From Gluconacetobacter sacchari (GTDB taxonomy: Bacteria > Pseudomonadota > Alphaproteobacteria > Acetobacterales > Acetobacteraceae): a stretch of DNA of 64,000 nt. The stretch spans positions 1 through 64,000 of the forward strand of contig NZ_JABEQJ010000020.1 in the NCBI RefSeq assembly GCF_014174255.1. Direction: 5' to 3'. The notes under the pieces were generated by a model. That model saw only the letters and a list, made by a program, of their open reading frames with translations, made no database searches and was not told the origin of the DNA. Every line of letters starts with the position of its first letter. Within the stretch, counting starts at the first letter, position 1. Made by a program: the position numbers and the translations under genes. This document shows, one piece after another, positions 1 through 64,000 of this stretch.

Positions 1-222
1 CTCGATCCCGGCCCGCGCCGTGCCGTCCACCAGGAACGTCCACCGGTTCTCCGTCATGAACACAAGGCGATACAGCGCCATCGTCTCGTTCATGTATCCC
101 GTCATCTCCGGATCGAACTGCCCCAGCATGTCCGCCGACATCGCACGCAGCACCCGCGGATGCACGTTCACCGGGCCAGGCCCCATCAGCAGCCGATGCG
201 GCGGGTCGATCTCTCCGAACAT
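1..222 (-). CDS. Class V aminotransferase (alanine/ureidoglycine-glyoxylate type), N-terminal part
   Basis: Only the first 74 codons are in the window; the gene runs off the left edge. The start of the protein contains LLMGPGPVNVHPRVLRAM, the hallmark N-terminus of PLP-dependent class V aminotransferases that use glyoxylate (alanine-, serine- or (S)-ureidoglycine-glyoxylate transaminases). An ATG at 222 has a GAGGA ribosome-binding site about six bases upstream; a second in-frame ATG lies at 228. The catalytic lysine lies outside the window, so substrate choice cannot be judged. A palindromic element at 276-287, repeated at the neighbouring GntR gene and at the TonB receptor, sits upstream and suggests co-regulation with the dehydrogenase and transporter genes. 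PucG-like ureidoglycine transaminase is one possibility because an Ldh2/AllD-type dehydrogenase is nearby. Confidence 0.8.
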   Translation of the reverse strand, partial: MFGEIDPPHRLLMGPGPVNVHPRVLRAMSADMLGQFDPEMTGYMNETMALYRLVFMTENRWTFLVDGTARAGIE

Positions 223-275
223 CGTCATTCCTCATCGTCCGTCCGTGCCACCCGGGCACATGCATTCCATACCAT

Positions 276-287
276 CTTGCATACAAG
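276..287. promoter_or_regulatory. Candidate GntR operator, copy 1
   Basis: CTTGCATACAAG, an almost symmetrical element (CTTG-N4-CAAG), lies between the aminotransferase start and the 3' end of the regulator gene. It matches copies at 1022-1033 (one mismatch) and, on the other strand, 1310-1321 (one mismatch). Position and recurrence suggest an operator of the FCD/GntR regulator encoded next to it. Confidence 0.55.
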
Positions 288-329
288 AAGCGGCGGAACA
301 CAACCGGAATTGCCGCGCCCAACGGCCGG

Positions 330-1028
330 CTACGTGCCCGAACCCTGTAGCGCGGCCTTCAGATGCTCCAGCCGGCTCGACGCGCTGCGATAGTTCAGGG
401 CCTTTTCGACATGCCGCAGATGCACGTCCATCAGGCGGGCAGCCTCGGTCGCATCGCCCTTTTCCAGCGCGTCGATGATTCCGCCATGCTCCCCGCAGGA
501 TTCATGCGCGTCATGCGACGATTGATACAGCGCGGCGATCAGCACCGTGCGCGTCGTCAGATCCTGCAACAGCGACGCCAGGACCGGATTGCCCAGCGTC
601 TCGGCCAGGCAGACGTGAAAATGCCCCAGCAGATAGCTGCGCTCCGCCCGGTCGCCGCTGGCAATCGCCTTCTGCTCGGCCCGCACATGCTCGCGCAGGG
701 CCCGGATCATGGCCGGACTGGCCCGCTCCAGCGTCACCAGCATGCCGACTTCCAACGCACGCCGCGCGTCGATCGTATGGCGCGCCTCCTCGACCGAGGG
801 CTCGATGACGAACCAGCCCCGACGGGCCGAGACCTCCACGATTCCCCGCGCCTGGAGGCGCATCATGGCCTCGCGGACCAGCGTCCGCGATACGCCGAAA
901 ATCTCGGACAATTCCTTCTCGCCCAGCCGCTCGCCCGGCGCGACGCGGCCCGAGAGCGCCGCATGGATGATGCGGTCCTCGATCAGGTGCGGATTCTTGT
1001 GTGCATCTTTTTCGGCGACATCTCGCAT
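330..1028 (-). CDS. GntR-family regulator, FadR/FCD subfamily
   Basis: From the ATG at 1028 the protein is 232 residues, a normal length for FCD-type GntR regulators. The N-terminal winged helix is clear (PGERLGEKELSEIFGVSRT, then VREAMMRLQARGIVEV), followed by an all-helical FCD ligand domain with conserved His residues that normally bind a metal and a small organic acid. The reading frame stays open to a GTG at 1121 and has another ATG at 1070; none of the starts has a strong ribosome-binding site, so the N-terminus is uncertain. The start region overlaps a 19-bp inverted repeat related to the sites upstream of the aminotransferase and TonB genes, which suggests autoregulation. It probably controls both flanking units in response to their substrate. 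Confidence 0.85.
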   Translation of the reverse strand: MRDVAEKDAHKNPHLIEDRIIHAALSGRVAPGERLGEKELSEIFGVSRTLVREAMMRLQARGIVEVSARRGWFVIEPSVEEARHTIDARRALEVGMLVTLERASPAMIRALREHVRAEQKAIASGDRAERSYLLGHFHVCLAETLGNPVLASLLQDLTTRTVLIAALYQSSHDAHESCGEHGGIIDALEKGDATEAARLMDVHLRHVEKALNYRSASSRLEHLKAALQGSGT

Positions 1029-1042
1029 ACAAGAAGTATGCG
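1022..1042. promoter_or_regulatory. Candidate GntR operator, copy 2, inside a perfect inverted repeat
   Basis: CTCGCATACAAG (1022-1033) resembles the element at 276-287. It also forms part of a perfect inverted repeat with arms CGCATAC and GTATGCG around five bases (1024-1042). It overlaps the likely start codon of the regulator gene, as expected for autorepression. Confidence 0.5.
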
Positions 1043-1438
1043 CAGACTGATGCCGTTCCGCAATCGGCATCCCGTGGCCCCGGGGCGGATCGCACGCCCG
1101 GGCCAGCATCGGCCCATGCACATATTCCGATCAATTGCCCATCAAAATGAATAATTATTCCGCACAAAAACAGACTTCCAAAAACCCCGCAGACGCATCC
1201 AACAAAATTATCATTTTAAATCAATAAATTAATGAATATCATTAATTTTCATCCACCTTTCCGACCCGCCGCATTTTCCGGAAGCGTTTCGTTTCGGATT
1301 GTTTTACACCTTGTATGCAACATTGCTCCTCAGAAATTGCCTATTTTGTAGACCAATCTGGACCATCATTTCATATTTGAGATTACCGAAGACCGCCTCC
1401 CCACCGCACACCCCTCTCCCAGACCAAGGAAGACAGAC
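1029..1438. other. Intergenic regulatory region, AT-rich
   Basis: No gene is supported here apart from possible N-terminal extensions of the regulator. The stretch from about 1140 to 1400 is much richer in A and T than its surroundings and holds the divergent promoters of the regulator and of the TonB receptor, including the third operator copy. Confidence 0.6.
1310..1321. promoter_or_regulatory. Candidate GntR operator, copy 3
   Basis: CTTGTATGCAAC matches the reverse complement of the element at 276-287 at 11 of 12 positions. It lies in the AT-rich leader about 120 bases upstream of the TonB receptor start, where a bound repressor could block the transporter/dehydrogenase operon. Confidence 0.5.
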
Positions 1439-3724
1439 ATGTTTCTCCCGCGCCGCGCCCGGCCGTCCATCAGGAGCCAGGCGATCATGACCAGCGTCCT
1501 GGCGGGCATCAGCCTGCCATTGCCCGCCCTGGCCGACACCGCGGCGCAGGCTCGCGCACCCGGCAAGCCTGCGCCGGCCGAAACGGTTTCGGTCTCCGCC
1601 CGCCGGGGCGCGAACGGCGCGGGCCAGCACAACGCCCATTCCGAAACGGTCATTTCCCGTCAGGAACTGACCAATCGCAACATCCGCGTCATGACCGACA
1701 TCCAGCGCGTGGCCCCCAACCTCACCATCCAGCCATCCTTCGGCTCGGGCGCGCTCAACTTCACCCTGCGCGGCGTCGGGCTGATGGATTTCACGCAGAA
1801 CAACACGCCCTCCACCATGCCGTATCTCGACGGCGTGGCCCTGCCGGTCTCGATCATGACCACCGGCATGATGTTCGATCTCGACGACATCTCCATCGCC
1901 GCCGGCCCCTCGGGCTACACGCACGGCCAGGCCACGACGGGCGGCGAGATCGACTTCCACACCGCCGACCCCACCCGCCAGTTCCATGCCGGCATCACCG
2001 AGGACATCGCCAGCTACGGCCGCAACCGCGTCGAGGGCTACATCTCCGGCCCGCTCTCCCGCTCGGTGTCCTTCCGCATCGCCGGCCAGTCCATGACCGG
2101 CGGCGGCTACCAGCACAACGCGGCGGGCCAGGGCTTCGGCAACGCCAATCTGGGCGCCCTGCGCGCCAAGCTGAAATGGGACATCGACGACACGTCGAAC
2201 CTGATCGTCGGCGGCCACTGGACGACCGACCAGTCGGAATACGCATCCGGCCACAATCTCTACAATTCCTACCACGTCCCCGTGACGCAGGACCTCTACG
2301 AGACCGAATGGGGCCTGGACCCGCGTTTCGCGAAAATCATCGGCATCGACGGCAACAATACCAAACCGCGTGAAGACAACATCTTCTGGGGCGCCAACGT
2401 GCGCTATACGAAGAATTTCTCATGGGGCCGGCTGTCCACCATCAGCGCCTATGAAATGGCCGACGAGCACGAACTGACGAACCAGACCGATTCCGTCCTC
2501 TCCTACGGCAACATGTTCCGCAACAACCAGACGAACGTGTTCTCGCAGGAAGTCAAACTGGAATCGATCGACCCCGGCGCCCGGTTCCACTGGGAAACCG
2601 GCATGTATTACAGCCGGTCGCGCATGGCACAGAATTTCTGGTACGATTCCTCCGATCGCCCCGGCACCACGCCGCTCAACCAGACCCGCTACCGGCAGAA
2701 TCAGCAGAATTTCAATCAGTACGTGCAATTGTCCTACCGCATCCTGCCCAGGCTGCGCCTGATCGGTGCCATCCTGCATGAATCCGACGACCGGCAGATG
2801 CTCAACGTCACCAGCACGAACTACAATCTCGATACCGGCGGCATCGTCGGCAAGCCGACCGATTTCGGCAACAGCGGCGCATTGAGCAACGAGTTCGGCG
2901 GCCGTGTCGGCGCGCAATACCAGTTCACCCGCAACATCATGGGCTACGTGATGTTCAGCCGCGGCTTCAAGCCGGGCGGGTTCTCGGCCAACATCACCCA
3001 GCAGGCCGCCCAGCTCCGCCCCTTCAAGCCCGAACAGATCCTGACCTACGAAGGCGGCTTCAAGACCATGCTGTTCGACCGCCGCCTGCGCCTCAACGCC
3101 GCCGGCTTCTACTACGACTATCGCGACCAGCAGCTCCTGGGCACGGTCCTGGTCCCGCCCTACGGCGTGCTGGGCGGCTACGTCAACGCCCCGCGCTCCT
3201 ACATCTACGGCGCGGAGTTCGATGCCGAGGCCCATCCGTTCCACGGCATGGTTCTGACGCAGAATTTCGGCTACCAGAACGGCGTCTACTCCCAGTTCCA
3301 GAGCCTCAACCGCTCCGCCACCACCGCCAATTTCGCCGCCACCGGCGTCTGGCAGGCCATCAACACGAATTACGACAACGTTAACATGGGGCTGGCCAAC
3401 CTCACCCTGTCCGGCGCCGCCGCCTATACATGGACCGTCTTCCACGACTACCGGATGACGTTCGACGTCGATTATTCCTATCGCGGCCGCCAGACCCAGC
3501 CGCAATATATCGGCCAGACCGGCATCTACCGCTCGCCGGCCTATTTCCTGGTCAACTCCTTCCTGACCTTCGCCGCCCCCCGGCAGCACTGGTCGGTCAC
3601 CGTCTACGGCCAGAACCTCGCCGATCGCCGCTACTGGCTGTCGGCCGGCACCCAGGCCACCTTCTACGGCGTCATCCCCGGCATGCCGCGCTTCGTCGGC
3701 GCGCGCATCAACTACACCTACTGA
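1439..3724 (+). CDS. TonB-dependent outer-membrane receptor
   Basis: A 761-residue outer-membrane receptor. It has a signal peptide (hydrophobic SVLAGISLPLPALA, cleavage after ALA), a plug domain at about residues 45-170 (ELTNRNIRVMTDIQRVAPNL, then a GVGLMDF segment in the usual LRGVG context) and a long beta-barrel ending in an aromatic residue (INYTY), as barrel-assembly signals do. The start has an AGGAAG ribosome-binding site. It is followed after 20 bases by a DAACS symporter and then an overlapping dehydrogenase gene, so the three look like one operon that imports a substrate across both membranes and oxidises it. The ligand cannot be read from the sequence; the organic-acid context argues against a simple siderophore role but does not exclude it. 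Confidence 0.9.
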   Translation: MFLPRRARPSIRSQAIMTSVLAGISLPLPALADTAAQARAPGKPAPAETVSVSARRGANGAGQHNAHSETVISRQELTNRNIRVMTDIQRVAPNLTIQPSFGSGALNFTLRGVGLMDFTQNNTPSTMPYLDGVALPVSIMTTGMMFDLDDISIAAGPSGYTHGQATTGGEIDFHTADPTRQFHAGITEDIASYGRNRVEGYISGPLSRSVSFRIAGQSMTGGGYQHNAAGQGFGNANLGALRAKLKWDIDDTSNLIVGGHWTTDQSEYASGHNLYNSYHVPVTQDLYETEWGLDPRFAKIIGIDGNNTKPREDNIFWGANVRYTKNFSWGRLSTISAYEMADEHELTNQTDSVLSYGNMFRNNQTNVFSQEVKLESIDPGARFHWETGMYYSRSRMAQNFWYDSSDRPGTTPLNQTRYRQNQQNFNQYVQLSYRILPRLRLIGAILHESDDRQMLNVTSTNYNLDTGGIVGKPTDFGNSGALSNEFGGRVGAQYQFTRNIMGYVMFSRGFKPGGFSANITQQAAQLRPFKPEQILTYEGGFKTMLFDRRLRLNAAGFYYDYRDQQLLGTVLVPPYGVLGGYVNAPRSYIYGAEFDAEAHPFHGMVLTQNFGYQNGVYSQFQSLNRSATTANFAATGVWQAINTNYDNVNMGLANLTLSGAAAYTWTVFHDYRMTFDVDYSYRGRQTQPQYIGQTGIYRSPAYFLVNSFLTFAAPRQHWSVTVYGQNLADRRYWLSAGTQATFYGVIPGMPRFVGARINYTY

Positions 3725-3744
3725 ACCAGGCAAGGACCCACAGG

Positions 3745-5037
3745 ATGAGCGAGACGACCCTCCCCGCGACACAGGCCGGCCCCACCGCGCGCGCCGGCAT
3801 GTTCCTCCAGGTCGTCATCGCCACCCTGCTGGGCCTGGCGCTGGGCGTCTTCGCGCCCGGCCTCGCCGCCCAGACCCGCTGGGCCAGCGACCTGTTCCTG
3901 CACCTCATCGTCATGGCGGTGGGGCCGCTTCTGTTCTGCATCATCGTGACCGGCATCGTCGGCGCCGGCTCCCTGCGCACGGTCGGGCGACTGGGGGCCA
4001 AGGCGCTCCTCTATTTCGAGGCGATGACCACCCTGGCCCTCCTCGCCGCCGTCGGCATCGCGCTGCTCCTCCAGCCCGGCCGGGGCATCGTGTTCACCCC
4101 CACGGCCGACGACACCCGCATGATCTCGTCCTACGCCCGCAACGCCCACGTCATGCACGAGGGCGGCGTCACGGAGTTCGCGCTGGGGCTGATCCCCCAC
4201 ACCCCCGCCGACGCGTTCGCGCAGGGCAACGTGTTGCAGATCCTGTTCTTCGCCATCCTGTTCGGCTGCTGCCTCAGCCAGATCGGCGAAGCCGGCGCGC
4301 CGATCGTCCGCCTGATCGACGCCCTGTCCGCCCTGTTCTCGCGCATGATGCGCTTCATCATCGCGCTGGCGCCGCTGGGCGTCTTCGGCGCCATGGCCAC
4401 CACCACCGCGCGCTACGGCCTCGGTGCGATCGGGCACCTCGCCGCCTTCGTCGTGCTGTATTTCGTGGCGATCGGCCTGTTCATCATCGGTGGCCTCGGC
4501 CTCTGCCTGCGCCTGTCGGGCGTCAGCCCGATCCGCTTCTTCCGCTATTTCCGCACCGAGTTCGCAATCACCTTCGCCACCACGGCGTCGGACGCCGTGC
4601 TGCCCAGCATCATGGCCAAGCTGGAGCAGCTCGGCGTGGACCGCCAGGTGGTCGGGCTGGTGGTCCCGGCCGGCTATTCCTTCAACCTCGACGCCCTGTC
4701 GATCTATCTGGGCCTCGCCGTCATCTTCCTCGCCCAGGCGACGGGCACGGTGCTGAGCGCGTGGCAGGTCCTGATCATGCTGGCAACCGCGCTCGTCACC
4801 TCCAAGGGCGCGCACGGCGTGCCCGGCATCGCCATCGTGGTGCTGGCCGCCACCCTGTCCGCCATTCCCTCGATCCCCGTCGCCAGCCTGGTGATGCTGC
4901 TGGCGGTCGACTGGTTCATCGGCATCGCCCGCGCGGTGGGCAACCTGGCCGGCAACTGCGTGGCCCCGGTCGTCATCGGCGCGTGGGAAGGCAAGCTGGA
5001 CCGCAACCGCGCCGCCGAGGTCCTGAAGCAATCATGA
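3745..5037 (+). CDS. Dicarboxylate/amino acid:cation symporter (DAACS, DctA/GltP type)
   Basis: The product is 430 residues from the ATG at 3745. It belongs to the sodium- or proton-coupled dicarboxylate/glutamate symporter family. The family core is visible: AITFATTASDAVLPS (re-entrant loop 1 region), VVPAGYSFNLDALSIYL (TM7 NxD motif), TSKGAHGVPGIAIVVLAATL (re-entrant loop 2) and GNLAGNCVAPVVI (TM8 substrate-binding Asn). About eight membrane segments are present. It lies 20 bases behind the TonB receptor and overlaps the next gene by four bases, which implies a shared mRNA and a shared substrate, probably a C4-type or other small carboxylate or amino acid. In-frame sequence extends upstream to 3430, but that part overlaps the receptor gene and does not look like the family. 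Confidence 0.9.
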   Translation: MSETTLPATQAGPTARAGMFLQVVIATLLGLALGVFAPGLAAQTRWASDLFLHLIVMAVGPLLFCIIVTGIVGAGSLRTVGRLGAKALLYFEAMTTLALLAAVGIALLLQPGRGIVFTPTADDTRMISSYARNAHVMHEGGVTEFALGLIPHTPADAFAQGNVLQILFFAILFGCCLSQIGEAGAPIVRLIDALSALFSRMMRFIIALAPLGVFGAMATTTARYGLGAIGHLAAFVVLYFVAIGLFIIGGLGLCLRLSGVSPIRFFRYFRTEFAITFATTASDAVLPSIMAKLEQLGVDRQVVGLVVPAGYSFNLDALSIYLGLAVIFLAQATGTVLSAWQVLIMLATALVTSKGAHGVPGIAIVVLAATLSAIPSIPVASLVMLLAVDWFIGIARAVGNLAGNCVAPVVIGAWEGKLDRNRAAEVLKQS

Positions 5038-6065
5038 CGAACACCATCCTCGCCGACCCCGCGACGCTGGCATCGCGCGTCACCGCCGCCCTGCTGGCCG
5101 CCGGCGCCTCGCCGGACTCGGCGGCCGCCACGACCGACGCGCTGATGCACGCCTCGCGAACCGGCATCGACAGCCACGGCGTCCGGCTGGCCGCGCATTA
5201 CGCCGCCATGCTGCGCCAGGGCCGGCTGAACGGCACCCCCACCCTGACGATCCGGCGCACCGCCCCCGCCACCGCGATGCTCGACGCCGATGACGGGCTC
5301 GGCCATTACGCCTGCGATCGGGCCATGGCCCTCGCCCTCGACCTCACGGCCGAAACCGGGATCGGCGCGGTCGGGATCGTCCGCTCGTCGCATTGCGGCG
5401 CGGCCGGCGCCTACGCGCTGAAGGCCGCCGAAGCCGGCATGGTCGGCATCGTCACCAGCAATTCCGATGCCAACGTCACGCTGTTCGGCGGCAGCCTGCC
5501 CTTCCACGGCACCAACCCGATCGCCATGGCCGCCCCGGTCGCCGGCCAGCCGCCCTGGCTGCTCGATATCGCGACCTCGTCCATCCCCTTCAACCGGGTG
5601 CGCCTCTACCGCGCGCTGGACCGCCCCCTGCCGCCCGGCGTGGCCGCCGACGCGCGGGGGCACGAGACCACCAGCGCGCACGCCGCCCATATGCTGCTGC
5701 CCCTGGGCGGCGCGGAATACGGCTTCAAGGGCGCGGCGCTGGCCGGACTGGTCACGATCCTCTCGGCGGTGCTGACCGGCGCCACGCCCGACCCGGACAT
5801 GATCCCGATGACCGACACCGACGACCGGACGACGGCCCGCAATGTTGGGCAATTCTGCCTGGCGATCGACCCGGCGCGCTTCGTGGGCCGCGCCGCCTAC
5901 GACCGGGCGATGACGGATTACCTGCGCCAGCTCCGCGCCGTCCCGCCGGCCGACACCGACCATCCGGTCATGGCACCCGGCGACCGCGAATGGGCCACGG
6001 CCCGTCGCCGCGCCGCCGAAGGCATCCCGATCGACCCGGACACCCGGCGCTTCCTCGGCCTCTGA
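5034..6065 (+). CDS. Malate/L-lactate/ureidoglycolate dehydrogenase family (Ldh2/AllD) oxidoreductase
   Basis: A 343-residue NAD(P)-dependent 2-hydroxyacid dehydrogenase of the Ldh2 fold. Recognisable pieces are RTGIDSHGVRL with the catalytic His, IVRSSHCGAAGAYALKAAE, and the substrate/cofactor loop FGGSLPFHGTNPIAMAAP. The ATG overlaps the stop codon of the symporter gene (ATGA), so translation is coupled. The family contains malate, ureidoglycolate, sulfolactate and imine-reducing enzymes that cannot be separated by eye. The neighbouring glyoxylate-type aminotransferase makes ureidoglycolate a reasonable candidate, but a generic 2-hydroxyacid is equally possible. It probably oxidises the compound brought in by the two upstream transport proteins. 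Confidence 0.88.
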   Translation: MTNTILADPATLASRVTAALLAAGASPDSAAATTDALMHASRTGIDSHGVRLAAHYAAMLRQGRLNGTPTLTIRRTAPATAMLDADDGLGHYACDRAMALALDLTAETGIGAVGIVRSSHCGAAGAYALKAAEAGMVGIVTSNSDANVTLFGGSLPFHGTNPIAMAAPVAGQPPWLLDIATSSIPFNRVRLYRALDRPLPPGVAADARGHETTSAHAAHMLLPLGGAEYGFKGAALAGLVTILSAVLTGATPDPDMIPMTDTDDRTTARNVGQFCLAIDPARFVGRAAYDRAMTDYLRQLRAVPPADTDHPVMAPGDREWATARRRAAEGIPIDPDTRRFLGL

Positions 6066-6081
6066 CCCGCGCCCGGCACGG

Positions 6082-7341
6082 TCAGGCCGCCTCGCCCGCG
6101 TGGCGCGCGTTGATCCGCAGCAGCGTCCCCAGGGCCGAGACCATGTCGTCCATCATCTCGTCCGTATGGTGCGGCCCGGGCGTCAGGCGCAGCCGCTCGG
6201 TCCCGCGCGCCACGGTGGGATAATTGATCGGAGTGGCATAGAGCCCGAAATCCGCCAGCAGGCGGCGGCTGATCTCGTTGCAGCGATCGGCATCCCCGAC
6301 CGGGATCGGCACGATATGACTGGGCGTGGGCATGAACGGGATACCCGCCTCGGTCAGCTTGGCGCGGAACGTCGCCACCCGCTCGAACATCTTCTCGCGG
6401 CGCCATCCCTCGCGCCGCACCATGCGCACGCTGGCCAGGGCCGCCGCCACCACCGACGGCGGCAGCGCGGTGGTGAAGATGAAGCCCGATGCCGCGCAGC
6501 GCAGGTAATCGACCAGTTCCGCCGACCCGGCGACATACCCGCCATGGACACCGAACCCCTTGGCCAGGGTGCCCTCGATAATGTCCACCTGGTCGGCCAC
6601 GCCGTCACGCTCGGCCACGCCGCCGCCTTCCGCGCCGTACAGCCCCACGGCATGCACCTCGTCCAGATAGGTCAGGGCGCCGTATTTGCGCGCCAGGGCA
6701 CAGGTGGCGCCGATATCCGAAATATCGCCATCCATCGAATACACGCTCTCGAACGCCACCAGCTTGGGCGCGTCCCCGGGCGCGGCGGCCAGCTTGGCCT
6801 CCAGATCCGCCAGGTCGTTATGTTCGTAGATGACGCAGGACGCCCCGCGCGCTCCCTTGATCCCGGCGATCATCGAGGCATGGTTCTGCCGGTCGGAAAA
6901 GCAGATCCATCCCGGCATGCTGGTCAGGATGGTCTGCAGGCTGGCCTGGTTCGAGACATAGCCGGATACGAACAGCAGCCCAGCCTCCTTGCCATGCAGG
7001 TCGGCCAGTTCGGCTTCCAGTTCCGCGTGCAGCGGGCTGGTGCCGGCGATGTTGCGCGTGCCGCCGGCCCCGGCCCCATGCTCGCGGATCGCGGCGATCG
7101 CGGCCTCGGCCACCGCCGGCTCCACGCCCATGCCCAGATAATCGTTGGCCGACCACACCACCACCTCGCGCCCCACGGGCGGCTCGGCGGCAGGCGCGGT
7201 CACATGGTCATAGACGGGATAGCGATCGGCCTGGCGCGCCAGCGGCGTGAAGCGGCGGTATCGTCCCTGCGCCCGGATCCCGTCCAGAGACTCCCGGCAG
7301 AAGCGATAGAAAGGATGCCGATCCACATCGATACTGGGCAC
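6082..7341 (-). CDS. hemA: 5-aminolevulinate synthase
   Basis: This PLP enzyme condenses glycine with succinyl-CoA to 5-aminolevulinate, the first step of haem synthesis in alphaproteobacteria. The protein (419 residues) shows the alpha-oxoamine synthase core: [57 protein letters not shown], and [16 protein letters not shown] with the PLP lysine near residue 261. I prefer the GTG at 7341, which has a GGGAG ribosome-binding site at good distance and gives the family's normal N-terminus ([20 protein letters not shown]). An in-frame ATG at 7443 overlaps the stop of the upstream lipoprotein gene and would add 34 residues, so the two genes are probably co-transcribed. It converges on the dehydrogenase gene with 16 bases between them. 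Confidence 0.93.
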
Positions 7342-7439
7342 GCTGTCATTCTCCCGTGACGCCGTCACGGGCCGGGCGGCCCGCACGGCCGCCGCCGCTA
7401 CGGTGGGTCCGCCGCCATCAGGCGAACCACGATCCTGTT

Positions 7440-7904
7440 TCATCGCACATACACCCGGACGGCGCCGATGGTCATCGTCGAATCCGACATGGCCGCCATT
7501 TCCACCTGTTCCGGCCGCGCGCCGGCGGCGACGATCGCGGCCGCCACCGCCTGGCCGTCCGTGGCCACCGCGCGCCGCATCGCTTCGGCCTCCCGCTCCG
7601 GCGTCGGCCCGGCCGGAACCAGCACCCGCACGGTGAACAGCACGTTCGGCTTGCGCGCCAGCGCCCGCGTGACCGCGCCGGCCAGCACCGGCCGCCACTG
7701 GCTGTCCGGCGTGCCGGCACGGATATCGACCAGCGGCGGCACCGGGCGCGGCGCGGGCGGCCTGGGGGGATAATGCGGCACCGGCGGCCGGCTGGCCCGC
7801 GCGTCGAAGGTCCGCTGGTCCACCAGGTCGCAGGCCGCCAGCCCGCCCATGCACAGGGCGGACACGGCCATCAGGATCGGAGCGGTGCGAATGCGATGAA
7901 ACAT
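7440..7904 (-). CDS. Putative lipoprotein of unknown function
   Basis: The product is 154 residues. A type II signal peptide with lipobox LAAC predicts lipidation at Cys25. A Pro-rich linker ([18 protein letters not shown]) follows, then a compact domain of about 95 residues with two helices and strands ending in AVRVYVR. I do not recognise the family. The stop codon overlaps an alternative ATG of hemA, so it is likely the first gene of a two-gene unit and is divergent from the transketolase-like gene 178 bases away. Presumably it is an outer-membrane or periplasm-facing protein; no function can be assigned. Confidence 0.7.
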
Positions 7905-8081
7905 GGGCGGCCACGGTTACAGCATCCACGATACGGAGCAAGAGTACCCGGCCGAAACCGCCGACCGATCGCGTCATGCTTGCGGAGCGGGCGGCACGAT
8001 CCTATAGCCGACTGTAGATCGTTTTCTCCGGCGGCGCGCTCCCTGCGGGCGCGACCGCCCGGATTTCAGGACGCCCGCCCC

Positions 8082-10058
8082 ATGTCCCGCGCGCCGACCG
8101 CCCCCGCCACCGAGCTGGACGCGCCGCCCCCGGTCGAGCCGGCGACGCGGGAGACGATCCACGCCCTGCGCGACGCGGTCCGCGCCCATGTCGCGCTCCG
8201 GCTGGACGATCCGGCCGACGCGGCGCAGGCCGGGGCGATGGCGGTCCCCGCCTGCGTCCTGTGGAATCAGTTCCTCCGCTTCGATCCCGCCAGCCCCGAC
8301 TGGCCCGACCGCGATCGCTTCGTCGTCTCGTCCACGCGGCACCGGCCGCTGCTGGACGCGCTGATGCGCCTGGCCGGCCAGACGCCGGCCCCCGACGGCC
8401 CGACGGTCGAATATGGCGTCCATCCGGCGGTGGAAATGGCCTTCGGCCCCAGCGGCCAGGGGGTGGGGGCCGCGATCGGCATGGCGCTGGCCGAGCGGCA
8501 GCTCGCGGCGCGCTTCGGTCGCTCGATCGTCAATCACCGGGTCTGGGCCCTGTCCTGCGGCACCGAACTGGCGACCGGCGTGGCGATGGAGGCCTCTTCC
8601 CTGGCCGCGCGGATGCGCCTGGACCGCCTCACCGTCCTGTTCGAAATCGCACCGCACGAGGAAGACGAGGCCGAGGACACGCTGGCCCGCTACGCCGCGA
8701 CCGGCTGGATGGTCCGCAAGGTCGATGCCGACGACCACGACGCGGTGCAGGCCGCGCTGTCGGCGGCGCTGCGCTCGCGCAAGCCCTCCATCCTCGCCTG
8801 CTCCGTCACCCTGCGCCCGGCCCCGCGCCCACCCGCCTCGCCCGGCGCCGGCCCGGAACCCGACCATTCGACGCTGCTGTGGGCCGGCGCCGCCCGCCGC
8901 GGCGCCTCGGCCCGGCGGTCGTGGCTGCGCCGGCTGGTCAAGCACCGGTATCGCGGAGAATTCGAACGCGTCGCCACCCGCCGCCTCCCCCCATTCTGGC
9001 GCGAGGACTGGCGGCGCACATGGCACATGTCCGCGATGCCCGCGATCCTGCCCGCATCCGGCCCCGACACCACGCTGGGCTACGGGCGCCAGGGGCTGGA
9101 GATCCTGCGCGACCTGCTGCCGGAAATGCTCTGCCTGTCCTCCCGGCGCGGGCGCGAGCGGACCGAGGCGATGCCGGCCGACCAGGCGCTGCCCGATTGC
9201 GGCACGCTGGTCCACGGCCTGGCGGCGCTGCTGAACGGGATCGCGGTGCATGGCGGGCTGGTGCCCTGCGGCGCCATCACCTTCGTCGCCATCGACCGCA
9301 TGCGCCCCGCCCTGCGCTTCGCGGCGATGATGCGCCGGCAGGTGATCTACCTGCTGACCGACGATGGACTGGCCCTCAGCGAGGACGGCGCGGGCTGGCT
9401 GCCGGTCGAACAGTTGGCCAGCCTGCGCGCCATGCCCAACGTCCTGGTCTTCCGCCCCGCCGACCGGCGCGAGACGATGGAATGCTGGGAACTCGCCCTC
9501 CGCCGCGCCGACGGCCCCAGCCTGATCGCGCTGTCGCCGATGGCCTCCGGCGTCCCCGCCCCGGGCCTGCGCCCCTACCGGCCACGCGACGGCAGCGCCC
9601 GCGGCGGCTATGTGATGGAGGAAGCCCGCGGCCAGCGCCAGGTCACGCTGATCGCCACCGGCAGCGAAATCGGAATCGCGCGGCAGGCGCAGCTTCTCCT
9701 GGCCCGCGACGGAATCGGCGCCGCCCTGGTGTCGCTGCCCTGCTGGGAACTGTTCGCCGGCCAGGATGCCGCCTATCGCGACCAGGTGCTGGGCGATGCC
9801 CCGCGCATCGGGATCGAGGCCGCGTCGGGCTTCGGCTGGGACCGGTGGCTCGGCCCGCGCGGCACCTTCATCGGCATGGAGACGTTCTGCGAGGCCGCGC
9901 CGTCGCACGAACTGTACCGCCGGCTGGGCATAACGGCCGAACGCGTACACGAAACCGCGATCCGCCTTGTCAATGAGACGGGACGTGACTTTCAATCGCC
10001 TTCGGGGCAGAAAGCGGATGGTCATCGCGCACGATCCGCTGCCGGAGGCATCACGTAG
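8082..10058 (+). CDS. Transketolase-like protein, apparently catalytically dead
   Basis: The 658-residue protein aligns with transketolase from end to end (for example DRDRFVVSS, FGPSGQGVGAAIGMALAE, MEASSLAARMRLDRL, NGIAVHGG, LPVEQLASLRAMPN, LIATGSEI). Yet nearly every ligand of thiamine diphosphate and Mg2+ is changed. The GDG of the ThDP motif is CGT (159-161), the DDN that follows is replaced (FEIAPHEED, 187-195), the catalytic Glu of GVREHAM is Val (GTLVHGL, 374-380), and the active-site His residues of SGHPG, NGHGS, THDS and GPTHQP are absent. The frame is intact, so this looks like a maintained pseudoenzyme rather than a decaying gene. It stands where many alphaproteobacteria keep functional tkt, immediately before gap-pgk (47-base gap). 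A genuine transketolase must be encoded elsewhere. Confidence 0.88.
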   Translation: MSRAPTAPATELDAPPPVEPATRETIHALRDAVRAHVALRLDDPADAAQAGAMAVPACVLWNQFLRFDPASPDWPDRDRFVVSSTRHRPLLDALMRLAGQTPAPDGPTVEYGVHPAVEMAFGPSGQGVGAAIGMALAERQLAARFGRSIVNHRVWALSCGTELATGVAMEASSLAARMRLDRLTVLFEIAPHEEDEAEDTLARYAATGWMVRKVDADDHDAVQAALSAALRSRKPSILACSVTLRPAPRPPASPGAGPEPDHSTLLWAGAARRGASARRSWLRRLVKHRYRGEFERVATRRLPPFWREDWRRTWHMSAMPAILPASGPDTTLGYGRQGLEILRDLLPEMLCLSSRRGRERTEAMPADQALPDCGTLVHGLAALLNGIAVHGGLVPCGAITFVAIDRMRPALRFAAMMRRQVIYLLTDDGLALSEDGAGWLPVEQLASLRAMPNVLVFRPADRRETMECWELALRRADGPSLIALSPMASGVPAPGLRPYRPRDGSARGGYVMEEARGQRQVTLIATGSEIGIARQAQLLLARDGIGAALVSLPCWELFAGQDAAYRDQVLGDAPRIGIEAASGFGWDRWLGPRGTFIGMETFCEAAPSHELYRRLGITAERVHETAIRLVNETGRDFQSPSGQKADGHRARSAAGGIT

Positions 10059-10105
10059 CCTGGTCGATCCTTCGACCGAGAGGCTGATATCGGGAGAGAA
10101 ACAGA

Positions 10106-11128
10106 ATGGCTGTCAAAGTCGCAATCAACGGTTTCGGGCGCATCGGTCGCCTCGTCCTGCGCGGCATCATCGAAAGCGGACGCACCGACGTCGTGCCCGT
10201 GGCGATCAACGACCTGGGCAGCGTCGCCGACAACGCCCACCTGCTGACCTACGACAGCATCCACGGCCGTTTCCCCGGCGAAGTCCGCGTTGAAGGCAAC
10301 AATATCGTGATCACGGCCAACGGCCGGACCTACGCGCCCATCGCCGTCTCGGCCGAAGCCAACCCGACCAAGGTGCCGTTCGAAGGCGTGGACGTGGCGA
10401 TGGAATGCACCGGCCGCTTCACCAACAAGGAAAAGGCCGCCCACCTGATCGAGGCCGGCGCGCGCAAGGTCATCATCTCGGCGCCCGCCAGCCATGTCGA
10501 CGCCACCATCGTCTACGGCGTGAACCAGGGCACGCTGACCAGCGACATGACCGTGATCTCCAACGCCTCCTGCACCACCAACTGCCTGGCGCCGGTCGCC
10601 AAGGTGCTGGACGAGACGTTCGGCATCGAGCGCGGCTACATGGTCACCATCCATTCCTATACCGGCGACCAGCGCACGGTGGACACGCTGCATGGCGACC
10701 CGCGCCGCGCCCGCGCGGCGGCGATGAACATCATCCCGACCTCGACCGGCGCCGCCCGCGCGGTCGGCCTGGTGCTGCCGCACCTCAAGGGCAAGCTGGA
10801 CGGCACGGCCATCCGCGTCCCGACCCCCAACGTCTCGCTGGTCTCGCTGGATTTCGTGCCCACCCGCATCCCGGCCTCGGTCGCAGCGGTCAACGAGGCG
10901 ATGCTGAAGGCGGCGTCCGAGGGCCCGCTCAAGGGCATCCTGGCCTACAACACCGCGCCGCTGGTCAGTTCCGACTTCAACCACTCCATCGCCTCCTCGA
11001 CCTTCGACGCGACCGAGACGGCGCTGATCGACGGCGGCAAGCTGGTTCGGATCTGTAGCTGGTACGACAATGAATGGGGCTTCTCGAACCGCATGTCCGA
11101 TACGGCCGCTGTCTTCGGCGCGCTCTGA
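10106..11128 (+). CDS. gap: Glyceraldehyde-3-phosphate dehydrogenase, type I
   Basis: A 340-residue NAD-dependent enzyme of glycolysis/gluconeogenesis that makes 1,3-bisphosphoglycerate. The Rossmann motif [13 protein letters not shown] opens the protein. The active-site signature [12 protein letters not shown] carries the catalytic Cys at about 156, with the partner His near 183 (TIHSYTGDQ), and the C-terminus has the usual [13 protein letters not shown]. The pgk start codon overlaps its stop codon (TGATG), so gap and pgk are translationally coupled. The transketolase-like gene lies 47 bases upstream in the same direction. Confidence 0.97.
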
Positions 11129-12351
11129 TGGCCAGGCTGTCCTTCAAGACGCTGGACGCCTTGCAGCCCAAGGGGCGCAAGGTACTCCTGCGCGCCGATC
11201 TGAACGTGCCGGTGCGCGACGGCCAGATCACGGACCTCACCCGGATCGAGCGCCTGGCGCCCACCATCCGCGAACTGGCCGACAAGGGCGCGCGGGTGAT
11301 CGTGGTCAGCCATTTCGACCGCCCCAAGGGCCAGCGCGTGCCGTCCATGTCGCTGGAACCGATCGCCGCCGCCCTGGCCGCCGCCCTGGGCCACCCGGTG
11401 CGCTTCGCCGAGGATTGCATCGGCCCGGTGGCCGAGCAGGCGGTCGCCAGCCTCCAGGACGGTGACGTGCTGGTGCTGGAAAACACCCGCTTCCACCCGG
11501 GCGAGGAAAAGAACGACCCCGACCTGTCCCAGGCGCTGGCCGCGCTGGCCGACGATTACGTCAACGACGCGTTCTCCGCCGCCCATCGCGCCCACGCCTC
11601 GACCGAGGGCGTGGCCCGCTTCCTGCCGTCCTTCGCCGGCCGGCTGATGGAGGCGGAACTCAACGCCCTGAACATCGCGCTGGAAAATCCGGTCCACCCG
11701 GTCGGCGCGATCGTCGGCGGCGCCAAGATCTCGACCAAGCTCGACCTGATCGGCAACCTGCTGGACAAGGTCGACGTCCTGATCATCGGCGGCGCGATGG
11801 CCAACACCTTCCTGGCGGCCAAGGGCGTCGCCGTCGGCAAGTCGTTGCAGGAAGCCGACATGCACGACACCGCCCGCGCCATCATGGAACAGGCGGCGAG
11901 CCGCAACTGCCAGATCGTCCTGCCCGTCGACGCGGTGACGGCCACGGAATTCCGCGCCGACCCGCCGACGAAGACGGTGCCGGTCGACGCCGTCCCCGCC
12001 GACGCGATGATCCTGGACGCGGGGCCGGAAACGGTGCGCCTGCTGACGGAAAAGATCGTGGGGCTGAAGACGCTGGTCTGGAACGGCCCGCTGGGCGCGT
12101 TCGAACTCCACCCGTTCGACACCGCCACCAACCTGGTCGCGGCCGAGGTCGCGCGGCGCACCCAGGCCGGCCAGTTGACCAGCGTTGCCGGCGGCGGCGA
12201 CACGGTCTCGGCCCTGCGCCACGCGGGCGTGGCGGACGAGATGTCCTACACCTCGACCGCCGGCGGCGCTTTCCTGGAATGGCTGGAAGGCAAGACCCTG
12301 CCCGGCATCCAGGCGCTGGGCGAACTGTCCGGGCGGATTCTCCCGCTCTGA
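11128..12351 (+). CDS. pgk: Phosphoglycerate kinase
   Basis: The product is 407 residues; it transfers the acyl-phosphate of 1,3-bisphosphoglycerate to ADP. Visible family motifs are [15 protein letters not shown] near the N-terminus (3-phosphoglycerate site), [23 protein letters not shown], and in the nucleotide domain [25 protein letters not shown] and [12 protein letters not shown]. The ATG at 11128 overlaps the gap stop codon by one base. Longer in-frame sequence to 11074 lies inside gap and is not the start. The gene converges on ftsY with only 21 bases between the two stop codons and no obvious U-tract terminator. Confidence 0.97.
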
Positions 12352-12372
12352 CGCGCGGGCGGCGATCCGGTA

Positions 12373-13347
12373 TCAGGCCGGGTCGCCCTCGCCTTCCTTC
12401 TTCTCCGCCTCGCCCGACGACAGCGCGATCGCCGGCCCGACCAGCCCGTTGGCGAACGCCTCGGCCGAGAACGGCCGCAGGTCCTCCGCCTGCTCGCCCA
12501 CCCCCACCGCATGCACCGGCAGCCCGAACGTATCGGCCAGCGCCACCACGATCCCGCCCCGCGCCGAACCATCCAGCTTGGTCACGATCAGCCCGGTCAC
12601 GTTCACCAGTTCCTTGAACACCCGCACCTGCTCGATCGCGTTCTGCCCGGTGGTCGCATCCAGCACCAGCAGCACCGAATGCGGCGCGGTCTCGTCGAAC
12701 TTGCACATCACGCGGATGATCTTGGCCAGTTCCTCCATCAGCGCGCCCTTGTTGTGCAGTCGCCCGGCGGTATCGATCAGCAGCAGGTCCGCCCCCTCGG
12801 CCCGCGCGCGCTTCAGCGCGTCGAACGCCAGCCCGGCGGCATCTGCATTCGGCGGCCCTGCAATCACCGGCGCTCCCACCCGCTGGCCCCAGATCTCCAA
12901 CTGCTCGACGGCGGCGGCACGGAACGTATCGCCGGCCACCATCATCACCTTCAGCCCCTGCTCGCCATAGAAGCGCGCCATCTTGCCGATGGTCGTGGTC
13001 TTGCCGTTGCCATTCACGCCGACCACCAGCACCACATGCGGCTTCAGGGCCGGATCGGGCACGAACGGCAGCGCCACCGGCTCCAGCACCTGGGCGATTT
13101 CCGCCGCCAGCGCGGTGCGGATCTCCTCGTCGGTGACTTCGGTGCCAAATCGCGAACGCCGGAAGGACTCGATCACCCGCGCCGCGACATTGGGGCCGAG
13201 ATCCGCCGCGATCAGCAGATCCTCCAGTTCCTCCAGCGCGGCGTCGTCCAGCTTGCGGCGGGTAAAGACCGCGGCGATCCCGCCACCCAGTTTCTGGGTC
13301 GATCGGGACAGGCCCGCCTTCAGGCGGGAAAAGAAGCCAAGTGCCAT
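12373..13347 (-). CDS. ftsY: Signal recognition particle receptor FtsY
   Basis: A 324-residue SRP-type GTPase that docks ribosome-SRP complexes at the inner membrane for co-translational insertion. A short N-terminal part leads into the NG domain: helical N region (DDAALEELEDLLIAADLG), P-loop GVNGNGKTTTIGKMA, the insertion-box region DTFRAAAVEQLEIW, DTAGRLHNK, and TKLDGSARGG. It lacks the long acidic A domain of enterobacterial FtsY, as is common in alphaproteobacteria. The start lies one base beyond the mtaB stop codon, in the typical operon dapF-mtaB-ftsY. Confidence 0.96.
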   Translation of the reverse strand: MALGFFSRLKAGLSRSTQKLGGGIAAVFTRRKLDDAALEELEDLLIAADLGPNVAARVIESFRRSRFGTEVTDEEIRTALAAEIAQVLEPVALPFVPDPALKPHVVLVVGVNGNGKTTTIGKMARFYGEQGLKVMMVAGDTFRAAAVEQLEIWGQRVGAPVIAGPPNADAAGLAFDALKRARAEGADLLLIDTAGRLHNKGALMEELAKIIRVMCKFDETAPHSVLLVLDATTGQNAIEQVRVFKELVNVTGLIVTKLDGSARGGIVVALADTFGLPVHAVGVGEQAEDLRPFSAEAFANGLVGPAIALSSGEAEKKEGEGDPA

Positions 13348-13348
13348 G

Positions 13349-14596
13349 TCAGAGGATGTCCGCCACCAGACCGTTTTCGTCAACCGCCGTCGCCCGCACG
13401 GCCACGATGCGCCCTGCTTCGGACTCGCCCGCCGCCAGCCGAACCGGCGCGAATTCCTCCGAATGCCCACTGGTCGCGGTTTCCAGCAGCACGTTCAGCG
13501 TGCGCCCCAGCAACCCGCCATGATAGGCCCCCGCCGCCTCCCGTCCCGCCGCCCGCAGCCGCGCCGCGCGCTCGCGCCGCACCGGCACGGGCACGGCGGG
13601 CATCCGCGCCGCCGGCGTCCCCGGCCGCTCGCTGTAGGGAAACACATGCAGATAAGGCAGCCCCTGCCCCCGCACGAACGCCAGCGTCTCGTCGAACAGT
13701 TCGTCGCTTTCGGTCGGAAAGCCCGCGATCACATCGGCCCCGATGCCCAGCTCGGGCCGGCAGGCACGGGCCCGCGCGATCACGCCCGCCACGTCGGCCA
13801 CCAGATGCCGCCGCTTCATCCGCTTCAACACCATGTCCGACCCGGCCTGGAGCGACAGATGCAGATAAGGCATGAATCGCGGCTCGCCTTCCAGCAGCCG
13901 CCACAGATCCTCGTCGATCTCCACCGGATCGACCGACGACAGGCGCAGCCGCTCCAGCTCCGGCACCAGCGCCAGCAGCCGGCGGCAAAGCTGCCCCAGG
14001 GCGGGCCGCCCCGGCAGGTCCCCGCCCCACGAGGTAATGTCCACCCCCGTCAGCACCACCTCGCGATAGCCCGCGGCCACCAGCGCGCGCACCTGTTCCA
14101 CCACCACGCCCACCGGCACCGACCGCGACGGCCCCCGCCCGAACGGGATGATGCAGAAGGTGCAGCGATGGTCGCACCCCTGCTGCACCTCGACGAAGGC
14201 ACGGGTACGGCCGGCGAATTCCGTCACCAGATGCGGTACCGTCTCGGTCGCCGCCATGATGTCCGATACCGCGCGCCCCTCGCCCAGCGCCACGGGCGTC
14301 CAGCTCGCGGCGTCCAGCTTCTCGCGATTGCCCAGCACGCGGGCCACGCCGGGCAGCGCCTCCCAGCGCGCCGGGTCGATCTGCGCCGCGCAGCCGGTCA
14401 CGACGATCCGCGCCTCCGGCCGGTCGCGATGCGCGCGGCGGATCGCCTGCCGCGCCTGGCGCTCGGCCTCGGCGGTCACGGCGCAGGTATTGACGATGAT
14501 CACATCGTCCAGCCCCGCCGCATGGCCACGCATCACCTCGCTCTCATACGTGTTCAGCCGGCAGCCGAAGGTCAGGATCTCGGGCGCCCCGCTCAT
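13349..14596 (-). CDS. mtaB: tRNA t6A37 methylthiotransferase (MtaB type)
   Basis: The product is 415 residues. It is a radical-SAM methylthiotransferase that converts t6A to ms2t6A at position 37 of tRNAs reading ANN codons. The N-terminal UPF0004 domain opens with [14 protein letters not shown] and has the second-cluster cysteines ([17 protein letters not shown]). The radical-SAM cluster motif is [16 protein letters not shown] (CxxxCxxC). The GCRLN signature distinguishes MtaB/YqeV from MiaB and RimO. The C-terminal TRAM-like part is present. Its ATG overlaps the dapF stop codon (ATGA), and its own stop is one base from the ftsY start. Confidence 0.93.
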
Positions 14597-15420
14597 GACG
14601 GATAGATCTCGGGATCGAAGGACCCGACGAAACTGGTGGTCGCCGGCCCGGTCATCAGCACGTGCCCGTCCCCGTCCCGCCAGGTGATCGACAAGGCCCC
14701 GCCATCCATCTCCACCCGGCAGGTACGCTCGACCAGCCCGCGCCGCACGGCATTGACGGCCGCCGCGCAGGCGCCCGAGCCACAGGCGAGCGTCAGCCCG
14801 CTGCCCCGCTCCCACACCCGCAGCCGCATGGCCGCGCGGGACAGGACCTGCGCGAACCCGATATTGGCCCGCTCGGGAAACAGCGGATCATGTTCCAGCA
14901 ACGGCCCCGCCACCACCGGGTCGAGGTCCAGCAGGTCGGCCAGGAAGAAGGTGACATGCGGATTGCCCATCGACGCCGCCGCCGGATCGCCCGCCAGCGG
15001 CAAATGCAGGGTATCGGCCGGCTCCGCCAGCGGCACGTCGCGCCATGCCAGAGCCGGCGGCCCCATATCGACCGTCACCAGCCCGGTCTCCCCATCGACC
15101 GAGGCCGGCAGCAGCCCGGCCCGGGTCTGCAACACGCTCCGCCGCCGCCCCTCGCCACGCCACAGCAGATCGGCCACACAGCGCGACGCATTGCCGCAGG
15201 CGCCGGACTCGCTGCCATCGGCATTGAAAAACCGGACGAACACATCCGCCCCCGCCTGGCAGGCCGGGCGCAGCACCACAAACTGGTCGCACCCGATTCC
15301 GCGATGACGGTCGGCCAGGGCGGCAATGCGCGCCGGCGTCAGCCCGTGGCGTTCCACACGCTCGTCCACCACGACGAAATCGTTGCCCAGCCCGTGCATC
15401 TTGCTGAAGGGGATCATCAT
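14593..15420 (-). CDS. dapF: Diaminopimelate epimerase
   Basis: The product is 275 residues. It interconverts LL- and meso-diaminopimelate for lysine and peptidoglycan synthesis. Both catalytic cysteines are present in their motifs ([13 protein letters not shown] and [13 protein letters not shown]), and the N-terminus [15 protein letters not shown] is diagnostic. The start is set at the ATG at 15420, with AAGG upstream; a second ATG follows immediately. It is the first gene of the dapF-mtaB-ftsY unit and lies 32 bases downstream of gloA, which is read in the same direction. Confidence 0.97.
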
Positions 15421-15452
15421 GCGCGCCTTATAGGCCACGCGCCCCGCCGATA

Positions 15453-15854
15453 TCAAAGAAAACGACCGGGCGCCCCGCGTTGCAGCACTTCGATCCGGTA
15501 CCCGTCGGGATCGACCACGAAAAAGAAGCGGCCAACCACCCGCCCCCCCACCGCCAGTTGCTTCACCGGCTGCGGCGACAGCCCCTCGCTGGCAAAACGG
15601 GCATGCTCGGCATCGATATCCGCGACCGACACCGCCAGGTGCCCATACCCGTCCCCCAGGTCGTAAGGCCGGTCGCGATCATGGTTGACCGTCAATTCCA
15701 GTTCGAACGCCTGCTCGGCGTTGGACAGATAGATCAGGGTGAAACCGTCGAACACCAGCCGGTCCGCGACCGCAAGGCCGAAGGCACGCTCATAGAACGC
15801 CAGCGACGCCGCCTCGTCCCGCACCCGGATCATGGAATGGATCAGTTTCGCCAT
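15453..15854 (-). CDS. gloA: Lactoylglutathione lyase (glyoxalase I)
   Basis: The product is 133 residues, a single vicinal-oxygen-chelate domain pair. It isomerises the methylglyoxal-glutathione hemithioacetal to S-lactoylglutathione. All four metal ligands are visible: His in KLIHSMIRV, Glu in AFELELTVN, His in GYGHLAVSV and Glu in GYRIEVLQR. The ATG at 15854 has a GGGAG ribosome-binding site; in-frame codons up to 15920 are unlikely to be coding. The AT-rich region 15855-16035 carries its promoter, divergent from the porin gene. Confidence 0.94.
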
Positions 15855-15941
15855 CGTTTCGGACTCCCTTCCGGCATGCCCCGGCATCCCGACAGGACGA
15901 TCGTGCAGAACATGCGCCAATAGATGAAAATTTATTCGATA

Positions 15942-15960
15942 AATACATATGTATTATAAT
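15942..15960 (+). promoter_or_regulatory. 14-bp palindrome fused to a TATAAT box
   Basis: A perfect palindrome AATACATATGTATT (15942-15955) runs directly into TATAAT (15955-15960) in a very AT-rich 180-bp divergent promoter region between gloA and the porin. A protein bound to the palindrome would cover a -10 box. The matching -35 is weak, so this may be an activated or regulated promoter for the porin gene. Confidence 0.35.
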
Positions 15961-16035
15961 TTTTATTACAAATTACACAAAAGACAAGAAAATATTATTT
16001 ACCTTATCCAGGAAATGTTTTGACATAATTTTAGA

Positions 16036-17889
16036 ATGTCATCGTCTCCCATGCGACTGTCCCGAATGCCCGAGCCCTTCCCTTCGATGCCGCGCGGCCT
16101 GAGGCTGCTCCTGCTCTGCTGTTCCATGCTGCTCCCGGCCGCCGCCCGAGCCCAGGCCCACGGCCAGGCAGCGGACGAGGCCGAGGCGATCGAGGCGATG
16201 GAAAGCCAGATCGCCCGCATCCAGGAACAGCAGGTCGAACTCCAGAAAGACCTGGCGGCGATGCGCCGCGAACTGGCGCAGCACCGGGCGCGCGTGTTCG
16301 GCTCCCGTCCCGCCGCCCCGCGCGGCACGGCGCAACCCGCGACCCTGGCCCGCAACGCCGCCGCCCCTCCGCCCCCCATCCATCCGGCCCGCCTGCCCAG
16401 CGACGTCCCGCCCCCCACGATCGGCGGCGACACCCCGACCTACGCCGCCGTCATCGGCCAGCGGGACGAGGACCTGGTCAACCGCGTCGCCGAGAACAAT
16501 GTCGGTCCCCATTCCCGCGGCAGCGCGGGCGCGCAGGCCGCCGGCGCGCTGGGCGACCACGGCGTGTTCCATGTCGGCCCCCTCACGGTGATCCTTGGCG
16601 GCTATTTCGACACGTCGGCGGTGCTGGAAAACCGCCATGTCGCGTCGGGTACGTTCAATTACTGGCAGGCCCTGCCCTTTCCGCAGAGCGGCAATTACCA
16701 CCAGAACAATTTCGAGGGCAGCCCGCGCTACAGCCGCTTCTCGATCCTGGCCCGGGGCAATATCGATTCGCACACCACCCTCTCGGGTTTCGTCGAAACC
16801 GATTTCGGCGCGGGCGCGGAAACGACCAACCCGTACGAGAGCAATGCCTACGTGCCGCGCCTGCGCCAGGCCTATCTGGGCTATGACGACACACGCGACG
16901 GCGATCACCTGCTGGTCGGCCAGGCCTGGAGCCTGCTCACCCCCGGCCGGGCCGGCATCATCGCGCGCCAGGAAAGCCTGCCGGAAACCATCGAATCCTC
17001 CATGCTGGCCGGCCAGACCTGGACCCGCCAATGGCAGGCCCGCTACGTCCATGAGATGCTGCACCACCGGCTCTGGTTCGGCCTGTCGATCGAAAATCCG
17101 GCGACGCTCTACGACACCACGGGCTTCACCAACAATAACGGCTCGGTCCCGCTGCCCGGCGGCGGCACGGCCACCATCGGGTCCAACGGCACGGGCCTGA
17201 CCGAATTCACCACCAATTATTCCGACGAAATCGCGCCCGACGTCATCGGCAAGGTCGCGTGGGACCCGTCCTGGGGCCATTACGAGGCCGAAGGCGTGGT
17301 CCGCTTCCCCCATGACCGCGTGTTCGCGAACGGCGCCGGCCATAACAATACGGCGATCGCGGGCGGCGGCGGCGCGTCGGCGGTGCTGCCGATCATCCCG
17401 CACACGCTGGAAATCCACCTGGCCGGCCTGGCCGGCGTCGGGATCGGCCGCTACGGATCGGTGCTGCTGCCCGACGTCACCCTGTCGCGGCAGGGCAAGC
17501 CGAAGCCGCTGCCCGATGCGCAGGCGACGGCGGGCCTCATCGCCCACCCGACCCAGCAGATCGACCTCTATGGCTATTACGGCATGCAAAGGTCGGGCCG
17601 CGACTATTTCTCCTCCGGCGGCGCGGCCTACGGCTACGGCAATCCGCTCTCCTCCAACGCGGGGTGCGCGGTCGAAATGTCGCCGCTGGCCTGCACGGCC
17701 AGCATCCGCTCGGTGCAGGAATTCACGGTCGGCGCATGGTGGCGCTTCCTCAGGGGCCGCTACGGCACGCTGGAGGTCGGGACCCAGCTCGCCTATTCGC
17801 GCGTGCAGACCTGGCGCGCCATCGGCGGCGCGCCCGCGACCGGCATCAGCCAGATCTTCTTCGATTTCCGCTACCTGCCCTTCCAGTAG
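16036..17889 (+). CDS. DcaP-like outer-membrane porin
   Basis: Up to 617 residues. A signal peptide (GLRLLLLCCSMLLPAAARAQA) is followed by a predicted coiled coil at about residues 45-85 (repeating QIARIQEQQVELQKDLAAM), a Pro/Ala-rich linker, and a beta-barrel of roughly 430 residues with alternating aromatic strands. This is the organisation of DcaP/trimeric porins that pass anionic solutes. The barrel ends FRYLPFQ rather than with a terminal Phe. The true start is uncertain: the ATG at 16036 lacks a clear ribosome-binding site, and later ATGs (16051, 16066, 16087) would shorten the signal peptide to a more normal length. A GC-rich hairpin follows the stop codon. Confidence 0.82.
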   Translation: MSSSPMRLSRMPEPFPSMPRGLRLLLLCCSMLLPAAARAQAHGQAADEAEAIEAMESQIARIQEQQVELQKDLAAMRRELAQHRARVFGSRPAAPRGTAQPATLARNAAAPPPPIHPARLPSDVPPPTIGGDTPTYAAVIGQRDEDLVNRVAENNVGPHSRGSAGAQAAGALGDHGVFHVGPLTVILGGYFDTSAVLENRHVASGTFNYWQALPFPQSGNYHQNNFEGSPRYSRFSILARGNIDSHTTLSGFVETDFGAGAETTNPYESNAYVPRLRQAYLGYDDTRDGDHLLVGQAWSLLTPGRAGIIARQESLPETIESSMLAGQTWTRQWQARYVHEMLHHRLWFGLSIENPATLYDTTGFTNNNGSVPLPGGGTATIGSNGTGLTEFTTNYSDEIAPDVIGKVAWDPSWGHYEAEGVVRFPHDRVFANGAGHNNTAIAGGGGASAVLPIIPHTLEIHLAGLAGVGIGRYGSVLLPDVTLSRQGKPKPLPDAQATAGLIAHPTQQIDLYGYYGMQRSGRDYFSSGGAAYGYGNPLSSNAGCAVEMSPLACTASIRSVQEFTVGAWWRFLRGRYGTLEVGTQLAYSRVQTWRAIGGAPATGISQIFFDFRYLPFQ

Positions 17890-17917
17890 CGGCGCCCGGC
17901 CATGCCCGGTTGCGCCG
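17890..17917 (+). terminator. Possible terminator hairpin after the porin gene
   Basis: CGGCGC and GCGCCG arms enclose an inner CCGG/CCGG pairing with a two-base bulge, starting right after the porin stop codon. No U-tract follows, so factor-independent termination is not certain. Confidence 0.35.
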
Positions 17918-17976
17918 AAGGGCAAAACGGAGGATGTTCCCGCGGATCGGACCATCGGACGAAGGAGGATACGGTC

Positions 17977-18315
17977 ATGCGGGACAGGGCACTGCGTATT
18001 CTGGCGGTATCCCTCGGCCTGGCCGCCATGTCGGCGCCGGCACTGGCGCAGGAGGATGACGGTCCCAAGGGCCCGACGATGCACCAGTTGGCCGCCCGTC
18101 CGCCGGTGCCCAGCGCCCGCAAGGACTTCAGCCAGTTCCTCTATCGTCCGGCCGGCGACAAGGTCATCGAGCAATCCGACGCCGACCGCCTGCTGTTCTG
18201 GACGCCGCAGGGCACGCCGGACGGCTACGCCGAACGCAGGGGCAACGCGATCTTCTATTACGACCGCGGCGGCCACGCCGTGCGGGTGCAGGTCCTGCCG
18301 ACCCCGGAAAACTGA
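17977..18315 (+). CDS. Small secreted protein of unknown function
   Basis: The product is 112 residues with a very good ribosome-binding site (AAGGAGG). A Sec signal peptide (RILAVSLGLAAMSAPALAQ) predicts a periplasmic protein of about 90 residues. The mature part is charged and ends in a beta-rich segment (NAIFYYDRGGHAVRVQVLP) that could be a small beta-sandwich or inhibitor-like domain. I do not recognise the family. It lies 87 bases after the porin gene in the same direction, but with a hairpin between them, and converges on the SDR gene. Confidence 0.75.
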   Translation: MRDRALRILAVSLGLAAMSAPALAQEDDGPKGPTMHQLAARPPVPSARKDFSQFLYRPAGDKVIEQSDADRLLFWTPQGTPDGYAERRGNAIFYYDRGGHAVRVQVLPTPEN

Positions 18316-18325
18316 AGCCGAAGCC

Positions 18326-19138
18326 CTAGCCGCGGGCCCGCCGCCGCAGATAGCACCACCTGGTCAGGCGCGACCAGACCATCATGAACGGCAGGCACAG
18401 GCGCAGGAAAGCCGGGCACGACAGGAACAGGCCGGGAAAGACCCGGTCGATGCACGAGGGAAAATACTCCTCCCTCCGTCCCTCCGCCGCCTTCAGGATC
18501 CACGCGGCCGCCCGCTCGGGCGCCTGCGGCCAGGCCATGAAATTCAGGACGGACCCGCCCTGCTCCATCTCATCGCGGAACATGGACGTCTCGACGCTGC
18601 CGGGAAACACCGATGCGACATGGATGCGCCTCGGCCTCAGTTCCAGCGCCAGGGCCCGGGCGAATCCGCGCAGGCCGAATTTCGACGCGGTATAGACGGC
18701 GCTGCCGGCCAGCGGAAAGACGCCCGCCATGGAATTGACGAACAGGATCCGCCCCCCGGCCGGAATATCGGGCAAGAGTTCATGCGTCAGCAGGATCACG
18801 CCCGTAAGGTTGGTCTCGACCTGCCGCCGCACATCCTCCCCGTCCAGCGCGCCGGCGGATTGCGGAACGATCGCGCCGGCACAGGCAATGAACAGGTCCA
18901 CCCTCGGACACACCTCGCGAATCGCCTTGCCCGCCGCCGCGATGGACCGTCCGTCCATCAGGTCGCACGTCACCACCCGGTCGGCCGCGATGTCGGGCGC
19001 CCCATCCGCCCGACGCGTCAGGATGACGATCCGATAGCCCTGGCGCCGAAGCTGGTGACAGAGAAATCGCCCGATTCCTCCCGTCGCTCCACTGACGACG
19101 ACGGTCCTGGGGGCGGACAATCCATTTTCCTGGGGCAA
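18326..19138 (-). CDS. Short-chain dehydrogenase/reductase, possibly membrane-associated
   Basis: The product is up to 270 residues. It is a classical SDR: nucleotide-binding motif VVVSGATGGIGRFLC, the NAG-equivalent IACAGA, the catalytic Ser in FVNSMAG, and YTASK carrying the catalytic Tyr and Lys. The C-terminal tail (FLSCPAFLRLCLPFMMVW, then a run of Arg) is hydrophobic and basic, as in SDRs that sit on membranes and act on lipids or fatty acyl substrates; this is an inference. The start is a TTG at 19138; a second TTG at 19120 has a better-placed AGGA, so the first six residues are doubtful. Cofactor and substrate are unknown. Confidence 0.87.
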   Translation of the reverse strand: MPQENGLSAPRTVVVSGATGGIGRFLCHQLRRQGYRIVILTRRADGAPDIAADRVVTCDLMDGRSIAAAGKAIREVCPRVDLFIACAGAIVPQSAGALDGEDVRRQVETNLTGVILLTHELLPDIPAGGRILFVNSMAGVFPLAGSAVYTASKFGLRGFARALALELRPRRIHVASVFPGSVETSMFRDEMEQGGSVLNFMAWPQAPERAAAWILKAAEGRREEYFPSCIDRVFPGLFLSCPAFLRLCLPFMMVWSRLTRWCYLRRRARG

Positions 19139-19406
19139 GGCATCCGCTCTTCACGCAGTGACGTCGATCCGCATGGGCGCCGGCCCACGGGATGCGGTCC
19201 GCTCCTATATCAGCTCCCCTCCGGGGCGGCGAGACCCGCCCCGCCCGGCATGGCGTCGCCGCCCCCGGAGCGAACAGGGCCTTCCCGCGTCCCGCCCTTT
19301 CCAAAACCGGCGACACCGCGCGATCACATCGCCGAGATCGGATTGAAGGCATCGCCGGCATGCGCCACCTGCTATCCGACAACCGTTGGAGACAGGAGGC
19401 CGGGCG

Positions 19407-19622
19407 ATGCATATCCCGAGCAAACCGGTGCCGGCCGAGGCGGTCGACCTGGTGGCGCGTCATGGTCCCCAGGCCCTGCTGATCGCGCGCACCTCCCTCG
19501 CCCAGGCGCGCGATGCCGGCGATGAAGTGCGCGCCGCGCGGTGGGAAACCCTCGTCGAAGCCATCGGCACGCTCCTCGGCGACCACGAGAGCCAGACCGC
19601 CCGCAACGCGCCGGCGGGATGA
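19407..19622 (+). CDS. Small helical hypothetical protein
   Basis: The product is 71 residues. An AGGAGG ribosome-binding site seven bases before the ATG at 19407 makes this a convincing gene despite its size. The protein is mainly helical (AVDLVARHGPQALLIARTSL and EVRAARWETLVEAIGTLL), soluble and without a signal peptide. It resembles the short helical hypothetical proteins common in alphaproteobacteria, but I cannot name a family with confidence. It is read in the same direction as the dipeptidase gene 63 bases downstream. Confidence 0.65.
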   Translation: MHIPSKPVPAEAVDLVARHGPQALLIARTSLAQARDAGDEVRAARWETLVEAIGTLLGDHESQTARNAPAG

Positions 19623-19685
19623 ACGCGCCGCGTTCCGGGCACGCTCCCTTACGGCTCGCCGCGTTTCCGGCTAGACTGACCCACG

Positions 19686-20711
19686 ATGACCGAACCACCG
19701 ACCGAATCACTGCACGCCAACCTATTGACCGTCGACACCCATATCGACATTCCCTGGCCCGACCGGGGCGATTTCACGCAGGACACCGACTACCGCCATG
19801 TCGACCTGCCCAAGCTGCGGCGGGGCGGCATCGCCGCGGCCTGCCTGGTCGCCTATGTCGGACAGGGCGCCACCGATCCGGCGGCTCATGCCGCCATCTC
19901 CCGCCAGACGCTGGCGATGCTCGATGCGATCAATCGCGGAGTCGAGGGCGCCCCGGCGCGCATCTGCCCCCTGGCGGCGGAGATCGAGGCCGCGTTCCAC
20001 GCCGGGATCACCGCCATCATCCCGGCGGTCGAGAACGGCTACGCGATGGGCGAGGACCTGTCGATGCTGGAGCGGTTCCGCGCGCTCGGCGCGCGCTACA
20101 TGACGCTGACCCATAACGGCCACAACGCACTGGCGGATTCGGCGCGGCCGATGGCATCGCTGAACGACCCCGAATCCCGCCATGGCGGCCTGTCCGGCCT
20201 GGGGCGCGAGGCGATCGCCGAAATGAACCGGCTGGGCCTGCTGGTCGATGTCTCGCACACCGCGCGCAGCACGATGATGCAGGCGGTGCGCCTGTCGCGC
20301 AGCCCGGTGCTGGCCTCCCATTCCAACGCCCGCGCGCTGTGCGACCACCCGCGCAACCTCGATGACGAACAGCTCGACGCGCTGCGCGCCTGCGACGGCG
20401 TGGTCCACGTCACCGCCGTCGATGGCTTCCTGTGCCCGCGCGACATCCGGGCCCAACGGCCGGTCGGCGTGGCCGATTATGTCGATCATATCGATTACAT
20501 CGCGCGGCGGATCGGCGTGCGCCATGTCGGCATCTCCTCCGATTTCGACGGCGGCGGCACCATCGAGGGCTGGCGCAACGCCGCGCAGTCGCCGGCATTG
20601 ACGGCGGAACTGCAACGGCGCGGATATGACGGCGAGCAGATCGCGGCGATCTGGGGCGGCAATTTCCTGCGCGTGCTCCGCGCGGCCGAAGCCGTCGCCG
20701 CGCCGGGCTGA
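19686..20711 (+). CDS. Membrane dipeptidase-type metallopeptidase (M19)
   Basis: A 341-residue cytoplasmic zinc peptidase of the renal-dipeptidase family (M19), which cleaves dipeptides, in some members with D-residues or beta-lactams. The metal ligands are visible: [10 protein letters not shown] (His and Asp), AVENGYAM (Glu), [10 protein letters not shown] (His) and [12 protein letters not shown] (His), with the downstream ISSDFDGGG motif of the active site. No signal peptide is present, so it is likely intracellular and may serve peptide or cell-wall fragment recycling. It is followed by ahcY in the same direction after 91 bases. Confidence 0.93.
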
Positions 20712-20802
20712 ACGGCGCGGCGCGATCCCGCCGGCCGCTAGCCCTCCCCCGCCCGAGCGTCTATACCCGTCCGGATTCTGCATCAACAAAACGGGACCAG
20801 AC

Positions 20803-22101
20803 ATGACCGCCAGCACGGATTACAAGGTACGCGACATCGCGCTCGCGGAATGGGGCCGCAAGGAAATTTCGATCGCCGAGGGCGAAATGCCCGGCCTGAT
20901 GGCCCTGCGCGAGGAATTCGGCGCCAGCCAGCCGCTGAAGGGCGCGCGGATCGCCGGCTGCCTGCACATGACGATCCAGACCGCCGTGCTGATCGAGACG
21001 CTGACCGCCCTGGGCGCCACGGTCCGCTGGTCGTCCTGCAACATCTTCTCGACCCAGGACCACGCCGCTGCCGCGATCGCCGCGACCGGCGTGCCGGTCT
21101 TCGCCTGGAAGGGCCTGACCGAGGACGAGTTCTGGTGGTGCATCGAGCAGACCATCACCGGGCCCGACGGCTGGACGCCGAACATGATCCTGGACGACGG
21201 CGGCGACCTGACCGTCCTGATGCACGACAAATATCCCGCCATGCTGAAGGACGTGCGCGGCCTGTCCGAGGAAACGACGACGGGCGTGCATCGCCTGTGG
21301 GAAATGGCCCGAAAGGGCACGCTGGCGGTTCCGGCCATCAACGTCAATGACAGCGTCACCAAGTCGAAGTTCGACAATCTGTACGGCTGCCGCGAAAGCC
21401 TGGTCGACGCGATCCGTCGCGGCACCGACGTGATGATGGCGGGCAAGGTCGCCGTGGTCGCCGGCTACGGCGATGTCGGCAAGGGCTCGGCCGCTTCGCT
21501 GCGCAACGCCGGCTGCCGCGTGCTGGTCACCGAAATCGACCCGATCTGCGCCTTGCAGGCGGCGATGGAAGGCTACGAGGTCGTGACGATGGAAGCCGCC
21601 GCCCCGCGCGGCGACATCTTCGTCACCTGCACCGGCAATGTCGACATCATCACCGTCGACCACATGCGCGCGATGAAGCACCGCGCCATCGTCTGCAATA
21701 TCGGTCATTTCGATTCCGAGATCCAGATCGAGGCCCTGCGCAACTACCCCTGGGACAACATCAAGCCGCAGGTGGACGAGGTCGTGTTCCCCGACGGCAA
21801 GCGCCTGATCCTGCTGTCCGAGGGGCGCCTGGTCAATCTGGGCAACGCCACGGGCCACCCGTCCTTCGTCATGTCGGCGTCCTTCACCAACCAGACGCTG
21901 GCGCAGATCGAGCTGTGGACCGCTCCCGCGGGCAAGTACGAGCGCAAGGTCTACACCCTGCCGAAGCATCTCGACGAGAAGGTCGCCGCCCTGCACCTGG
22001 CCAAGGTCGGCGCCGAACTGTCGAAGATGTCACAGAAACAGGCCGAGTATATCGGCGTTGCTGTCAACGGGCCGTTCAAGAACGACCTGTACCGCTACTA
22101 G
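20803..22101 (+). CDS. ahcY: Adenosylhomocysteinase (S-adenosylhomocysteine hydrolase)
   Basis: The product is 432 residues. It is an NAD-bound enzyme that splits S-adenosylhomocysteine into adenosine and homocysteine, closing the methylation cycle. Motifs are [32 protein letters not shown], the substrate-site [19 protein letters not shown] with the catalytic Lys, the NAD-binding [15 protein letters not shown], and the conserved C-terminus FKNDLYRY. The ATG at 20803 gives the family's normal N-terminus ([17 protein letters not shown]). I looked upstream for an SAH riboswitch and found no convincing match. A strong GC hairpin follows the gene. Confidence 0.97.
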
Positions 22102-22110
22102 GACGCACCC

Positions 22111-22135
22111 GCCGCCCGGGCCACGCCCGGGCGGC
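22111..22135 (+). terminator. GC-rich hairpin downstream of ahcY
   Basis: Ten-base arms (GCCGCCCGGG and CCCGGGCGGC) with a five-base loop start nine bases after the ahcY stop codon. The pairing is perfect. There is no run of T after it, so it may be a terminator that works with Rho or an mRNA-stabilising structure. Confidence 0.5.
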
Positions 22136-22160
22136 CCAGACATGCAAGGCAGGTTTCCGC

Positions 22161-22568
22161 ATGAGCATTTTCGGCACCATCCTGTCCACCATCTTCGGCC
22201 ACGCCGGCGCCACGCCGCCCGCGACACCGGCCGAGGCCCCCGCGACGGCAGCGGGGGCGGCATCCGCCCCAGCGACGCCTCCGGCAGGCACCCCGGCACC
22301 CGCGCCGTCCGCCCCGGTGGATGTCGCCGCCATCCTCACCGCCCTGGCCGCCAAGGCACCGCAGACGCTCGACTGGCAGCACTCCATCGTCGACCTGATG
22401 AAATTGCTGGGTCTGGACAGTTCGCTGGCCGCGCGCAAGCAACTGGCCGGAGAGCTGCATTATACCGGCGACACCAGCGACAGCGCGTCGATGAATATCT
22501 GGCTGCACCGGCAGGTCATGCAGAAACTGGCCGAAAATGGCGGCAAGGTCCCCGACGACCTGAAATAA
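22161..22568 (+). CDS. DUF3597 family protein
   Basis: The product is 135 residues. An N-terminal amphipathic segment (MSIFGTILSTIFG) precedes a long Ala/Pro/Thr-rich linker and the conserved domain at about 58-135: QHSIVDLMKLLGLDSSLAAR, LHYTGDTSDSASMNIWLHRQ and the end AENGGKVPDDL. These are the signatures of DUF3597, whose role is unknown. It has no signal peptide. It stands alone between the ahcY hairpin and the deaminase gene. Confidence 0.88.
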   Translation: MSIFGTILSTIFGHAGATPPATPAEAPATAAGAASAPATPPAGTPAPAPSAPVDVAAILTALAAKAPQTLDWQHSIVDLMKLLGLDSSLAARKQLAGELHYTGDTSDSASMNIWLHRQVMQKLAENGGKVPDDLK

Positions 22569-22626
22569 TCCACATGGCGGGGCGGGGCACCTGCTCCGCC
22601 TCGCGCTCGTCCGGGGGGGCCGACCG

Positions 22627-23130
22627 ATGCAGGATGCCACACCGCAGGACCTCTCCATGCTGCGCCAGGCGATCGCCCTGTCGGCCGAGGCCCGGGCCGC
22701 CGGACGCCACCCGTTCGCGGCCCTGGTCGCCGACGCCGATGGCCGGGTCGTCAGCCAGGCGATCAACAATTCCATGCCGCCCGAGGGCGACCCGACCCAG
22801 CATGCCGAGCTGCGCGCGGTGGCCGAGGCCGCACGGCGGCTGCCGCCCGAGACGCTGGCCGGCTGCACGCTCTATACCAGTGCCGAGCCCTGCTGCATGT
22901 GCGCCGGCGCCGTCTACTGGACCAATATCCGCCGCGTGGTATACGGATTGTCCGAACACGGCCTGCTGGGCCTGACCGGCGCGCATCCGGAAAACCCGAC
23001 CTTCTCCCTGCCCTGCCGCGAGGTCTTCGCGCGCGGACAGCATGATGTCGCGGTCCTGGGCCCCCTGCTGGAGGACGAGGCCGCGCAACCCCATCGCGGC
23101 TTCTGGTGCGCGCCCGCTCCGGCGGGCTGA
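22627..23130 (+). CDS. Nucleoside/nucleobase deaminase (cytidine deaminase fold)
   Basis: A 167-residue zinc hydrolase with the CDA-fold motifs: HAELRAV (zinc His and catalytic Glu) and TSAEPCCMCAGAVYW (PCxxC, two zinc Cys). The overall pattern, with WTNIRRVVYGLSE after the Cys motif, resembles guanine deaminases and stand-alone nucleoside deaminases more than TadA. A purine substrate such as guanine is plausible but not proven; a tRNA-editing role is less likely because a longer C-terminal part replaces the TadA tail. The ATG follows a GGGGGG-rich leader 58 bases after the DUF3597 gene. Confidence 0.87.
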   Translation: MQDATPQDLSMLRQAIALSAEARAAGRHPFAALVADADGRVVSQAINNSMPPEGDPTQHAELRAVAEAARRLPPETLAGCTLYTSAEPCCMCAGAVYWTNIRRVVYGLSEHGLLGLTGAHPENPTFSLPCREVFARGQHDVAVLGPLLEDEAAQPHRGFWCAPAPAG

Positions 23131-23223
23131 CCCCGCCTTCCCTCATCCGCGCCTGCGGGATTGCAACCGGGCGGCTCTCATGCCAAGTGTGCGCTTGCAT
23201 TGCGAGCGGTCCCGGATATCACG

Positions 23224-24309
23224 ATGCCCGATACGATAGCCCAGACCGAATTGTCCCTCGCCGACACGCCGCGCAGCGACGCAGCGGACGGGCTGGTCTG
23301 GGCGGTCTCCTGCCTTCCCGGACAGCGGCCGGTCCAGCTTTCGCCCCAGCAGGTGGCCGAACACCTGGCCAGCCTCCCCCCCTGTGCCGACGACGCCGGC
23401 ACGCCACCCGCTCCCGCCGACGAACGGCCGCCCGGCTGGGTCTGGCTGCATTACGACGTGGTCCATTCCGCCAGCCGGGCGCGGGTCGAGGCGATCGCCT
23501 GCCTGCCGGAGGAAGCCCGGGCCACGCTCGCCGGCACCGACAGGGGCACGAGGCTGGAGGCCGACGGCGAGATCGTCTACGGCGCGCTTCCCGGCTTCGA
23601 TGACGGCATGACCGACGACGATACCAGCGTGTCGGCCTGGCGCTTCGCGGTGCTGCCCGACCTGCTGGTCACCACCCGCCGCCACCCCGTCCCGGCCCTA
23701 GGGGCCGCCTTTCGCCGGCTGCAACGCGACGAGGTGCCGCGCACCCCGGCCGAGATCGTGGACCGCACGCTGCTGGAATTCGCCGACAGCGTGCGGCGGA
23801 ACATCGCGATGCTCGACGACCAGCTCGACCGCGCCGAAGACCTGCTGCTGACGCTCGACCAGCATACCGAACTCGGCCGCATCACCGGCCTGATCGGCAA
23901 GGTCCGGCGCCGCTCGACCGAATTGCGGCGCGTGATCTCGCCGGTCGACCGGATCTTCCATAACGAGGACCTGGAACTGCCGGAATGGGCCGAGGACGAT
24001 ATCCGCGACCGCTCGCAACGCCAGATCCACGCGGCGCTCGACGACCTGATGGCCTTGCAGGATCGCGCCCGATCGTTACAGGATGAAGTGGCCTCGGGCC
24101 AGGCCGAGGAAACCAACCGGCGCCTGTACACGGTGTCGGTCCTGACGACCCTGATGCTGCCGGCGACGTTCGTGACCGGGTTCTTCGGCATGAATACCGG
24201 CGGCATGTTCCTGGCCAGCGGCCCGCTGGGCACGGTGGAGGCCGGCGGCGTCTGTTTCCTGTTCATGGTCATCGCCTGGCTGCTGCTGAAATTCACCAGA
24301 CTGCTCTGA
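23224..24309 (+). CDS. CorA-family divalent metal transporter, ZntB-like
   Basis: The product is 361 residues from the ATG at 23224. It has a large cytoplasmic alpha/beta N-terminal domain, long helices (DQLDRAEDLLLTLDQ, ALDDLMALQDRARSLQDEVA), and two C-terminal membrane segments. The first ends in the signature GMN (VTGFFGMNTGG), the selectivity loop of CorA and ZntB channels. The acidic N-domain and short C-terminus are ZntB-like, suggesting Zn2+ transport, while Mg2+ cannot be excluded. The ORF is open upstream to 23161, but the family start is at 23224. It is followed 64 bases later by the glycosidase gene. Confidence 0.9.
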   Translation: MPDTIAQTELSLADTPRSDAADGLVWAVSCLPGQRPVQLSPQQVAEHLASLPPCADDAGTPPAPADERPPGWVWLHYDVVHSASRARVEAIACLPEEARATLAGTDRGTRLEADGEIVYGALPGFDDGMTDDDTSVSAWRFAVLPDLLVTTRRHPVPALGAAFRRLQRDEVPRTPAEIVDRTLLEFADSVRRNIAMLDDQLDRAEDLLLTLDQHTELGRITGLIGKVRRRSTELRRVISPVDRIFHNEDLELPEWAEDDIRDRSQRQIHAALDDLMALQDRARSLQDEVASGQAEETNRRLYTVSVLTTLMLPATFVTGFFGMNTGGMFLASGPLGTVEAGGVCFLFMVIAWLLLKFTRLL

Positions 24310-24373
24310 TCGCCCCCGCCGCCGGGCGCATCGGGTCACAGATAGAACCGATTCAAGCGTAAGGACTCACGCC

Positions 24374-26563
24374 ATGGACAGCCAAGCCGAAAACCCGACT
24401 CACGCCGGGGACATGGACGGCTTCCCCGTCGCCGCGAAATCGCTGCTCTCCGAACGCCGGCTGCACACGCTCAAGCAGGGCGACATGTTCGGCGTCTTCG
24501 ACCAGACCGGCGACATTCTGTACGGCGACGGCATAGCGGACGGGCTGTATTTCCACGACACGCGCTATCTGTCTGGCCTGTCGATGACCTTGCAGGGCAA
24601 CCGGCCGATCCTGCTGTCCTCGACGGTGCGCGAGAACAACGTGATGCTGTCGGTCGACCTGACCAACACGGATATCGACGGCCCCGAAGGCACGCGCATG
24701 AACCACGACCTGCTGCATGTGCGCCGGTCCCGCTTCCTGTGGAACCGCGTCTGCTACGAGCGCGTCGAAATCCGCAATTTCGACGTCGAGCCCCATACCG
24801 CCCTTCTCGATATCCGCTTCCTGGCCGATTTCGCCGATCTGTTCGAGGCCAGGGGCTCGACCCGCCCCCGGCGCGGCACGATACGCGCGCCGCAAATCGA
24901 GGATTCCGAGGTCACGCTGTCCTATGACGGGCTGGACGACCGGCGCCGCACCACCCTGCTGCGCTTCTGGCCGCCGCCGGCCGAACTGACGGCCCGCCAC
25001 GCCGCCTTCCGCTTCGAGCTGCCGCCGGGGCACCGGGTGCTGATGCATTACGAGATCGAGTGCGATCCCACCGAGCAGCACGACACCCAGCCCAACCGGC
25101 GCTTCCTGCGCGGCGCGGTCGAGGCCAGGCGAGCGCTGCGCCTGGCCTCGTCCCGGGCGGCGGCGATCGCGACCTCCAACGAGATCTTCAACGAGGCCAT
25201 CCGCCGCTGCGTCTGCGACATCTACATGCTGCTGACGGACAAGAAGACCGGCCCCTACCCCTATGCCGGCGTGCCCTGGTACAGCACCGCCTTCGGCCGC
25301 GACGCGCTGATCACCGCCATGCTGACCCTGTGGCTGGACCCGGAGATCGCGCGCGGCGTGCTCAACTACCTGGCCCGCCACCAGGCCCGCACCGAGGACC
25401 CCGCCGCCGACGCCGAGCCGGGCAAGATCCTGCACGAGGTCCGCCACGGCGAAATGGCCGAGCTGGGCGAGGTCCCGTTCCGCCATTATTACGGCTCGAT
25501 CGATTCCACGCCGCTGTTCGTCATGCTGGCGGGCCAGTATCTGGACCGCACCGGCGACGTGGCGCTGATGACCACGATCTGGCCGAACATCGAACGCGCG
25601 GTCGAATGGATCGACCGCTATGGCGACCGCGACGGCGACGGATTCGTCGAATATGGCCGCCGCAACTCCGACGGGCTGATCAACCAGGGCTGGAAGGACA
25701 GTTTCGACAGCATCTTCCACGCCGACGGCACGCTGGCCGAGGGGCCGATCGCGCTGTGCGAGGTCCAGGCCTATGTCTACGCCGCCCGCCGCGCCGCCGC
25801 GACCATCGGCCGCCGCCTGGGCAAGACCGCCTATGCCGACCGGCAGGACCATCAGGCCGAGGCCCTGCGCGTCGCCTTCAACGCCCATTTCTGGGTCGAG
25901 GAGCTGGGCACCTACGCCCTGGCGCTGGACGGCGACAAGAGGCCCTGCCGCGTCCGCTCGTCGAACGCGGGCCACATCCTGCTGACCGACATCGCGACGT
26001 CGGACCGCGTCCCCCGCCTGGTGGCGGGGCTGATGCACCGTTCCTCCTTCTCGGGCTGGGGCATCCGCACGATCCCCGAGGGCGAGGCCCGCTATAATCC
26101 GATGGCCTATCACAACGGCTCGGTCTGGCCGCACGACAATGCCCTGATCGGGCTCGGCCTGGCCCGCCACGGCTATCGCGACGAGGCCGAACGCCTGTTC
26201 CGCGGCATGTTCGACGCCGCGTTCTATACCGACCTGCGGCGCCTGCCCGAACTGTTCTGCGGCTTCACCCGCAACCGCGCCGAAGGCCCGGTGCGCTATC
26301 CGGTCGCCTGCTCGCCGCAGGCCTGGGCGGCGGCGACGCTGCCCGCGCTCATCCAGTCCACCCTGGGGCTCACGTTCGACCCGGCGGCCGTGGCGGTGCA
26401 TTTCCAGCGCCCGCGCCTGCCCGAATTTCTCGATGAAATGACGCTGTACAACCTGGAGGTCGGCGGCGAGAAGGTCACGGTGCGCCTGGTCCGCGTGGAT
26501 GAGGAAGTGGCGATCAACGTCGTGCGGCGCACCCAGACGATCCAGGTCCGGATCACCAATTGA
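24374..26563 (+). CDS. Glycogen debranching-type glycosidase (amylo-alpha-1,6-glucosidase family)
   Basis: The product is 729 residues with an AAGGA ribosome-binding site. The N-terminal glycogen-debranching domain (about 30-220) is recognisable from LKQGDMFGVFDQTGDI and DGLYFHDTRYLSGLSM. The C-terminal (alpha/alpha)6 barrel carries PWYSTAFGRDALITAML (general acid region), YGSIDSTPLFVML, YGRRNSDGLINQGWKDSFDS, and YHNGSVWPHDNALIGLGL. This architecture is annotated as amylo-alpha-1,6-glucosidase or GH63-like; the true substrate may be an alpha-glucan, trehalose or glucosylglycerate-type compound. It lacks a signal peptide and is presumably cytoplasmic. No other glycogen genes are adjacent. Confidence 0.9.
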   Translation: MDSQAENPTHAGDMDGFPVAAKSLLSERRLHTLKQGDMFGVFDQTGDILYGDGIADGLYFHDTRYLSGLSMTLQGNRPILLSSTVRENNVMLSVDLTNTDIDGPEGTRMNHDLLHVRRSRFLWNRVCYERVEIRNFDVEPHTALLDIRFLADFADLFEARGSTRPRRGTIRAPQIEDSEVTLSYDGLDDRRRTTLLRFWPPPAELTARHAAFRFELPPGHRVLMHYEIECDPTEQHDTQPNRRFLRGAVEARRALRLASSRAAAIATSNEIFNEAIRRCVCDIYMLLTDKKTGPYPYAGVPWYSTAFGRDALITAMLTLWLDPEIARGVLNYLARHQARTEDPAADAEPGKILHEVRHGEMAELGEVPFRHYYGSIDSTPLFVMLAGQYLDRTGDVALMTTIWPNIERAVEWIDRYGDRDGDGFVEYGRRNSDGLINQGWKDSFDSIFHADGTLAEGPIALCEVQAYVYAARRAAATIGRRLGKTAYADRQDHQAEALRVAFNAHFWVEELGTYALALDGDKRPCRVRSSNAGHILLTDIATSDRVPRLVAGLMHRSSFSGWGIRTIPEGEARYNPMAYHNGSVWPHDNALIGLGLARHGYRDEAERLFRGMFDAAFYTDLRRLPELFCGFTRNRAEGPVRYPVACSPQAWAAATLPALIQSTLGLTFDPAAVAVHFQRPRLPEFLDEMTLYNLEVGGEKVTVRLVRVDEEVAINVVRRTQTIQVRITN

Positions 26564-26774
26564 GATCGGCCCGGCACGCGCGATCATATTGCGCGGAAGT
26601 ACGTCATTCTGTAAGGATTTAGCCTGGATTCCTCCTTTCAGACCTGAACCTCCGCACAGGACCGGGATGCGATCACGATGCCGACGGCCGTTCCGACGCG
26701 CAAAAAGGATGCGGGCCCCTATTTTCGCCATAATCGGCACCGAATTTCTGGCTTTGCCCTGGGATGACCGCCCG

Positions 26775-28157
26775 ATGACCCGACCGAAGCAGGCCCGCTC
26801 CACCCGTCCGTCCCGGCGCATGGCGGAGCCTGCCGACGACCAGCCCCGATCGGCACGCACCGGGGTCGCCCTGCGCGTCGCCGGCGCGGTCGGCCTGTCC
26901 GGCCTGCTGGCCGCCTGCGCCACCAGCCCCGGCCGGCAGGTCCCGGTGATGCAGGAAGCCGCGGAATACCGCGCCCACGCCAAATCCTACTACGCCCCGC
27001 CCGGGCCGCCCGACGATCCGTGGGGCCCTTATATCATGGAGGCCTCCCGACGCTTCGACGTGCCCGATACCTGGATCCGTTCGGTCATGCAGCGCGAATC
27101 CGGCGGCCAGCTCTACCGCAACGGGCAGTTCGTCACCTCCGCCCCCGGGGCGATGGGCCTGATGCAGCTCATGCCGCCGACCTATGACGAGATAAAGGCC
27201 CAATACGGGCTGGGCGACGATCCGTTCAATCCGCACGACAACATCATGGCCGGCACCGCCTATATCCGGCAGATGTACGATATCTACGGCTCCCCCGGCT
27301 TCCTGGCCGCGTACAATACCGGGCCGGGCCGGCTCGACGATTTCCTGCTGCACAACCGCTCGCTGCCGCGCGAGACGCGCAATTACGTCGCCGCGATCGG
27401 GCCGCAGATCGCCGGCATCACCCCCAATGTCCGCTCGCAGGCCGACCTGATGGTCGAGGCCCATGACGTGGCGCGCGGCCGCGTCTATGCCTCCGCGCAG
27501 ACCTCCAGCCAGACCCGCTCGGTCCGTTCGGCCTGGGCCCACCGCATCGACCATCAGGATAATGACAGCCAGCCGATCCAGGTCGCCGAGGCCCCGGCCG
27601 ATTCCGGCCCCGCCCCGGCGCCCGCCTATACGGCATGGAAAAACGTCGCCCCCGCCGGCCAGGGCACCTCGGCCGACGCGGTCCGCGCCGCCTGGGCCTC
27701 CCGCGTCCCGTCCGCTCCGGCCCCTTCTGCCGTGGCTCCTTCCACCGCGCTCCCCTCCGCTCCGGTCGCCATCGCCTCCGCGTCTCCGCCGCCGGTCGCC
27801 GCCCCGTCCCACCGCCCGGCCGCTCGCGGCTTCCAGTTCGTCCCCCCGGCAATGGCCGAGCCCGCGCCGCTGCTGCGGCGCGGCAGCCTGGCGCCCGCCC
27901 AGCATGACTGGGCGATCCAGGTCGGCGCCTTCGGCTCGGCCTCGCAGGCCACGCAGGCGGCGGGCCATGCGCGCAGCCGCGCCGCCGGCGTGCTGGGCGC
28001 CGCTCGCCCGCAGGTCGCCGGCGTCCACGCGCCGCACGGCATGCTCTATCGCGCGCGGCTGACCGGCCTGTCGCACGACGCGGCGGTCGAAGCCTGCCAT
28101 CGCCTGTCGACGGGCGCGGACAATTGCGTCATCATTTCCCCTGACTCGCGGTCCTGA
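26775..28157 (+). CDS. Lytic transglycosylase lipoprotein with C-terminal SPOR domain
   Basis: The product is 460 residues from the ATG at 26775. A lipobox (LLAAC) puts the lipidated Cys at 48, after an unusually long N-terminal extension; a start at residue 16 would be more typical. The SLT-fold domain has the catalytic Glu in VMQRESGGQLY (about 108), GAMGLMQLMPPTYDEI and AAYNTGPGRLDD. A long Ala/Pro/Ser linker leads to a C-terminal SPOR domain (DWAIQVGAFGSASQATQAA, about 376-455), which binds denuded septal glycan. It therefore probably trims peptidoglycan at the division site. In-frame codons continue upstream to 26499 but overlap the previous gene. Confidence 0.92.
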   Translation: MTRPKQARSTRPSRRMAEPADDQPRSARTGVALRVAGAVGLSGLLAACATSPGRQVPVMQEAAEYRAHAKSYYAPPGPPDDPWGPYIMEASRRFDVPDTWIRSVMQRESGGQLYRNGQFVTSAPGAMGLMQLMPPTYDEIKAQYGLGDDPFNPHDNIMAGTAYIRQMYDIYGSPGFLAAYNTGPGRLDDFLLHNRSLPRETRNYVAAIGPQIAGITPNVRSQADLMVEAHDVARGRVYASAQTSSQTRSVRSAWAHRIDHQDNDSQPIQVAEAPADSGPAPAPAYTAWKNVAPAGQGTSADAVRAAWASRVPSAPAPSAVAPSTALPSAPVAIASASPPPVAAPSHRPAARGFQFVPPAMAEPAPLLRRGSLAPAQHDWAIQVGAFGSASQATQAAGHARSRAAGVLGAARPQVAGVHAPHGMLYRARLTGLSHDAAVEACHRLSTGADNCVIISPDSRS

Positions 28158-28186
28158 TCGCGCGCCTCCGGTCGAAAGGTACGCCC

Positions 28187-28780
28187 ATGCTCCGCTCCGA
28201 TATCCTCCGCTGCGCCACCAGGCTGGGCATGGCGCTGCCCGTGGCGATGGCCCTGTCCTACATGGCGGTCACGTCGCTCTCGCCCGCGCGGGCGGCCCTG
28301 CCTCTGGGCAGCACCGCGCCGCTGTTCGACGCCCCCGCCAGCCTGGGCGGCAAGCAGTTCCGCTTCTCGCTGGCCGAGGCCCTGAAAAAGGGTCCGGTGG
28401 TGCTGTATTTCTACCCGGCGGCCTTCACGCGCGGCTGCACGATCGAGGCCCATGATTTCGCCGACGCGATGGACCAGTTCCAGGCGCTGGGCGCCACGGT
28501 CATCGGCGTATCGATGGACGATATCGCAAAGCTCGACCGCTTCTCGGTCAGCGAATGCCGCAGCCGCTTTCCCGTGGCGTCGGACCCGGCCGGCAAGATC
28601 GCCAGTTCCTACGATTCCAAGATGCCGCTGCTGCATTACGCCAACCGCACGTCATACGTGATCGCGCCGAACGGCCATATCCTCTACGCCTATAGCGCCA
28701 TGGCCCCCGAGGGCCATATCAGCGGCACGCTGGCTGCCCTGCGCGCCTGGAAATCGGTCGCGAAACCCGCCCAACCCTAA
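28187..28780 (+). CDS. Exported peroxiredoxin (AhpC/TSA, BCP-like)
   Basis: The product is 197 residues. A signal peptide (MALPVAMALSYMAVTSLSPARA) precedes a thioredoxin-fold peroxiredoxin. The peroxidatic Cys lies at about 84 in YPAAFTRGCTIEAHDF, matching the BCP/PrxQ pattern, but the resolving Cys normally found five residues later is His. A second Cys occurs at SECRSRF. Export to the periplasm is unusual for this family and suggests defence against peroxide formed by membrane oxidases, which are abundant in acetic acid bacteria. A GAAAGG ribosome-binding site supports the start; it lies 29 bases behind the transglycosylase gene. Confidence 0.9.
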   Translation: MLRSDILRCATRLGMALPVAMALSYMAVTSLSPARAALPLGSTAPLFDAPASLGGKQFRFSLAEALKKGPVVLYFYPAAFTRGCTIEAHDFADAMDQFQALGATVIGVSMDDIAKLDRFSVSECRSRFPVASDPAGKIASSYDSKMPLLHYANRTSYVIAPNGHILYAYSAMAPEGHISGTLAALRAWKSVAKPAQP

Positions 28781-28800
28781 GCACAGCACCAGCCGGGCGC

Positions 28801-29331
28801 TCAGGAAACCGACTTCGCCCGGCCCATCACCGCCAGGCACCGGTCCCGCACGGCGCGCAATCCGCCCTCACGCACCTGCCGCAACGCAGCCCGGGTGCGC
28901 CGGACATAGCCTTTCATGTCCGGCACCTCGTCATGCATGAACGGGCGGGCACAAACCCGCGCCGGATCCAGCGCCGGCGTCCCGGGGTCCAGCAGCGGCA
29001 GCACAAGGCGCGGGTTCAGCGGCAGCGCCAGGGCCAGCGCCGCCGAAACCGCCGGCCCGCTATCGGCATCCAGTCCCGGCGCCATCGCCGGCACCAGCGC
29101 CAGCCACGCCGGGTCCGCCGCCGCGATCCCGTCGGTCACGGTATCGAACATATCGTTGTCGGCCAGCGCCCCCAGCGCCGGCCCCGCCCCATCCGCCCGG
29201 ATCGACGCCGCGACGCTGCCGGGCGTTGGCGCGCCCTGCCCCGCCGGTTGACCTGCCGGCGCAGCCCAGGCCGGCGACAGCGCGAACAGCGACGACAGAA
29301 CAAGGCAAGGAAGCAATCCGCATTGTCTCAT
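28801..29331 (-). CDS. Small secreted protein of unknown function
   Basis: The product is 176 residues from the ATG at 29331. A signal peptide (GLLPCLVLSSLFALSPAWAA) predicts a periplasmic protein. The mature part is Ala/Pro-rich, probably helical, and ends with a basic amphipathic helix (YVRRTRAALRQVREGGLRAV) and a Cys. I do not recognise the family. In-frame codons extend to 29454, but without a matching start. It converges on the peroxiredoxin gene and is read in the same direction as nnrU, 89 bases upstream. Confidence 0.65.
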   Translation of the reverse strand: MRQCGLLPCLVLSSLFALSPAWAAPAGQPAGQGAPTPGSVAASIRADGAGPALGALADNDMFDTVTDGIAAADPAWLALVPAMAPGLDADSGPAVSAALALALPLNPRLVLPLLDPGTPALDPARVCARPFMHDEVPDMKGYVRRTRAALRQVREGGLRAVRDRCLAVMGRAKSVS

Positions 29332-29420
29332 CACATGATCATGAGCGAAACGGGCTTCCTTGCAAAGCGAACGTTGGCGCGCGCGGTACGCGCGACCCCG
29401 GCCACGAGCACCGGAGCCAA

Positions 29421-30116
29421 TCACCCAAGCCAGCGCCAGATACCAGCCGGCCACCCGGCCAGCGGACTATGCGCCCAGGTCGCCGCCAGCCAGACGACAG
29501 TGCCGCCAAGGACGGCATGGGGGCCGAACCCGCCGAACCGCGCGCGCCCCTGCGCGATGGCGAGGAACGGCAGGGCGCTGGTACGCGCCTGCCATGCCGG
29601 CCAGCCGAGCGGGTCCAGCAGCATTTTCTTCCGATCCTGCATGGCCGTCCCCACCAGCGAGAGGAAGATGATGGCACCGCACAGAATGAAGTTCTTGGTG
29701 ATCGGCCACACCATGATGTGGCACCCGCCCCAGATCGCGAAGGACCACAGCATGGGGTGCCGGGTGACGCCGTAGACGCCGCGCGCCGGCGTCATCGCCA
29801 CCTGCACGCGGGCGCCGGGCAGCGCCGGGTTCCCGATCAGCGAGCCCATGAGCAGGATGGAGGCAACCAGCATCGCCACGGTGGCAAGCCCCCACAGGCC
29901 GTCCCCCACCGCCCACGCCGGTTCGGTGGCCGGCGCGGCGCTGTACGCCCAGGCCAGGGCACCGAGCGTAACGACGGCCACGAGCGAATAGAGGCCAGCG
30001 AACGCCTTCTCGCCGAGCACCGAAACCAGCGGGCGCCGCAGCGGATGCGACAGGGCCAAATGTGTCCCGACGAATGCGACCGCGGCCGCCAGCACCATTC
30101 CCGCGCCATCGATCAT
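29421..30116 (-). CDS. NnrU family membrane protein
   Basis: A 231-residue inner-membrane protein with about six or seven segments and the NnrU signatures THLALSHPLRRPLV near the N-terminus and GVYGVTRHPMLWSFAIWGGCH in the middle. Members are related to the NnrU protein of denitrifiers and to isoprenylcysteine methyltransferase-like proteins; the conserved RHP motif suggests a methyltransferase or quinone/haem-associated role, but the biochemical activity is unknown. The gene lies between the secreted protein gene and the L,D-transpeptidase gene, all on the minus strand. Confidence 0.88.
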   Translation of the reverse strand: MIDGAGMVLAAAVAFVGTHLALSHPLRRPLVSVLGEKAFAGLYSLVAVVTLGALAWAYSAAPATEPAWAVGDGLWGLATVAMLVASILLMGSLIGNPALPGARVQVAMTPARGVYGVTRHPMLWSFAIWGGCHIMVWPITKNFILCGAIIFLSLVGTAMQDRKKMLLDPLGWPAWQARTSALPFLAIAQGRARFGGFGPHAVLGGTVVWLAATWAHSPLAGWPAGIWRWLG

Positions 30117-30156
30117 CCATGCTCTCCCGTCAGCCGGTTCTCAAACGCCGCGGCGT

Positions 30157-31089
30157 TCACGTCATGCCTTCGCCCGGCGCGGAATCCACCACCACCAGCG
30201 CATCCCCCGCGACCGGCGAGGGCGTCCGGTCGCGCGGCAGCAACGCCCGGAAGCGGCCGTCATAACTGGCCGCCTGTTCATATTGCGCGTCGAGCAATCC
30301 ATGCCGGTCCATGAACCGGTTCAGCGCCGCCGGAATGCGCACGCACCCTTCCGATGCCGGATGCCCCAGCCGCGCCTCCAGGAAATCCGGATCGGTCGCG
30401 TGAATCTCCAGGCGGATCTGCCCCTGCTCCCGATCGGCCCGCCAGCCCTTCACCGCCCATTGCCAGCCCATGTCCCACACCCGCATGCCGCGCGCGCCCA
30501 ACCCGCGAATCCCATGCTCGTTGCGCGTGCCCTCGGCCCGATAGCCCAGCCGATCGGGCGAATTGATGAACACGCCGGTCGGCGTCAGATAATAATATTT
30601 CCGCCCCGCCTGCCCGGTCGAAACACGGGTGCCGCCCAACGCCACCCAGGCATCGTCGTCCGGCAGCGCCAGCACGAAGCAGACCCGCTGCACATGCGGA
30701 TTGCGATCCACCACCATCAATATCTGCGCCCGGTCGATCGTGACATTGGCCCGCGCCAATTGCGCCCGCGCCAGCGCCACCCACCGCTCGGCATCCTTGG
30801 GCGACGCCGTCTGAAAATGCGGAATCTCGTGTCGCATGGCCTCCAGCAGATGCCGCGCCTCCCCCCTGGCGGCCGCGTCGTCGAGCGCCGGCAGGGGCGG
30901 AATATCGATCGCCGGGCTCTCCGGCTCCGCAGGTCCCGCCGGGGGCGGGGCCACGACCGGCGGCGTCGCGGCCTCGGGCAGCAAAGGCATCGGGTCGGCA
31001 AAAGCGGCATCGGCCGCCGGCAACAGGAAAAGGAACGCCAGGAAACCGGCCCCCAACCGTGGAACCGTCACCGGAAAAACTGTCCGCAT
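30157..31089 (-). CDS. L,D-transpeptidase family protein (YkuD domain)
   Basis: The product is 310 residues with a signal peptide (GFLAFLFLLPAADAAFA) and a Pro-rich linker. The C-terminal half contains the YkuD active-site pattern IHATDPDFLEARLGHPASEG followed by CVRI, with catalytic His and Cys (about residue 250) in the right spacing, though Ser-Glu-Gly replaces the common SHGC. Such enzymes form 3-3 cross-links or attach proteins to peptidoglycan in the periplasm. The variant active-site sequence is typical of divergent subfamilies, so the exact reaction is uncertain. Confidence 0.82.
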   Translation of the reverse strand: MRTVFPVTVPRLGAGFLAFLFLLPAADAAFADPMPLLPEAATPPVVAPPPAGPAEPESPAIDIPPLPALDDAAARGEARHLLEAMRHEIPHFQTASPKDAERWVALARAQLARANVTIDRAQILMVVDRNPHVQRVCFVLALPDDDAWVALGGTRVSTGQAGRKYYYLTPTGVFINSPDRLGYRAEGTRNEHGIRGLGARGMRVWDMGWQWAVKGWRADREQGQIRLEIHATDPDFLEARLGHPASEGCVRIPAALNRFMDRHGLLDAQYEQAASYDGRFRALLPRDRTPSPVAGDALVVVDSAPGEGMT

Positions 31090-31231
31090 GCTTCCCCTCT
31101 CCGTCCGGGCCGCCGCGTCAGCCCAACCGCACCCGGTCTAGACGCCCGGAAAGCCCCGCCGTTCCCACACCGGCCCCACGGAACGACGCGCATCATATCA
31201 TGTCCACCGCCCGTCGAACATGCGCCCTCCT

Positions 31232-33646
31232 CTACCCTGCTCTCAGGGACTCCGCCGGCGGATTGGCCGCCGCCCTCACCGTCTGCCCAAGCACGGTCAG
31301 CAACGCGATCAGCGCGGCACCTCCAGCCGCGATCACGAACGGCCACGGCGTCAGCGCGATCCGCTGGTCGAACCCCGACAGCCACCGGCTCATGAACAGC
31401 CACGCCACCGGCCACGCAATCAGGTTCGCGATCAACACCGGCCGGAGAAACTCGCCCACCAGCAGCGCCAGGATCTGCCGGCGACCGGCTCCGAGCACCT
31501 TACGCACGCCGATTTCGTGCTGGCGGCGCGACACGTTGAACGATGACAGGCCGAACAAGCCCAGACACGCAATGCCGATCGCCACAGCGGAACCGATGCC
31601 AAACAGCGCGCCGTAACTCCAGTCCGCGCGGAAATCGACGGCGAAGATGTCGGTCACCTCCCGAGCCGAGAACGGAACATCCGGCGCAATACGCGCCCAG
31701 GCGGAGCGCAGCCGCGCCATCTCCTCGGCCCGGGACGCGCCCTCATAGCGAATGATCGCCGCCACATAGTCGAATGACCCCGACCGCCCGAAATACAACA
31801 GTGGGCTCATCGGATCATGCGCATCGCCAAACCGGATATCGTCGATCACTCCGATGATGCGATCGTTGTGCGCGGTGTCATCCGCCCGCAATTCCTGTCC
31901 CACCGCAGCCTCTGGCGACGCAAAGCCGAACCGTTCCGCCGTCAGGCGCGAGATGACGATGCTGGTGCCCGCCCCCTCCTGCTCCGAACCGGCATGATAA
32001 TCATTGCCCTGATGCTCGTCGAACAGACGCCCCGCCACCAGTTTCGCGCCGATCGTCTCGAAATATCCCGGCGCGGCGCGGCCCCATCGTACCGAGATCC
32101 GCCTGTCGCTGCCGGGGCGACGCCAAAGGTTGCTGTCGATGGTGTGGTGGGGGTACATGTCCGATCGTGTCGCACTCCGCACCCCCGGCACATCGGCCAA
32201 CCGGCGCACGATCTCCGCCTGCCGCGCCGTCAGACTGGAATCGGCCAGTGCATCGATGACGATCACGCCGTCCTTGGCGATCCCACGGTCCATCACCCGG
32301 ACAAACGCCGCCTGATCGGTCATTACAAGAGTGCAGACCGCCAGCACGATCGCAAACCCGAACTGCAACACCACCAGCGCGCTGCGCAGCATGCTCTCGA
32401 CCCGTCCGCCCGCCGGCATCCGGCTGGCGGCCAGCACGGCGGCCGGACGAAACGACGACAGGACCAGCGCGGGATAGATCCCGGCCACGATCCCCACGAT
32501 CAGAACGATCAGCACCGACACCGGCAGCACATAGGTCCAGTCGAAGGCGATATTCCATCCACCCAGCATGTTGACCCATCGCAACGAAAGCTCGGTCAAC
32601 GCCAGCCCCACCAAGACCGCCATTGCAACCAGCGCCACGGCATCGCCCATGAAGCGCCCGATCAACGCCCGCCGGGTCGCCCCCAGCACCTTGCGCATCG
32701 CAACCTCACGCGCCCGCAATGCCGCCCGCGCGGTGGCCAGATTGACGTAATTCACGATCGCGGTCGCCAATGCCGCCAGCCCGACCAACCCCAGAATATC
32801 GATCAGCCGGCGGCTGACGCCCCCTTCGCCGATGGCTGCATTATGGAAATGCACGGCGTGCAACGGCACCAGCGTCAATCCGCCATCGCCATAGACGAAA
32901 CGGATCAGGCTTTCCGTCCAACCGGCAGGATGCCGATACGGAAATCCGCGCAATCCGGCGGCGATACGCGGCACCGCCCTGGGATCGTCGATCCGCACCC
33001 ACACATGGCCCCACTGGCTGCCCCAGTTGTGAAACGGCAGTTTTTCCAGCCATGCACTGGGAAAGACCATGATAATCCCGAAATCACTGGTCGCGTTGGG
33101 CGGCGGATCGGCGACGATGGCCGAGACGATTTCATCCTCGCCGCTATTATCGATCCGCATCCGCCGGCCGATCGCATGGATGGTGCCGAAATATTTCCGC
33201 GCCATCGTCGCCGACAGCACGACCTTGCCAGGGCCATCGAGCGCCGTCGCCTTGTTGCCCTCCAGCATCGGCAGGTCGAAGACGGACATGAAATTCCGAT
33301 CGGTCAGCGTCACCATATCCTGCTCCAGTACCGGCCCCGCTCGAACCGGCATCGGAGTCTCGATAATACGCAGCACCTGATTGATTTCCGGAAAATCCTG
33401 CTTCATGAACGGAACCGGCACGAAGCTGATCCAGGAATTCTCATAGGGCGCCCGCCCCGCCGGGCGCAGATCATCATCGACCTGATAGATATGCGACGCA
33501 CCGGGCAGGTAACTGTCGTACTCGTATTCGTATCGCACGATCAGCATCATCGTCAGAAAGACGGCGACCCCCAGCCCCAACCCCAGCAGGTTGAGCGCGC
33601 CATAGAGCCCACGCCGGGGCAGAATCCCGAAACCGGATGCAAACAT
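31232..33646 (-). CDS. FtsX/MacB-type ABC transporter permease 1
   Basis: The product is 804 residues. It has the double arrangement of large FtsX-type permeases: an N-terminal membrane segment (LYGALNLLGLGLGVAVFLTM), a periplasmic MacB core domain, three membrane segments, then a second core domain and three more segments (about eight in all). The motif ATARAALRAREVAMRKVLGATRR precedes the first FtsX triplet, and GVRKVLGAGRRQILALLVGEF the second. The ATG at 33646 has a strong GGGAGGG ribosome-binding site; an upstream ATG at 33670 is weaker. It is the last gene of the export operon and is clearly more divergent than the other two permeases. It likely couples ATP hydrolysis to periplasmic movement (mechanotransmission) rather than forming a channel. 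Confidence 0.9.
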   Translation of the reverse strand: MFASGFGILPRRGLYGALNLLGLGLGVAVFLTMMLIVRYEYEYDSYLPGASHIYQVDDDLRPAGRAPYENSWISFVPVPFMKQDFPEINQVLRIIETPMPVRAGPVLEQDMVTLTDRNFMSVFDLPMLEGNKATALDGPGKVVLSATMARKYFGTIHAIGRRMRIDNSGEDEIVSAIVADPPPNATSDFGIIMVFPSAWLEKLPFHNWGSQWGHVWVRIDDPRAVPRIAAGLRGFPYRHPAGWTESLIRFVYGDGGLTLVPLHAVHFHNAAIGEGGVSRRLIDILGLVGLAALATAIVNYVNLATARAALRAREVAMRKVLGATRRALIGRFMGDAVALVAMAVLVGLALTELSLRWVNMLGGWNIAFDWTYVLPVSVLIVLIVGIVAGIYPALVLSSFRPAAVLAASRMPAGGRVESMLRSALVVLQFGFAIVLAVCTLVMTDQAAFVRVMDRGIAKDGVIVIDALADSSLTARQAEIVRRLADVPGVRSATRSDMYPHHTIDSNLWRRPGSDRRISVRWGRAAPGYFETIGAKLVAGRLFDEHQGNDYHAGSEQEGAGTSIVISRLTAERFGFASPEAAVGQELRADDTAHNDRIIGVIDDIRFGDAHDPMSPLLYFGRSGSFDYVAAIIRYEGASRAEEMARLRSAWARIAPDVPFSAREVTDIFAVDFRADWSYGALFGIGSAVAIGIACLGLFGLSSFNVSRRQHEIGVRKVLGAGRRQILALLVGEFLRPVLIANLIAWPVAWLFMSRWLSGFDQRIALTPWPFVIAAGGAALIALLTVLGQTVRAAANPPAESLRAG

Positions 33647-33672
33647 CGCCAGCCCTCCCGCACCCGCCATTT

Positions 33673-35070
33673 CTACCAGCCCGCCCGGTCAAGGGCGGCG
33701 ATCGGCGCCTGAAGCGGCTCCCACCCGCGCGTCCGCGCGCGCTGCAACATGGTCGCGCTGTCGTAGTGCTGAATGCCCGGCAGCAGGTCGCGCGCCTGCA
33801 ACCGCCCGATCGAGGCCAGCAATTTCGCCTCCGCCACGATCGTGTCGTGGCGGCTGGTCGCCAGGTCCACCTGCGCCGCCCGCAAGTTCTGGTCGGCATA
33901 CAGCACGTCGGTCGTGCTGCGCAGCCCATAGCCATATTCGACCTGGTAGCCCTTCAGCGTCGTCTCGCCCGACCGCACCTCCGCCTGGCTGGCCGCGATC
34001 GCCTGCTGGCCGTTCTCGACGGCCCGCCAGTTGGTCACCACATCCTGCAACGCCGCGCGGCGCGCCTGTTCCAGCTTCTGGCGCGCCTGCTCGTCCTTGT
34101 CGCGCGCCTGGCGGATCTGCGAATTGTACAGGTCGCCGTTATAAAGCGGCTGGACCAGCGACACCGTGCCGCCGATCTCCTCCGCATATTCATGCCCGCG
34201 AAACGGCGAGGCCGGCCCGACGGTGCCGAACAGCCCCTGCGCCTGGATCTGCGGCCCCCATTGCGAGCGCGCGGTATCGATATCCGCCTCGGTCGCCGAT
34301 TTCACCTCGCGCATCTGCGCCAGTTGCGGATTGGCGGCCACCGCCTCCCTCACGGCGAGTTCGATCGAGGGCGGCAGGCCGGGCAGCCCGTCGGGCATGG
34401 CCAGTTGCCCCGGCTCGACCCCGATGACGGCCCGGAAATTCGCCTCAGACGCCGCCAGCGTGGCCCGCACCTGCGCCAGCGAGACCTCGGCCGAGCGCCG
34501 CCGCGTCTCCGCCTGCTCCACGTCGGTACGCGTCACCTGCTCGCCCGGCGCGCCCCCCAGCGTGTAGCGCGAGGTAATCAGCCGCACCTGCCGGGTCAGC
34601 ATCTCCAGGTCCGCCTGCCGCACGTCCCGCACATAGCGGTCGCGCAGCACATCCATGTAGGCGCTGATGGCACTGGTGAAGACCTGCGATTCCGTCAGGC
34701 GCAGGGTCTCCCCCTCGGCCCGCGACCGCGCATCCGCCGCCCGCACCTGATTGGCGACATGCCCGAAGGAATAAAGCGTCTGCTTGGCCGAGACATATCC
34801 TTCCGCATAATTCGACGTGAAGGTCCCCAGCGCGAAGGCGCTGGTATAGGGCCCCTGCTGGTAATTCGCATCCATGTTGACCGACACGGTCGGCCGCCAG
34901 CCACTGCGCGCCTGCGCCGAATTCTCGGTCACGGCGCGCTGGTTCGCCTGCTCGCCCAGCAATGTCGGATTGCCGCGATAGACCATCGCCAGCGATTCCT
35001 GAAGCGTCTGCCCGACGGCAGGCGACATGGCCGCGCAGCAAAGTCCAAGCGCCGCGAAAAAAACACGCAT
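33673..35070 (-). CDS. TolC-family outer-membrane efflux protein
   Basis: The product is 465 residues. A signal peptide (RVFFAALGLCCAAMSPAVG) is followed by two TolC/OEP repeats rich in long amphipathic helices (QTLQESLAMVYRGNPTLLGE at the start, then SAQARSGWRPTVSVN, TLYSFGHVANQVRAA, AYMDVLRDRYVRDVRQADLE, and in repeat 2 DIDTARSQWGPQIQAQGLFG). It should form the outer-membrane duct of the tripartite pump. I prefer the ATG at 35070, which has GGAG at a good distance, over a GTG at 35079 that overlaps the stop codon of permease 2. It is placed between permeases 2 and 1 in the operon. Confidence 0.93.
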   Translation of the reverse strand: MRVFFAALGLCCAAMSPAVGQTLQESLAMVYRGNPTLLGEQANQRAVTENSAQARSGWRPTVSVNMDANYQQGPYTSAFALGTFTSNYAEGYVSAKQTLYSFGHVANQVRAADARSRAEGETLRLTESQVFTSAISAYMDVLRDRYVRDVRQADLEMLTRQVRLITSRYTLGGAPGEQVTRTDVEQAETRRRSAEVSLAQVRATLAASEANFRAVIGVEPGQLAMPDGLPGLPPSIELAVREAVAANPQLAQMREVKSATEADIDTARSQWGPQIQAQGLFGTVGPASPFRGHEYAEEIGGTVSLVQPLYNGDLYNSQIRQARDKDEQARQKLEQARRAALQDVVTNWRAVENGQQAIAASQAEVRSGETTLKGYQVEYGYGLRSTTDVLYADQNLRAAQVDLATSRHDTIVAEAKLLASIGRLQARDLLPGIQHYDSATMLQRARTRGWEPLQAPIAALDRAGW

Positions 35071-35075
35071 GGCGA

Positions 35076-37538
35076 TCACTCCGCCCGCAAGGCGCGCGCC
35101 GGCTCGGCGCGCGCCAGATGAAAGGTCTGTCCAAGGACGGTGAGAATGGCGATGGCGAAGGCCCCCGCCACCGCGATCAGGAAATGCGCCGGCGTCAGCG
35201 CGATGCGCTCGTCGAACCCGGCCAGCCAGCGCCGCATGAGCATCCAGGCGACCGGACAGGCCAGCACGCAGGCCAGCGCCACGGGCCGGAGAAAATCCGC
35301 CAGCAGCAGCACGACGACCTGCCGCCCGGTCGCCCCCAGCGTCTTGCGGATGCCCACCTCATGCATCCGCCGCGCGGCCGCGAACGCCGCCAGCCCATAC
35401 AGCCCCAGGCAGGCAATCAGCAGCGCCGCCGCCGCCCCCAGCGTGAAGATCCGCCCACGCCGCTCGTCGCCGGTGTAGTAGGCCGCCATCTTCACATCGA
35501 CGGCCGAAAATTCGCCGGCCGCGTCGGGCAGGACGCCCACCCATGCCCGGTTCAGCCGCCGCGCCATCTCCGACGGCACCACACCCTCGAACCGCACGGC
35601 CGGGATAGGCTCCATGAGGGGCCGCTTCGCAAGCGTGTCGAAGAACATGATTTCGGGATAGATGGCCTGGCGCGGCGATTCAAAACGCACATCGTCGATC
35701 ACGCCGATGATCCGGGCATGCAGCCCGTCCGTATCGAGACCCTTGCCGATCGCCGCGTCCGGCGAGGCGAAGCCGAAACGGGAAACCGCCACCCGGTTGA
35801 GAATCGCGCTCACCGTATGGCTCGCCTGCTCCGCCGGCAGCGGCAGGTCGTCCTGCCCGCGCGCCGCGTCGAACCACCGCCCGGCCAGCAGGCGCGGCCG
35901 ATAAACGTCGAAATAGCGGGTGCTCACAGTGTCCTGCAACAGATGCACCCGCACCGGCCCGGCCGGCCCATCATAGCGATAGGTCGAGCGGGTCTTGTTG
36001 TCCGGGCTCGGCGCCAGTTCGCCGAAACTCGCGGCCGCCACCCCCGGCACCGTCCGCAGCGCATCCAGCAGCCGGCGCTGGGCGGCCAGGTCGCCGCCCG
36101 GCATCGCGGAGCCGATCAGCAGCCCGGCGCGCGTGTAACCCGGATCGGCCGAGCGCATGAAGGCCGTCTGGTGATTGATCACCAGCATGCAGATCACGAT
36201 CGTCACCGCGATGCCGAACTGCCCGGCCACCAGCCCGTCGCGCAGCCGCGCCGCCCCCCGACCGCCCGACGGCATCCGCGTGGCGGCCAGCACGGCGGCC
36301 GGCCGATAGCCCGACAGCACCATGGCGGGATAAACCCCGCTGGCAAACCCGCAGACGATGACGATCAGCGGCAGCAGCCCGCCGACCAGCCCATAGCGGA
36401 CGGCCAGCGCCTCCCCGGTCAGGCTGGCCAGCGCGGGCACCAGCATTTCGCACAGGACCAGGCCCAGCACGCCCGCACAGGCCGCCAGCAGCATCGCCTC
36501 GCCCATGAACTGGACGAACAGCACCCGCCGCGCGGCACCCAGCGTCTTGCGGATCGCCACCTCGCGAGCCCGCAACCCCGCCCGCGCGGTCGCGAGGTTG
36601 ACCGCATTGGCACAGGCCAGCGCCAGCGCCAGCACGCCCATCAGCCCGATCCCGTCGATGACGGCACGGTCCACCCCGTCATCGGCGTACAGGACATGGA
36701 AATCACGAAACCGCGCCTCGCGCAGCGGCATCAGCGACAGCCCGAACACCTTTTCGGGATGCTGGCCAATCGCATTGGCATCATTGTCCGCGCCCGCGGC
36801 ATGGCGGATGACGAAATCGCGCATCCGCGCATTCAGCGCGGCGATATCGCCCGGCCGGCGCAGCTTCAGATACACGCTGCCGCAATCGCTCCCCCAGGAA
36901 ACAAAGCAGGAAAAGCCAAGCTCCGACGACGGGATGGGCGCCAGCAACTCGACCCCGGACAGGAAATCCGGCGTCGTCCGGCTGGCCAGCACGCCGGTCA
37001 CCACATGGTTCACCGTCACCCCGCCGCGATTGAGCGGCACGACCCGCCCCATCACATCCGTCGTGCCGAACAGCCGGATGGCCGCACGGTCCGACAGCAC
37101 CAGCCCGTCAGGCTGCGCCAGCGCCCGGTCCGCCACGCCATGCAGCAGCTTCAACCCGAAGACGCGAAAGAAGGACGGATCGGTCTGATAGGAGTCGAGC
37201 GCGACGAAGGCCCCGTCCCGCACCACGCGCAACCCGGTCCCCCTCAGCCGGACGGCCGCCTCGATTTCCGGAAAATCCTGGAGCATGAAAGGCAGGGCAT
37301 GAAAGCTGCTCGACGCGTACTCGCCAGGCGCCACGCCGGGCAGGGTCCAGTGTGCGTCGACGCGCGCCAGCCGGTCGCCATCCGGCAACCCGGCGTTGAA
37401 GCCGTATTCGTAGCGCACCAGCAGCGCCAGCGTCAGGAACACGCCGATCCCCAGCGCCAGCCCGAAGACATTGAGCCCGACATAGAGCGGATGCCGCCGA
37501 ATCTGGCGCACGACGCTTTTCAGGATGGTAGCAAGCAC
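35076..37538 (-). CDS. FtsX/MacB-type ABC transporter permease 2
   Basis: The product is 820 residues. The start is the GTG at 37538, which has a GGGGAGG ribosome-binding site and gives the same N-terminus as permease 3 (QIRRHPLYVGLNVFGLALGI). It has two MacB-core/FtsX repeats with the coupling motif ATARAGLRAREVAIRKTLGA before the central segments and GIRKTLGATGRQVVVLLLAD near the C-terminus. It is strikingly similar to the next gene over its whole length, so the two arose by tandem duplication. The stop codon is six bases from the tolC-like ATG. Confidence 0.92.
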   Translation of the reverse strand: MLATILKSVVRQIRRHPLYVGLNVFGLALGIGVFLTLALLVRYEYGFNAGLPDGDRLARVDAHWTLPGVAPGEYASSSFHALPFMLQDFPEIEAAVRLRGTGLRVVRDGAFVALDSYQTDPSFFRVFGLKLLHGVADRALAQPDGLVLSDRAAIRLFGTTDVMGRVVPLNRGGVTVNHVVTGVLASRTTPDFLSGVELLAPIPSSELGFSCFVSWGSDCGSVYLKLRRPGDIAALNARMRDFVIRHAAGADNDANAIGQHPEKVFGLSLMPLREARFRDFHVLYADDGVDRAVIDGIGLMGVLALALACANAVNLATARAGLRAREVAIRKTLGAARRVLFVQFMGEAMLLAACAGVLGLVLCEMLVPALASLTGEALAVRYGLVGGLLPLIVIVCGFASGVYPAMVLSGYRPAAVLAATRMPSGGRGAARLRDGLVAGQFGIAVTIVICMLVINHQTAFMRSADPGYTRAGLLIGSAMPGGDLAAQRRLLDALRTVPGVAAASFGELAPSPDNKTRSTYRYDGPAGPVRVHLLQDTVSTRYFDVYRPRLLAGRWFDAARGQDDLPLPAEQASHTVSAILNRVAVSRFGFASPDAAIGKGLDTDGLHARIIGVIDDVRFESPRQAIYPEIMFFDTLAKRPLMEPIPAVRFEGVVPSEMARRLNRAWVGVLPDAAGEFSAVDVKMAAYYTGDERRGRIFTLGAAAALLIACLGLYGLAAFAAARRMHEVGIRKTLGATGRQVVVLLLADFLRPVALACVLACPVAWMLMRRWLAGFDERIALTPAHFLIAVAGAFAIAILTVLGQTFHLARAEPARALRAE

Positions 37539-37632
37539 GCAATGCCTCCCCAGGCCGCCACAGGGCGAAAGGCCACCCTCCCCGCCAGGGCGGGAAGCAC
37601 GACCGGAATGAAAATGGATGCCGTCATGTCGC

Positions 37633-40104
37633 CTACTGCGCCCGCAGCGCCCGCGCCGGCTCGGCGCGCGCGACACGCAGCGTCTGCCCCAGCACCGTCA
37701 GCGTCGCGATCAGCAACGCCCCCGCGACCGCGATCAGGAAATGCAGCGGGGTCAGCGGCACGCGCTGTTCGAAGCCCGAGAGCCACGCCCGCATCACGAC
37801 CCACGCCACCGGGCAGGCCAGCACGCAGGCCAACGCCACCGGCCGCAGGAAATCGCGCAGCAGCAGGCTGACGATCTGCCGGCCCGACGCCCCCAGCGTC
37901 TTGCGGATGCCGATCTCATGCACCCGCCGGATCGCCGAGAACGCCGCCAGGCTGTACAGCCCCATGCAGGCGATCAGCAGCGCCACCACCGCGCCGACGG
38001 TAAAGATATGCCCCCGCCGCTCGTCGCCCACGAACAGTTCGGCCATCCGCTCGTCTGCCGGCTGGAAGTTGCTGGCGAGTTCCGGCCGGACGGAGCCCCA
38101 GGCCCGGTCGAGGCGCCGCGCCATCTCCGCCGGCGCCACACCCTCAAAGCGCACGGCCGGGATAGGGTCGACGAACGGCACCCGGGCCAACGTGTCGAAG
38201 AAGATGATCTCCGGCGCCACCTCCTCCCGTGGCGAGACGAAGCGCATGTCCTCCACCACACCGATGATCCGCGCTCTCAACCCATCCGCCGTCAGGACCT
38301 GGCCGATCGCCTGCCGGGGCGTGGCGAAGCCCAACGTCACCGTCGTCCTGGCATTGACGACGACATTGAAACTGCCCCTGCTCTTCAGAAGATCGTCGGC
38401 ATCCGGCCCCTCGTCCTGCCCCCGTCCGGGGTCGAACCAGCGCCCCGCCAGCAGGCGCGGCCGATAGACCTCGAAATAACCGGGCCCGACCCGGTCGAAC
38501 AGCATCTGGATTGAAACCGGGCCGTTCGGCCCGGCATATTTGTAATCCGAGCGCGACATCGAATGGGGCGCCGGCTCCAGTTCGCCAAACCCGACGGCGG
38601 CAACGCCCGGCACCGCCCGCAGGGTATCGAGCATCCCGCGCTGCTGCCCCAGGTCCCCACCGAGCACCTGCTGGCCGATCAGCAGGCCGGATTTGCTGTA
38701 TCCCCGGTCGGCATCGCGCATGAACGCGGTCTGCCGGTCGATCACCAGCGTGCAGATGACGATGGCGATCGCGATCGCGAACTGCCCCGCGACCAGGGCA
38801 TTGCGCAGCCGCGCGGCACCCCGCCCGCCCGAGGGCATGCGCGCCGCCGCCAGCACGGCCGCGGGCCGATAACCGGACAGGATCGTGGCCGGATGAAACC
38901 CGCTGGCCAGGCCGGCCACCACGACCACCACCGGCAGCACCGCCAGCACGAACCCGTATGAAACCGTCACCCCTTCCCCGGTCAGGCTCGCGATCTCGGG
39001 CGTCAGGATCTCGCACAGCACCAGGCCGACAATCCCCGCGACGGCGGTGACGACCAGCGCCTCGCCCATGAACTGGACGAACAGCACCCGGCGCGTGGCA
39101 CCCAGCGTCTTGCGCACCGCGACCTCCCGCGCCCGCAGCCCGGCCCGCGCGGTGGCCAGATTGACCGTATTGGCACAGGCCAGCACCAGCGCCAGGAATC
39201 CGACCAGCCCGATCGCATCGACCACATTGCGGTCCACGCCGTCATCGCTGTCCACCACGCCCACATCGTAAAAATTCAGGCGACGCAGCGGCACCAGCCG
39301 CATGTCATAGATCTTCTCCGGATGCGGGCCGAGGGCGACGCGATCGTCGTCGGCGCCCGAGGCGTGGCGGATGACGAAATCACGCAGCCGCGCGCGCATG
39401 GCACCGATATCCTCCGGCGTCCTCAGACGCAGGACGAGCGCGCCGCACGCCGATCCCCAATACAGAAAGCACGATCGCGTCCGCGCTTCCTCGCCGGGAA
39501 TGGGCACGATCATCTCGGCACGGGCAAGCAGATTCGGCCCACGGACGGGCGCCATGACACCGGTCACGACATGAACCGACCGCACCCCCGCCTCGTTGAG
39601 TTCGACGCGCCGGCCCAGGATATCGCGTGTCCCGAATGCCTTCATCGCGGCCGCTTCCGACAGCACCAGCCCGTCCGGCCGCACCAGCGCATCATCCGCC
39701 ACCCCGCGCGACAAGGCGATTCCGAAGACATGAAAGAACGACGGATCCGCTTCATAACCATCGAATTTCGTAAACGCGCCCTCCCGCCCGGTACGGAATG
39801 TCGACGGCATGAACCGCACGGCATCCTCGATTTCCGGAAAATCCTGCCGCAGAAAAGGCAGGGGGAGAAAGCTGGCATGCGCTTCCTCCATCGGCACGAT
39901 TCCGGACAGCGTCCAATTCGCGTCCACCCGCACCAGCCGTTCGACGCCCGGCACCCCGGCATCGAAACTGGATTCATACCGCACCAGCAGCGCCAGGGTC
40001 AGGAACACGCCGATCCCCAGCGCCAGGCCGAACAGGTCGAGCCCGACATAGACAGGATGACGCCGTGCCTGCCGCACCGCGCCGCGCAGGATGGTGGTCA
40101 GCAT
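37633..40104 (-). CDS. FtsX/MacB-type ABC transporter permease 3
   Basis: An 823-residue paralogue of permease 2, with the same eight-segment layout and nearly the same coupling motifs (ATARAGLRAREVAVRKTLGA and GIRKTLGASGRQIVSLLLRD). It stands directly behind the ATPase gene (12 bases), so the ATPase may serve it first. The periplasmic core domains differ more from permease 2 than the membrane parts do, as expected if substrate or partner contacts have diverged. Confidence 0.93.
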   Translation of the reverse strand: MLTTILRGAVRQARRHPVYVGLDLFGLALGIGVFLTLALLVRYESSFDAGVPGVERLVRVDANWTLSGIVPMEEAHASFLPLPFLRQDFPEIEDAVRFMPSTFRTGREGAFTKFDGYEADPSFFHVFGIALSRGVADDALVRPDGLVLSEAAAMKAFGTRDILGRRVELNEAGVRSVHVVTGVMAPVRGPNLLARAEMIVPIPGEEARTRSCFLYWGSACGALVLRLRTPEDIGAMRARLRDFVIRHASGADDDRVALGPHPEKIYDMRLVPLRRLNFYDVGVVDSDDGVDRNVVDAIGLVGFLALVLACANTVNLATARAGLRAREVAVRKTLGATRRVLFVQFMGEALVVTAVAGIVGLVLCEILTPEIASLTGEGVTVSYGFVLAVLPVVVVVAGLASGFHPATILSGYRPAAVLAAARMPSGGRGAARLRNALVAGQFAIAIAIVICTLVIDRQTAFMRDADRGYSKSGLLIGQQVLGGDLGQQRGMLDTLRAVPGVAAVGFGELEPAPHSMSRSDYKYAGPNGPVSIQMLFDRVGPGYFEVYRPRLLAGRWFDPGRGQDEGPDADDLLKSRGSFNVVVNARTTVTLGFATPRQAIGQVLTADGLRARIIGVVEDMRFVSPREEVAPEIIFFDTLARVPFVDPIPAVRFEGVAPAEMARRLDRAWGSVRPELASNFQPADERMAELFVGDERRGHIFTVGAVVALLIACMGLYSLAAFSAIRRVHEIGIRKTLGASGRQIVSLLLRDFLRPVALACVLACPVAWVVMRAWLSGFEQRVPLTPLHFLIAVAGALLIATLTVLGQTLRVARAEPARALRAQ

Positions 40105-40116
40105 GGTCCCCGTTTC

Positions 40117-40800
<684 letters not shown>

Positions 40801-40820
40801 GTCCGTGACGTTCCGTTCGG

Positions 40821-42143
40821 TCAGTGGATTGAAAGATGGTTGAAATTCTTGAAGGAATTATAAGACGAGACGATCACCCGGTCCCCGGCGCGCAGACCTT
40901 GCGTAATCTCGACCTGCTCGGGGTTGCGCCGTCCGGACGCGATCGCCGTCCGGTCGGCCCCATGCCCGTCCGGCGTCATGACGAAGGCCGCCGTTCCGCC
41001 GCCGGCTTCCAGCCACGCGCCGTTGGGCAGCACCAGCGCCGGATGCGTCTCGCCGAGCGTGATCCGCACGTCCACGCTCTCCCCCCGGCGCAACCCCGCG
41101 GGCATGGCCGCGTCGAAGGTCAGTTCGGCGCGGAACTGGCCGTTGGTCACCTGCGGGTGGACGCGCGCCACCGTCATCGCGACCCGCGCGTCGCCGATCT
41201 CCGCTTCCGCCCGCTGCCCGACCGAAACCCGGCCCAGATAGAATTCGTCGATATCGGCATCCAGCCGATACTGCCCCTCGCTGTCGATCTGCCCGATCCG
41301 GTCGCCCGCCTTCAGCGACTGCCCCGGCTGGAGGTCGAAATTCGTCAGCCTCCCCGCCACCGGCGCGCGCAGCACCAGCGCGTTCAGACTGTCCTCCACC
41401 ACCGCCAGGTTGCTGCGCAGCCGCAGCACCTCGCGGTCGATTTCGTCGCTCTGCCGTCCCGCGACCGCCAGGTCCTGCGTCCGCGCCGCCTCCAGCCGCG
41501 CAAGCCGGCTGGAATCATACTCGGCCTCGTCCCGATAGCTTTGCAGGTTGGCGTCGGATTCGAACCCCTGCCCATGAAGCTGTTCGTGAATCTCCAGTTG
41601 CCGCCGGGCTTTCAGCAGATTGTAGCGCGCCTCGCCAAGCTGGCTTTCCTCGCTGGTCCGCGTCTGCTGCAACGCCAGCCGCTGCGCACTCACCGCGCCA
41701 AGCTGGCTGGCGATCTGCGCCTCGCGCGACGTGACATCCAACTGAAGCTGCGGGTTGGCCAGCCGGACCAGGACATCGCCCCTGGCCAGCAGCGCGCCGT
41801 CCCGCGCCACGACCTCCAGCACGTCGCCGCCCTGCACCGCGCCCACATAGGTCACATGCAGCGGCGACACGCTGGCCCGCACCGGCAGGTAATCGAGAAA
41901 CGGCGCCGAGCGCACCGTCTCGATCGTGACCTGGTCGGCCCGCACCGACAGCGTGCCGGCCGCCGGCACCATCCGCCACACCATCACGCCGGCCACCACC
42001 GCCGCCGCCCCGGCCCCCCACCGCACCGCGCGACGCGCCATCACCTGGTGGCGCGGACGGCGCACGGCCCGGTCCATCCCGCCCCCCTTCGCCGGGGGCG
42101 TCGCTTGCGGAATGGCGTCGGGCGATGAAATCGGTCGGTCCAT
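40821..42143 (-). CDS. HlyD/MacA-type periplasmic adaptor
   Basis: The product is 440 residues from the ATG at 42143 (AGGG upstream). One N-terminal membrane anchor (AVRWGAGAAAVVAGVMVW) is followed by a lipoyl domain split by a long alpha-helical hairpin (repeats such as EAQIASQLGAVSAQRLALQQ and DEIDREVLRLRSNLAVVEDS) and beta-barrel/MP domains (FDLQPGQSLKAGDRIGQI). The adaptor should bridge the permease-ATPase complex to the TolC-like duct. It is the first gene of the operon; the 170-bp region upstream holds two palindromes that may be activator sites. Confidence 0.93.
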   Translation of the reverse strand: MDRPISSPDAIPQATPPAKGGGMDRAVRRPRHQVMARRAVRWGAGAAAVVAGVMVWRMVPAAGTLSVRADQVTIETVRSAPFLDYLPVRASVSPLHVTYVGAVQGGDVLEVVARDGALLARGDVLVRLANPQLQLDVTSREAQIASQLGAVSAQRLALQQTRTSEESQLGEARYNLLKARRQLEIHEQLHGQGFESDANLQSYRDEAEYDSSRLARLEAARTQDLAVAGRQSDEIDREVLRLRSNLAVVEDSLNALVLRAPVAGRLTNFDLQPGQSLKAGDRIGQIDSEGQYRLDADIDEFYLGRVSVGQRAEAEIGDARVAMTVARVHPQVTNGQFRAELTFDAAMPAGLRRGESVDVRITLGETHPALVLPNGAWLEAGGGTAAFVMTPDGHGADRTAIASGRRNPEQVEITQGLRAGDRVIVSSYNSFKNFNHLSIH

Positions 42144-42237
42144 GCTCTGTTTCCCTCGTTCGCAGACAGTGTACGACACCAGGACAGATTTTTATCTCAT
42201 TGACGCAAAACGATCTTTTTTCACCTCCCGTCCCCCC

Positions 42238-42253
42238 TGTCCGGCAGCGGACA
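42238..42253. promoter_or_regulatory. Palindrome TGTCCG-N4-CGGACA, promoter-proximal copy
   Basis: A perfect 6-bp inverted repeat with a four-base spacer, upstream of the export operon (transcribed leftward). Its centre is 19 bp, roughly two helical turns, from that of the second copy. A weak GATAAA box at 42191-42196 on the minus strand would place this site about 60 bp upstream of transcription start, a position used by activators. Confidence 0.55.
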
Positions 42254-42254
42254 A

Positions 42255-42274
42255 ACTGTCCGAAACCGGACAGT
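42255..42274. promoter_or_regulatory. Palindrome ACTGTCCG-N4-CGGACAGT, distal copy
   Basis: A perfect 8-bp inverted repeat with a four-base spacer (AAAC) and the same core as the neighbouring site at 42238-42253. Two tandem copies with matched spacing in an intergenic region indicate a specific dimeric regulator, possibly the response regulator encoded at 44072. Confidence 0.6.
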
Positions 42275-42314
42275 CCCACCGCCCCTGTCAACACCCGTCC
42301 GGCCGAATCGCCGT

Positions 42315-42923
42315 TCAGATGGTGACAAGCAGCGCAACCGCGACGGCCAGCAGCACGCCGCCGATCACCCGGTTGAACAGCCCGGCATGCCCCAGCACCC
42401 AGGCACGGGCCACGTCATGGGACAGCGCGCAGGCCACCAGCGCGAACCACAGCAGATGCAGCAGCGAAATCATGGCGCCGCACACCAGGGCCTGGCCCAG
42501 GGTCGAACCCGGTCCGATCACCTGCGTGTAGAGGCTGACGACGAACAGCGCCGTCTTGGGATTGAGCACATTGGTCAGGAAACCGCTCGCGAACGACCGC
42601 GCGCCGGACAATACGCAGTCGCCCGCCCCCCCGTCTTCCAGCGCCGGCCCCGCCCGCATGTTCCGCAGCCCGACATGGGCCAGGTAGAGCGCGCCGGCGA
42701 TCCGCACATACAGCAGCAGGCCCGGCACCACGGCGCGCGCGCCCGCCAGCAGGAACAGGGCATACCCCACATGCACCCAGCACGAAACGGCAATCCCCAG
42801 CGCCGAGAGCACGCCGGCGCGGCGGCCATGCAGGCAACTGTTGCGCGACACCATGACGAAGTCCGCGCCCGGGCTGATCACCGCAAGGCCCGTCACCGAC
42901 AGGACGACAAGATAATGCTCCAT
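42315..42923 (-). CDS. LysE/RhtB family amino acid exporter
   Basis: A 202-residue inner-membrane protein with about six segments. The N-terminal signature GLAVISPGADFVMVSRNSCL, with the conserved SPGxD in segment 1, and the FLTNVLNPKTALFVVSLYTQ block in the middle are diagnostic of LysE/RhtB amino acid exporters. The exported amino acid is not predictable. A LysR-type gene starts 121 bases away in the opposite direction, the common arrangement for a regulator that senses the exported amino acid. It lies downstream of neither the ABC operon nor the two-component genes. Confidence 0.92.
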   Translation of the reverse strand: MEHYLVVLSVTGLAVISPGADFVMVSRNSCLHGRRAGVLSALGIAVSCWVHVGYALFLLAGARAVVPGLLLYVRIAGALYLAHVGLRNMRAGPALEDGGAGDCVLSGARSFASGFLTNVLNPKTALFVVSLYTQVIGPGSTLGQALVCGAMISLLHLLWFALVACALSHDVARAWVLGHAGLFNRVIGGVLLAVAVALLVTI

Positions 42924-43044
42924 ACCGCGCCACGCTCCACATCAGGGGAAAGCCCCGCTGTGCCAGGCGCGCGCCTCCGGAAAAATCGATTTGATCTGAC
43001 GCGATTCCGTGAGAAATCCTCACAGGACGAAACAGGAGTCCCCG

Positions 43045-43944
43045 GTGTCCGCCGCGCGTCCGCCCCTTCCCTCGCTCAACGCGCTGCGCGCCTTCGCCGC
43101 CGCCGCGCGCCGCGACACCCTGCACCAGGCGGCCGAGGACCTGCATGTGACCCACGGCGCGGTCAGCCGGCAGATCCATCAGCTCGAACAGGCGCTGGGC
43201 GAGCCCCTCTTCTCCCCGCGCGGGCGCGGCCGTGTCCTCACCCCGCGCGGCCGCCGGCTCGCCGACGCGCTGCACGCGATATTCGACGACCTGTCCCACA
43301 CGCTGGAGGATTTCCGGCGCGACGGCCCGGCACAGCCGCTGTCGGTATCCTGCGAACCCACGCTGTGCCTGAAGATGCTGATCCGCGCCCTGGCCCCCCT
43401 CAAGGCCGATACCGGGCTCGACATCAAGCTGCTCGCGGCGGGCGGCCCGGTGGATTTCGCGCGGGACGGCATCGACCTCGCCATCCGCAGGACCGATTTC
43501 CCGATCGATCCCGCGCTCGACCTCTACCCCCTGGCGGACGAAATGGCGGGACCGGTGCTGTCGCCCGCCCTGCTGCGCGACCATGAAGGCGCCATCGGCC
43601 ACCTCCCCCGGCTGCACAGCCAGACCCGCCCCGAGGCGTGGCGCACCTGGTGCCGCAATAGCGGCCTCCGGCCCACGCGCGCGCGCAGGCACGTCTTCGA
43701 GCATTTCTATCAGACGCTGGAGGCCGCGCAGGCCGGACAGGGGGTGGCCATCGCCTCGGTCTACATGGCGGCCGCCGATCTCGGCGCCGGATTGCTGGCC
43801 GCCCCGCACGGCTTCGCGCCCGACGGCACGCGCTATGTCTGCCTGTCCCCGCTCCCGATCGCGCAGGACCCGCGCCGCCGGATCTTCGCGGCCTGGCTCG
43901 CGCGCCACATGCGCGATCTCGCCCGCCCGGTTCCTCTCCGGTGA
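43045..43944 (+). CDS. LysR-type transcriptional regulator
   Basis: The product is 299 residues from the GTG at 43045, which has an AGGAG ribosome-binding site. The winged helix-turn-helix is clear (LNALRAFAAAARRDTLHQAA, then EDLHVTHGAVSRQIHQLEQA), followed by a periplasmic-binding-like effector domain. The N-terminus is of the GcvA/AmpR-like subgroup (PSLNALRAFAAAAR). It is divergent from the LysE exporter gene and probably activates it. The frame is open up to a GTG at 43009. Confidence 0.9.
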   Translation: MSAARPPLPSLNALRAFAAAARRDTLHQAAEDLHVTHGAVSRQIHQLEQALGEPLFSPRGRGRVLTPRGRRLADALHAIFDDLSHTLEDFRRDGPAQPLSVSCEPTLCLKMLIRALAPLKADTGLDIKLLAAGGPVDFARDGIDLAIRRTDFPIDPALDLYPLADEMAGPVLSPALLRDHEGAIGHLPRLHSQTRPEAWRTWCRNSGLRPTRARRHVFEHFYQTLEAAQAGQGVAIASVYMAAADLGAGLLAAPHGFAPDGTRYVCLSPLPIAQDPRRRIFAAWLARHMRDLARPVPLR

Positions 43945-44071
43945 AAACCGTGTATGTTTCCGACCTGTCGTCCCGCACGCTAAAAAAACATCGATATCGC
44001 AGCACCGTTTTTCCACGCCGCCCGCGCGCCGGACCAGCGCCGGAAGGACGGAAGCAGGAGCCCCCTTCACG

Positions 44072-45265
44072 ATGACGGAGCCCGCCGGCCAGCCCACGAT
44101 CCTCTTCGTCGACGACGATACCGACATCCAGTCCGCCGCCCGCCTCCTGCTGACGCGGCGCGGCTTCCGCGTCCTGGCGGCCCACGACGCGGCCGAGGCC
44201 CTGACCCGCGTCGCCGCCGACCGGATCGACCTGGTGCTGCTGGACCTCAACTACGCGCCGGGCGCCACCACCGGGGCCGAGGGCCTGGCCCTGCTGCGCG
44301 ACCTGCACGCGCTCCGCCCCACCCTGCCCGTCATCGTGGTGACGGGCCATAGCGGGGTCGCCATCGCCGTCGCCGCGATGCGCGAGGGCGCGACCGATTT
44401 CGTCATGAAGCCATGGCACAACGAACGGCTGGTGGCCCTGCTGCACGACACGCTGGACCGCCGGCGGCACGAGGCCCGGCCGGATACCGAGGCCGCCGAG
44501 CCGGTCCTGATCGCGGTCTCCGACCCGATGCGCGCCGCCGTCGCCCTCGCCGACCGCATCGCGCCGACCCGCGCGCACATGCTGCTGTCCGGTCCGCCCG
44601 GCAGCGGCAAGACGATGCTGGCCCGCCGGATCCACGCGCGCTCGGGCGACGCCGCCCCCCCGATGATCCTCGATGCGGAGGGCCTGTCCGCCCTGCCCGC
44701 CGAGCGCGGCACCTGGGTCCTGCGCGCGATCGAATCCCTGGCACCGCCCCTCCAGCGCCTGCTGGCCGACCGGCTGGACGCGGCCGCCCCGCCGCGCGTC
44801 CTGGCCCTGTCGTCCGTGGGCGCGGACGACCTCGCGACGCGCCTGCCGCCCCGCCTGTGGCTGCCCCTCGGGGCGGTGCGCGTCACCCTGCCGCCGCTGG
44901 CCGCGCGCCCCGACGACATTCCGGCCCTCGCGGCCCATTTCCTGCATTATTTCGCCGCCCGCCACGGCCTCGCCGCGCCGGCGCTCGACCAGCCCGCGCT
45001 CGACGCGCTTTGCCTGCGCCCCTGGCCGCAGAATGTCCGCGAACTGCGCGCGGCGATGGAGCGGATGGTGATCCTGGGCGACACCACGGCGCCCCCGTCC
45101 CCCGACGGCGACCGCGCGCCCGACACCCCCACCCTGGCCCAGTCCGAACGGACGCTGATCGAGGCCGCCCTGCGCCGGCACGGCTTCAACGTCTCCCACG
45201 CGGCGCGCGACCTCGGCCTCACCCGCCCCGCGCTCTATCGCCGCATGGCGCGCTACGGGCTGTAG
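44072..45265 (+). CDS. NtrC-like response regulator with degenerate AAA domain
   Basis: The product is 397 residues. The receiver domain is intact (VDDDTDIQSA acidic pocket, phospho-acceptor Asp58 in LVLLDLN, Lys113 in VMKPW). The middle domain keeps a Walker A (SGPPGSGKTMLARRIHARS, 174-181 core) and late AAA features (LPPLAARPDDIPALAAHFL, LRPWPQNVRELRAAMERM). The roughly 30-residue block holding the sigma54-contacting GAFTGA loop is missing, and the Walker B Asp-Glu is replaced (GTWVLRAIES). It should therefore be unable to remodel sigma54 holoenzyme and probably acts as a conventional activator or repressor. A Fis-type HTH (HGFNVSHAARDLGLTRPALY) closes the protein. The kinase gene starts immediately after its stop codon. 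Confidence 0.9.
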   Translation: MTEPAGQPTILFVDDDTDIQSAARLLLTRRGFRVLAAHDAAEALTRVAADRIDLVLLDLNYAPGATTGAEGLALLRDLHALRPTLPVIVVTGHSGVAIAVAAMREGATDFVMKPWHNERLVALLHDTLDRRRHEARPDTEAAEPVLIAVSDPMRAAVALADRIAPTRAHMLLSGPPGSGKTMLARRIHARSGDAAPPMILDAEGLSALPAERGTWVLRAIESLAPPLQRLLADRLDAAAPPRVLALSSVGADDLATRLPPRLWLPLGAVRVTLPPLAARPDDIPALAAHFLHYFAARHGLAAPALDQPALDALCLRPWPQNVRELRAAMERMVILGDTTAPPSPDGDRAPDTPTLAQSERTLIEAALRRHGFNVSHAARDLGLTRPALYRRMARYGL

Positions 45266-46477
45266 ATGCGCGTCATCCGCAGCTTCGTCCTCTGCATCGT
45301 CCTGGTGGCGGCCGCCTGCCTGCTGGCGCCCCGCGCGCTGGCGGCGGGCTTCTATGCCAGCACCGCCCTGCTGGTCCTGGTCGCCTGCGCGGCCATCCTC
45401 GCCCATCTGGGCACGCTGACCTCGCTGCTCCGGCGGCCGGTGCGCGTCGAGACCGCGATCGTCCGCCCGGCCGACCGCGAGCGTCTGCGCAACCGGGCCC
45501 TGCTGGACCACGCCCCCATTCCGCTCCTCTACCGCACCGGCGACGGCGTGCTCCACGCCGCCAACCGCGCCGCCCGGCGCCTGTTCGCCACCGAGGACCG
45601 GCTGCCCGCCGCCGCCGCCACCCTGCTGGGCACCCTGTCGCCCGAACGCCGCGTCCTGCGCATGCCCACCGTGCCGGAGGCCCCGCCCCGCACCTTCGCC
45701 CTGGCGGTCGCGCAGGGCGGCGGCGCGGGCGGCGTCACGCATTTCCTGGCCCTGACCGATATCGAGGCGGAACTGAACGCCGCCGACGCGCGCACCCTGC
45801 GCGACCTGCTCCAGATCCTCGGCCACGAGATCATGAATTCCCTCACCCCGATCGTCTCGTTGGCCGAAACCGCGCACGAAATCACCGAGCACCCGCTGGA
45901 CCCGGCGGCGGCCGAGACGATCCGCGAGGCCCTGGCCACCATCCTGCGCCGCACGCGCGGCCTCGACCGCTTCGTGCAGGGCTATCGCGACCTCGCCCGC
46001 CTGCCGCCCCCCGACCCGCGCCCGACCGACCTGCACGACCTGCTGCGCGCGCTCGGCACGCTGTTCGACGCCCGCTGGACCGGCCGCGTCCAGCTCGAAA
46101 CCACCCTCCCCCCCCAGCGCGTCATCGTCCGCCTGGACGCGGCGCAGATGGAACAGGCGCTGCTGAATCTCCTCAACAACGCCGCCGAAGCCGCCCTCGC
46201 CGCCACCGGCGACGCCACCGCCCCCGACCCCACCGTCTGGCTCCAGGGCCACGCCACCTCGACGGGCATGCTGATCGCCGTCCGCGACAACGGCCCCGGC
46301 ATCCCGGACGCCTACCGCGAGGCGATCTTCCGCCCGTTCTTCTCGCTGAAGCCCGACGGCAGCGGCATCGGGCTCAGCCTCGCCCGCCAGATCGCCCTCG
46401 CCCACGGCGGCTCGCTCACCCTCGAACCCGCCCGCCCCGACACCAGATGGCGCACCGCCTTCCTGCTGAGTTTATGA
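45266..46477 (+). CDS. Sensor histidine kinase, NtrB/NtrY-like
   Basis: The product is 403 residues. It has two N-terminal membrane segments (5-25 and 28-50) with almost no periplasmic loop, so it probably senses within or inside the membrane. A PAS-like region (about 75-165) leads to the H-box LGHEIMNSLTPIVSLAE with the phospho-accepting His187, of the HEIxN type used by NtrB/NtrY kinases. The catalytic domain has N-box ALLNLLNNAAEAA, G1 VRDNGPGIPD, F and G2 GSGIGLSLARQIALAHGGS. The start codon directly abuts the response-regulator stop, so the two are a cognate pair. The export operon on the other side of lysE/lysR is a likely target. Confidence 0.93.
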   Translation: MRVIRSFVLCIVLVAAACLLAPRALAAGFYASTALLVLVACAAILAHLGTLTSLLRRPVRVETAIVRPADRERLRNRALLDHAPIPLLYRTGDGVLHAANRAARRLFATEDRLPAAAATLLGTLSPERRVLRMPTVPEAPPRTFALAVAQGGGAGGVTHFLALTDIEAELNAADARTLRDLLQILGHEIMNSLTPIVSLAETAHEITEHPLDPAAAETIREALATILRRTRGLDRFVQGYRDLARLPPPDPRPTDLHDLLRALGTLFDARWTGRVQLETTLPPQRVIVRLDAAQMEQALLNLLNNAAEAALAATGDATAPDPTVWLQGHATSTGMLIAVRDNGPGIPDAYREAIFRPFFSLKPDGSGIGLSLARQIALAHGGSLTLEPARPDTRWRTAFLLSL

Positions 46478-46675
46478 CGCTCTCGCAGGCCGGGGCGCGC
46501 CGGCAGCCGCATCCTTCGCATCGTCAGAACCACAGCAGAATGCCCAACGCGGCGTTCTGGAGATGCTACAGCTCGGGCGAAATTCTCCGGCCCATCATGT
46601 TCATCATAGCGCCTTCTCACGGATGGTGAGCCGCCGGGAAACCCGAGACGCGCCAATAGGATAATCGCCATCTCA

Positions 46676-49219
46676 CTAAATGGTCAGATCTCCCTCAAAC
46701 GCCATATCGCGCGAAGAAAAACCGAGATAAATTTTGTAGTCGCCTCTTATTTTCCTCCAGGCATGTGTACCATCATCCCACTTTTGAAACATGCTTCCAG
46801 ACAATGGCATGAGCATATGCCGAGACTGTCCCGGCCGCAAAGATGACTTGATGAATGTCTTCAATTGTCGCGGGGGCTCCCCGGCTCCCTCCGGAAATCC
46901 GACGTAAAGCTGGATGACTGCATCACCGGGCCTTTTTCCAATATTCTTCAGGTCGAACGAGACAGAATCCGTCTCCAATTTCACGTGCGATATCGCAAAG
47001 CTGGTATAGGTGAGCCCAAAGCCGAACGGATAGGCCGCCAGTTGGCGATGTTCATCATAATAGCGATAGCCGACCATGATGCCCTCATCGTATTTCACAT
47101 CCATCCTTCTGTCTGGCATCTGCTGCCGGAATGTCGAAACAACACCCTGCGACGCATCCGCCGGAAACGTCAGCGGCAGATGACCAGACGGATTGGCGCG
47201 GCCGAACAGGATATCGGCGATCGCGTCCCCGTTCCTCTCCCCACCATACCAGGCTTCCAGAATGCCGGCGACCTTGTTCCTCCATGGCGTCAGCACGGCG
47301 GCGACGGTGTCCATCACCACGACGGTGCGCGGGTTGGCCTCGGCCACCGCGGTAATCAGGGCGTCCTGATCCCCCGGAAGGCCCAGCCCGCTGCGGTCGG
47401 CCCCTTCCGAAACCTCGTCATTGACGAACACGATCGCCATGTCGGCCTTCCGTGCCGCGGCCACCGCGGCAGCACGGATCGAGGAAGGGGGCGCCCAGCC
47501 CAGTGCGAGCTTCAGCGGCAGGATCGCGCTCGTCGGGTCGTATATCACAGTCAAATGAGTCCGCCGACCTTTCGCCAATACGACTTCACCGTGAGAAACG
47601 GCGTTGAATTCCTCCTTCTGAAAAGAAACGACTTCCTTGTCATCGACCAGGAGCTTCGCCGCCCCGCCCCCCGCAAGCGAGAAACGATACACGCCACCTT
47701 CATCCGGCGTGACGAAACCATCCCAGCGAAGAATGCGGCCGTGCCGGAGCACCGACAGGTCGCCGATATCCTTCACATGCGCCCAAGTCGGCGGAGCCGC
47801 CTGGCCAGCCTGGTCCTGCACGCTCATTCTCCACCCCTGCACCTCATGCGCCTCATCCCAGACCAGGCGCAAGGGCAACGGCGGCAGAGGTCGAACCCCT
47901 TCGGTTCCCTTCTGGAAGACGACCTCCCGATTCCGGCCGGCCAGCCGCCTGATGGCCTGTAGCGGTGTTACCGCCACATGGGCAGGATCTTCCGGCACGA
48001 ACCCGCCATAAGGCTCCGTGATCTTCCGCTGATCATCCGCGTCCGGCCCAATAATCGCAAGGCGCCTGATATCGTCGCCAATGGGCAGGGTCTCATGCGC
48101 GTTCCTCAGCAGCACGATCCCCGCCAGGGCAAAATCCCGCGCCGCGTCGGAATGCCGCTGTGACCGCACGTCGGCGGCCGAACGATCGACGGATGCATCC
48201 TCGACGCCGATGCGCCGCATGGCATTCAGCACATGCCCGACCATACGATTCACATCGGCCACGTCCACGGCACCCTGCTTCAGGGCCTGAACAAGGGGCG
48301 CCCCGTAATAATCCGGCAGTCCATATGGATTTTTTCCGCCAGGCATCAACTGGTCCGCGCCAGCCTTGATCGACGCAACGGTACTGCGCCCTGCAAACAG
48401 CCAGTCGGAAGTCACAAACCCGCCGAAATGCCACTCATCGCGCAGAATCCGCAACAGGTTCCGATTCTCGCAGGCATATTGACCGTTCACCCGATTATAG
48501 GCGCACATGATCGAGCCGGCCTGCGCATCCTGCACGACAGCCTTGAAGGCGGGCAGATAAATCTCCCGCAGAGCCCGCTCGGAAACGACGGCATTCATCG
48601 CCTTCCAGTCGGGCGCATCACCAAATCGATCGGTCTCCTGATTGTTCGCGGCAAAGTGCTTCGGCATCGCAATGACATGCCGGGATTGAACCCCCTTCAC
48701 GATCGCAACGCCCAGCGCACTCGTCAGAACCGGATCTTCGCCCAGCGTTTCGGCCGCCCGCCCCCATAATGGATTGCGCAGGATGTTGATCGTGGGAAGA
48801 AGCGCGACATTTCTCCCCTTGCCGCTCTGCTCCTCGGCCTGAACCGCGCCATAACGCACGGCCAGCGCCGTATCCCAGCTTGCGCCGATCGCGATCGGCG
48901 CGGGAAATACCGTGACCGATTTCAGTCCATTGCCCACGCCCGCCGGGCCGTCGCCCATGCATAGCGCGGGAATGCCCAACCGGGGTACACCGAGCGTATA
49001 GCCGACACAACGCGCATCGGACCGCCCGCCGCCATCCAGCAGCCCCAGCTTCTCCGCCAGGGTCATCCGGCTGATCACCGTCTCGATCGCCGCACCGGAT
49101 AGCACACCCCCGCTGCCGACCGCGTCCTCCGCAGCCGCCGCTCCACCTGCCACACCGACCAGAAGCGCCAGCCCCGCAAGACTTCCGGCGAAAGTATTGA
49201 TTATTCCGATTCCGGTCAC
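46676..49219 (-). CDS. Secreted GH3 beta-glucosidase with PA14 insertion
   Basis: The product is 847 residues from a GTG at 49219 whose codon overlaps the MFS stop (GTGA). A signal peptide (FAGSLAGLALLVGVAGGAAA) predicts export. The GH3 N-domain shows DGPAGVG, LLPTINILRNPLWGRAAETL, PKHFAANNQETDR and the nucleophile Asp in GGFVTSDWLF (about 266). The C-terminal (alpha/beta)6 domain (DFALAGIVLLRNAHETLPI) is interrupted by a PA14 domain (about 455-575), after which the general acid region EVSEGADRSGLGLPG and a fibronectin-III-like C-terminus follow. Enzymes of this layout release glucose or xylose from beta-linked oligosaccharides. It belongs to a TonB receptor/MFS/GH3 unit. Confidence 0.92.
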   Translation of the reverse strand: MTGIGIINTFAGSLAGLALLVGVAGGAAAAEDAVGSGGVLSGAAIETVISRMTLAEKLGLLDGGGRSDARCVGYTLGVPRLGIPALCMGDGPAGVGNGLKSVTVFPAPIAIGASWDTALAVRYGAVQAEEQSGKGRNVALLPTINILRNPLWGRAAETLGEDPVLTSALGVAIVKGVQSRHVIAMPKHFAANNQETDRFGDAPDWKAMNAVVSERALREIYLPAFKAVVQDAQAGSIMCAYNRVNGQYACENRNLLRILRDEWHFGGFVTSDWLFAGRSTVASIKAGADQLMPGGKNPYGLPDYYGAPLVQALKQGAVDVADVNRMVGHVLNAMRRIGVEDASVDRSAADVRSQRHSDAARDFALAGIVLLRNAHETLPIGDDIRRLAIIGPDADDQRKITEPYGGFVPEDPAHVAVTPLQAIRRLAGRNREVVFQKGTEGVRPLPPLPLRLVWDEAHEVQGWRMSVQDQAGQAAPPTWAHVKDIGDLSVLRHGRILRWDGFVTPDEGGVYRFSLAGGGAAKLLVDDKEVVSFQKEEFNAVSHGEVVLAKGRRTHLTVIYDPTSAILPLKLALGWAPPSSIRAAAVAAARKADMAIVFVNDEVSEGADRSGLGLPGDQDALITAVAEANPRTVVVMDTVAAVLTPWRNKVAGILEAWYGGERNGDAIADILFGRANPSGHLPLTFPADASQGVVSTFRQQMPDRRMDVKYDEGIMVGYRYYDEHRQLAAYPFGFGLTYTSFAISHVKLETDSVSFDLKNIGKRPGDAVIQLYVGFPEGAGEPPRQLKTFIKSSLRPGQSRHMLMPLSGSMFQKWDDGTHAWRKIRGDYKIYLGFSSRDMAFEGDLTI

Positions 49220-50493
49220 GACTCGACTATCGACCTCCCTTGAATTGAAGCCTTCCCCGCCACCGAACGCGACAAGGGCAAAAGCAACGTCGCCGAACAG
49301 ATTGCGGCGGCCGCCACCACGATACAGAGGGCATTCAGGGTGGCGCCATGCGCCAGACGGGCCTGCACGACAGGCACAAGAAGCGGCCCGGCACTCGCCC
49401 CCACCAGCACATTGAGAAAGAAACTGATCGAGGTCATCATGCCTCGCCCGTCGGCCGGCCCGAACTGCAGGATCAGGTTCAGCCCGATCGTGGAACACGC
49501 CCCGGCGATGGCGATAATCACCGTGATCATCAATAACGTCAGCGGATACCCTATCTGCCCGATCATCAGGCAGGGTAGAATAAGCACGCACAAAAGTGCC
49601 AAAACGATGCGGAGTACCCCACGGGGGCGGCCCATTTTCGTATAGCGGTCGCTCACCATACCGCCGAATGTCACACCACCCAGACCGCCCGCTATCATGA
49701 ACCAGCCCAGAACCTCCCCGACACGCGCCGGCGACAGGCCGAACATATTCTCGACGGCATAAGGAGCCCACGCCCCGACCGCGTTATCGATGACGGACAG
49801 GATTGCAACGGCAAGACACAACCGCGCCAGCCTCGACAGCGTCTCCCTCCCTCCGCCATCCCGCCCGACGGTCTCCCGAGCGGGCCCGCCCCGTTTCCGT
49901 GCCGGTTCCGCGAAGGAAACGACCGACAGCACAGACATTACGAATCCGACGCAACCAAGAAAGACGAAGATCCGTCGCCATGCGGCAAGATCGGGCATCC
50001 ACGGCGCAAGCAGAAGATCGCCCAGCGGACCCAGCAGAAGCCCGCCGATGATGATCGATACCCCACCGCCGGCCACGATACCGGTAAAGTAGAATCCCAT
50101 TGCCCGGCCTTGCTGCGGTCCGGGGAAGAGATCGCCGATCAGGGACAATGCCACAGGTGCCAGCGCGGCCTCGCCACATGCCACGAGAATGCGTCCGGCA
50201 AGCATCTGTGGAAAATGGTGGGCAAGGCCGCACAGAATGGTGCCCGCGCTCCACACCGCAATGGCGCCGCAGAGCAATGGCTTGCGCGGAAGGCGATCGA
50301 CCATCCAACCGGTCGGCAATCCCATGACGGCATAAACCACGCCGAAGAACGTCCCGATCAGAAGAGCGAACTGATAGTTATCAACAGAAAGATCATTTTT
50401 TATAAAATCGACGAAAAGGCTCAGAACCTCCCTATCAGTATAGGAAAGAAGCGCGCACATAAAAAGAAAAAACAGGATAAACAGATTCTTCAT
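49216..50493 (-). CDS. Major facilitator superfamily transporter
   Basis: The product is 425 residues with twelve predicted segments. The loop 2-3 motif is visible as GLPTGWMVDRLPRKPLL, and a second copy in the other half as GGMVSDRYTKMGRPRGV. SYTDREVLSLFVDFIKNDL near the start resembles the anion/organic-acid and spinster-like branches of MFS rather than sugar porters. It lies 60 bases after the TonB receptor and overlaps the GH3 gene, so it likely imports the product of that enzyme or of the receptor's ligand; the substrate is otherwise unknown. Its AT-richer 5' end suggests an origin shared with the low-GC neighbours. Confidence 0.9.
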   Translation of the reverse strand: MKNLFILFFLFMCALLSYTDREVLSLFVDFIKNDLSVDNYQFALLIGTFFGVVYAVMGLPTGWMVDRLPRKPLLCGAIAVWSAGTILCGLAHHFPQMLAGRILVACGEAALAPVALSLIGDLFPGPQQGRAMGFYFTGIVAGGGVSIIIGGLLLGPLGDLLLAPWMPDLAAWRRIFVFLGCVGFVMSVLSVVSFAEPARKRGGPARETVGRDGGGRETLSRLARLCLAVAILSVIDNAVGAWAPYAVENMFGLSPARVGEVLGWFMIAGGLGGVTFGGMVSDRYTKMGRPRGVLRIVLALLCVLILPCLMIGQIGYPLTLLMITVIIAIAGACSTIGLNLILQFGPADGRGMMTSISFFLNVLVGASAGPLLVPVVQARLAHGATLNALCIVVAAAAICSATLLLPLSRSVAGKASIQGRSIVES

Positions 50494-50553
50494 GCGCTGC
50501 GCTTCCAGAAAACATTCGAATACCCGCCGAGGTCCAGCAACCTCAAATTACCC

Positions 50554-53154
50554 TCATAGGGATAGGTTGACACGACCGTAATAATATCCGCCGGTCATCG
50601 GCACCTGGGCCGACTGGTAATCATAAAGCTGCGCCCCGACATAATTCAAGGAATCCGGCAGTCTCCTCGGCCGGACATTGAAGATATTGTTCGCACCGAT
50701 CGCGATATGCCAGCGTGGCGTGATGCGATAGCCGATCTCGATATCGGTCAGCCAGCGCGGAGTGTTGACGAACTTACCGAAACAGGTCTGCGAGAACTGC
50801 TTGGGACTGCCATCCGGACAGGTCCCCGTGGCCCAGTCCATGTATTGCAGCATCGAAGTCGTTTGCCCGTAGCGCGTCTGGCGAATGTTGACGTCCCACG
50901 GACCATTCGTCCAATAGGCATTCAGAATGATCTTGCTGCGGGGATAGGCCGTCGTAATCGAGGAAATATTCGACGCGTTCAGATATTGCGCGACTGCGCC
51001 GGTATTCGGGTCCGTATACGTTCCGTTGTGATGCAGCCTCGTGCGGTTAAGGTCGAGCGCCAGGCTCAGATCAAGGTTGCCATATTGCCGCATGCGCCAG
51101 AGATAATCCGCCTTGATATCGAGCCCCTGTGTGCGCGTACTCGCCCCATTCGTAAAGTAATAGGCCGTCACGTCGGCAGGCAAGACGTTCGAACTCAACA
51201 AATACCCCGAGTCCGCCAAGGCATTCATCGCCATGGCACCGTTCACGACGCCACCCTGAACGATACGATCGCGAATATTGATCTGGTAGACGTCCGCTTC
51301 GACATGGAAGCCATCAACAGGCTCCAGCACGAATCCGGCGCTGACGTTGGTGGAACGCTCTGGCTTTAGCTTCGACGCACCCAGGGCCTGAGCGGCAGCG
51401 GAGTCGACACTCAGAAGACCACCCGCGCCAGTCGGCCCAACAGTCATCGAACTGTAATGCTGCTCGGCCAGCGTCGGAGCACGAAACCCGTTGCTGATCG
51501 TCCCGCGAATGGAAAAACGACGGGAGACATTGTACCGGGTGGCAACCTTTCCATTCTCCGTATTGCCGACATCCGTGTAATGCTCGAAACGCCCGCTGAA
51601 ATCCACATCCCATTTGGGTGTGAAATGGAAATCGCCATCCAGATAGCCGGCCCAGATGTCACGGCTCCAGTTGCCGGCACTTTGCGGCTGCAGGCCATTG
51701 AAGGCGGAAACACCTCCGTCCTCGTACGACGCCGGCTCCCCGGCCTTGATCTGGTAGGTCTCCAGCCGGTGCTCCGCACCGAAGGCCAACGTCATGGGCA
51801 CGGCATGCGCGATATTGAACTGACGACGGAAATCCAGGTTGTTGGTCCATTGGGCCATCCGGAACGTCTCCGCCCGCACCTTGGTCGGCGACCAGCCACA
51901 CCCCCGCGAGGAATAATAGGCGCTGGAAACCGATGTCGAACATCCGGCCCCTTCCGGACTCAACATGCCGAGATTGACGGTGTCCTGATTGTCGATCCGC
52001 GTCTGGTCGGCACCATATGTCGTGCTCAGGTCCCAGTTGAATCCCAGGAAATTGTCCCCTTTCAGCCCCAGCGTGGCCGCATAGTCATTTTCCTCGTTCA
52101 CCAGAATGGGCGAAAACCCCTCCGGATAGATCGAAGGCGCGGTACTGGGCGTACGGTAATTCTCGAATGCCTCCGCATGCCGATGCGCATAGGTGATCAG
52201 TCCGTAAAACTGGACGCCCGATGCGATCTTCTTCCCGAAATTGATGCTCAGATTCTCGCGCGTTTCCTCCGGCGTGCTGGTAAAATGGTTGGAATCCCGC
52301 GGCGGGTTCGCCGAACCCGTATAGTTCGAACCCGTATAGGCCCCAACAGGCGCCCAATCCAGCAGACGATGGTCATACGCTTTCGGAATCATATGATCCG
52401 TATGGTAAATCTGCCCACTGATATGCATATAGCCATCTCCCCCAAGGGAAAGGCCACCATCCGCGCCGACCTGATATTGCCAACCGTCGCCATTGTAGGC
52501 ATTGGCCCCCGTCTGGGTCGTCGCCGACATCCCGTGATTTGTCTTTTTCGTAATGATGTTCACGACACCGGCAATGGCATCGGAGCCGTAGAGCGCTGCC
52601 GCACCATCCTCCAGCACTTCGATATGGTCGATCGCCCCGGCCGGGATCATGTTCAGGTCAACCGGCGTCGATCCGAAATCCGGCCCCGCATCGGCCGAGA
52701 TATTGGCCGTGGTATGCCGGCGCTTTCCATCGACCAAAACAAGAACCTCGTTGGGATTCAACCCACGCATACGGATCGCCGAGGTCAGGGCACTCGCATT
52801 GGTTCCCATCGGGCTGACGTTGATCGACGGATAGACACGCGTCAGCCCGTCGGCCAGATTCAGTTGCCCGGATCGCTGCAACATGGCTGCCGAGATCACG
52901 GTTATCGGACTCGTGCTCTGGCGAGCGGTAACGTTCCGCGCATGCGTTCCGGTCACGATCACCGCTTCCGGCGGCTCGGCGCGCGCGGTCACCTTCGGGG
53001 GCATGGCCCGGTGCGCCGTCGCCTTGACGACCGCTCCACGTCGACCGCCATGCGCCGATGTCGACGGCTTCACATCGTTCGGATTGGCCAGCGCAGGCGT
53101 CACCGCCACAGGCGTCAGAATACAGGCAGCCAGAAGGCCATAGCGGAATTGCAT
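50554..53154 (-). CDS. TonB-dependent outer-membrane receptor
   Basis: The product is 866 residues. It has a signal peptide (LLAACILTPVAVTPALA), a plug domain (STSPITVISAAMLQRSGQLN, IRMRGLNPNEVLVLVDGKRR, IDHIEVLEDGAAALYGSDAI and AGVVNIITKK) and a large barrel ending YYYGRVNLSL. The AGVVNIITKKTN plug and many tyrosines fit receptors for larger substrates such as oligosaccharides. Downstream on the same strand are an MFS transporter and a GH3 glucosidase, which suggests a compact saccharide-uptake locus without SusD. An Lrp-type regulator gene precedes it by 86 bases in the same direction. Confidence 0.92.
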   Translation of the reverse strand: MQFRYGLLAACILTPVAVTPALANPNDVKPSTSAHGGRRGAVVKATAHRAMPPKVTARAEPPEAVIVTGTHARNVTARQSTSPITVISAAMLQRSGQLNLADGLTRVYPSINVSPMGTNASALTSAIRMRGLNPNEVLVLVDGKRRHTTANISADAGPDFGSTPVDLNMIPAGAIDHIEVLEDGAAALYGSDAIAGVVNIITKKTNHGMSATTQTGANAYNGDGWQYQVGADGGLSLGGDGYMHISGQIYHTDHMIPKAYDHRLLDWAPVGAYTGSNYTGSANPPRDSNHFTSTPEETRENLSINFGKKIASGVQFYGLITYAHRHAEAFENYRTPSTAPSIYPEGFSPILVNEENDYAATLGLKGDNFLGFNWDLSTTYGADQTRIDNQDTVNLGMLSPEGAGCSTSVSSAYYSSRGCGWSPTKVRAETFRMAQWTNNLDFRRQFNIAHAVPMTLAFGAEHRLETYQIKAGEPASYEDGGVSAFNGLQPQSAGNWSRDIWAGYLDGDFHFTPKWDVDFSGRFEHYTDVGNTENGKVATRYNVSRRFSIRGTISNGFRAPTLAEQHYSSMTVGPTGAGGLLSVDSAAAQALGASKLKPERSTNVSAGFVLEPVDGFHVEADVYQINIRDRIVQGGVVNGAMAMNALADSGYLLSSNVLPADVTAYYFTNGASTRTQGLDIKADYLWRMRQYGNLDLSLALDLNRTRLHHNGTYTDPNTGAVAQYLNASNISSITTAYPRSKIILNAYWTNGPWDVNIRQTRYGQTTSMLQYMDWATGTCPDGSPKQFSQTCFGKFVNTPRWLTDIEIGYRITPRWHIAIGANNIFNVRPRRLPDSLNYVGAQLYDYQSAQVPMTGGYYYGRVNLSL

Positions 53155-53240
53155 CGATAGAACCCCTATTCGATTATCTCATTTCTGTTTCGCATCTATT
53201 TCGTCCGCACAGATGTCCAAACAAGACGGATATGTTCGGA

Positions 53241-53702
53241 TCAAACGTAATTCAGAGGCAGGGCCGTGGTATTCTTCACACTTCCCAGAATGATGTGCGA
53301 CGTTATGGACCCGATATCCGACAAGGACAGAAGCCTGTGCGACAGGAATTCTCTATACGCCTTCAAATCCCTGACCTGTACCATAAGAATGAAATCAAGT
53401 GATCCCGTTATATAATGGCAGGACAGGACTTCCTTCAAATTCTCCATATGTCTACGGAACCTCTCCTCCACTTCCTGGGAGTGGGAATTCAATTTTACGA
53501 TAATGAACGATGAGACTCCAAGATTGACCTTCTCCGGATTGAGAATCGCAACAACCCGCGCGATATACCCCTCCTCACGTAAACGCTGAAGACGACGCGA
53601 GCATTGCGAACTCGACAGATTTACGATCGCGCTGAGTTCAGTAAGGCTGATATCACCCTTCTCCTGGAGGGCCGAGAGGATCGCCCGATCAAAATTATCC
53701 AT
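53241..53702 (-). CDS. Lrp/AsnC family transcriptional regulator
   Basis: The product is 153 residues: N-terminal HTH (LDRAI-type start MDNFDRAILSALQEKGDISL, then ELSAIVNLSSSQCSRRLQRL) and C-terminal RAM/AsnC ligand domain (FRRHMENLKEVLSCHYITGS, then LDFILMVQV). This length and layout are typical of regulators that sense amino acids. The gene is divergent from an aspartate/aromatic aminotransferase, with a near-perfect 20-bp palindrome between them at 53827-53846, so it probably controls that gene and perhaps itself. GC content is clearly lower than in most of the window. Confidence 0.93.
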   Translation of the reverse strand: MDNFDRAILSALQEKGDISLTELSAIVNLSSSQCSRRLQRLREEGYIARVVAILNPEKVNLGVSSFIIVKLNSHSQEVEERFRRHMENLKEVLSCHYITGSLDFILMVQVRDLKAYREFLSHRLLSLSDIGSITSHIILGSVKNTTALPLNYV

Positions 53703-54068
53703 TCCGTTTCACGCCCTCGTCGTGATGCGATCGAACCAAATCCACTTATCAGCGCCGGATTTCCTCTTTCATAAGCCATATCCCGTTCCAAAACCATAAC
53801 GAAAATATGCGTTCATCGAAATTTACAAGGAACGTGCATGTTCCTTTCTAAAATAGGCACTCCATGCAAATTCCTTTCTTCCACGATGGAATATGAACAT
53901 GAAACGCTTCGAAAGCATCATCCGATGCAAGAACCATGCAATTCCCACATCTTCCATATCCAGTTCTCTCCATGCTATTTCACTGTTCGAAAGAAAAGAG
54001 AAATTGAGATTCCTTTTTACAACGCATGGATTCAGCCATATTCCTGGTTGCATGACGAGAGCAGAAAC
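53703..54068. other. Divergent promoter region, AT-rich
   Basis: Between the Lrp gene and the aminotransferase. The aminotransferase frame is open from 53838 but the extra codons do not resemble the family. The region contains one near-palindrome and several AT-rich stretches; no further gene is supported. Confidence 0.55.
53827..53846. promoter_or_regulatory. Near-perfect 20-bp palindrome, candidate Lrp site
   Basis: Arms AAGGAAC and GTTCCTT enclose G-TGCA-T, so only the innermost flanking pair breaks the symmetry. The position between a divergent Lrp-type regulator and its neighbour makes it a candidate operator. Confidence 0.45.
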
Positions 54069-55274
54069 ATGTCTCCCCTGAAAAGTTTGCCCGCCATTCT
54101 CCCCGATCCGCTCTTGCAGGTCGCACAACTTGCCCGCCTCGACCGTCGGCCGGAGAAAATAGACCTGACGATCGGCGTCTACCGTGACCAGCATGGGCAG
54201 ACGCCTGTCCTGGAAAGCGTGAAATCGGCAGAGAAACATCTTCTCGAAACCGAAAGGACGAAATCCTACCTGTCCACCGACGGCGTCGAGCAGTTCTGCG
54301 AAGAAATAACAGGCTTTCTCTTGCCAAGGGGCGAAGTCACCTGCTCCGACATCGTCACGATCCAGGCCGTCGGCGGCACCGGCGCCCTCTCCCTCGCCGC
54401 CGAATTTCTCTGCAGGTTCACGAAAAATAGAACCGTCTGGGTTCCCGTGCCCGCCTGGAGCAATCATGTTCCGGTCATGGAGCGCTCGGGTCTGACCGTT
54501 CGCCGTCTCGGCCGCAGCGATTCCCTTGGACGACGTGATTTTCCGGCGTTCATGCGCGTCATCAGGCATCAGGCCCGGCCCGGTGACATCATTCTGCTTC
54601 AACCTGGCTGCCACAATCCCACCGGAGACGACTGGACAGACGAGGAATGGTCCGCGATCGCCGACGCCTGCATCGCCTCACGCCTCATTCCAATACTCGA
54701 CGTGGCCTATCACGGCCTTGGGCGCGGGTTGCACGACGATATCAGCCGTGTGCATCGCGTATTTTCCCAGGCGGAAATCGCTTTTTTGTCCTATTCATGC
54801 AGCAAGAATTTCTCCCTGTACCGCGAGCGCGTAGGGGCGCTGATCGTAGGGGGACTGAAGCGGGGCCTGGCAATGGCGATCCACCCCCATCTGAGTGCGA
54901 TTGCTCGCGCAGCATATTCGATGCCGCCGTCGCATGGTGGCAGTATCGTCGGTCACATTCTTGCAAATGAGGCTCTTCGCCGTATCTGGATCGATGAACT
55001 CGCAGACATGCAGAATCGCCTGGGGAAAATCCGCTCTACGTTTGCCTGCCATCAGGCACTTGCCGGACGCGACCTTCGTCATGTCGCCGATGGCCACGGC
55101 ATGTTTACACTCCTGCCGCTCTCGGAGCAGAATCTCATTCATTTGAGGAAGAAGCACGCCATTTACATTCCATCGAGCGGACGAATCAATCTGGCGGGCC
55201 TGAATGCCGGAAATCTGAGCCGGTTTGCATACGCGCTGTCCCAGTTGAACAACCAATCGGCCGTTTCGGCATAA
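54069..55274 (+). CDS. Aspartate/aromatic aminotransferase (class I, family Ia)
   Basis: The product is 401 residues from the ATG at 54069, which matches the family's N-terminus (ILPDPLLQVAQLARLDRR, then IDLTIGVYRDQHGQTPVL). Catalytic residues of the AspC/TyrB family are present: PGCHNPTG (Asn), LDVAYHGLGRG (Asp and Tyr), YSCSKNFSLYRERVGAL (PLP Lys and phosphate Arg) and SGRINLAGLN (C-terminal substrate Arg). It transfers amino groups between aspartate or aromatic amino acids and 2-oxoglutarate. The divergent Lrp gene suggests amino-acid control. Codon usage is more AT-rich than in flanking core genes. Confidence 0.92.
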   Translation: MSPLKSLPAILPDPLLQVAQLARLDRRPEKIDLTIGVYRDQHGQTPVLESVKSAEKHLLETERTKSYLSTDGVEQFCEEITGFLLPRGEVTCSDIVTIQAVGGTGALSLAAEFLCRFTKNRTVWVPVPAWSNHVPVMERSGLTVRRLGRSDSLGRRDFPAFMRVIRHQARPGDIILLQPGCHNPTGDDWTDEEWSAIADACIASRLIPILDVAYHGLGRGLHDDISRVHRVFSQAEIAFLSYSCSKNFSLYRERVGALIVGGLKRGLAMAIHPHLSAIARAAYSMPPSHGGSIVGHILANEALRRIWIDELADMQNRLGKIRSTFACHQALAGRDLRHVADGHGMFTLLPLSEQNLIHLRKKHAIYIPSSGRINLAGLNAGNLSRFAYALSQLNNQSAVSA

Positions 55275-55621
55275 GGCCCACCCTGTTCGACAGGCCAGAG
55301 TTCCTATCTTCTCCAACGACTCCAAAGCGCACCGCCTCTGGAGTCACTTTGCATGCCAACGCGATATCTCGGCATTGCAGCGCGTATATCGATTTCAATA
55401 TCCGACCGGAAGCGAGTGACGCGATTTCATGATTTTATGATTCATTGATTCGCAAGAACCTGATGAAGTCAGGCAGGCCCGGACTGACATGGATCGGACG
55501 TTCCCGCCGCCTCACGAAGGATGTCGAGACAACGCTCCCGTCATCCTGCGCGTGGTTGATGATCGCCCACATCCGCGGCGTTCTGCGGACAATCAATCAG
55601 GCCGCTTTCCGACCCAGGCCC
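55275..55621. other. Intergenic region between convergent genes
   Basis: The only structure noted is a possible hairpin at 55318-55345. No open frame here looks like a gene; longer frames are shadows of the aldo/keto reductase gene. Confidence 0.5.
55318..55345. terminator. Possible bidirectional terminator hairpin
   Basis: Perfect 7-base arms GACTCCA and TGGAGTC with a 14-base loop, 44 bases past the aminotransferase stop codon, followed by ACTTT. It lies between convergent genes and could terminate either; the loop is long and the U-tract short. Confidence 0.35.
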
Positions 55622-56656
55622 TCAGGTCTGGTTTTGATTGTAACGCATGATCCGGCCATGGCGTCCCTGCCGATCATTCTCAAGCTCATAACAATCTCCT
55701 TCCACGCCGGTTGCCGTGCCGACCTCTGTCCTGATTGCGGAAAGATCGTCTTCATCCAGAGAAAACGAGAATATTTCTTTATTTCTTTCAAGATAGCGCG
55801 TGGATGTCGCGCCGACGATACACCCCGCGACCAACGGCTGATCGAGTACCCACCGAACGGCAACCTCACCTATCCCCACACCGTGCTTCCTGCCGATATC
55901 CGCCAGGCAACGCAGCAGCGACTGAAAGGCGCCCCACCCACCATAATCATCGATGATCAGCTTGTATTTGATCAGAGACCGATTCACGACCCCGTCCACA
56001 GGCTCGGCTTTTCCCAACCATGTTTCTGAGAAGAACCCACCGGCAAGCTGCCCATAGGTCAGAATCTTCATTCCCTTTTCGAGCGCATAGCCTTGCAGGA
56101 AGCGGGCGGGCCTCTGATCGATCAGCGAATACTGGTTCTGCGTCGCAACAAACGGAACACCGGCATCGACCAGTTTCCTAAGTTGCGGAACGCTGAAATT
56201 GGTAACGCCGAGCCTCGCGATTTTACCCGCCTGCATCAGTTCCTTCAGCACCAGCGCCGTTTCGACGGCGCCCGGTATCGCAAAATCCCACCAGAAGAAC
56301 TGCACCAGATCCAGACAATCGACCTTCAGCCGCTTCAGGGAGCGATCAATGATCCCCGTAATATATTGCCGGTCGATCGTCGGCAGCACGTCGAAATCCG
56401 GCACGAACTTCGTCTGGACCTGCACCCGCCCGGCCAGCGACGGGCATGCCTGCCGAAAATCTCCGATCAGCTCCTCGACACCCGTATAATGATCGGCACA
56501 ATCGAAGGTCGTAATCCCCGCTTCGACAAACGCAGCCATGTCCTTTACGGCCTGCGCGCGGTCGACCTCCCCGTGCCCGCCGGCCAGATGCCAGCCTCCC
56601 TTTATAATTCGTGATATTTCATATCCTGGCGCCAGGGTAAAACGTTCGATTGCCAT
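55622..56656 (-). CDS. Aldo/keto reductase family protein lacking the catalytic His
   Basis: The product is 344 residues with the aldo/keto reductase barrel. Of the catalytic tetrad, Asp and Tyr (FDCADHYTGVEELIG) and Lys (QVQTKFVPD) are visible, but the fourth residue, His in the family pattern QxHWW, is Phe (LVQFFWWDFAIPG; codons TTC TTC). NADPH-site elements follow (GVTNFSVPQLRKL, then late motif CIVGATSTRYLERN). The replacement predicts impaired or altered reduction, as in some divergent AKRs that isomerise or act as sensors. The start codon overlaps the stop codon of the TIGR04076 gene. Confidence 0.88.
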   Translation of the reverse strand: MAIERFTLAPGYEISRIIKGGWHLAGGHGEVDRAQAVKDMAAFVEAGITTFDCADHYTGVEELIGDFRQACPSLAGRVQVQTKFVPDFDVLPTIDRQYITGIIDRSLKRLKVDCLDLVQFFWWDFAIPGAVETALVLKELMQAGKIARLGVTNFSVPQLRKLVDAGVPFVATQNQYSLIDQRPARFLQGYALEKGMKILTYGQLAGGFFSETWLGKAEPVDGVVNRSLIKYKLIIDDYGGWGAFQSLLRCLADIGRKHGVGIGEVAVRWVLDQPLVAGCIVGATSTRYLERNKEIFSFSLDEDDLSAIRTEVGTATGVEGDCYELENDRQGRHGRIMRYNQNQT

Positions 56657-57036
56657 TATGCCGCCGTGTCTTTGGAAATTGCGAGCGGGACGGCCGTTGT
56701 CTCCTCATGCTTGAAGCGACGGCGCCCGATACGGGTGATACGCAGGCGCGAAGGGCAGCACGGATCAGGACAGGCTACCTCGCTATCGGTACTCATCCAG
56801 TCCTGCGCGGCCGTTACGCGCTGCTTCGCGGGAAGAAGCGGAAGAACGGCGGCCAGCGAATAGGCGCTAAACGGCATATCCTCCCGGAAATACAGGAGTT
56901 CTCCGCGCATTTCAAAGTAATCGCCTGGCTTCCCGTTACACCAGATCTTGGCACTTTCCGGCGCGACAAGCTCAATTCGAAGGTCGTACAGTTCGAATTC
57001 ATCGGGCGCCATTGGCGCAGCCGGCCGCTCGTCCAT
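56656..57036 (-). CDS. TIGR04076 family protein
   Basis: The product is 126 residues from the ATG at 57036, which has a GGAGG ribosome-binding site seven bases upstream (an earlier in-frame ATG lies at 57069). Features of the TIGR04076 family are visible: YDLRIELVAPESA, CNGKPGDYFEMRGE, YSLAAVLPLLPAKQR and DWMSTDSEVACPDPCCPSRL, with several conserved Cys that may bind a metal. The biochemical role of the family is unknown. The stop codon overlaps the AKR start by one base, so both are expressed together, under the palindrome at 57072-57097. Confidence 0.85.
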   Translation of the reverse strand: MDERPAAPMAPDEFELYDLRIELVAPESAKIWCNGKPGDYFEMRGELLYFREDMPFSAYSLAAVLPLLPAKQRVTAAQDWMSTDSEVACPDPCCPSRLRITRIGRRRFKHEETTAVPLAISKDTAA

Positions 57037-57071
57037 GCCATCCTCCACGTTGCGATGACAATGTGGCATGG

Positions 57072-57097
57072 ATAATATCTTTGATCAAAGATATTAT
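57072..57097. promoter_or_regulatory. 26-bp perfect palindrome, candidate GntR operator
   Basis: The sequence is symmetrical over its full 26 bases, centred on TTTGATCAAA and flanked by AATATC/GATATT. It lies 35 bases upstream of the TIGR04076-AKR unit and just past the stop codon of the FCD regulator. It is AT-rich without a T-tract, which argues for an operator rather than a terminator. Confidence 0.6.
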
Positions 57098-57100
57098 TAG

Positions 57101-57793
57101 CTACTCCGCGACTTTCTTTCGGCCGGGGGGCGGGTTCGCAGCCAGCAGATCGAACGAAATGTCGACATCCTTTTCAAAGGCCGCGATCGTCGCGTCGAGG
57201 TCACGCCTGCCCAGCGCGGCGAGCATCGCATGATGATGAACCAGGCCCCGCCCCGGATTAAGGTCGTTCAGCGCCGTGGCATGGCCGAGATAAGGTCCGA
57301 ATTGCAGCCACAGACTTTCGATGATGGGCATCAGAACGACCGAACGAGACAGTCTGTACAGTTGGAAATGAAAGCGCGCATTCGCTTCGACTGCCTCAGG
57401 AATGTTTCCCGTCCCTTCCAGCGAAACCTGATACGCCAGGAGCGCCCGGATCTCATCGAGGTCGGGCGCCGTCAGATGGTCGAATGCCGCCCGAATGGCG
57501 AATCCCTCCACTGTCTTTCGGACACGCCGCAGGTCCTCCAGTCGGTCCTCAGACAGTACCGGCACGACGATCGATCGGTTGGGCGCGTTTTCCAGTGCCC
57601 GTTCGGCCACCAACCGCGACAGAGCTTCCCGCACGGGCATCGCGCTGCTGCCATACGCGGCAGCCACCTCCATCAGCTTGAAGAGATGCCCCGGAAAAAA
57701 AAAGCCGCACATGATGCGGTGACGGAGATCCGTGTAGATCTGCTCCTGTATCGTCGAGCGCTCGACAGGTTTTATCGTGCCGTTCAATCCCAT
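57101..57793 (-). CDS. GntR-family regulator, FadR/FCD subfamily
   Basis: The product is 230 residues from the ATG at 57793. The winged helix (IYTDLRHRIMCGFFFPGHLF, then EVAAAYGSSAMPVREALSRL) and the FCD effector domain (EANARFHFQLYRLSRSVVLM, ending in HHHAMLAALGRRDLDATIAA) are clear. The His residues of the effector domain suggest a metal-bound carboxylate ligand. It is read in the same direction as TIGR04076 and the AKR, with a 26-bp palindrome in the intergenic gap. It is divergent from the nitrate operon, with about 257 bases between starts. In-frame codons reach a GTG at 57832. Confidence 0.88.
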   Translation of the reverse strand: MGLNGTIKPVERSTIQEQIYTDLRHRIMCGFFFPGHLFKLMEVAAAYGSSAMPVREALSRLVAERALENAPNRSIVVPVLSEDRLEDLRRVRKTVEGFAIRAAFDHLTAPDLDEIRALLAYQVSLEGTGNIPEAVEANARFHFQLYRLSRSVVLMPIIESLWLQFGPYLGHATALNDLNPGRGLVHHHAMLAALGRRDLDATIAAFEKDVDISFDLLAANPPPGRKKVAE

Positions 57794-57919
57794 TCCCGCT
57801 TCTCTCGCCCGTCCTGACAGCCCATCATGCACATCGTATCATGACATGGCCGAGGGCAAACAGCGCAGGCCGTCCACACGGCTTTCGGTCATCGCAATCC
57901 CGTTCGCCGAAATATTATT

Positions 57920-57948
57920 TTGACTCCATATCATTCTTGCCGGATAAT
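57920..57948 (+). promoter_or_regulatory. Sigma70-like promoter of the nitrate assimilation operon
   Basis: TTGACT at 57920-57925, a 17-base spacer and GATAAT at 57943-57948 form a near-consensus promoter reading toward the NarK-type gene, whose ATG lies about 100 bases downstream. Confidence 0.6.
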
Positions 57949-58050
57949 AATTCCGAAGCACGCTCCAGCATCGGTTCCCGCCAATGACGGCGGACCAACC
58001 GGGGGCGACGGCGCACACGACGAGACACCAGGTGGTCAAGGACGGCCATC

Positions 58051-59325
58051 ATGCCCGCAGAGGGCGCGCCCACCCGATGCCAGGCGGGCGCTGGATGCTG
58101 CACCGTGGACAGACAATTCTTCAAAGCCGGCAACCCGCGCACGCTCCTTGCGGCGTTTCTCTATTTCGACGCATCCTTCATGGTCTGGGTGCTCCTCGGG
58201 CCGCTGGGCATCGCGATCGCGCATGACCTGCACCTGAATGCCGGGCAGAAGGGCTTCCTGGTCGCCATACCGGTGCTGGCGGGCGCGCTGTTCCGCGTCG
58301 CCGCCGGCGCGCTGGTCGATCATTTCGGCCCCCGCCGCGTCGCCATCCTGATGCAGCTCCTGGTCATCGCCGGCCTGGCCGCGACCTGGGTCGCCGCCCC
58401 CCACACCTATTCGGGGCTTTTCCCCCTCGCCCTGGTCCTCGGCGTGGCGGGCGCCTCCTTCGCCGTCGCCCTGCCCCTCGCCTCCGGCTGGTATCCGCCG
58501 CATTATCAGGGCACGGCGCTGGGCATCGCCGGCGCCGGCAATTCCGGCACCGCGCTCGCCGCCCTGTTCGCCCCCGGCCTGGCGATCCTCTATGGCTGGC
58601 TCAACGTGGTCGGCCTGGCCACCCTGCCGCTGGCCGCCGTCCTCGTCGCCTTCCTGTTCCTGGCCAAGGAGCCGCCCCGCCGCCCCAGCGCCGGCCTCGT
58701 CGCATGGCTGCCGGTCCTGAAAAAACCCGATTGCTGGGCGCTGATGTTCTTCTACAGCGTCACCTTCGGCGGCTTCGTCGGCCTCGCCTCCTTCCTCACC
58801 ATCTATTTCAACGACCAGTACGGCCTGCCGCCGGCGGTAGCGGGAGGCTGCACGGCGCTGGTCGTGTTCGTGGGCTCGTTCGTCCGTCCCCTGGGCGGCG
58901 CCCTGGCCGACCGCATCGGCGGCGACCGCGCGCTGTTCCTCCTCTACGCCGCCGCCGCCGCCGTCTTCGCCCTGATCGGCTACGGCCTGCCCACCATCTG
59001 GCTGGCCTTCCCCGCCTTCTTCCTCGGCATGCTCCTGCTGGGGCTGGGCAACGGCGCGGTGTTCCAGATCGTGCCGACACGCTTCCCCCACCAGGTCGGC
59101 ATCCTGACCGGGCTGGTGGGCATGAGCGGCGGCGTGGGCGGCTTCTACCTCGCCTCGTCGCTCGGCGCGGCCCGCCAATCGACCGGGTCGTACGGTCCCG
59201 GCTTCCTGGCCTTCGCGGGCATCGCCCTGCTCGCCCTCGGCTGCGTGTCCGTCTGCCGCCGCCGCTGGAAGGCCGCGTCCGCCGCCCCGCTGCCCGGCGA
59301 TACGGAACTTCCCGCCGCCCTCTGA
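58051..59325 (+). CDS. NarK/NasA-type nitrate/nitrite transporter (MFS)
   Basis: The product is 424 residues with twelve segments. AGGA eight bases upstream supports the ATG. The first half carries the nitrate-porter signature GIAGAGNSGTALAALFAPGL, the second the related GLVGMSGGVGGFYLASSL, and a conserved Arg pair in segments 2 and 8 (FRVAAG, VRPLGGALADRI). The gene is the first of an operon with an outer-membrane channel, nitrite reductase and nitrate reductase, so import of nitrate for assimilation is the expected role. Confidence 0.92.
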   Translation: MPAEGAPTRCQAGAGCCTVDRQFFKAGNPRTLLAAFLYFDASFMVWVLLGPLGIAIAHDLHLNAGQKGFLVAIPVLAGALFRVAAGALVDHFGPRRVAILMQLLVIAGLAATWVAAPHTYSGLFPLALVLGVAGASFAVALPLASGWYPPHYQGTALGIAGAGNSGTALAALFAPGLAILYGWLNVVGLATLPLAAVLVAFLFLAKEPPRRPSAGLVAWLPVLKKPDCWALMFFYSVTFGGFVGLASFLTIYFNDQYGLPPAVAGGCTALVVFVGSFVRPLGGALADRIGGDRALFLLYAAAAAVFALIGYGLPTIWLAFPAFFLGMLLLGLGNGAVFQIVPTRFPHQVGILTGLVGMSGGVGGFYLASSLGAARQSTGSYGPGFLAFAGIALLALGCVSVCRRRWKAASAAPLPGDTELPAAL

Positions 59326-59354
59326 TCTTTTTTCGAGCCACGGACATCCATAAC

Positions 59355-61013
59355 GTGCCCCACACCCCGCCCGGCGCGCGCCAGACGCGTGCCCTCGCTC
59401 GCCCGCATCGCCTCCACGCCCATGCCGCGCTGCTGGCCGCCGCCATCCTGGCCCGACCGGCCCACGCCGCCACCCCGGCCGACCGCACGGCACCGCCCGC
59501 GACCAGCCAGAAGAAGGCGGAAAGAAAGACCCCGCCCGCCGCCGCCAGGCCGCCCCACACTAGCAACTGGGGCGTCTTCAACGCCGGCAAGGGCGCCGCC
59601 GCCGGTTTCGGCGCCATGAACGGCTACGGCCAGGCCCGCTGGGCGGAGGATTGGAGCGACCTCGCCACCACGCCCCCGGCGCAACGCCGGCAGGACTGGT
59701 TCAACCGCCTCAAATATATCCGCCTGACCGACAAGGGCGATATCTGGCTGTCGATCAGCGGCGAGGAACGGCTGCGCTATATTTTCGAAAACCAGCCGAT
59801 GATGGGCACGGCCGGCAAGACCAACGCCAGCCGCCTGCTGCTGCGCAACCTGTACGGCGCCGACCTGCATCTGGGCGACCATGTCCGCGCCTACGCCGAA
59901 TTTCTCTGGGGCGTCGCCGGCGGCAGCAATTATTACGGCTACCAGACCGGCATCCAGCGCGAGCGGCTCGACCTCCAGCAGGGCATCCTGGAGGTCAAGG
60001 GCAAGCTCCTCGGCGCCAGGATGGGCGCGATCGGCGGCCGGCAGGTGTTCCTCGACGCCCCCATCTCAATGCAGTCCGCCCGCGACCTGCCCAACGTGCA
60101 GCAGACCTGGGACGGCGTCCGGGGCTACGCGGTATGGAAATCCTTCCGCCTCGACCTGTTCGATTTCATGCAGACCAACAAGCTGCCGCGCAACGTCTTC
60201 GCCGACGGCACCAACTACAATGCCCGGATGTACGGCGCCTATACGTCCACGTCGCTGCCCGCCTTCACCATCCTGGGGCAGAAGGCGCACATCTTCGCCG
60301 ACGTCTTTTTCCTCGGCTATCTCTTCGGCGGCCCCGCCGCATCCCTGCCGCTGGCCAGGACCGGCGCGGCCCAGGCCGGCTCGACCCGCCGCGACAATAT
60401 CGGCACCCGCCTGTGGGGCACCGCCGGCCCCTTCGATGCCAGCCTGACGGGCGTGTTCCAGGGCGGCGACTTCCGCCCGGCGCACAATGCGGGGCCGACC
60501 CGCGCGGTTCGCGCCTACGCCGTCAACGGCGTGGCGAACTGGAACGCAAGCGGCCTGCCCGGCAAGCCCTCGCTCGGCATCCAGGCCGACCTGTTCTCGG
60601 GCGGGTCCTACCACAGCAAGGACGGCGCCGTCGGCACCTTCGCCACGCCCTATTTCCCGCTGCCTTATTACAATGACGTCACGCTGGCCCTCACCTCGCA
60701 GAATCTCATCGGCGTCGGCCCCGTCATCACCGCCACGCCATTTTCCACCCTTCACCTGCGGCTGCATGTACCGGTATTCTGGCGCGACAGCACGCAGGAC
60801 GCCGTCTACGGCACGGGCAAGATCTATGCGTGGCGAAACACCCTGCATGGCGGGTTCATCGGCGTCACACCCCAGGCACAGGCGGCATGGCACTTCGCGC
60901 CGCACTGGACATGGACGCACGACATCGCGGGCCTGGCCGCCTCGCAGGGCATGCGACAGGCCGGCGCCAAAAGCGGCGTGTTCTACATGCAGACCGTGGA
61001 ATTCAAGTTCTGA
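59355..61013 (+). CDS. Alginate-export-domain outer-membrane protein of the nitrate operon
   Basis: The product is 552 residues from the GTG at 59355; no strong ribosome-binding site is visible, so the start is uncertain. A signal peptide (AHAALLAAAILARPAHA) is followed by an Ala/Pro-rich linker and a beta-barrel ending VEFKF, with terminal Phe. The barrel begins WLSISGEERLRYIFENQPM, typical of the alginate-export (AlgE-like) family, and has many aromatic girdle residues. In this context it is probably an outer-membrane channel for nitrate or nitrite, not for alginate. It lies between the transporter and nirBD, 29 and 38 bases from its neighbours. Confidence 0.85.
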   Translation: MPHTPPGARQTRALARPHRLHAHAALLAAAILARPAHAATPADRTAPPATSQKKAERKTPPAAARPPHTSNWGVFNAGKGAAAGFGAMNGYGQARWAEDWSDLATTPPAQRRQDWFNRLKYIRLTDKGDIWLSISGEERLRYIFENQPMMGTAGKTNASRLLLRNLYGADLHLGDHVRAYAEFLWGVAGGSNYYGYQTGIQRERLDLQQGILEVKGKLLGARMGAIGGRQVFLDAPISMQSARDLPNVQQTWDGVRGYAVWKSFRLDLFDFMQTNKLPRNVFADGTNYNARMYGAYTSTSLPAFTILGQKAHIFADVFFLGYLFGGPAASLPLARTGAAQAGSTRRDNIGTRLWGTAGPFDASLTGVFQGGDFRPAHNAGPTRAVRAYAVNGVANWNASGLPGKPSLGIQADLFSGGSYHSKDGAVGTFATPYFPLPYYNDVTLALTSQNLIGVGPVITATPFSTLHLRLHVPVFWRDSTQDAVYGTGKIYAWRNTLHGGFIGVTPQAQAAWHFAPHWTWTHDIAGLAASQGMRQAGAKSGVFYMQTVEFKF

Positions 61014-61051
61014 CCACGCGACGCGCGCGGCACGACAAAGGAAGAGACAGC

Positions 61052-63946
61052 ATGACCGGCACCGGCAACATCGTCATCATCGGCAACGGCATGGTCGGCC
61101 ATTACTGCGCCGAGCAACTGGTCATGCACAGCCTGCATCAGGACCACGCCATCCACGTCTTCGGCGAGGAACTGCACGACGCCTACGACCGCGTGCATCT
61201 CACCGCCTACATGACCGGGCAGGATGCCGCCGCCCTCTCCCTGCATCAGGAGGATTTCCACACCGCCCACGGTCTCACGCTCCATCGCGGCGTCCGCGTC
61301 ACGGCGATCGACCGCGCGGCGCGCACCATCGAAAGCAGCGAAGGCACCCTGCCGTACCACACGCTCATCATCGCCACCGGCTCCACGCCCTTCGTGCCGT
61401 CCGTGCCCGGCAACAGCGGCACCGCCGGCCTGGTCTACCGCACGCTGGACGACCTGGACCAGATCCGCGCGGCCGCCGCGGGCGCCGCGCGCGGCACCGT
61501 CATCGGCGGCGGCCTGCTGGGGCTGGAGGCCGCCAACGCGCTGGCCGGCCTGGGCCTGGCCACCACGGTCGTCGAATTCGCCCCCCGCCTGATGCCCGTC
61601 CAGCTCGATGAAGAGGGCGGACAGGCCCTGAAGCACCGCATCGAGGCATTGGGCCTCACGGTGCTGACCGGCCACGCCACGCAGCAGATCGTCGCCGGCG
61701 AGACATGCCGCCACCGCCTGGTCTTTTCCGACGGCGGCACGCTGGAAACCGACCTCGTGGTCTTCTCCGCCGGCATCCGCCCGCAGGACCGCCTGGCCCG
61801 CGCGTGCGGGCTCCCCCTCGGTCCGCGCGGCGGCATCGTCATCGACGACACCTGCCGCACCGCCGACCCGGCCATCTTCGCCGTCGGCGAATGCGCCGCG
61901 TGGAACGGCCAGGTCTTCGGCCTGGTCGCGCCCGGCTACGCCATGGCCCGCACCGTCGCCGCCCACCTGGCGGGCGAGGAAGCCGCCTTCACCGGCGCCG
62001 ACATGTCCACCAAGCTCAAGCTGCTCGGCGTCGATGTCGGCTCCATCGGCGACGCCCATGGCGCCACGCCTGGCAGCCGCAGCTACCGCTTCATCGGCGA
62101 GGCCGAGGGCTCCTACCGCCGCCTGGTCCTCTCGGGCGACGGCACGCGGGTCATCGGCGCCGTGCTGGTCGGCGACAATTCCTATTACGACACGATCCTG
62201 CAATATGTGCAGAACGCCATCAAACCGCCCGCCGATCCGGCGGCGCTGATCCTGCCGCGCGGCGAGGGCGCGGAATTGCTGGGCGCCGACTCCCTGCCCG
62301 ACACGGCCATGATCTGCTCCTGCCACAACGTCACCAAGGGCGCGATCCGCGCCGCCATCGACGACGGCAGCACCGATCTCGCCGCCCTCAAGCAATGCAC
62401 CAAGGCCAGCACCGGCTGCGGCGGCTGCGCGGCCCTGCTGAAAAATGTGTTCGAGACCGAGCTGGAAGCTCGCGGCATCACCGTCGACCACAGCCTGTGC
62501 GAGCATTTTTCCCATACCAGGCAGGCGCTTTATTCGCTGGTCCGCGTCCACGGCATCCGGACGTTCGAGGACCTGATGGCCCGGCACGGCAATGGCGGCC
62601 TGGGCTGCGACATCTGCAAGCCCGCCATCGGCTCGATCCTCGCCTCCGCCTGGAACAAGCCGATCACCGACCCGCTCTACATCCCGTTGCAGGACACGAA
62701 CGACACGTTCATGGCCAACATGCAGAAGAACGGCACCTATTCGGTCGTCCCGCGCATCGCCGGCGGCGAAATCACGCCCGACCGCCTGATCGTGCTCGGG
62801 CAGGTCGCGAAGAAATACGGCCTCTACACCAAGATCACCGGCGGCCAGCGCATCGACCTGTTCGGCGCCCAGCTTCACCAACTGCCCGACATCTGGACCG
62901 AACTGCTCGACGCGGGGTTCGAAACCGGCCACGCCTACGGAAAATCGACCCGCACCGTCAAATCCTGCGTCGGCAGCACCTGGTGCCGCTACGGCGTGCA
63001 GGACAGCGTCGCCAAGGCGCTGGACCTGGAAAACCGCTACAAGGGCCTGCGCTCGCCCCACAAGCTGAAATTCGCCGTCTCCGGCTGCACGCGCGAATGC
63101 GCCGAGGCCCAGAGCAAGGATGTCGGCATCATCGCCACCGAAAACGGCTGGAACCTCTATGTCTGCGGCAATGGCGGCATGCGCCCCCGCCACGCCGAAC
63201 TGTTCGCGACCGACCTCGATGCCGAAACCCTGGTGCGCTATATTGATCGTTTCCTGATGTTCTATATCCGCACGGCCGACAGGCTCCAGCGCACCTCCGT
63301 CTGGCGCGAGAACCTCGAAGGCGGGCTGGACTATCTGCGCGACGTCATCATCCATGATTCGCTGGGCATCTGCGCGGAACTGGAACAGCAGATGCAGTCG
63401 GTGGTCGACCAGTATCATTGCGAATGGCGCGACGCGCTGAACGACCGCGACAAGCTCAGGCGCTTCCGCACCTTCGTCAACGACGCCCGGCCGGACCCGA
63501 ACGTCCGCACCCTGCCCGAGCGCGACCAGACCCGCCCCGCCGACAACCTGCCCGAGACCGCGGCCGGGGCCGGCCCGGCGGACTGGACCGATCTCTGCGC
63601 CCAGGCCGACCTGGTCGCCCGCTCCGGCGTCGTCGCCTGGCATGACGGCAGCCAGGTCGCCCTGTTCTACCTGCCCGAATCAGGGACCGACGCCGCCCAT
63701 GTCTACGCCATCGACAATCACGACCCGTTCTCCAACGCCAACGTCATCGGGCGCGGCCTGATGGGCGACCTCAAGGGGCAGCGCATCGTGGCCTCCCCGC
63801 TCTACAAGCAGCATTTCCGCCTGGAAGACGGCCAGTGCCTCGAAGACTCCTCCATCCGCCTGCGGACATGGGACACCCGGCTCCGCGACGGCAAGGTGCA
63901 GATCCGGGCGAAACTCCCGGCGACACCCGACCTGGTCCCCGCCTGA
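61052..63946 (+). CDS. nirB: Fused NirBD assimilatory nitrite reductase
   Basis: The product is 964 residues, longer than usual NirB because a NirD domain is attached. Order of domains: NAD(P)H/FAD module (IVIIGNGMVGHYCAEQL, GGGLLGLEAANALAGLGL; 1-400), a BFD-type 2Fe-2S domain (ICSCHNVTKGAIRAA with STGCGGCAALL; about 420-480), a second redox/Fe-S part (GCDICKPAIGSI), the siroheme/4Fe-4S core (SCVGSTWCRYGVQD and SGCTRECAEAQSKD; about 540-720), and a NirD domain (DWTDLCAQADLVARSGVVAW, VIGRGLMGDLKGQRIVASPL) at 843-955. It reduces nitrite to ammonium with NAD(P)H. The AAGGAAGAG ribosome-binding site fits the ATG at 61052. Confidence 0.95.
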   Translation: MTGTGNIVIIGNGMVGHYCAEQLVMHSLHQDHAIHVFGEELHDAYDRVHLTAYMTGQDAAALSLHQEDFHTAHGLTLHRGVRVTAIDRAARTIESSEGTLPYHTLIIATGSTPFVPSVPGNSGTAGLVYRTLDDLDQIRAAAAGAARGTVIGGGLLGLEAANALAGLGLATTVVEFAPRLMPVQLDEEGGQALKHRIEALGLTVLTGHATQQIVAGETCRHRLVFSDGGTLETDLVVFSAGIRPQDRLARACGLPLGPRGGIVIDDTCRTADPAIFAVGECAAWNGQVFGLVAPGYAMARTVAAHLAGEEAAFTGADMSTKLKLLGVDVGSIGDAHGATPGSRSYRFIGEAEGSYRRLVLSGDGTRVIGAVLVGDNSYYDTILQYVQNAIKPPADPAALILPRGEGAELLGADSLPDTAMICSCHNVTKGAIRAAIDDGSTDLAALKQCTKASTGCGGCAALLKNVFETELEARGITVDHSLCEHFSHTRQALYSLVRVHGIRTFEDLMARHGNGGLGCDICKPAIGSILASAWNKPITDPLYIPLQDTNDTFMANMQKNGTYSVVPRIAGGEITPDRLIVLGQVAKKYGLYTKITGGQRIDLFGAQLHQLPDIWTELLDAGFETGHAYGKSTRTVKSCVGSTWCRYGVQDSVAKALDLENRYKGLRSPHKLKFAVSGCTRECAEAQSKDVGIIATENGWNLYVCGNGGMRPRHAELFATDLDAETLVRYIDRFLMFYIRTADRLQRTSVWRENLEGGLDYLRDVIIHDSLGICAELEQQMQSVVDQYHCEWRDALNDRDKLRRFRTFVNDARPDPNVRTLPERDQTRPADNLPETAAGAGPADWTDLCAQADLVARSGVVAWHDGSQVALFYLPESGTDAAHVYAIDNHDPFSNANVIGRGLMGDLKGQRIVASPLYKQHFRLEDGQCLEDSSIRLRTWDTRLRDGKVQIRAKLPATPDLVPA

Positions 63947-63952
63947 CACGTC

Positions 63953-64000
63953 ATGGCGAAGGACGAGATCCGCTCGGTCTGCCCCTATTGCGGGGTCGGC
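63953..64000 (+). CDS. nasA: Assimilatory nitrate reductase catalytic subunit, 5' end
   Basis: The first 16 codons are present before the window ends: MAKDEIRSVCPYCGVG. The CxxC-type Cys motif is the start of the N-terminal 4Fe-4S ligand set of molybdopterin-dependent assimilatory nitrate reductases. The ATG lies six bases after the nirBD stop codon, so the genes form one operon. Confidence 0.8.
   Translation, partial: MAKDEIRSVCPYCGVG

Follow-up and report, generated by a model that had tools for sequence, protein, structure and literature searches.

Genes and features of the locus

At the locus under study, the window (the whole stretch of DNA analysed, 64,000 nucleotides) carries a single uninterrupted open reading frame, running from its ATG to the stop codon, which encodes a transketolase-like protein and is referred to below as the pseudo-transketolase gene. 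It is followed on the same strand by gap and pgk (Table 1), and the likely pgk start shares one base with the gap stop codon. The spacing between the pseudo-transketolase gene and gap ranged from 19 to 52 bp in the 24 loci measured (genera g1, g97, g84 and g55), and the gene is probably the first of an operon with gap and pgk. On its 5′ side, the opposite strand holds two genes: a small one that matched no Pfam family, and one assigned to aminotransferase class I/II, presumably the 5-aminolevulinate synthase gene hemA. The small gene (7440-7904, minus strand) is conserved and adjoins the operon. An antisense ORF of 683 amino acids (7974-10025) was ruled out as a true gene, codon-level selection acting on the plus-strand frame.

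A promoter-like element precedes the gene, and a like one was found in 13/13 orthologous loci of the genus, two of them with a weaker -10 box. Across the genus, the TTGCNN and TATAGC boxes are separated by 17-18 bp and start 37-120 bp 5′ of the assigned start codon; the pattern with one mismatch was also recovered in 25 of 500 shuffles of the gene's 400-bp upstream stretch. Since the element is present in all 13 genus loci, the protein is probably made together with GAPDH and PGK.

Table 1. Position of the genes, motifs and segments described in the text.
Feature	Position	Strand	Remarks
Promoter-like element TTGCGG-N17-TATAGC	7980..8008	+	Putative; 5′ of the pseudo-transketolase gene, sequence only
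Pseudo-transketolase gene	8082..10058	+	658 aa; ORF, Pfam, key-residue score, codon selection
Loop 1 segment R79-Q126	8316..8459	+	13 residues shorter than in intact relatives; His of GHAS and PGHP lost
Former GDG Mg/ThDP motif, now SCGTELATG (aa 158-166)	8553..8579	+	Alignment
Loop 2 segment V185-R203, former DxN metal-ligand loop	8634..8690	+	6 residues shorter; length comparison
Loop 3 segment C240-R278, former AHGxP loop	8799..8915	+	About 24 residues shorter; length comparison
Former catalytic-Glu motif GVREHAM, now GTLVHGL (aa 374-380)	9201..9221	+	Alignment
Remodelled pyrimidine-domain pocket R406, D427, W439	9297..9404	+	Residue comparison
C-terminal domain, best retained	9594..9941	+	33/41 family-invariant residues kept (four genus representatives)
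gap (glyceraldehyde-3-phosphate dehydrogenase)	10106..11128	+	47 bp 3′ of the pseudo-transketolase gene
pgk (phosphoglycerate kinase)	11128..12351	+	Start chosen inside a longer ORF, 11074-12351

The first-pass annotation had described a full-length, in-frame transketolase-like gene, and this description held, since one frame matches the three transketolase domains of Pfam (Transketolase_N, E 5e-34; Transket_pyr, 7e-21; Transketolase_C_1, 6e-32). The match to TIGR00232 scored 323 bits, under the 682-bit equivalog cut-off. An AlphaFold2 model (pLDDT 75.5, pTM 0.78) had only transketolases among its PDB neighbours (50 matches listed), so that both Pfam and the predicted structure place the protein in the family, with its PP, Pyr and C-terminal domains, and the transketolase fold is predicted to survive. 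Weak model confidence at the active-site loop 429-440 is uninformative about degeneration, since L018, an intact control, was equally low there. The model of L018, built from a less diverse alignment of 20 sequences, was lower overall (pLDDT 66.3); its low-confidence stretches (120-141, 213-222, 274-287 and 397-433) roughly coincide with the segments that are shorter in the pseudoenzyme, the two alignments being unmatched.

Loss of active-site residues and trimming of three loops

Ten residues at cofactor or catalytic positions of transketolase (EC 2.2.1.1) were scored: the His of SGHPG, GHAS, PGHP and AHGxP, the Asp of GDG, the Asn of DxN, the catalytic Glu, the His and Asp of THDS and the His of THQP. 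The pseudo-transketolase scored 1/10, the Asp of THDS being the sole survivor. The same genome encodes an intact transketolase (L176:3347-5455, minus strand) which scored 10/10, shares 31% identity with the pseudo-transketolase and lies before a tal/pgi gene. The latter (L176:364-3243, minus strand), directly behind the catalytic tkt, encodes a protein of 959 aa in which transaldolase and phosphoglucose-isomerase domains are combined. Alignment with the intact copy bore out the claim that the ThDP/Mg2+ ligands, the catalytic Glu and the active-site His residues are altered: SGHPG is replaced by PADAA, GHAS by TRHR, PGHP by GPTV, CGDGDMMEG by SCGTELATG, YDSNRIS by FEI, GVREHAM by GTLVHGL and THDSIGVGEDGPTHQP by TDDGLALSEDGAGWLP, while AHGEP is gone except for its Pro. 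The ThDP/Mg signature GDG...DxN thus reads CGT...FEI in a shortened loop, the catalytic Glu is Val377, and none of the six His is retained (0/6).

In addition to these motif losses, the PP domain is trimmed at three loops. The 55 relatives at 10/10 enclose 57-59 residues between R79 and Q126, 23 between V185 and R203 and 60-61 between C240 and R278, against 45-46, 17 and 33-41, respectively, in 12 aligned proteins of the genus. Loop 3 was short in every measured lineage scoring ≤6/10, with 31-46 residues in the separate lineages L022, L048, L051, L153, L155, L164 and g11 and 23-33 in the sister cases; loop 1 was of normal length in L017, L022, L048, L051, L153, L155 and g11. Two intermediates enclosed 60 residues in loop 3 (L054, 8/10, inside the intact range) and 58 (L143, 9/10), and since loop 3 of L054 is normal, trimming is not universal at early stages. 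Five loci represent intermediate stages, in which the AHGxP His is lost and most other motifs remain (L048 and L051, both 6/10, L054, L143 and L153); much of the AHGxP loop is also lost in L048, L051 and L153. Judging by these intermediate loci, the sequences suggest that decay starts at AHGxP.

Retained residues and a rebuilt pocket

Among positions that are invariant in the family, four representatives of the genus kept 33/41 in the C-terminal domain, 38/72 in Pyr and 52/110 in PP. More broadly, 246 positions are at least 95% invariant in intact relatives, and 111 of these persist in at least 80% of readable sequences from 23 degenerate representatives. Three former active-site positions of the pyrimidine domain carry new residues across the representatives of the main clade and its sisters, namely Y to R406 (23/23), H to W439 (91%) and H to D427 (83%); we take R406, W439 and D427 to correspond to E. 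coli Tyr440, His473 and His461. These replacements are absent from the separately degenerated lineages except for the W in L164. The His and Arg residues that presumably serve as the usual phosphate ligands of transketolase are mostly replaced, which makes the sugar-phosphate binding proposed earlier unlikely, at least in the usual pose. The largely fixed residues R406, D427 and W439 point to neofunctionalisation, also proposed, as a possibility.

Purifying selection on the degenerate gene

Omega was estimated by pairwise codon maximum likelihood (GY94) on five pairs of the genus, at distances of 0.07, 0.09, 0.21, 0.49 and 1.0. It reached 0.088 for the pseudo-transketolase, omega = 1 being rejected (2dlnL 829), about twice that of the intact tkt (0.044) from the same genus, where gap gave 0.031. 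YN00 gave 0.058-0.087 on the three closest pairs of the genus (dS 0.09-0.18). By part, omega was 0.078 for PP, 0.122 for the linker, 0.043 for Pyr, 0.065 for the C-terminal domain and 0.31 for the tail; Pyr had the lowest value, as it also did in the intact tkt (0.015). The other degenerate genera, among them the separately degenerated g11 (0.055), gave 0.052-0.121, several of these pairs being very divergent. The pair L171/L063, at the limit of distance, gave 0.022, against 0.040 for intact relatives. A hidden cis-element was rejected as the cause of conservation, since fourfold sites vary along the gene in the windows with enough sites.

The dN/dS estimate across orthologues thus indicates strong purifying selection on a protein that has lost its catalytic residues. 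The first-pass annotation had argued for a retained non-catalytic function from the preserved frame, and purifying selection supports that claim with stronger evidence than an open frame. Neutral decay was looked for as well and was not seen, no frame being disrupted in 13 loci of the genus and omega lying far below 1.

Repeated degeneration of the gap-linked transketolase

Orthologues were found in 13/14 genomes of the window's genus, the 14th being a draft of 1310 contigs with a partial match. All 13 loci read have an open frame and score 1/10. The losses recur in 12 further genomes of the genus and are therefore not due to chance or sequencing error. Breadth was assessed on 100 transketolases gathered by similarity to the pseudo-transketolase, a sample that is nearly all Acetobacteraceae and biased to good matches. 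Fifty-five scored 10/10, two 9/10, two 8/10 (one truncated) and 41 ≤6/10, the last including L024 (399 aa, N-terminal half missing), whose four readable key residues are all changed. Within the stretch read, gap lies downstream on the same strand in 96/100 of these loci, and it follows in 54/57 of the relatives at 9-10/10, in keeping with the earlier claim that the gene has kept the ancestral tkt position. A scan of named genomes gave at least 80 loci, with 77 at 10/10, L062 at 9/10 and two degenerate Acetobacter genes (L056 and L063) among the matches listed. The counterpart of the small gene at 7440-7904 lies beside the operon in 31/41 low-scoring loci, within the stretch read.

A gap tree placed the window's genome near Acetobacter, in a main degenerate block made of the window's genus, g97, g84, Acetobacter and neighbours. 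Sister degenerate cases are L017, L045, L046 and L156, and separate cases lie within the intact block (L022; L023 and L168; L051, L054 and L155; L048; L164; L153). Over 105 rows, 8 changes are required for the class scoring 0-4, with starred branches forcing at least 7; besides intact rows, this count sets that class against 5 intermediate rows and 11 rows lacking the gene. With 88 rows and scores ≤8 set against 9-10, at least 5 changes of state are needed, many branches being weak. The gap-linked transketolase of Acetobacteraceae thus appears, from these sequence comparisons, to have degenerated several separate times, with at least five changes.

Eleven of 30 picked genomes had no transketolase 5′ of gap and no remnant of one in a profile search within 1.5 kb, so that some genera can do without the gene. 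The counterpart of the small gene at 7440-7904 stands beside gap in 9/11 of these genomes. One of the eleven, G153, keeps a pseudo-transketolase elsewhere, a very diverged frame of 626 codons (L171:3372-5252), which remains by the aminotransferase-like and small upstream genes; gap-pgk is on another contig (L216:1495-2514), and the gene now 3′ of the pseudo-transketolase is one that we take to be acnB-like.

All 42 tabulated degenerate genomes (score ≤8) have a second transketolase. In 40/42 it is closely related to the catalytic tkt copy, and in G122 and G233 it is another transketolase; L030, incomplete (586 aa, start missing), was left out of this table. The second copy was read in 37/42, always at 10/10, and was seen by search only in the other five. 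Among 50 tabulated genomes at 9-10, which leave aside 7 further loci at these scores, 5 had a second copy of the catalytic type, the count covering that type only. The raw association between degeneration and second copy is strong (Fisher test, p 6e-18) but not phylogenetically independent, with few independent transitions, and a sign test had too few pairs. One genome, G096, has two intact catalytic-type copies (L242 and L243) besides the pseudoenzyme. The suggestion that another copy took over catalysis is supported by the intact tkt present elsewhere in the genome. Judged from the aligned sequences, ThDP, metal and catalytic residues are gone from the gap-linked transketolase, and its active-site loops are shorter, in genomes that hold another, intact transketolase.

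Possible roles of the protein

Taken together, these results make it probable that the pseudo-transketolase is a functional, non-catalytic transketolase pseudoenzyme, although, in the main clade, only about one in two family-invariant PP and Pyr residues is retained, omega exceeds that of the intact copy and some genera dispense with the gene. In the mechanism that we propose, the conserved promoter-like element would drive the gene together with gap and pgk, and the protein would fold as a permanently cofactor-free, stable apo transketolase body. Some loops of apo-transketolases need ThDP to become ordered; in this protein, without cofactor, such loops have been trimmed, and the pseudo-transketolase would work by binding. 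Neutral or recent decay of a redundant gene would account for the intermediate states in the family and for the genera without the gene at gap, but it is barely credible given an omega far below 1 in all lineages tested, the undisrupted frames and the clade-wide conservation of R406 and W439, and it is refuted for the window's genus. It is also very improbable that the gene is a place-holder, its frame kept to protect gap and pgk from polarity or for translational coupling and its protein having no role. Such selection would not hold an amino-acid sequence, and the omega, not near 1, largely refutes this explanation; the G153 protein, very diverged, persists though gap-pgk lies on another contig. 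The place at the head of a probable operon, close to gap, and the lack of a remnant where the gene is missing speak for it.

What the functional pseudoenzyme would bind is a more tentative matter. Our leading guess, drawn by analogy, is that it may be a regulatory partner of the catalytic transketolase, as a TKTL1-like heterodimer or as a decoy. The predicted fold is retained, every tabulated degenerate genome holds another transketolase, and human TKTL1, without the segment that contains loop 1, pairs with TKT and alters its activity according to PMC6555833. On the other hand, the two copies are only 31% identical, co-occurrence is expected anyway because loss of the only transketolase would be harmful, and the association is not independent of phylogeny. 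Loop 1 lines the dimer interface in human TKT (PMC3485151) and is shortened here, which leaves a heterodimer uncertain. Nearly as likely as this guess, and thus rather improbable, is GAPDH, PGK or another enzyme as the binding partner; since gap-linked synteny predates degeneration, it gives no evidence for the GAPDH/PGK scaffold role put forward earlier. Similarly doubtful, and also close to the leading guess in likelihood, is a ligand sensor or a new activity in the rebuilt R406/D427/W439 pocket. The clade-wide replacement of three former active-site positions and the strong constraint on the pyrimidine domain favour it, but the three PP-domain loops around the site are shortened, the replacements are not common to the separately degenerated lineages apart from the W in L164, and it is in the pyrimidine domain that the intact copy, too, shows its tightest constraint. 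In its fullest form, our interpretation is speculative: the gap-linked transketolase of Acetobacteraceae would have been converted repeatedly to a loop-stripped, cofactor-free protein which, in the clade of the window's genus and Acetobacter, would be a conserved regulator with a rebuilt R406/D427/W439 pocket, coupling lower glycolysis to the pentose phosphate pathway as a bacterial counterpart of TKTL1.

Comparison with known systems

No description of a bacterial transketolase pseudoenzyme was found in the open-access literature among the matches listed. Pseudoenzymes of metabolic enzymes are already known; what appears new, within the literature searched, is this family, with its repeated origin and its trimmed loops. 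Given its good scores against transketolase domain models, the pseudo-transketolase is likely to be annotated as an enzyme, in which case metabolic models would count a dead enzyme as active. For the acetic acid bacterium Gluconacetobacter xylinus, PMC5908849 lists four tkt genes in the pentose phosphate pathway. The separate losses at one operon position, each with another copy present, constitute a natural experiment on a cofactor-less transketolase body.

The protein shares with bacterial transketolase (TIGR00232) the fold, the order of the three domains and the position before gap seen in intact Acetobacteraceae; it differs in lacking 9/10 key residues, in three shorter PP loops and in a score far under the cut-off. 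The split-chain transketolase (PDB 6yak/6yaj) belongs to the same superfamily but is listed as N- and C-terminal components, whereas the pseudo-transketolase is one continuous chain whose active site is dead.

Human TKTL1 is likewise a transketolase paralogue without the PP segment bearing the invariant His77 and His110, retained along with an intact transketolase (PMC3485151). According to that paper, the deletion corresponds to hTKT 76-113, with the invariant His77, Tyr83, Gly90, His110 and Pro111. The spacing of His77, Tyr83 and Gly90 fits the intact copy L001, and loop 1 falls in the segment deleted from TKTL1. Likewise, the pseudo-transketolase has lost the equivalents of His77 and His110 and has a shorter loop 1 segment, beside the intact paralogue L176. 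The two proteins differ in several respects. Identity between TKTL1 and TKT reaches 61%, and 8 invariant residues are missing from TKTL1 (PMC3485151); the pseudo-transketolase, at 31% identity to its intact copy, has diverged much further. It has lost only part of the length of that segment, together with the GDG, REHAM and THDS/THQP motifs, and presumably arose separately from TKTL1. Recombinant TKTL1 had virtually no activity and formed heterodimers with TKT whose activities were asymmetric (PMC6555833), and a delta-38 TKT modelling TKTL1 bound no ThDP and was inactive and mostly monomeric (PMC3485151). The use of a cofactor-less transketolase body, disputed for TKTL1, could be addressed in culturable bacteria. 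The status of TKTL1 itself is disputed, PMC6334435 arguing for a functional transketolase.
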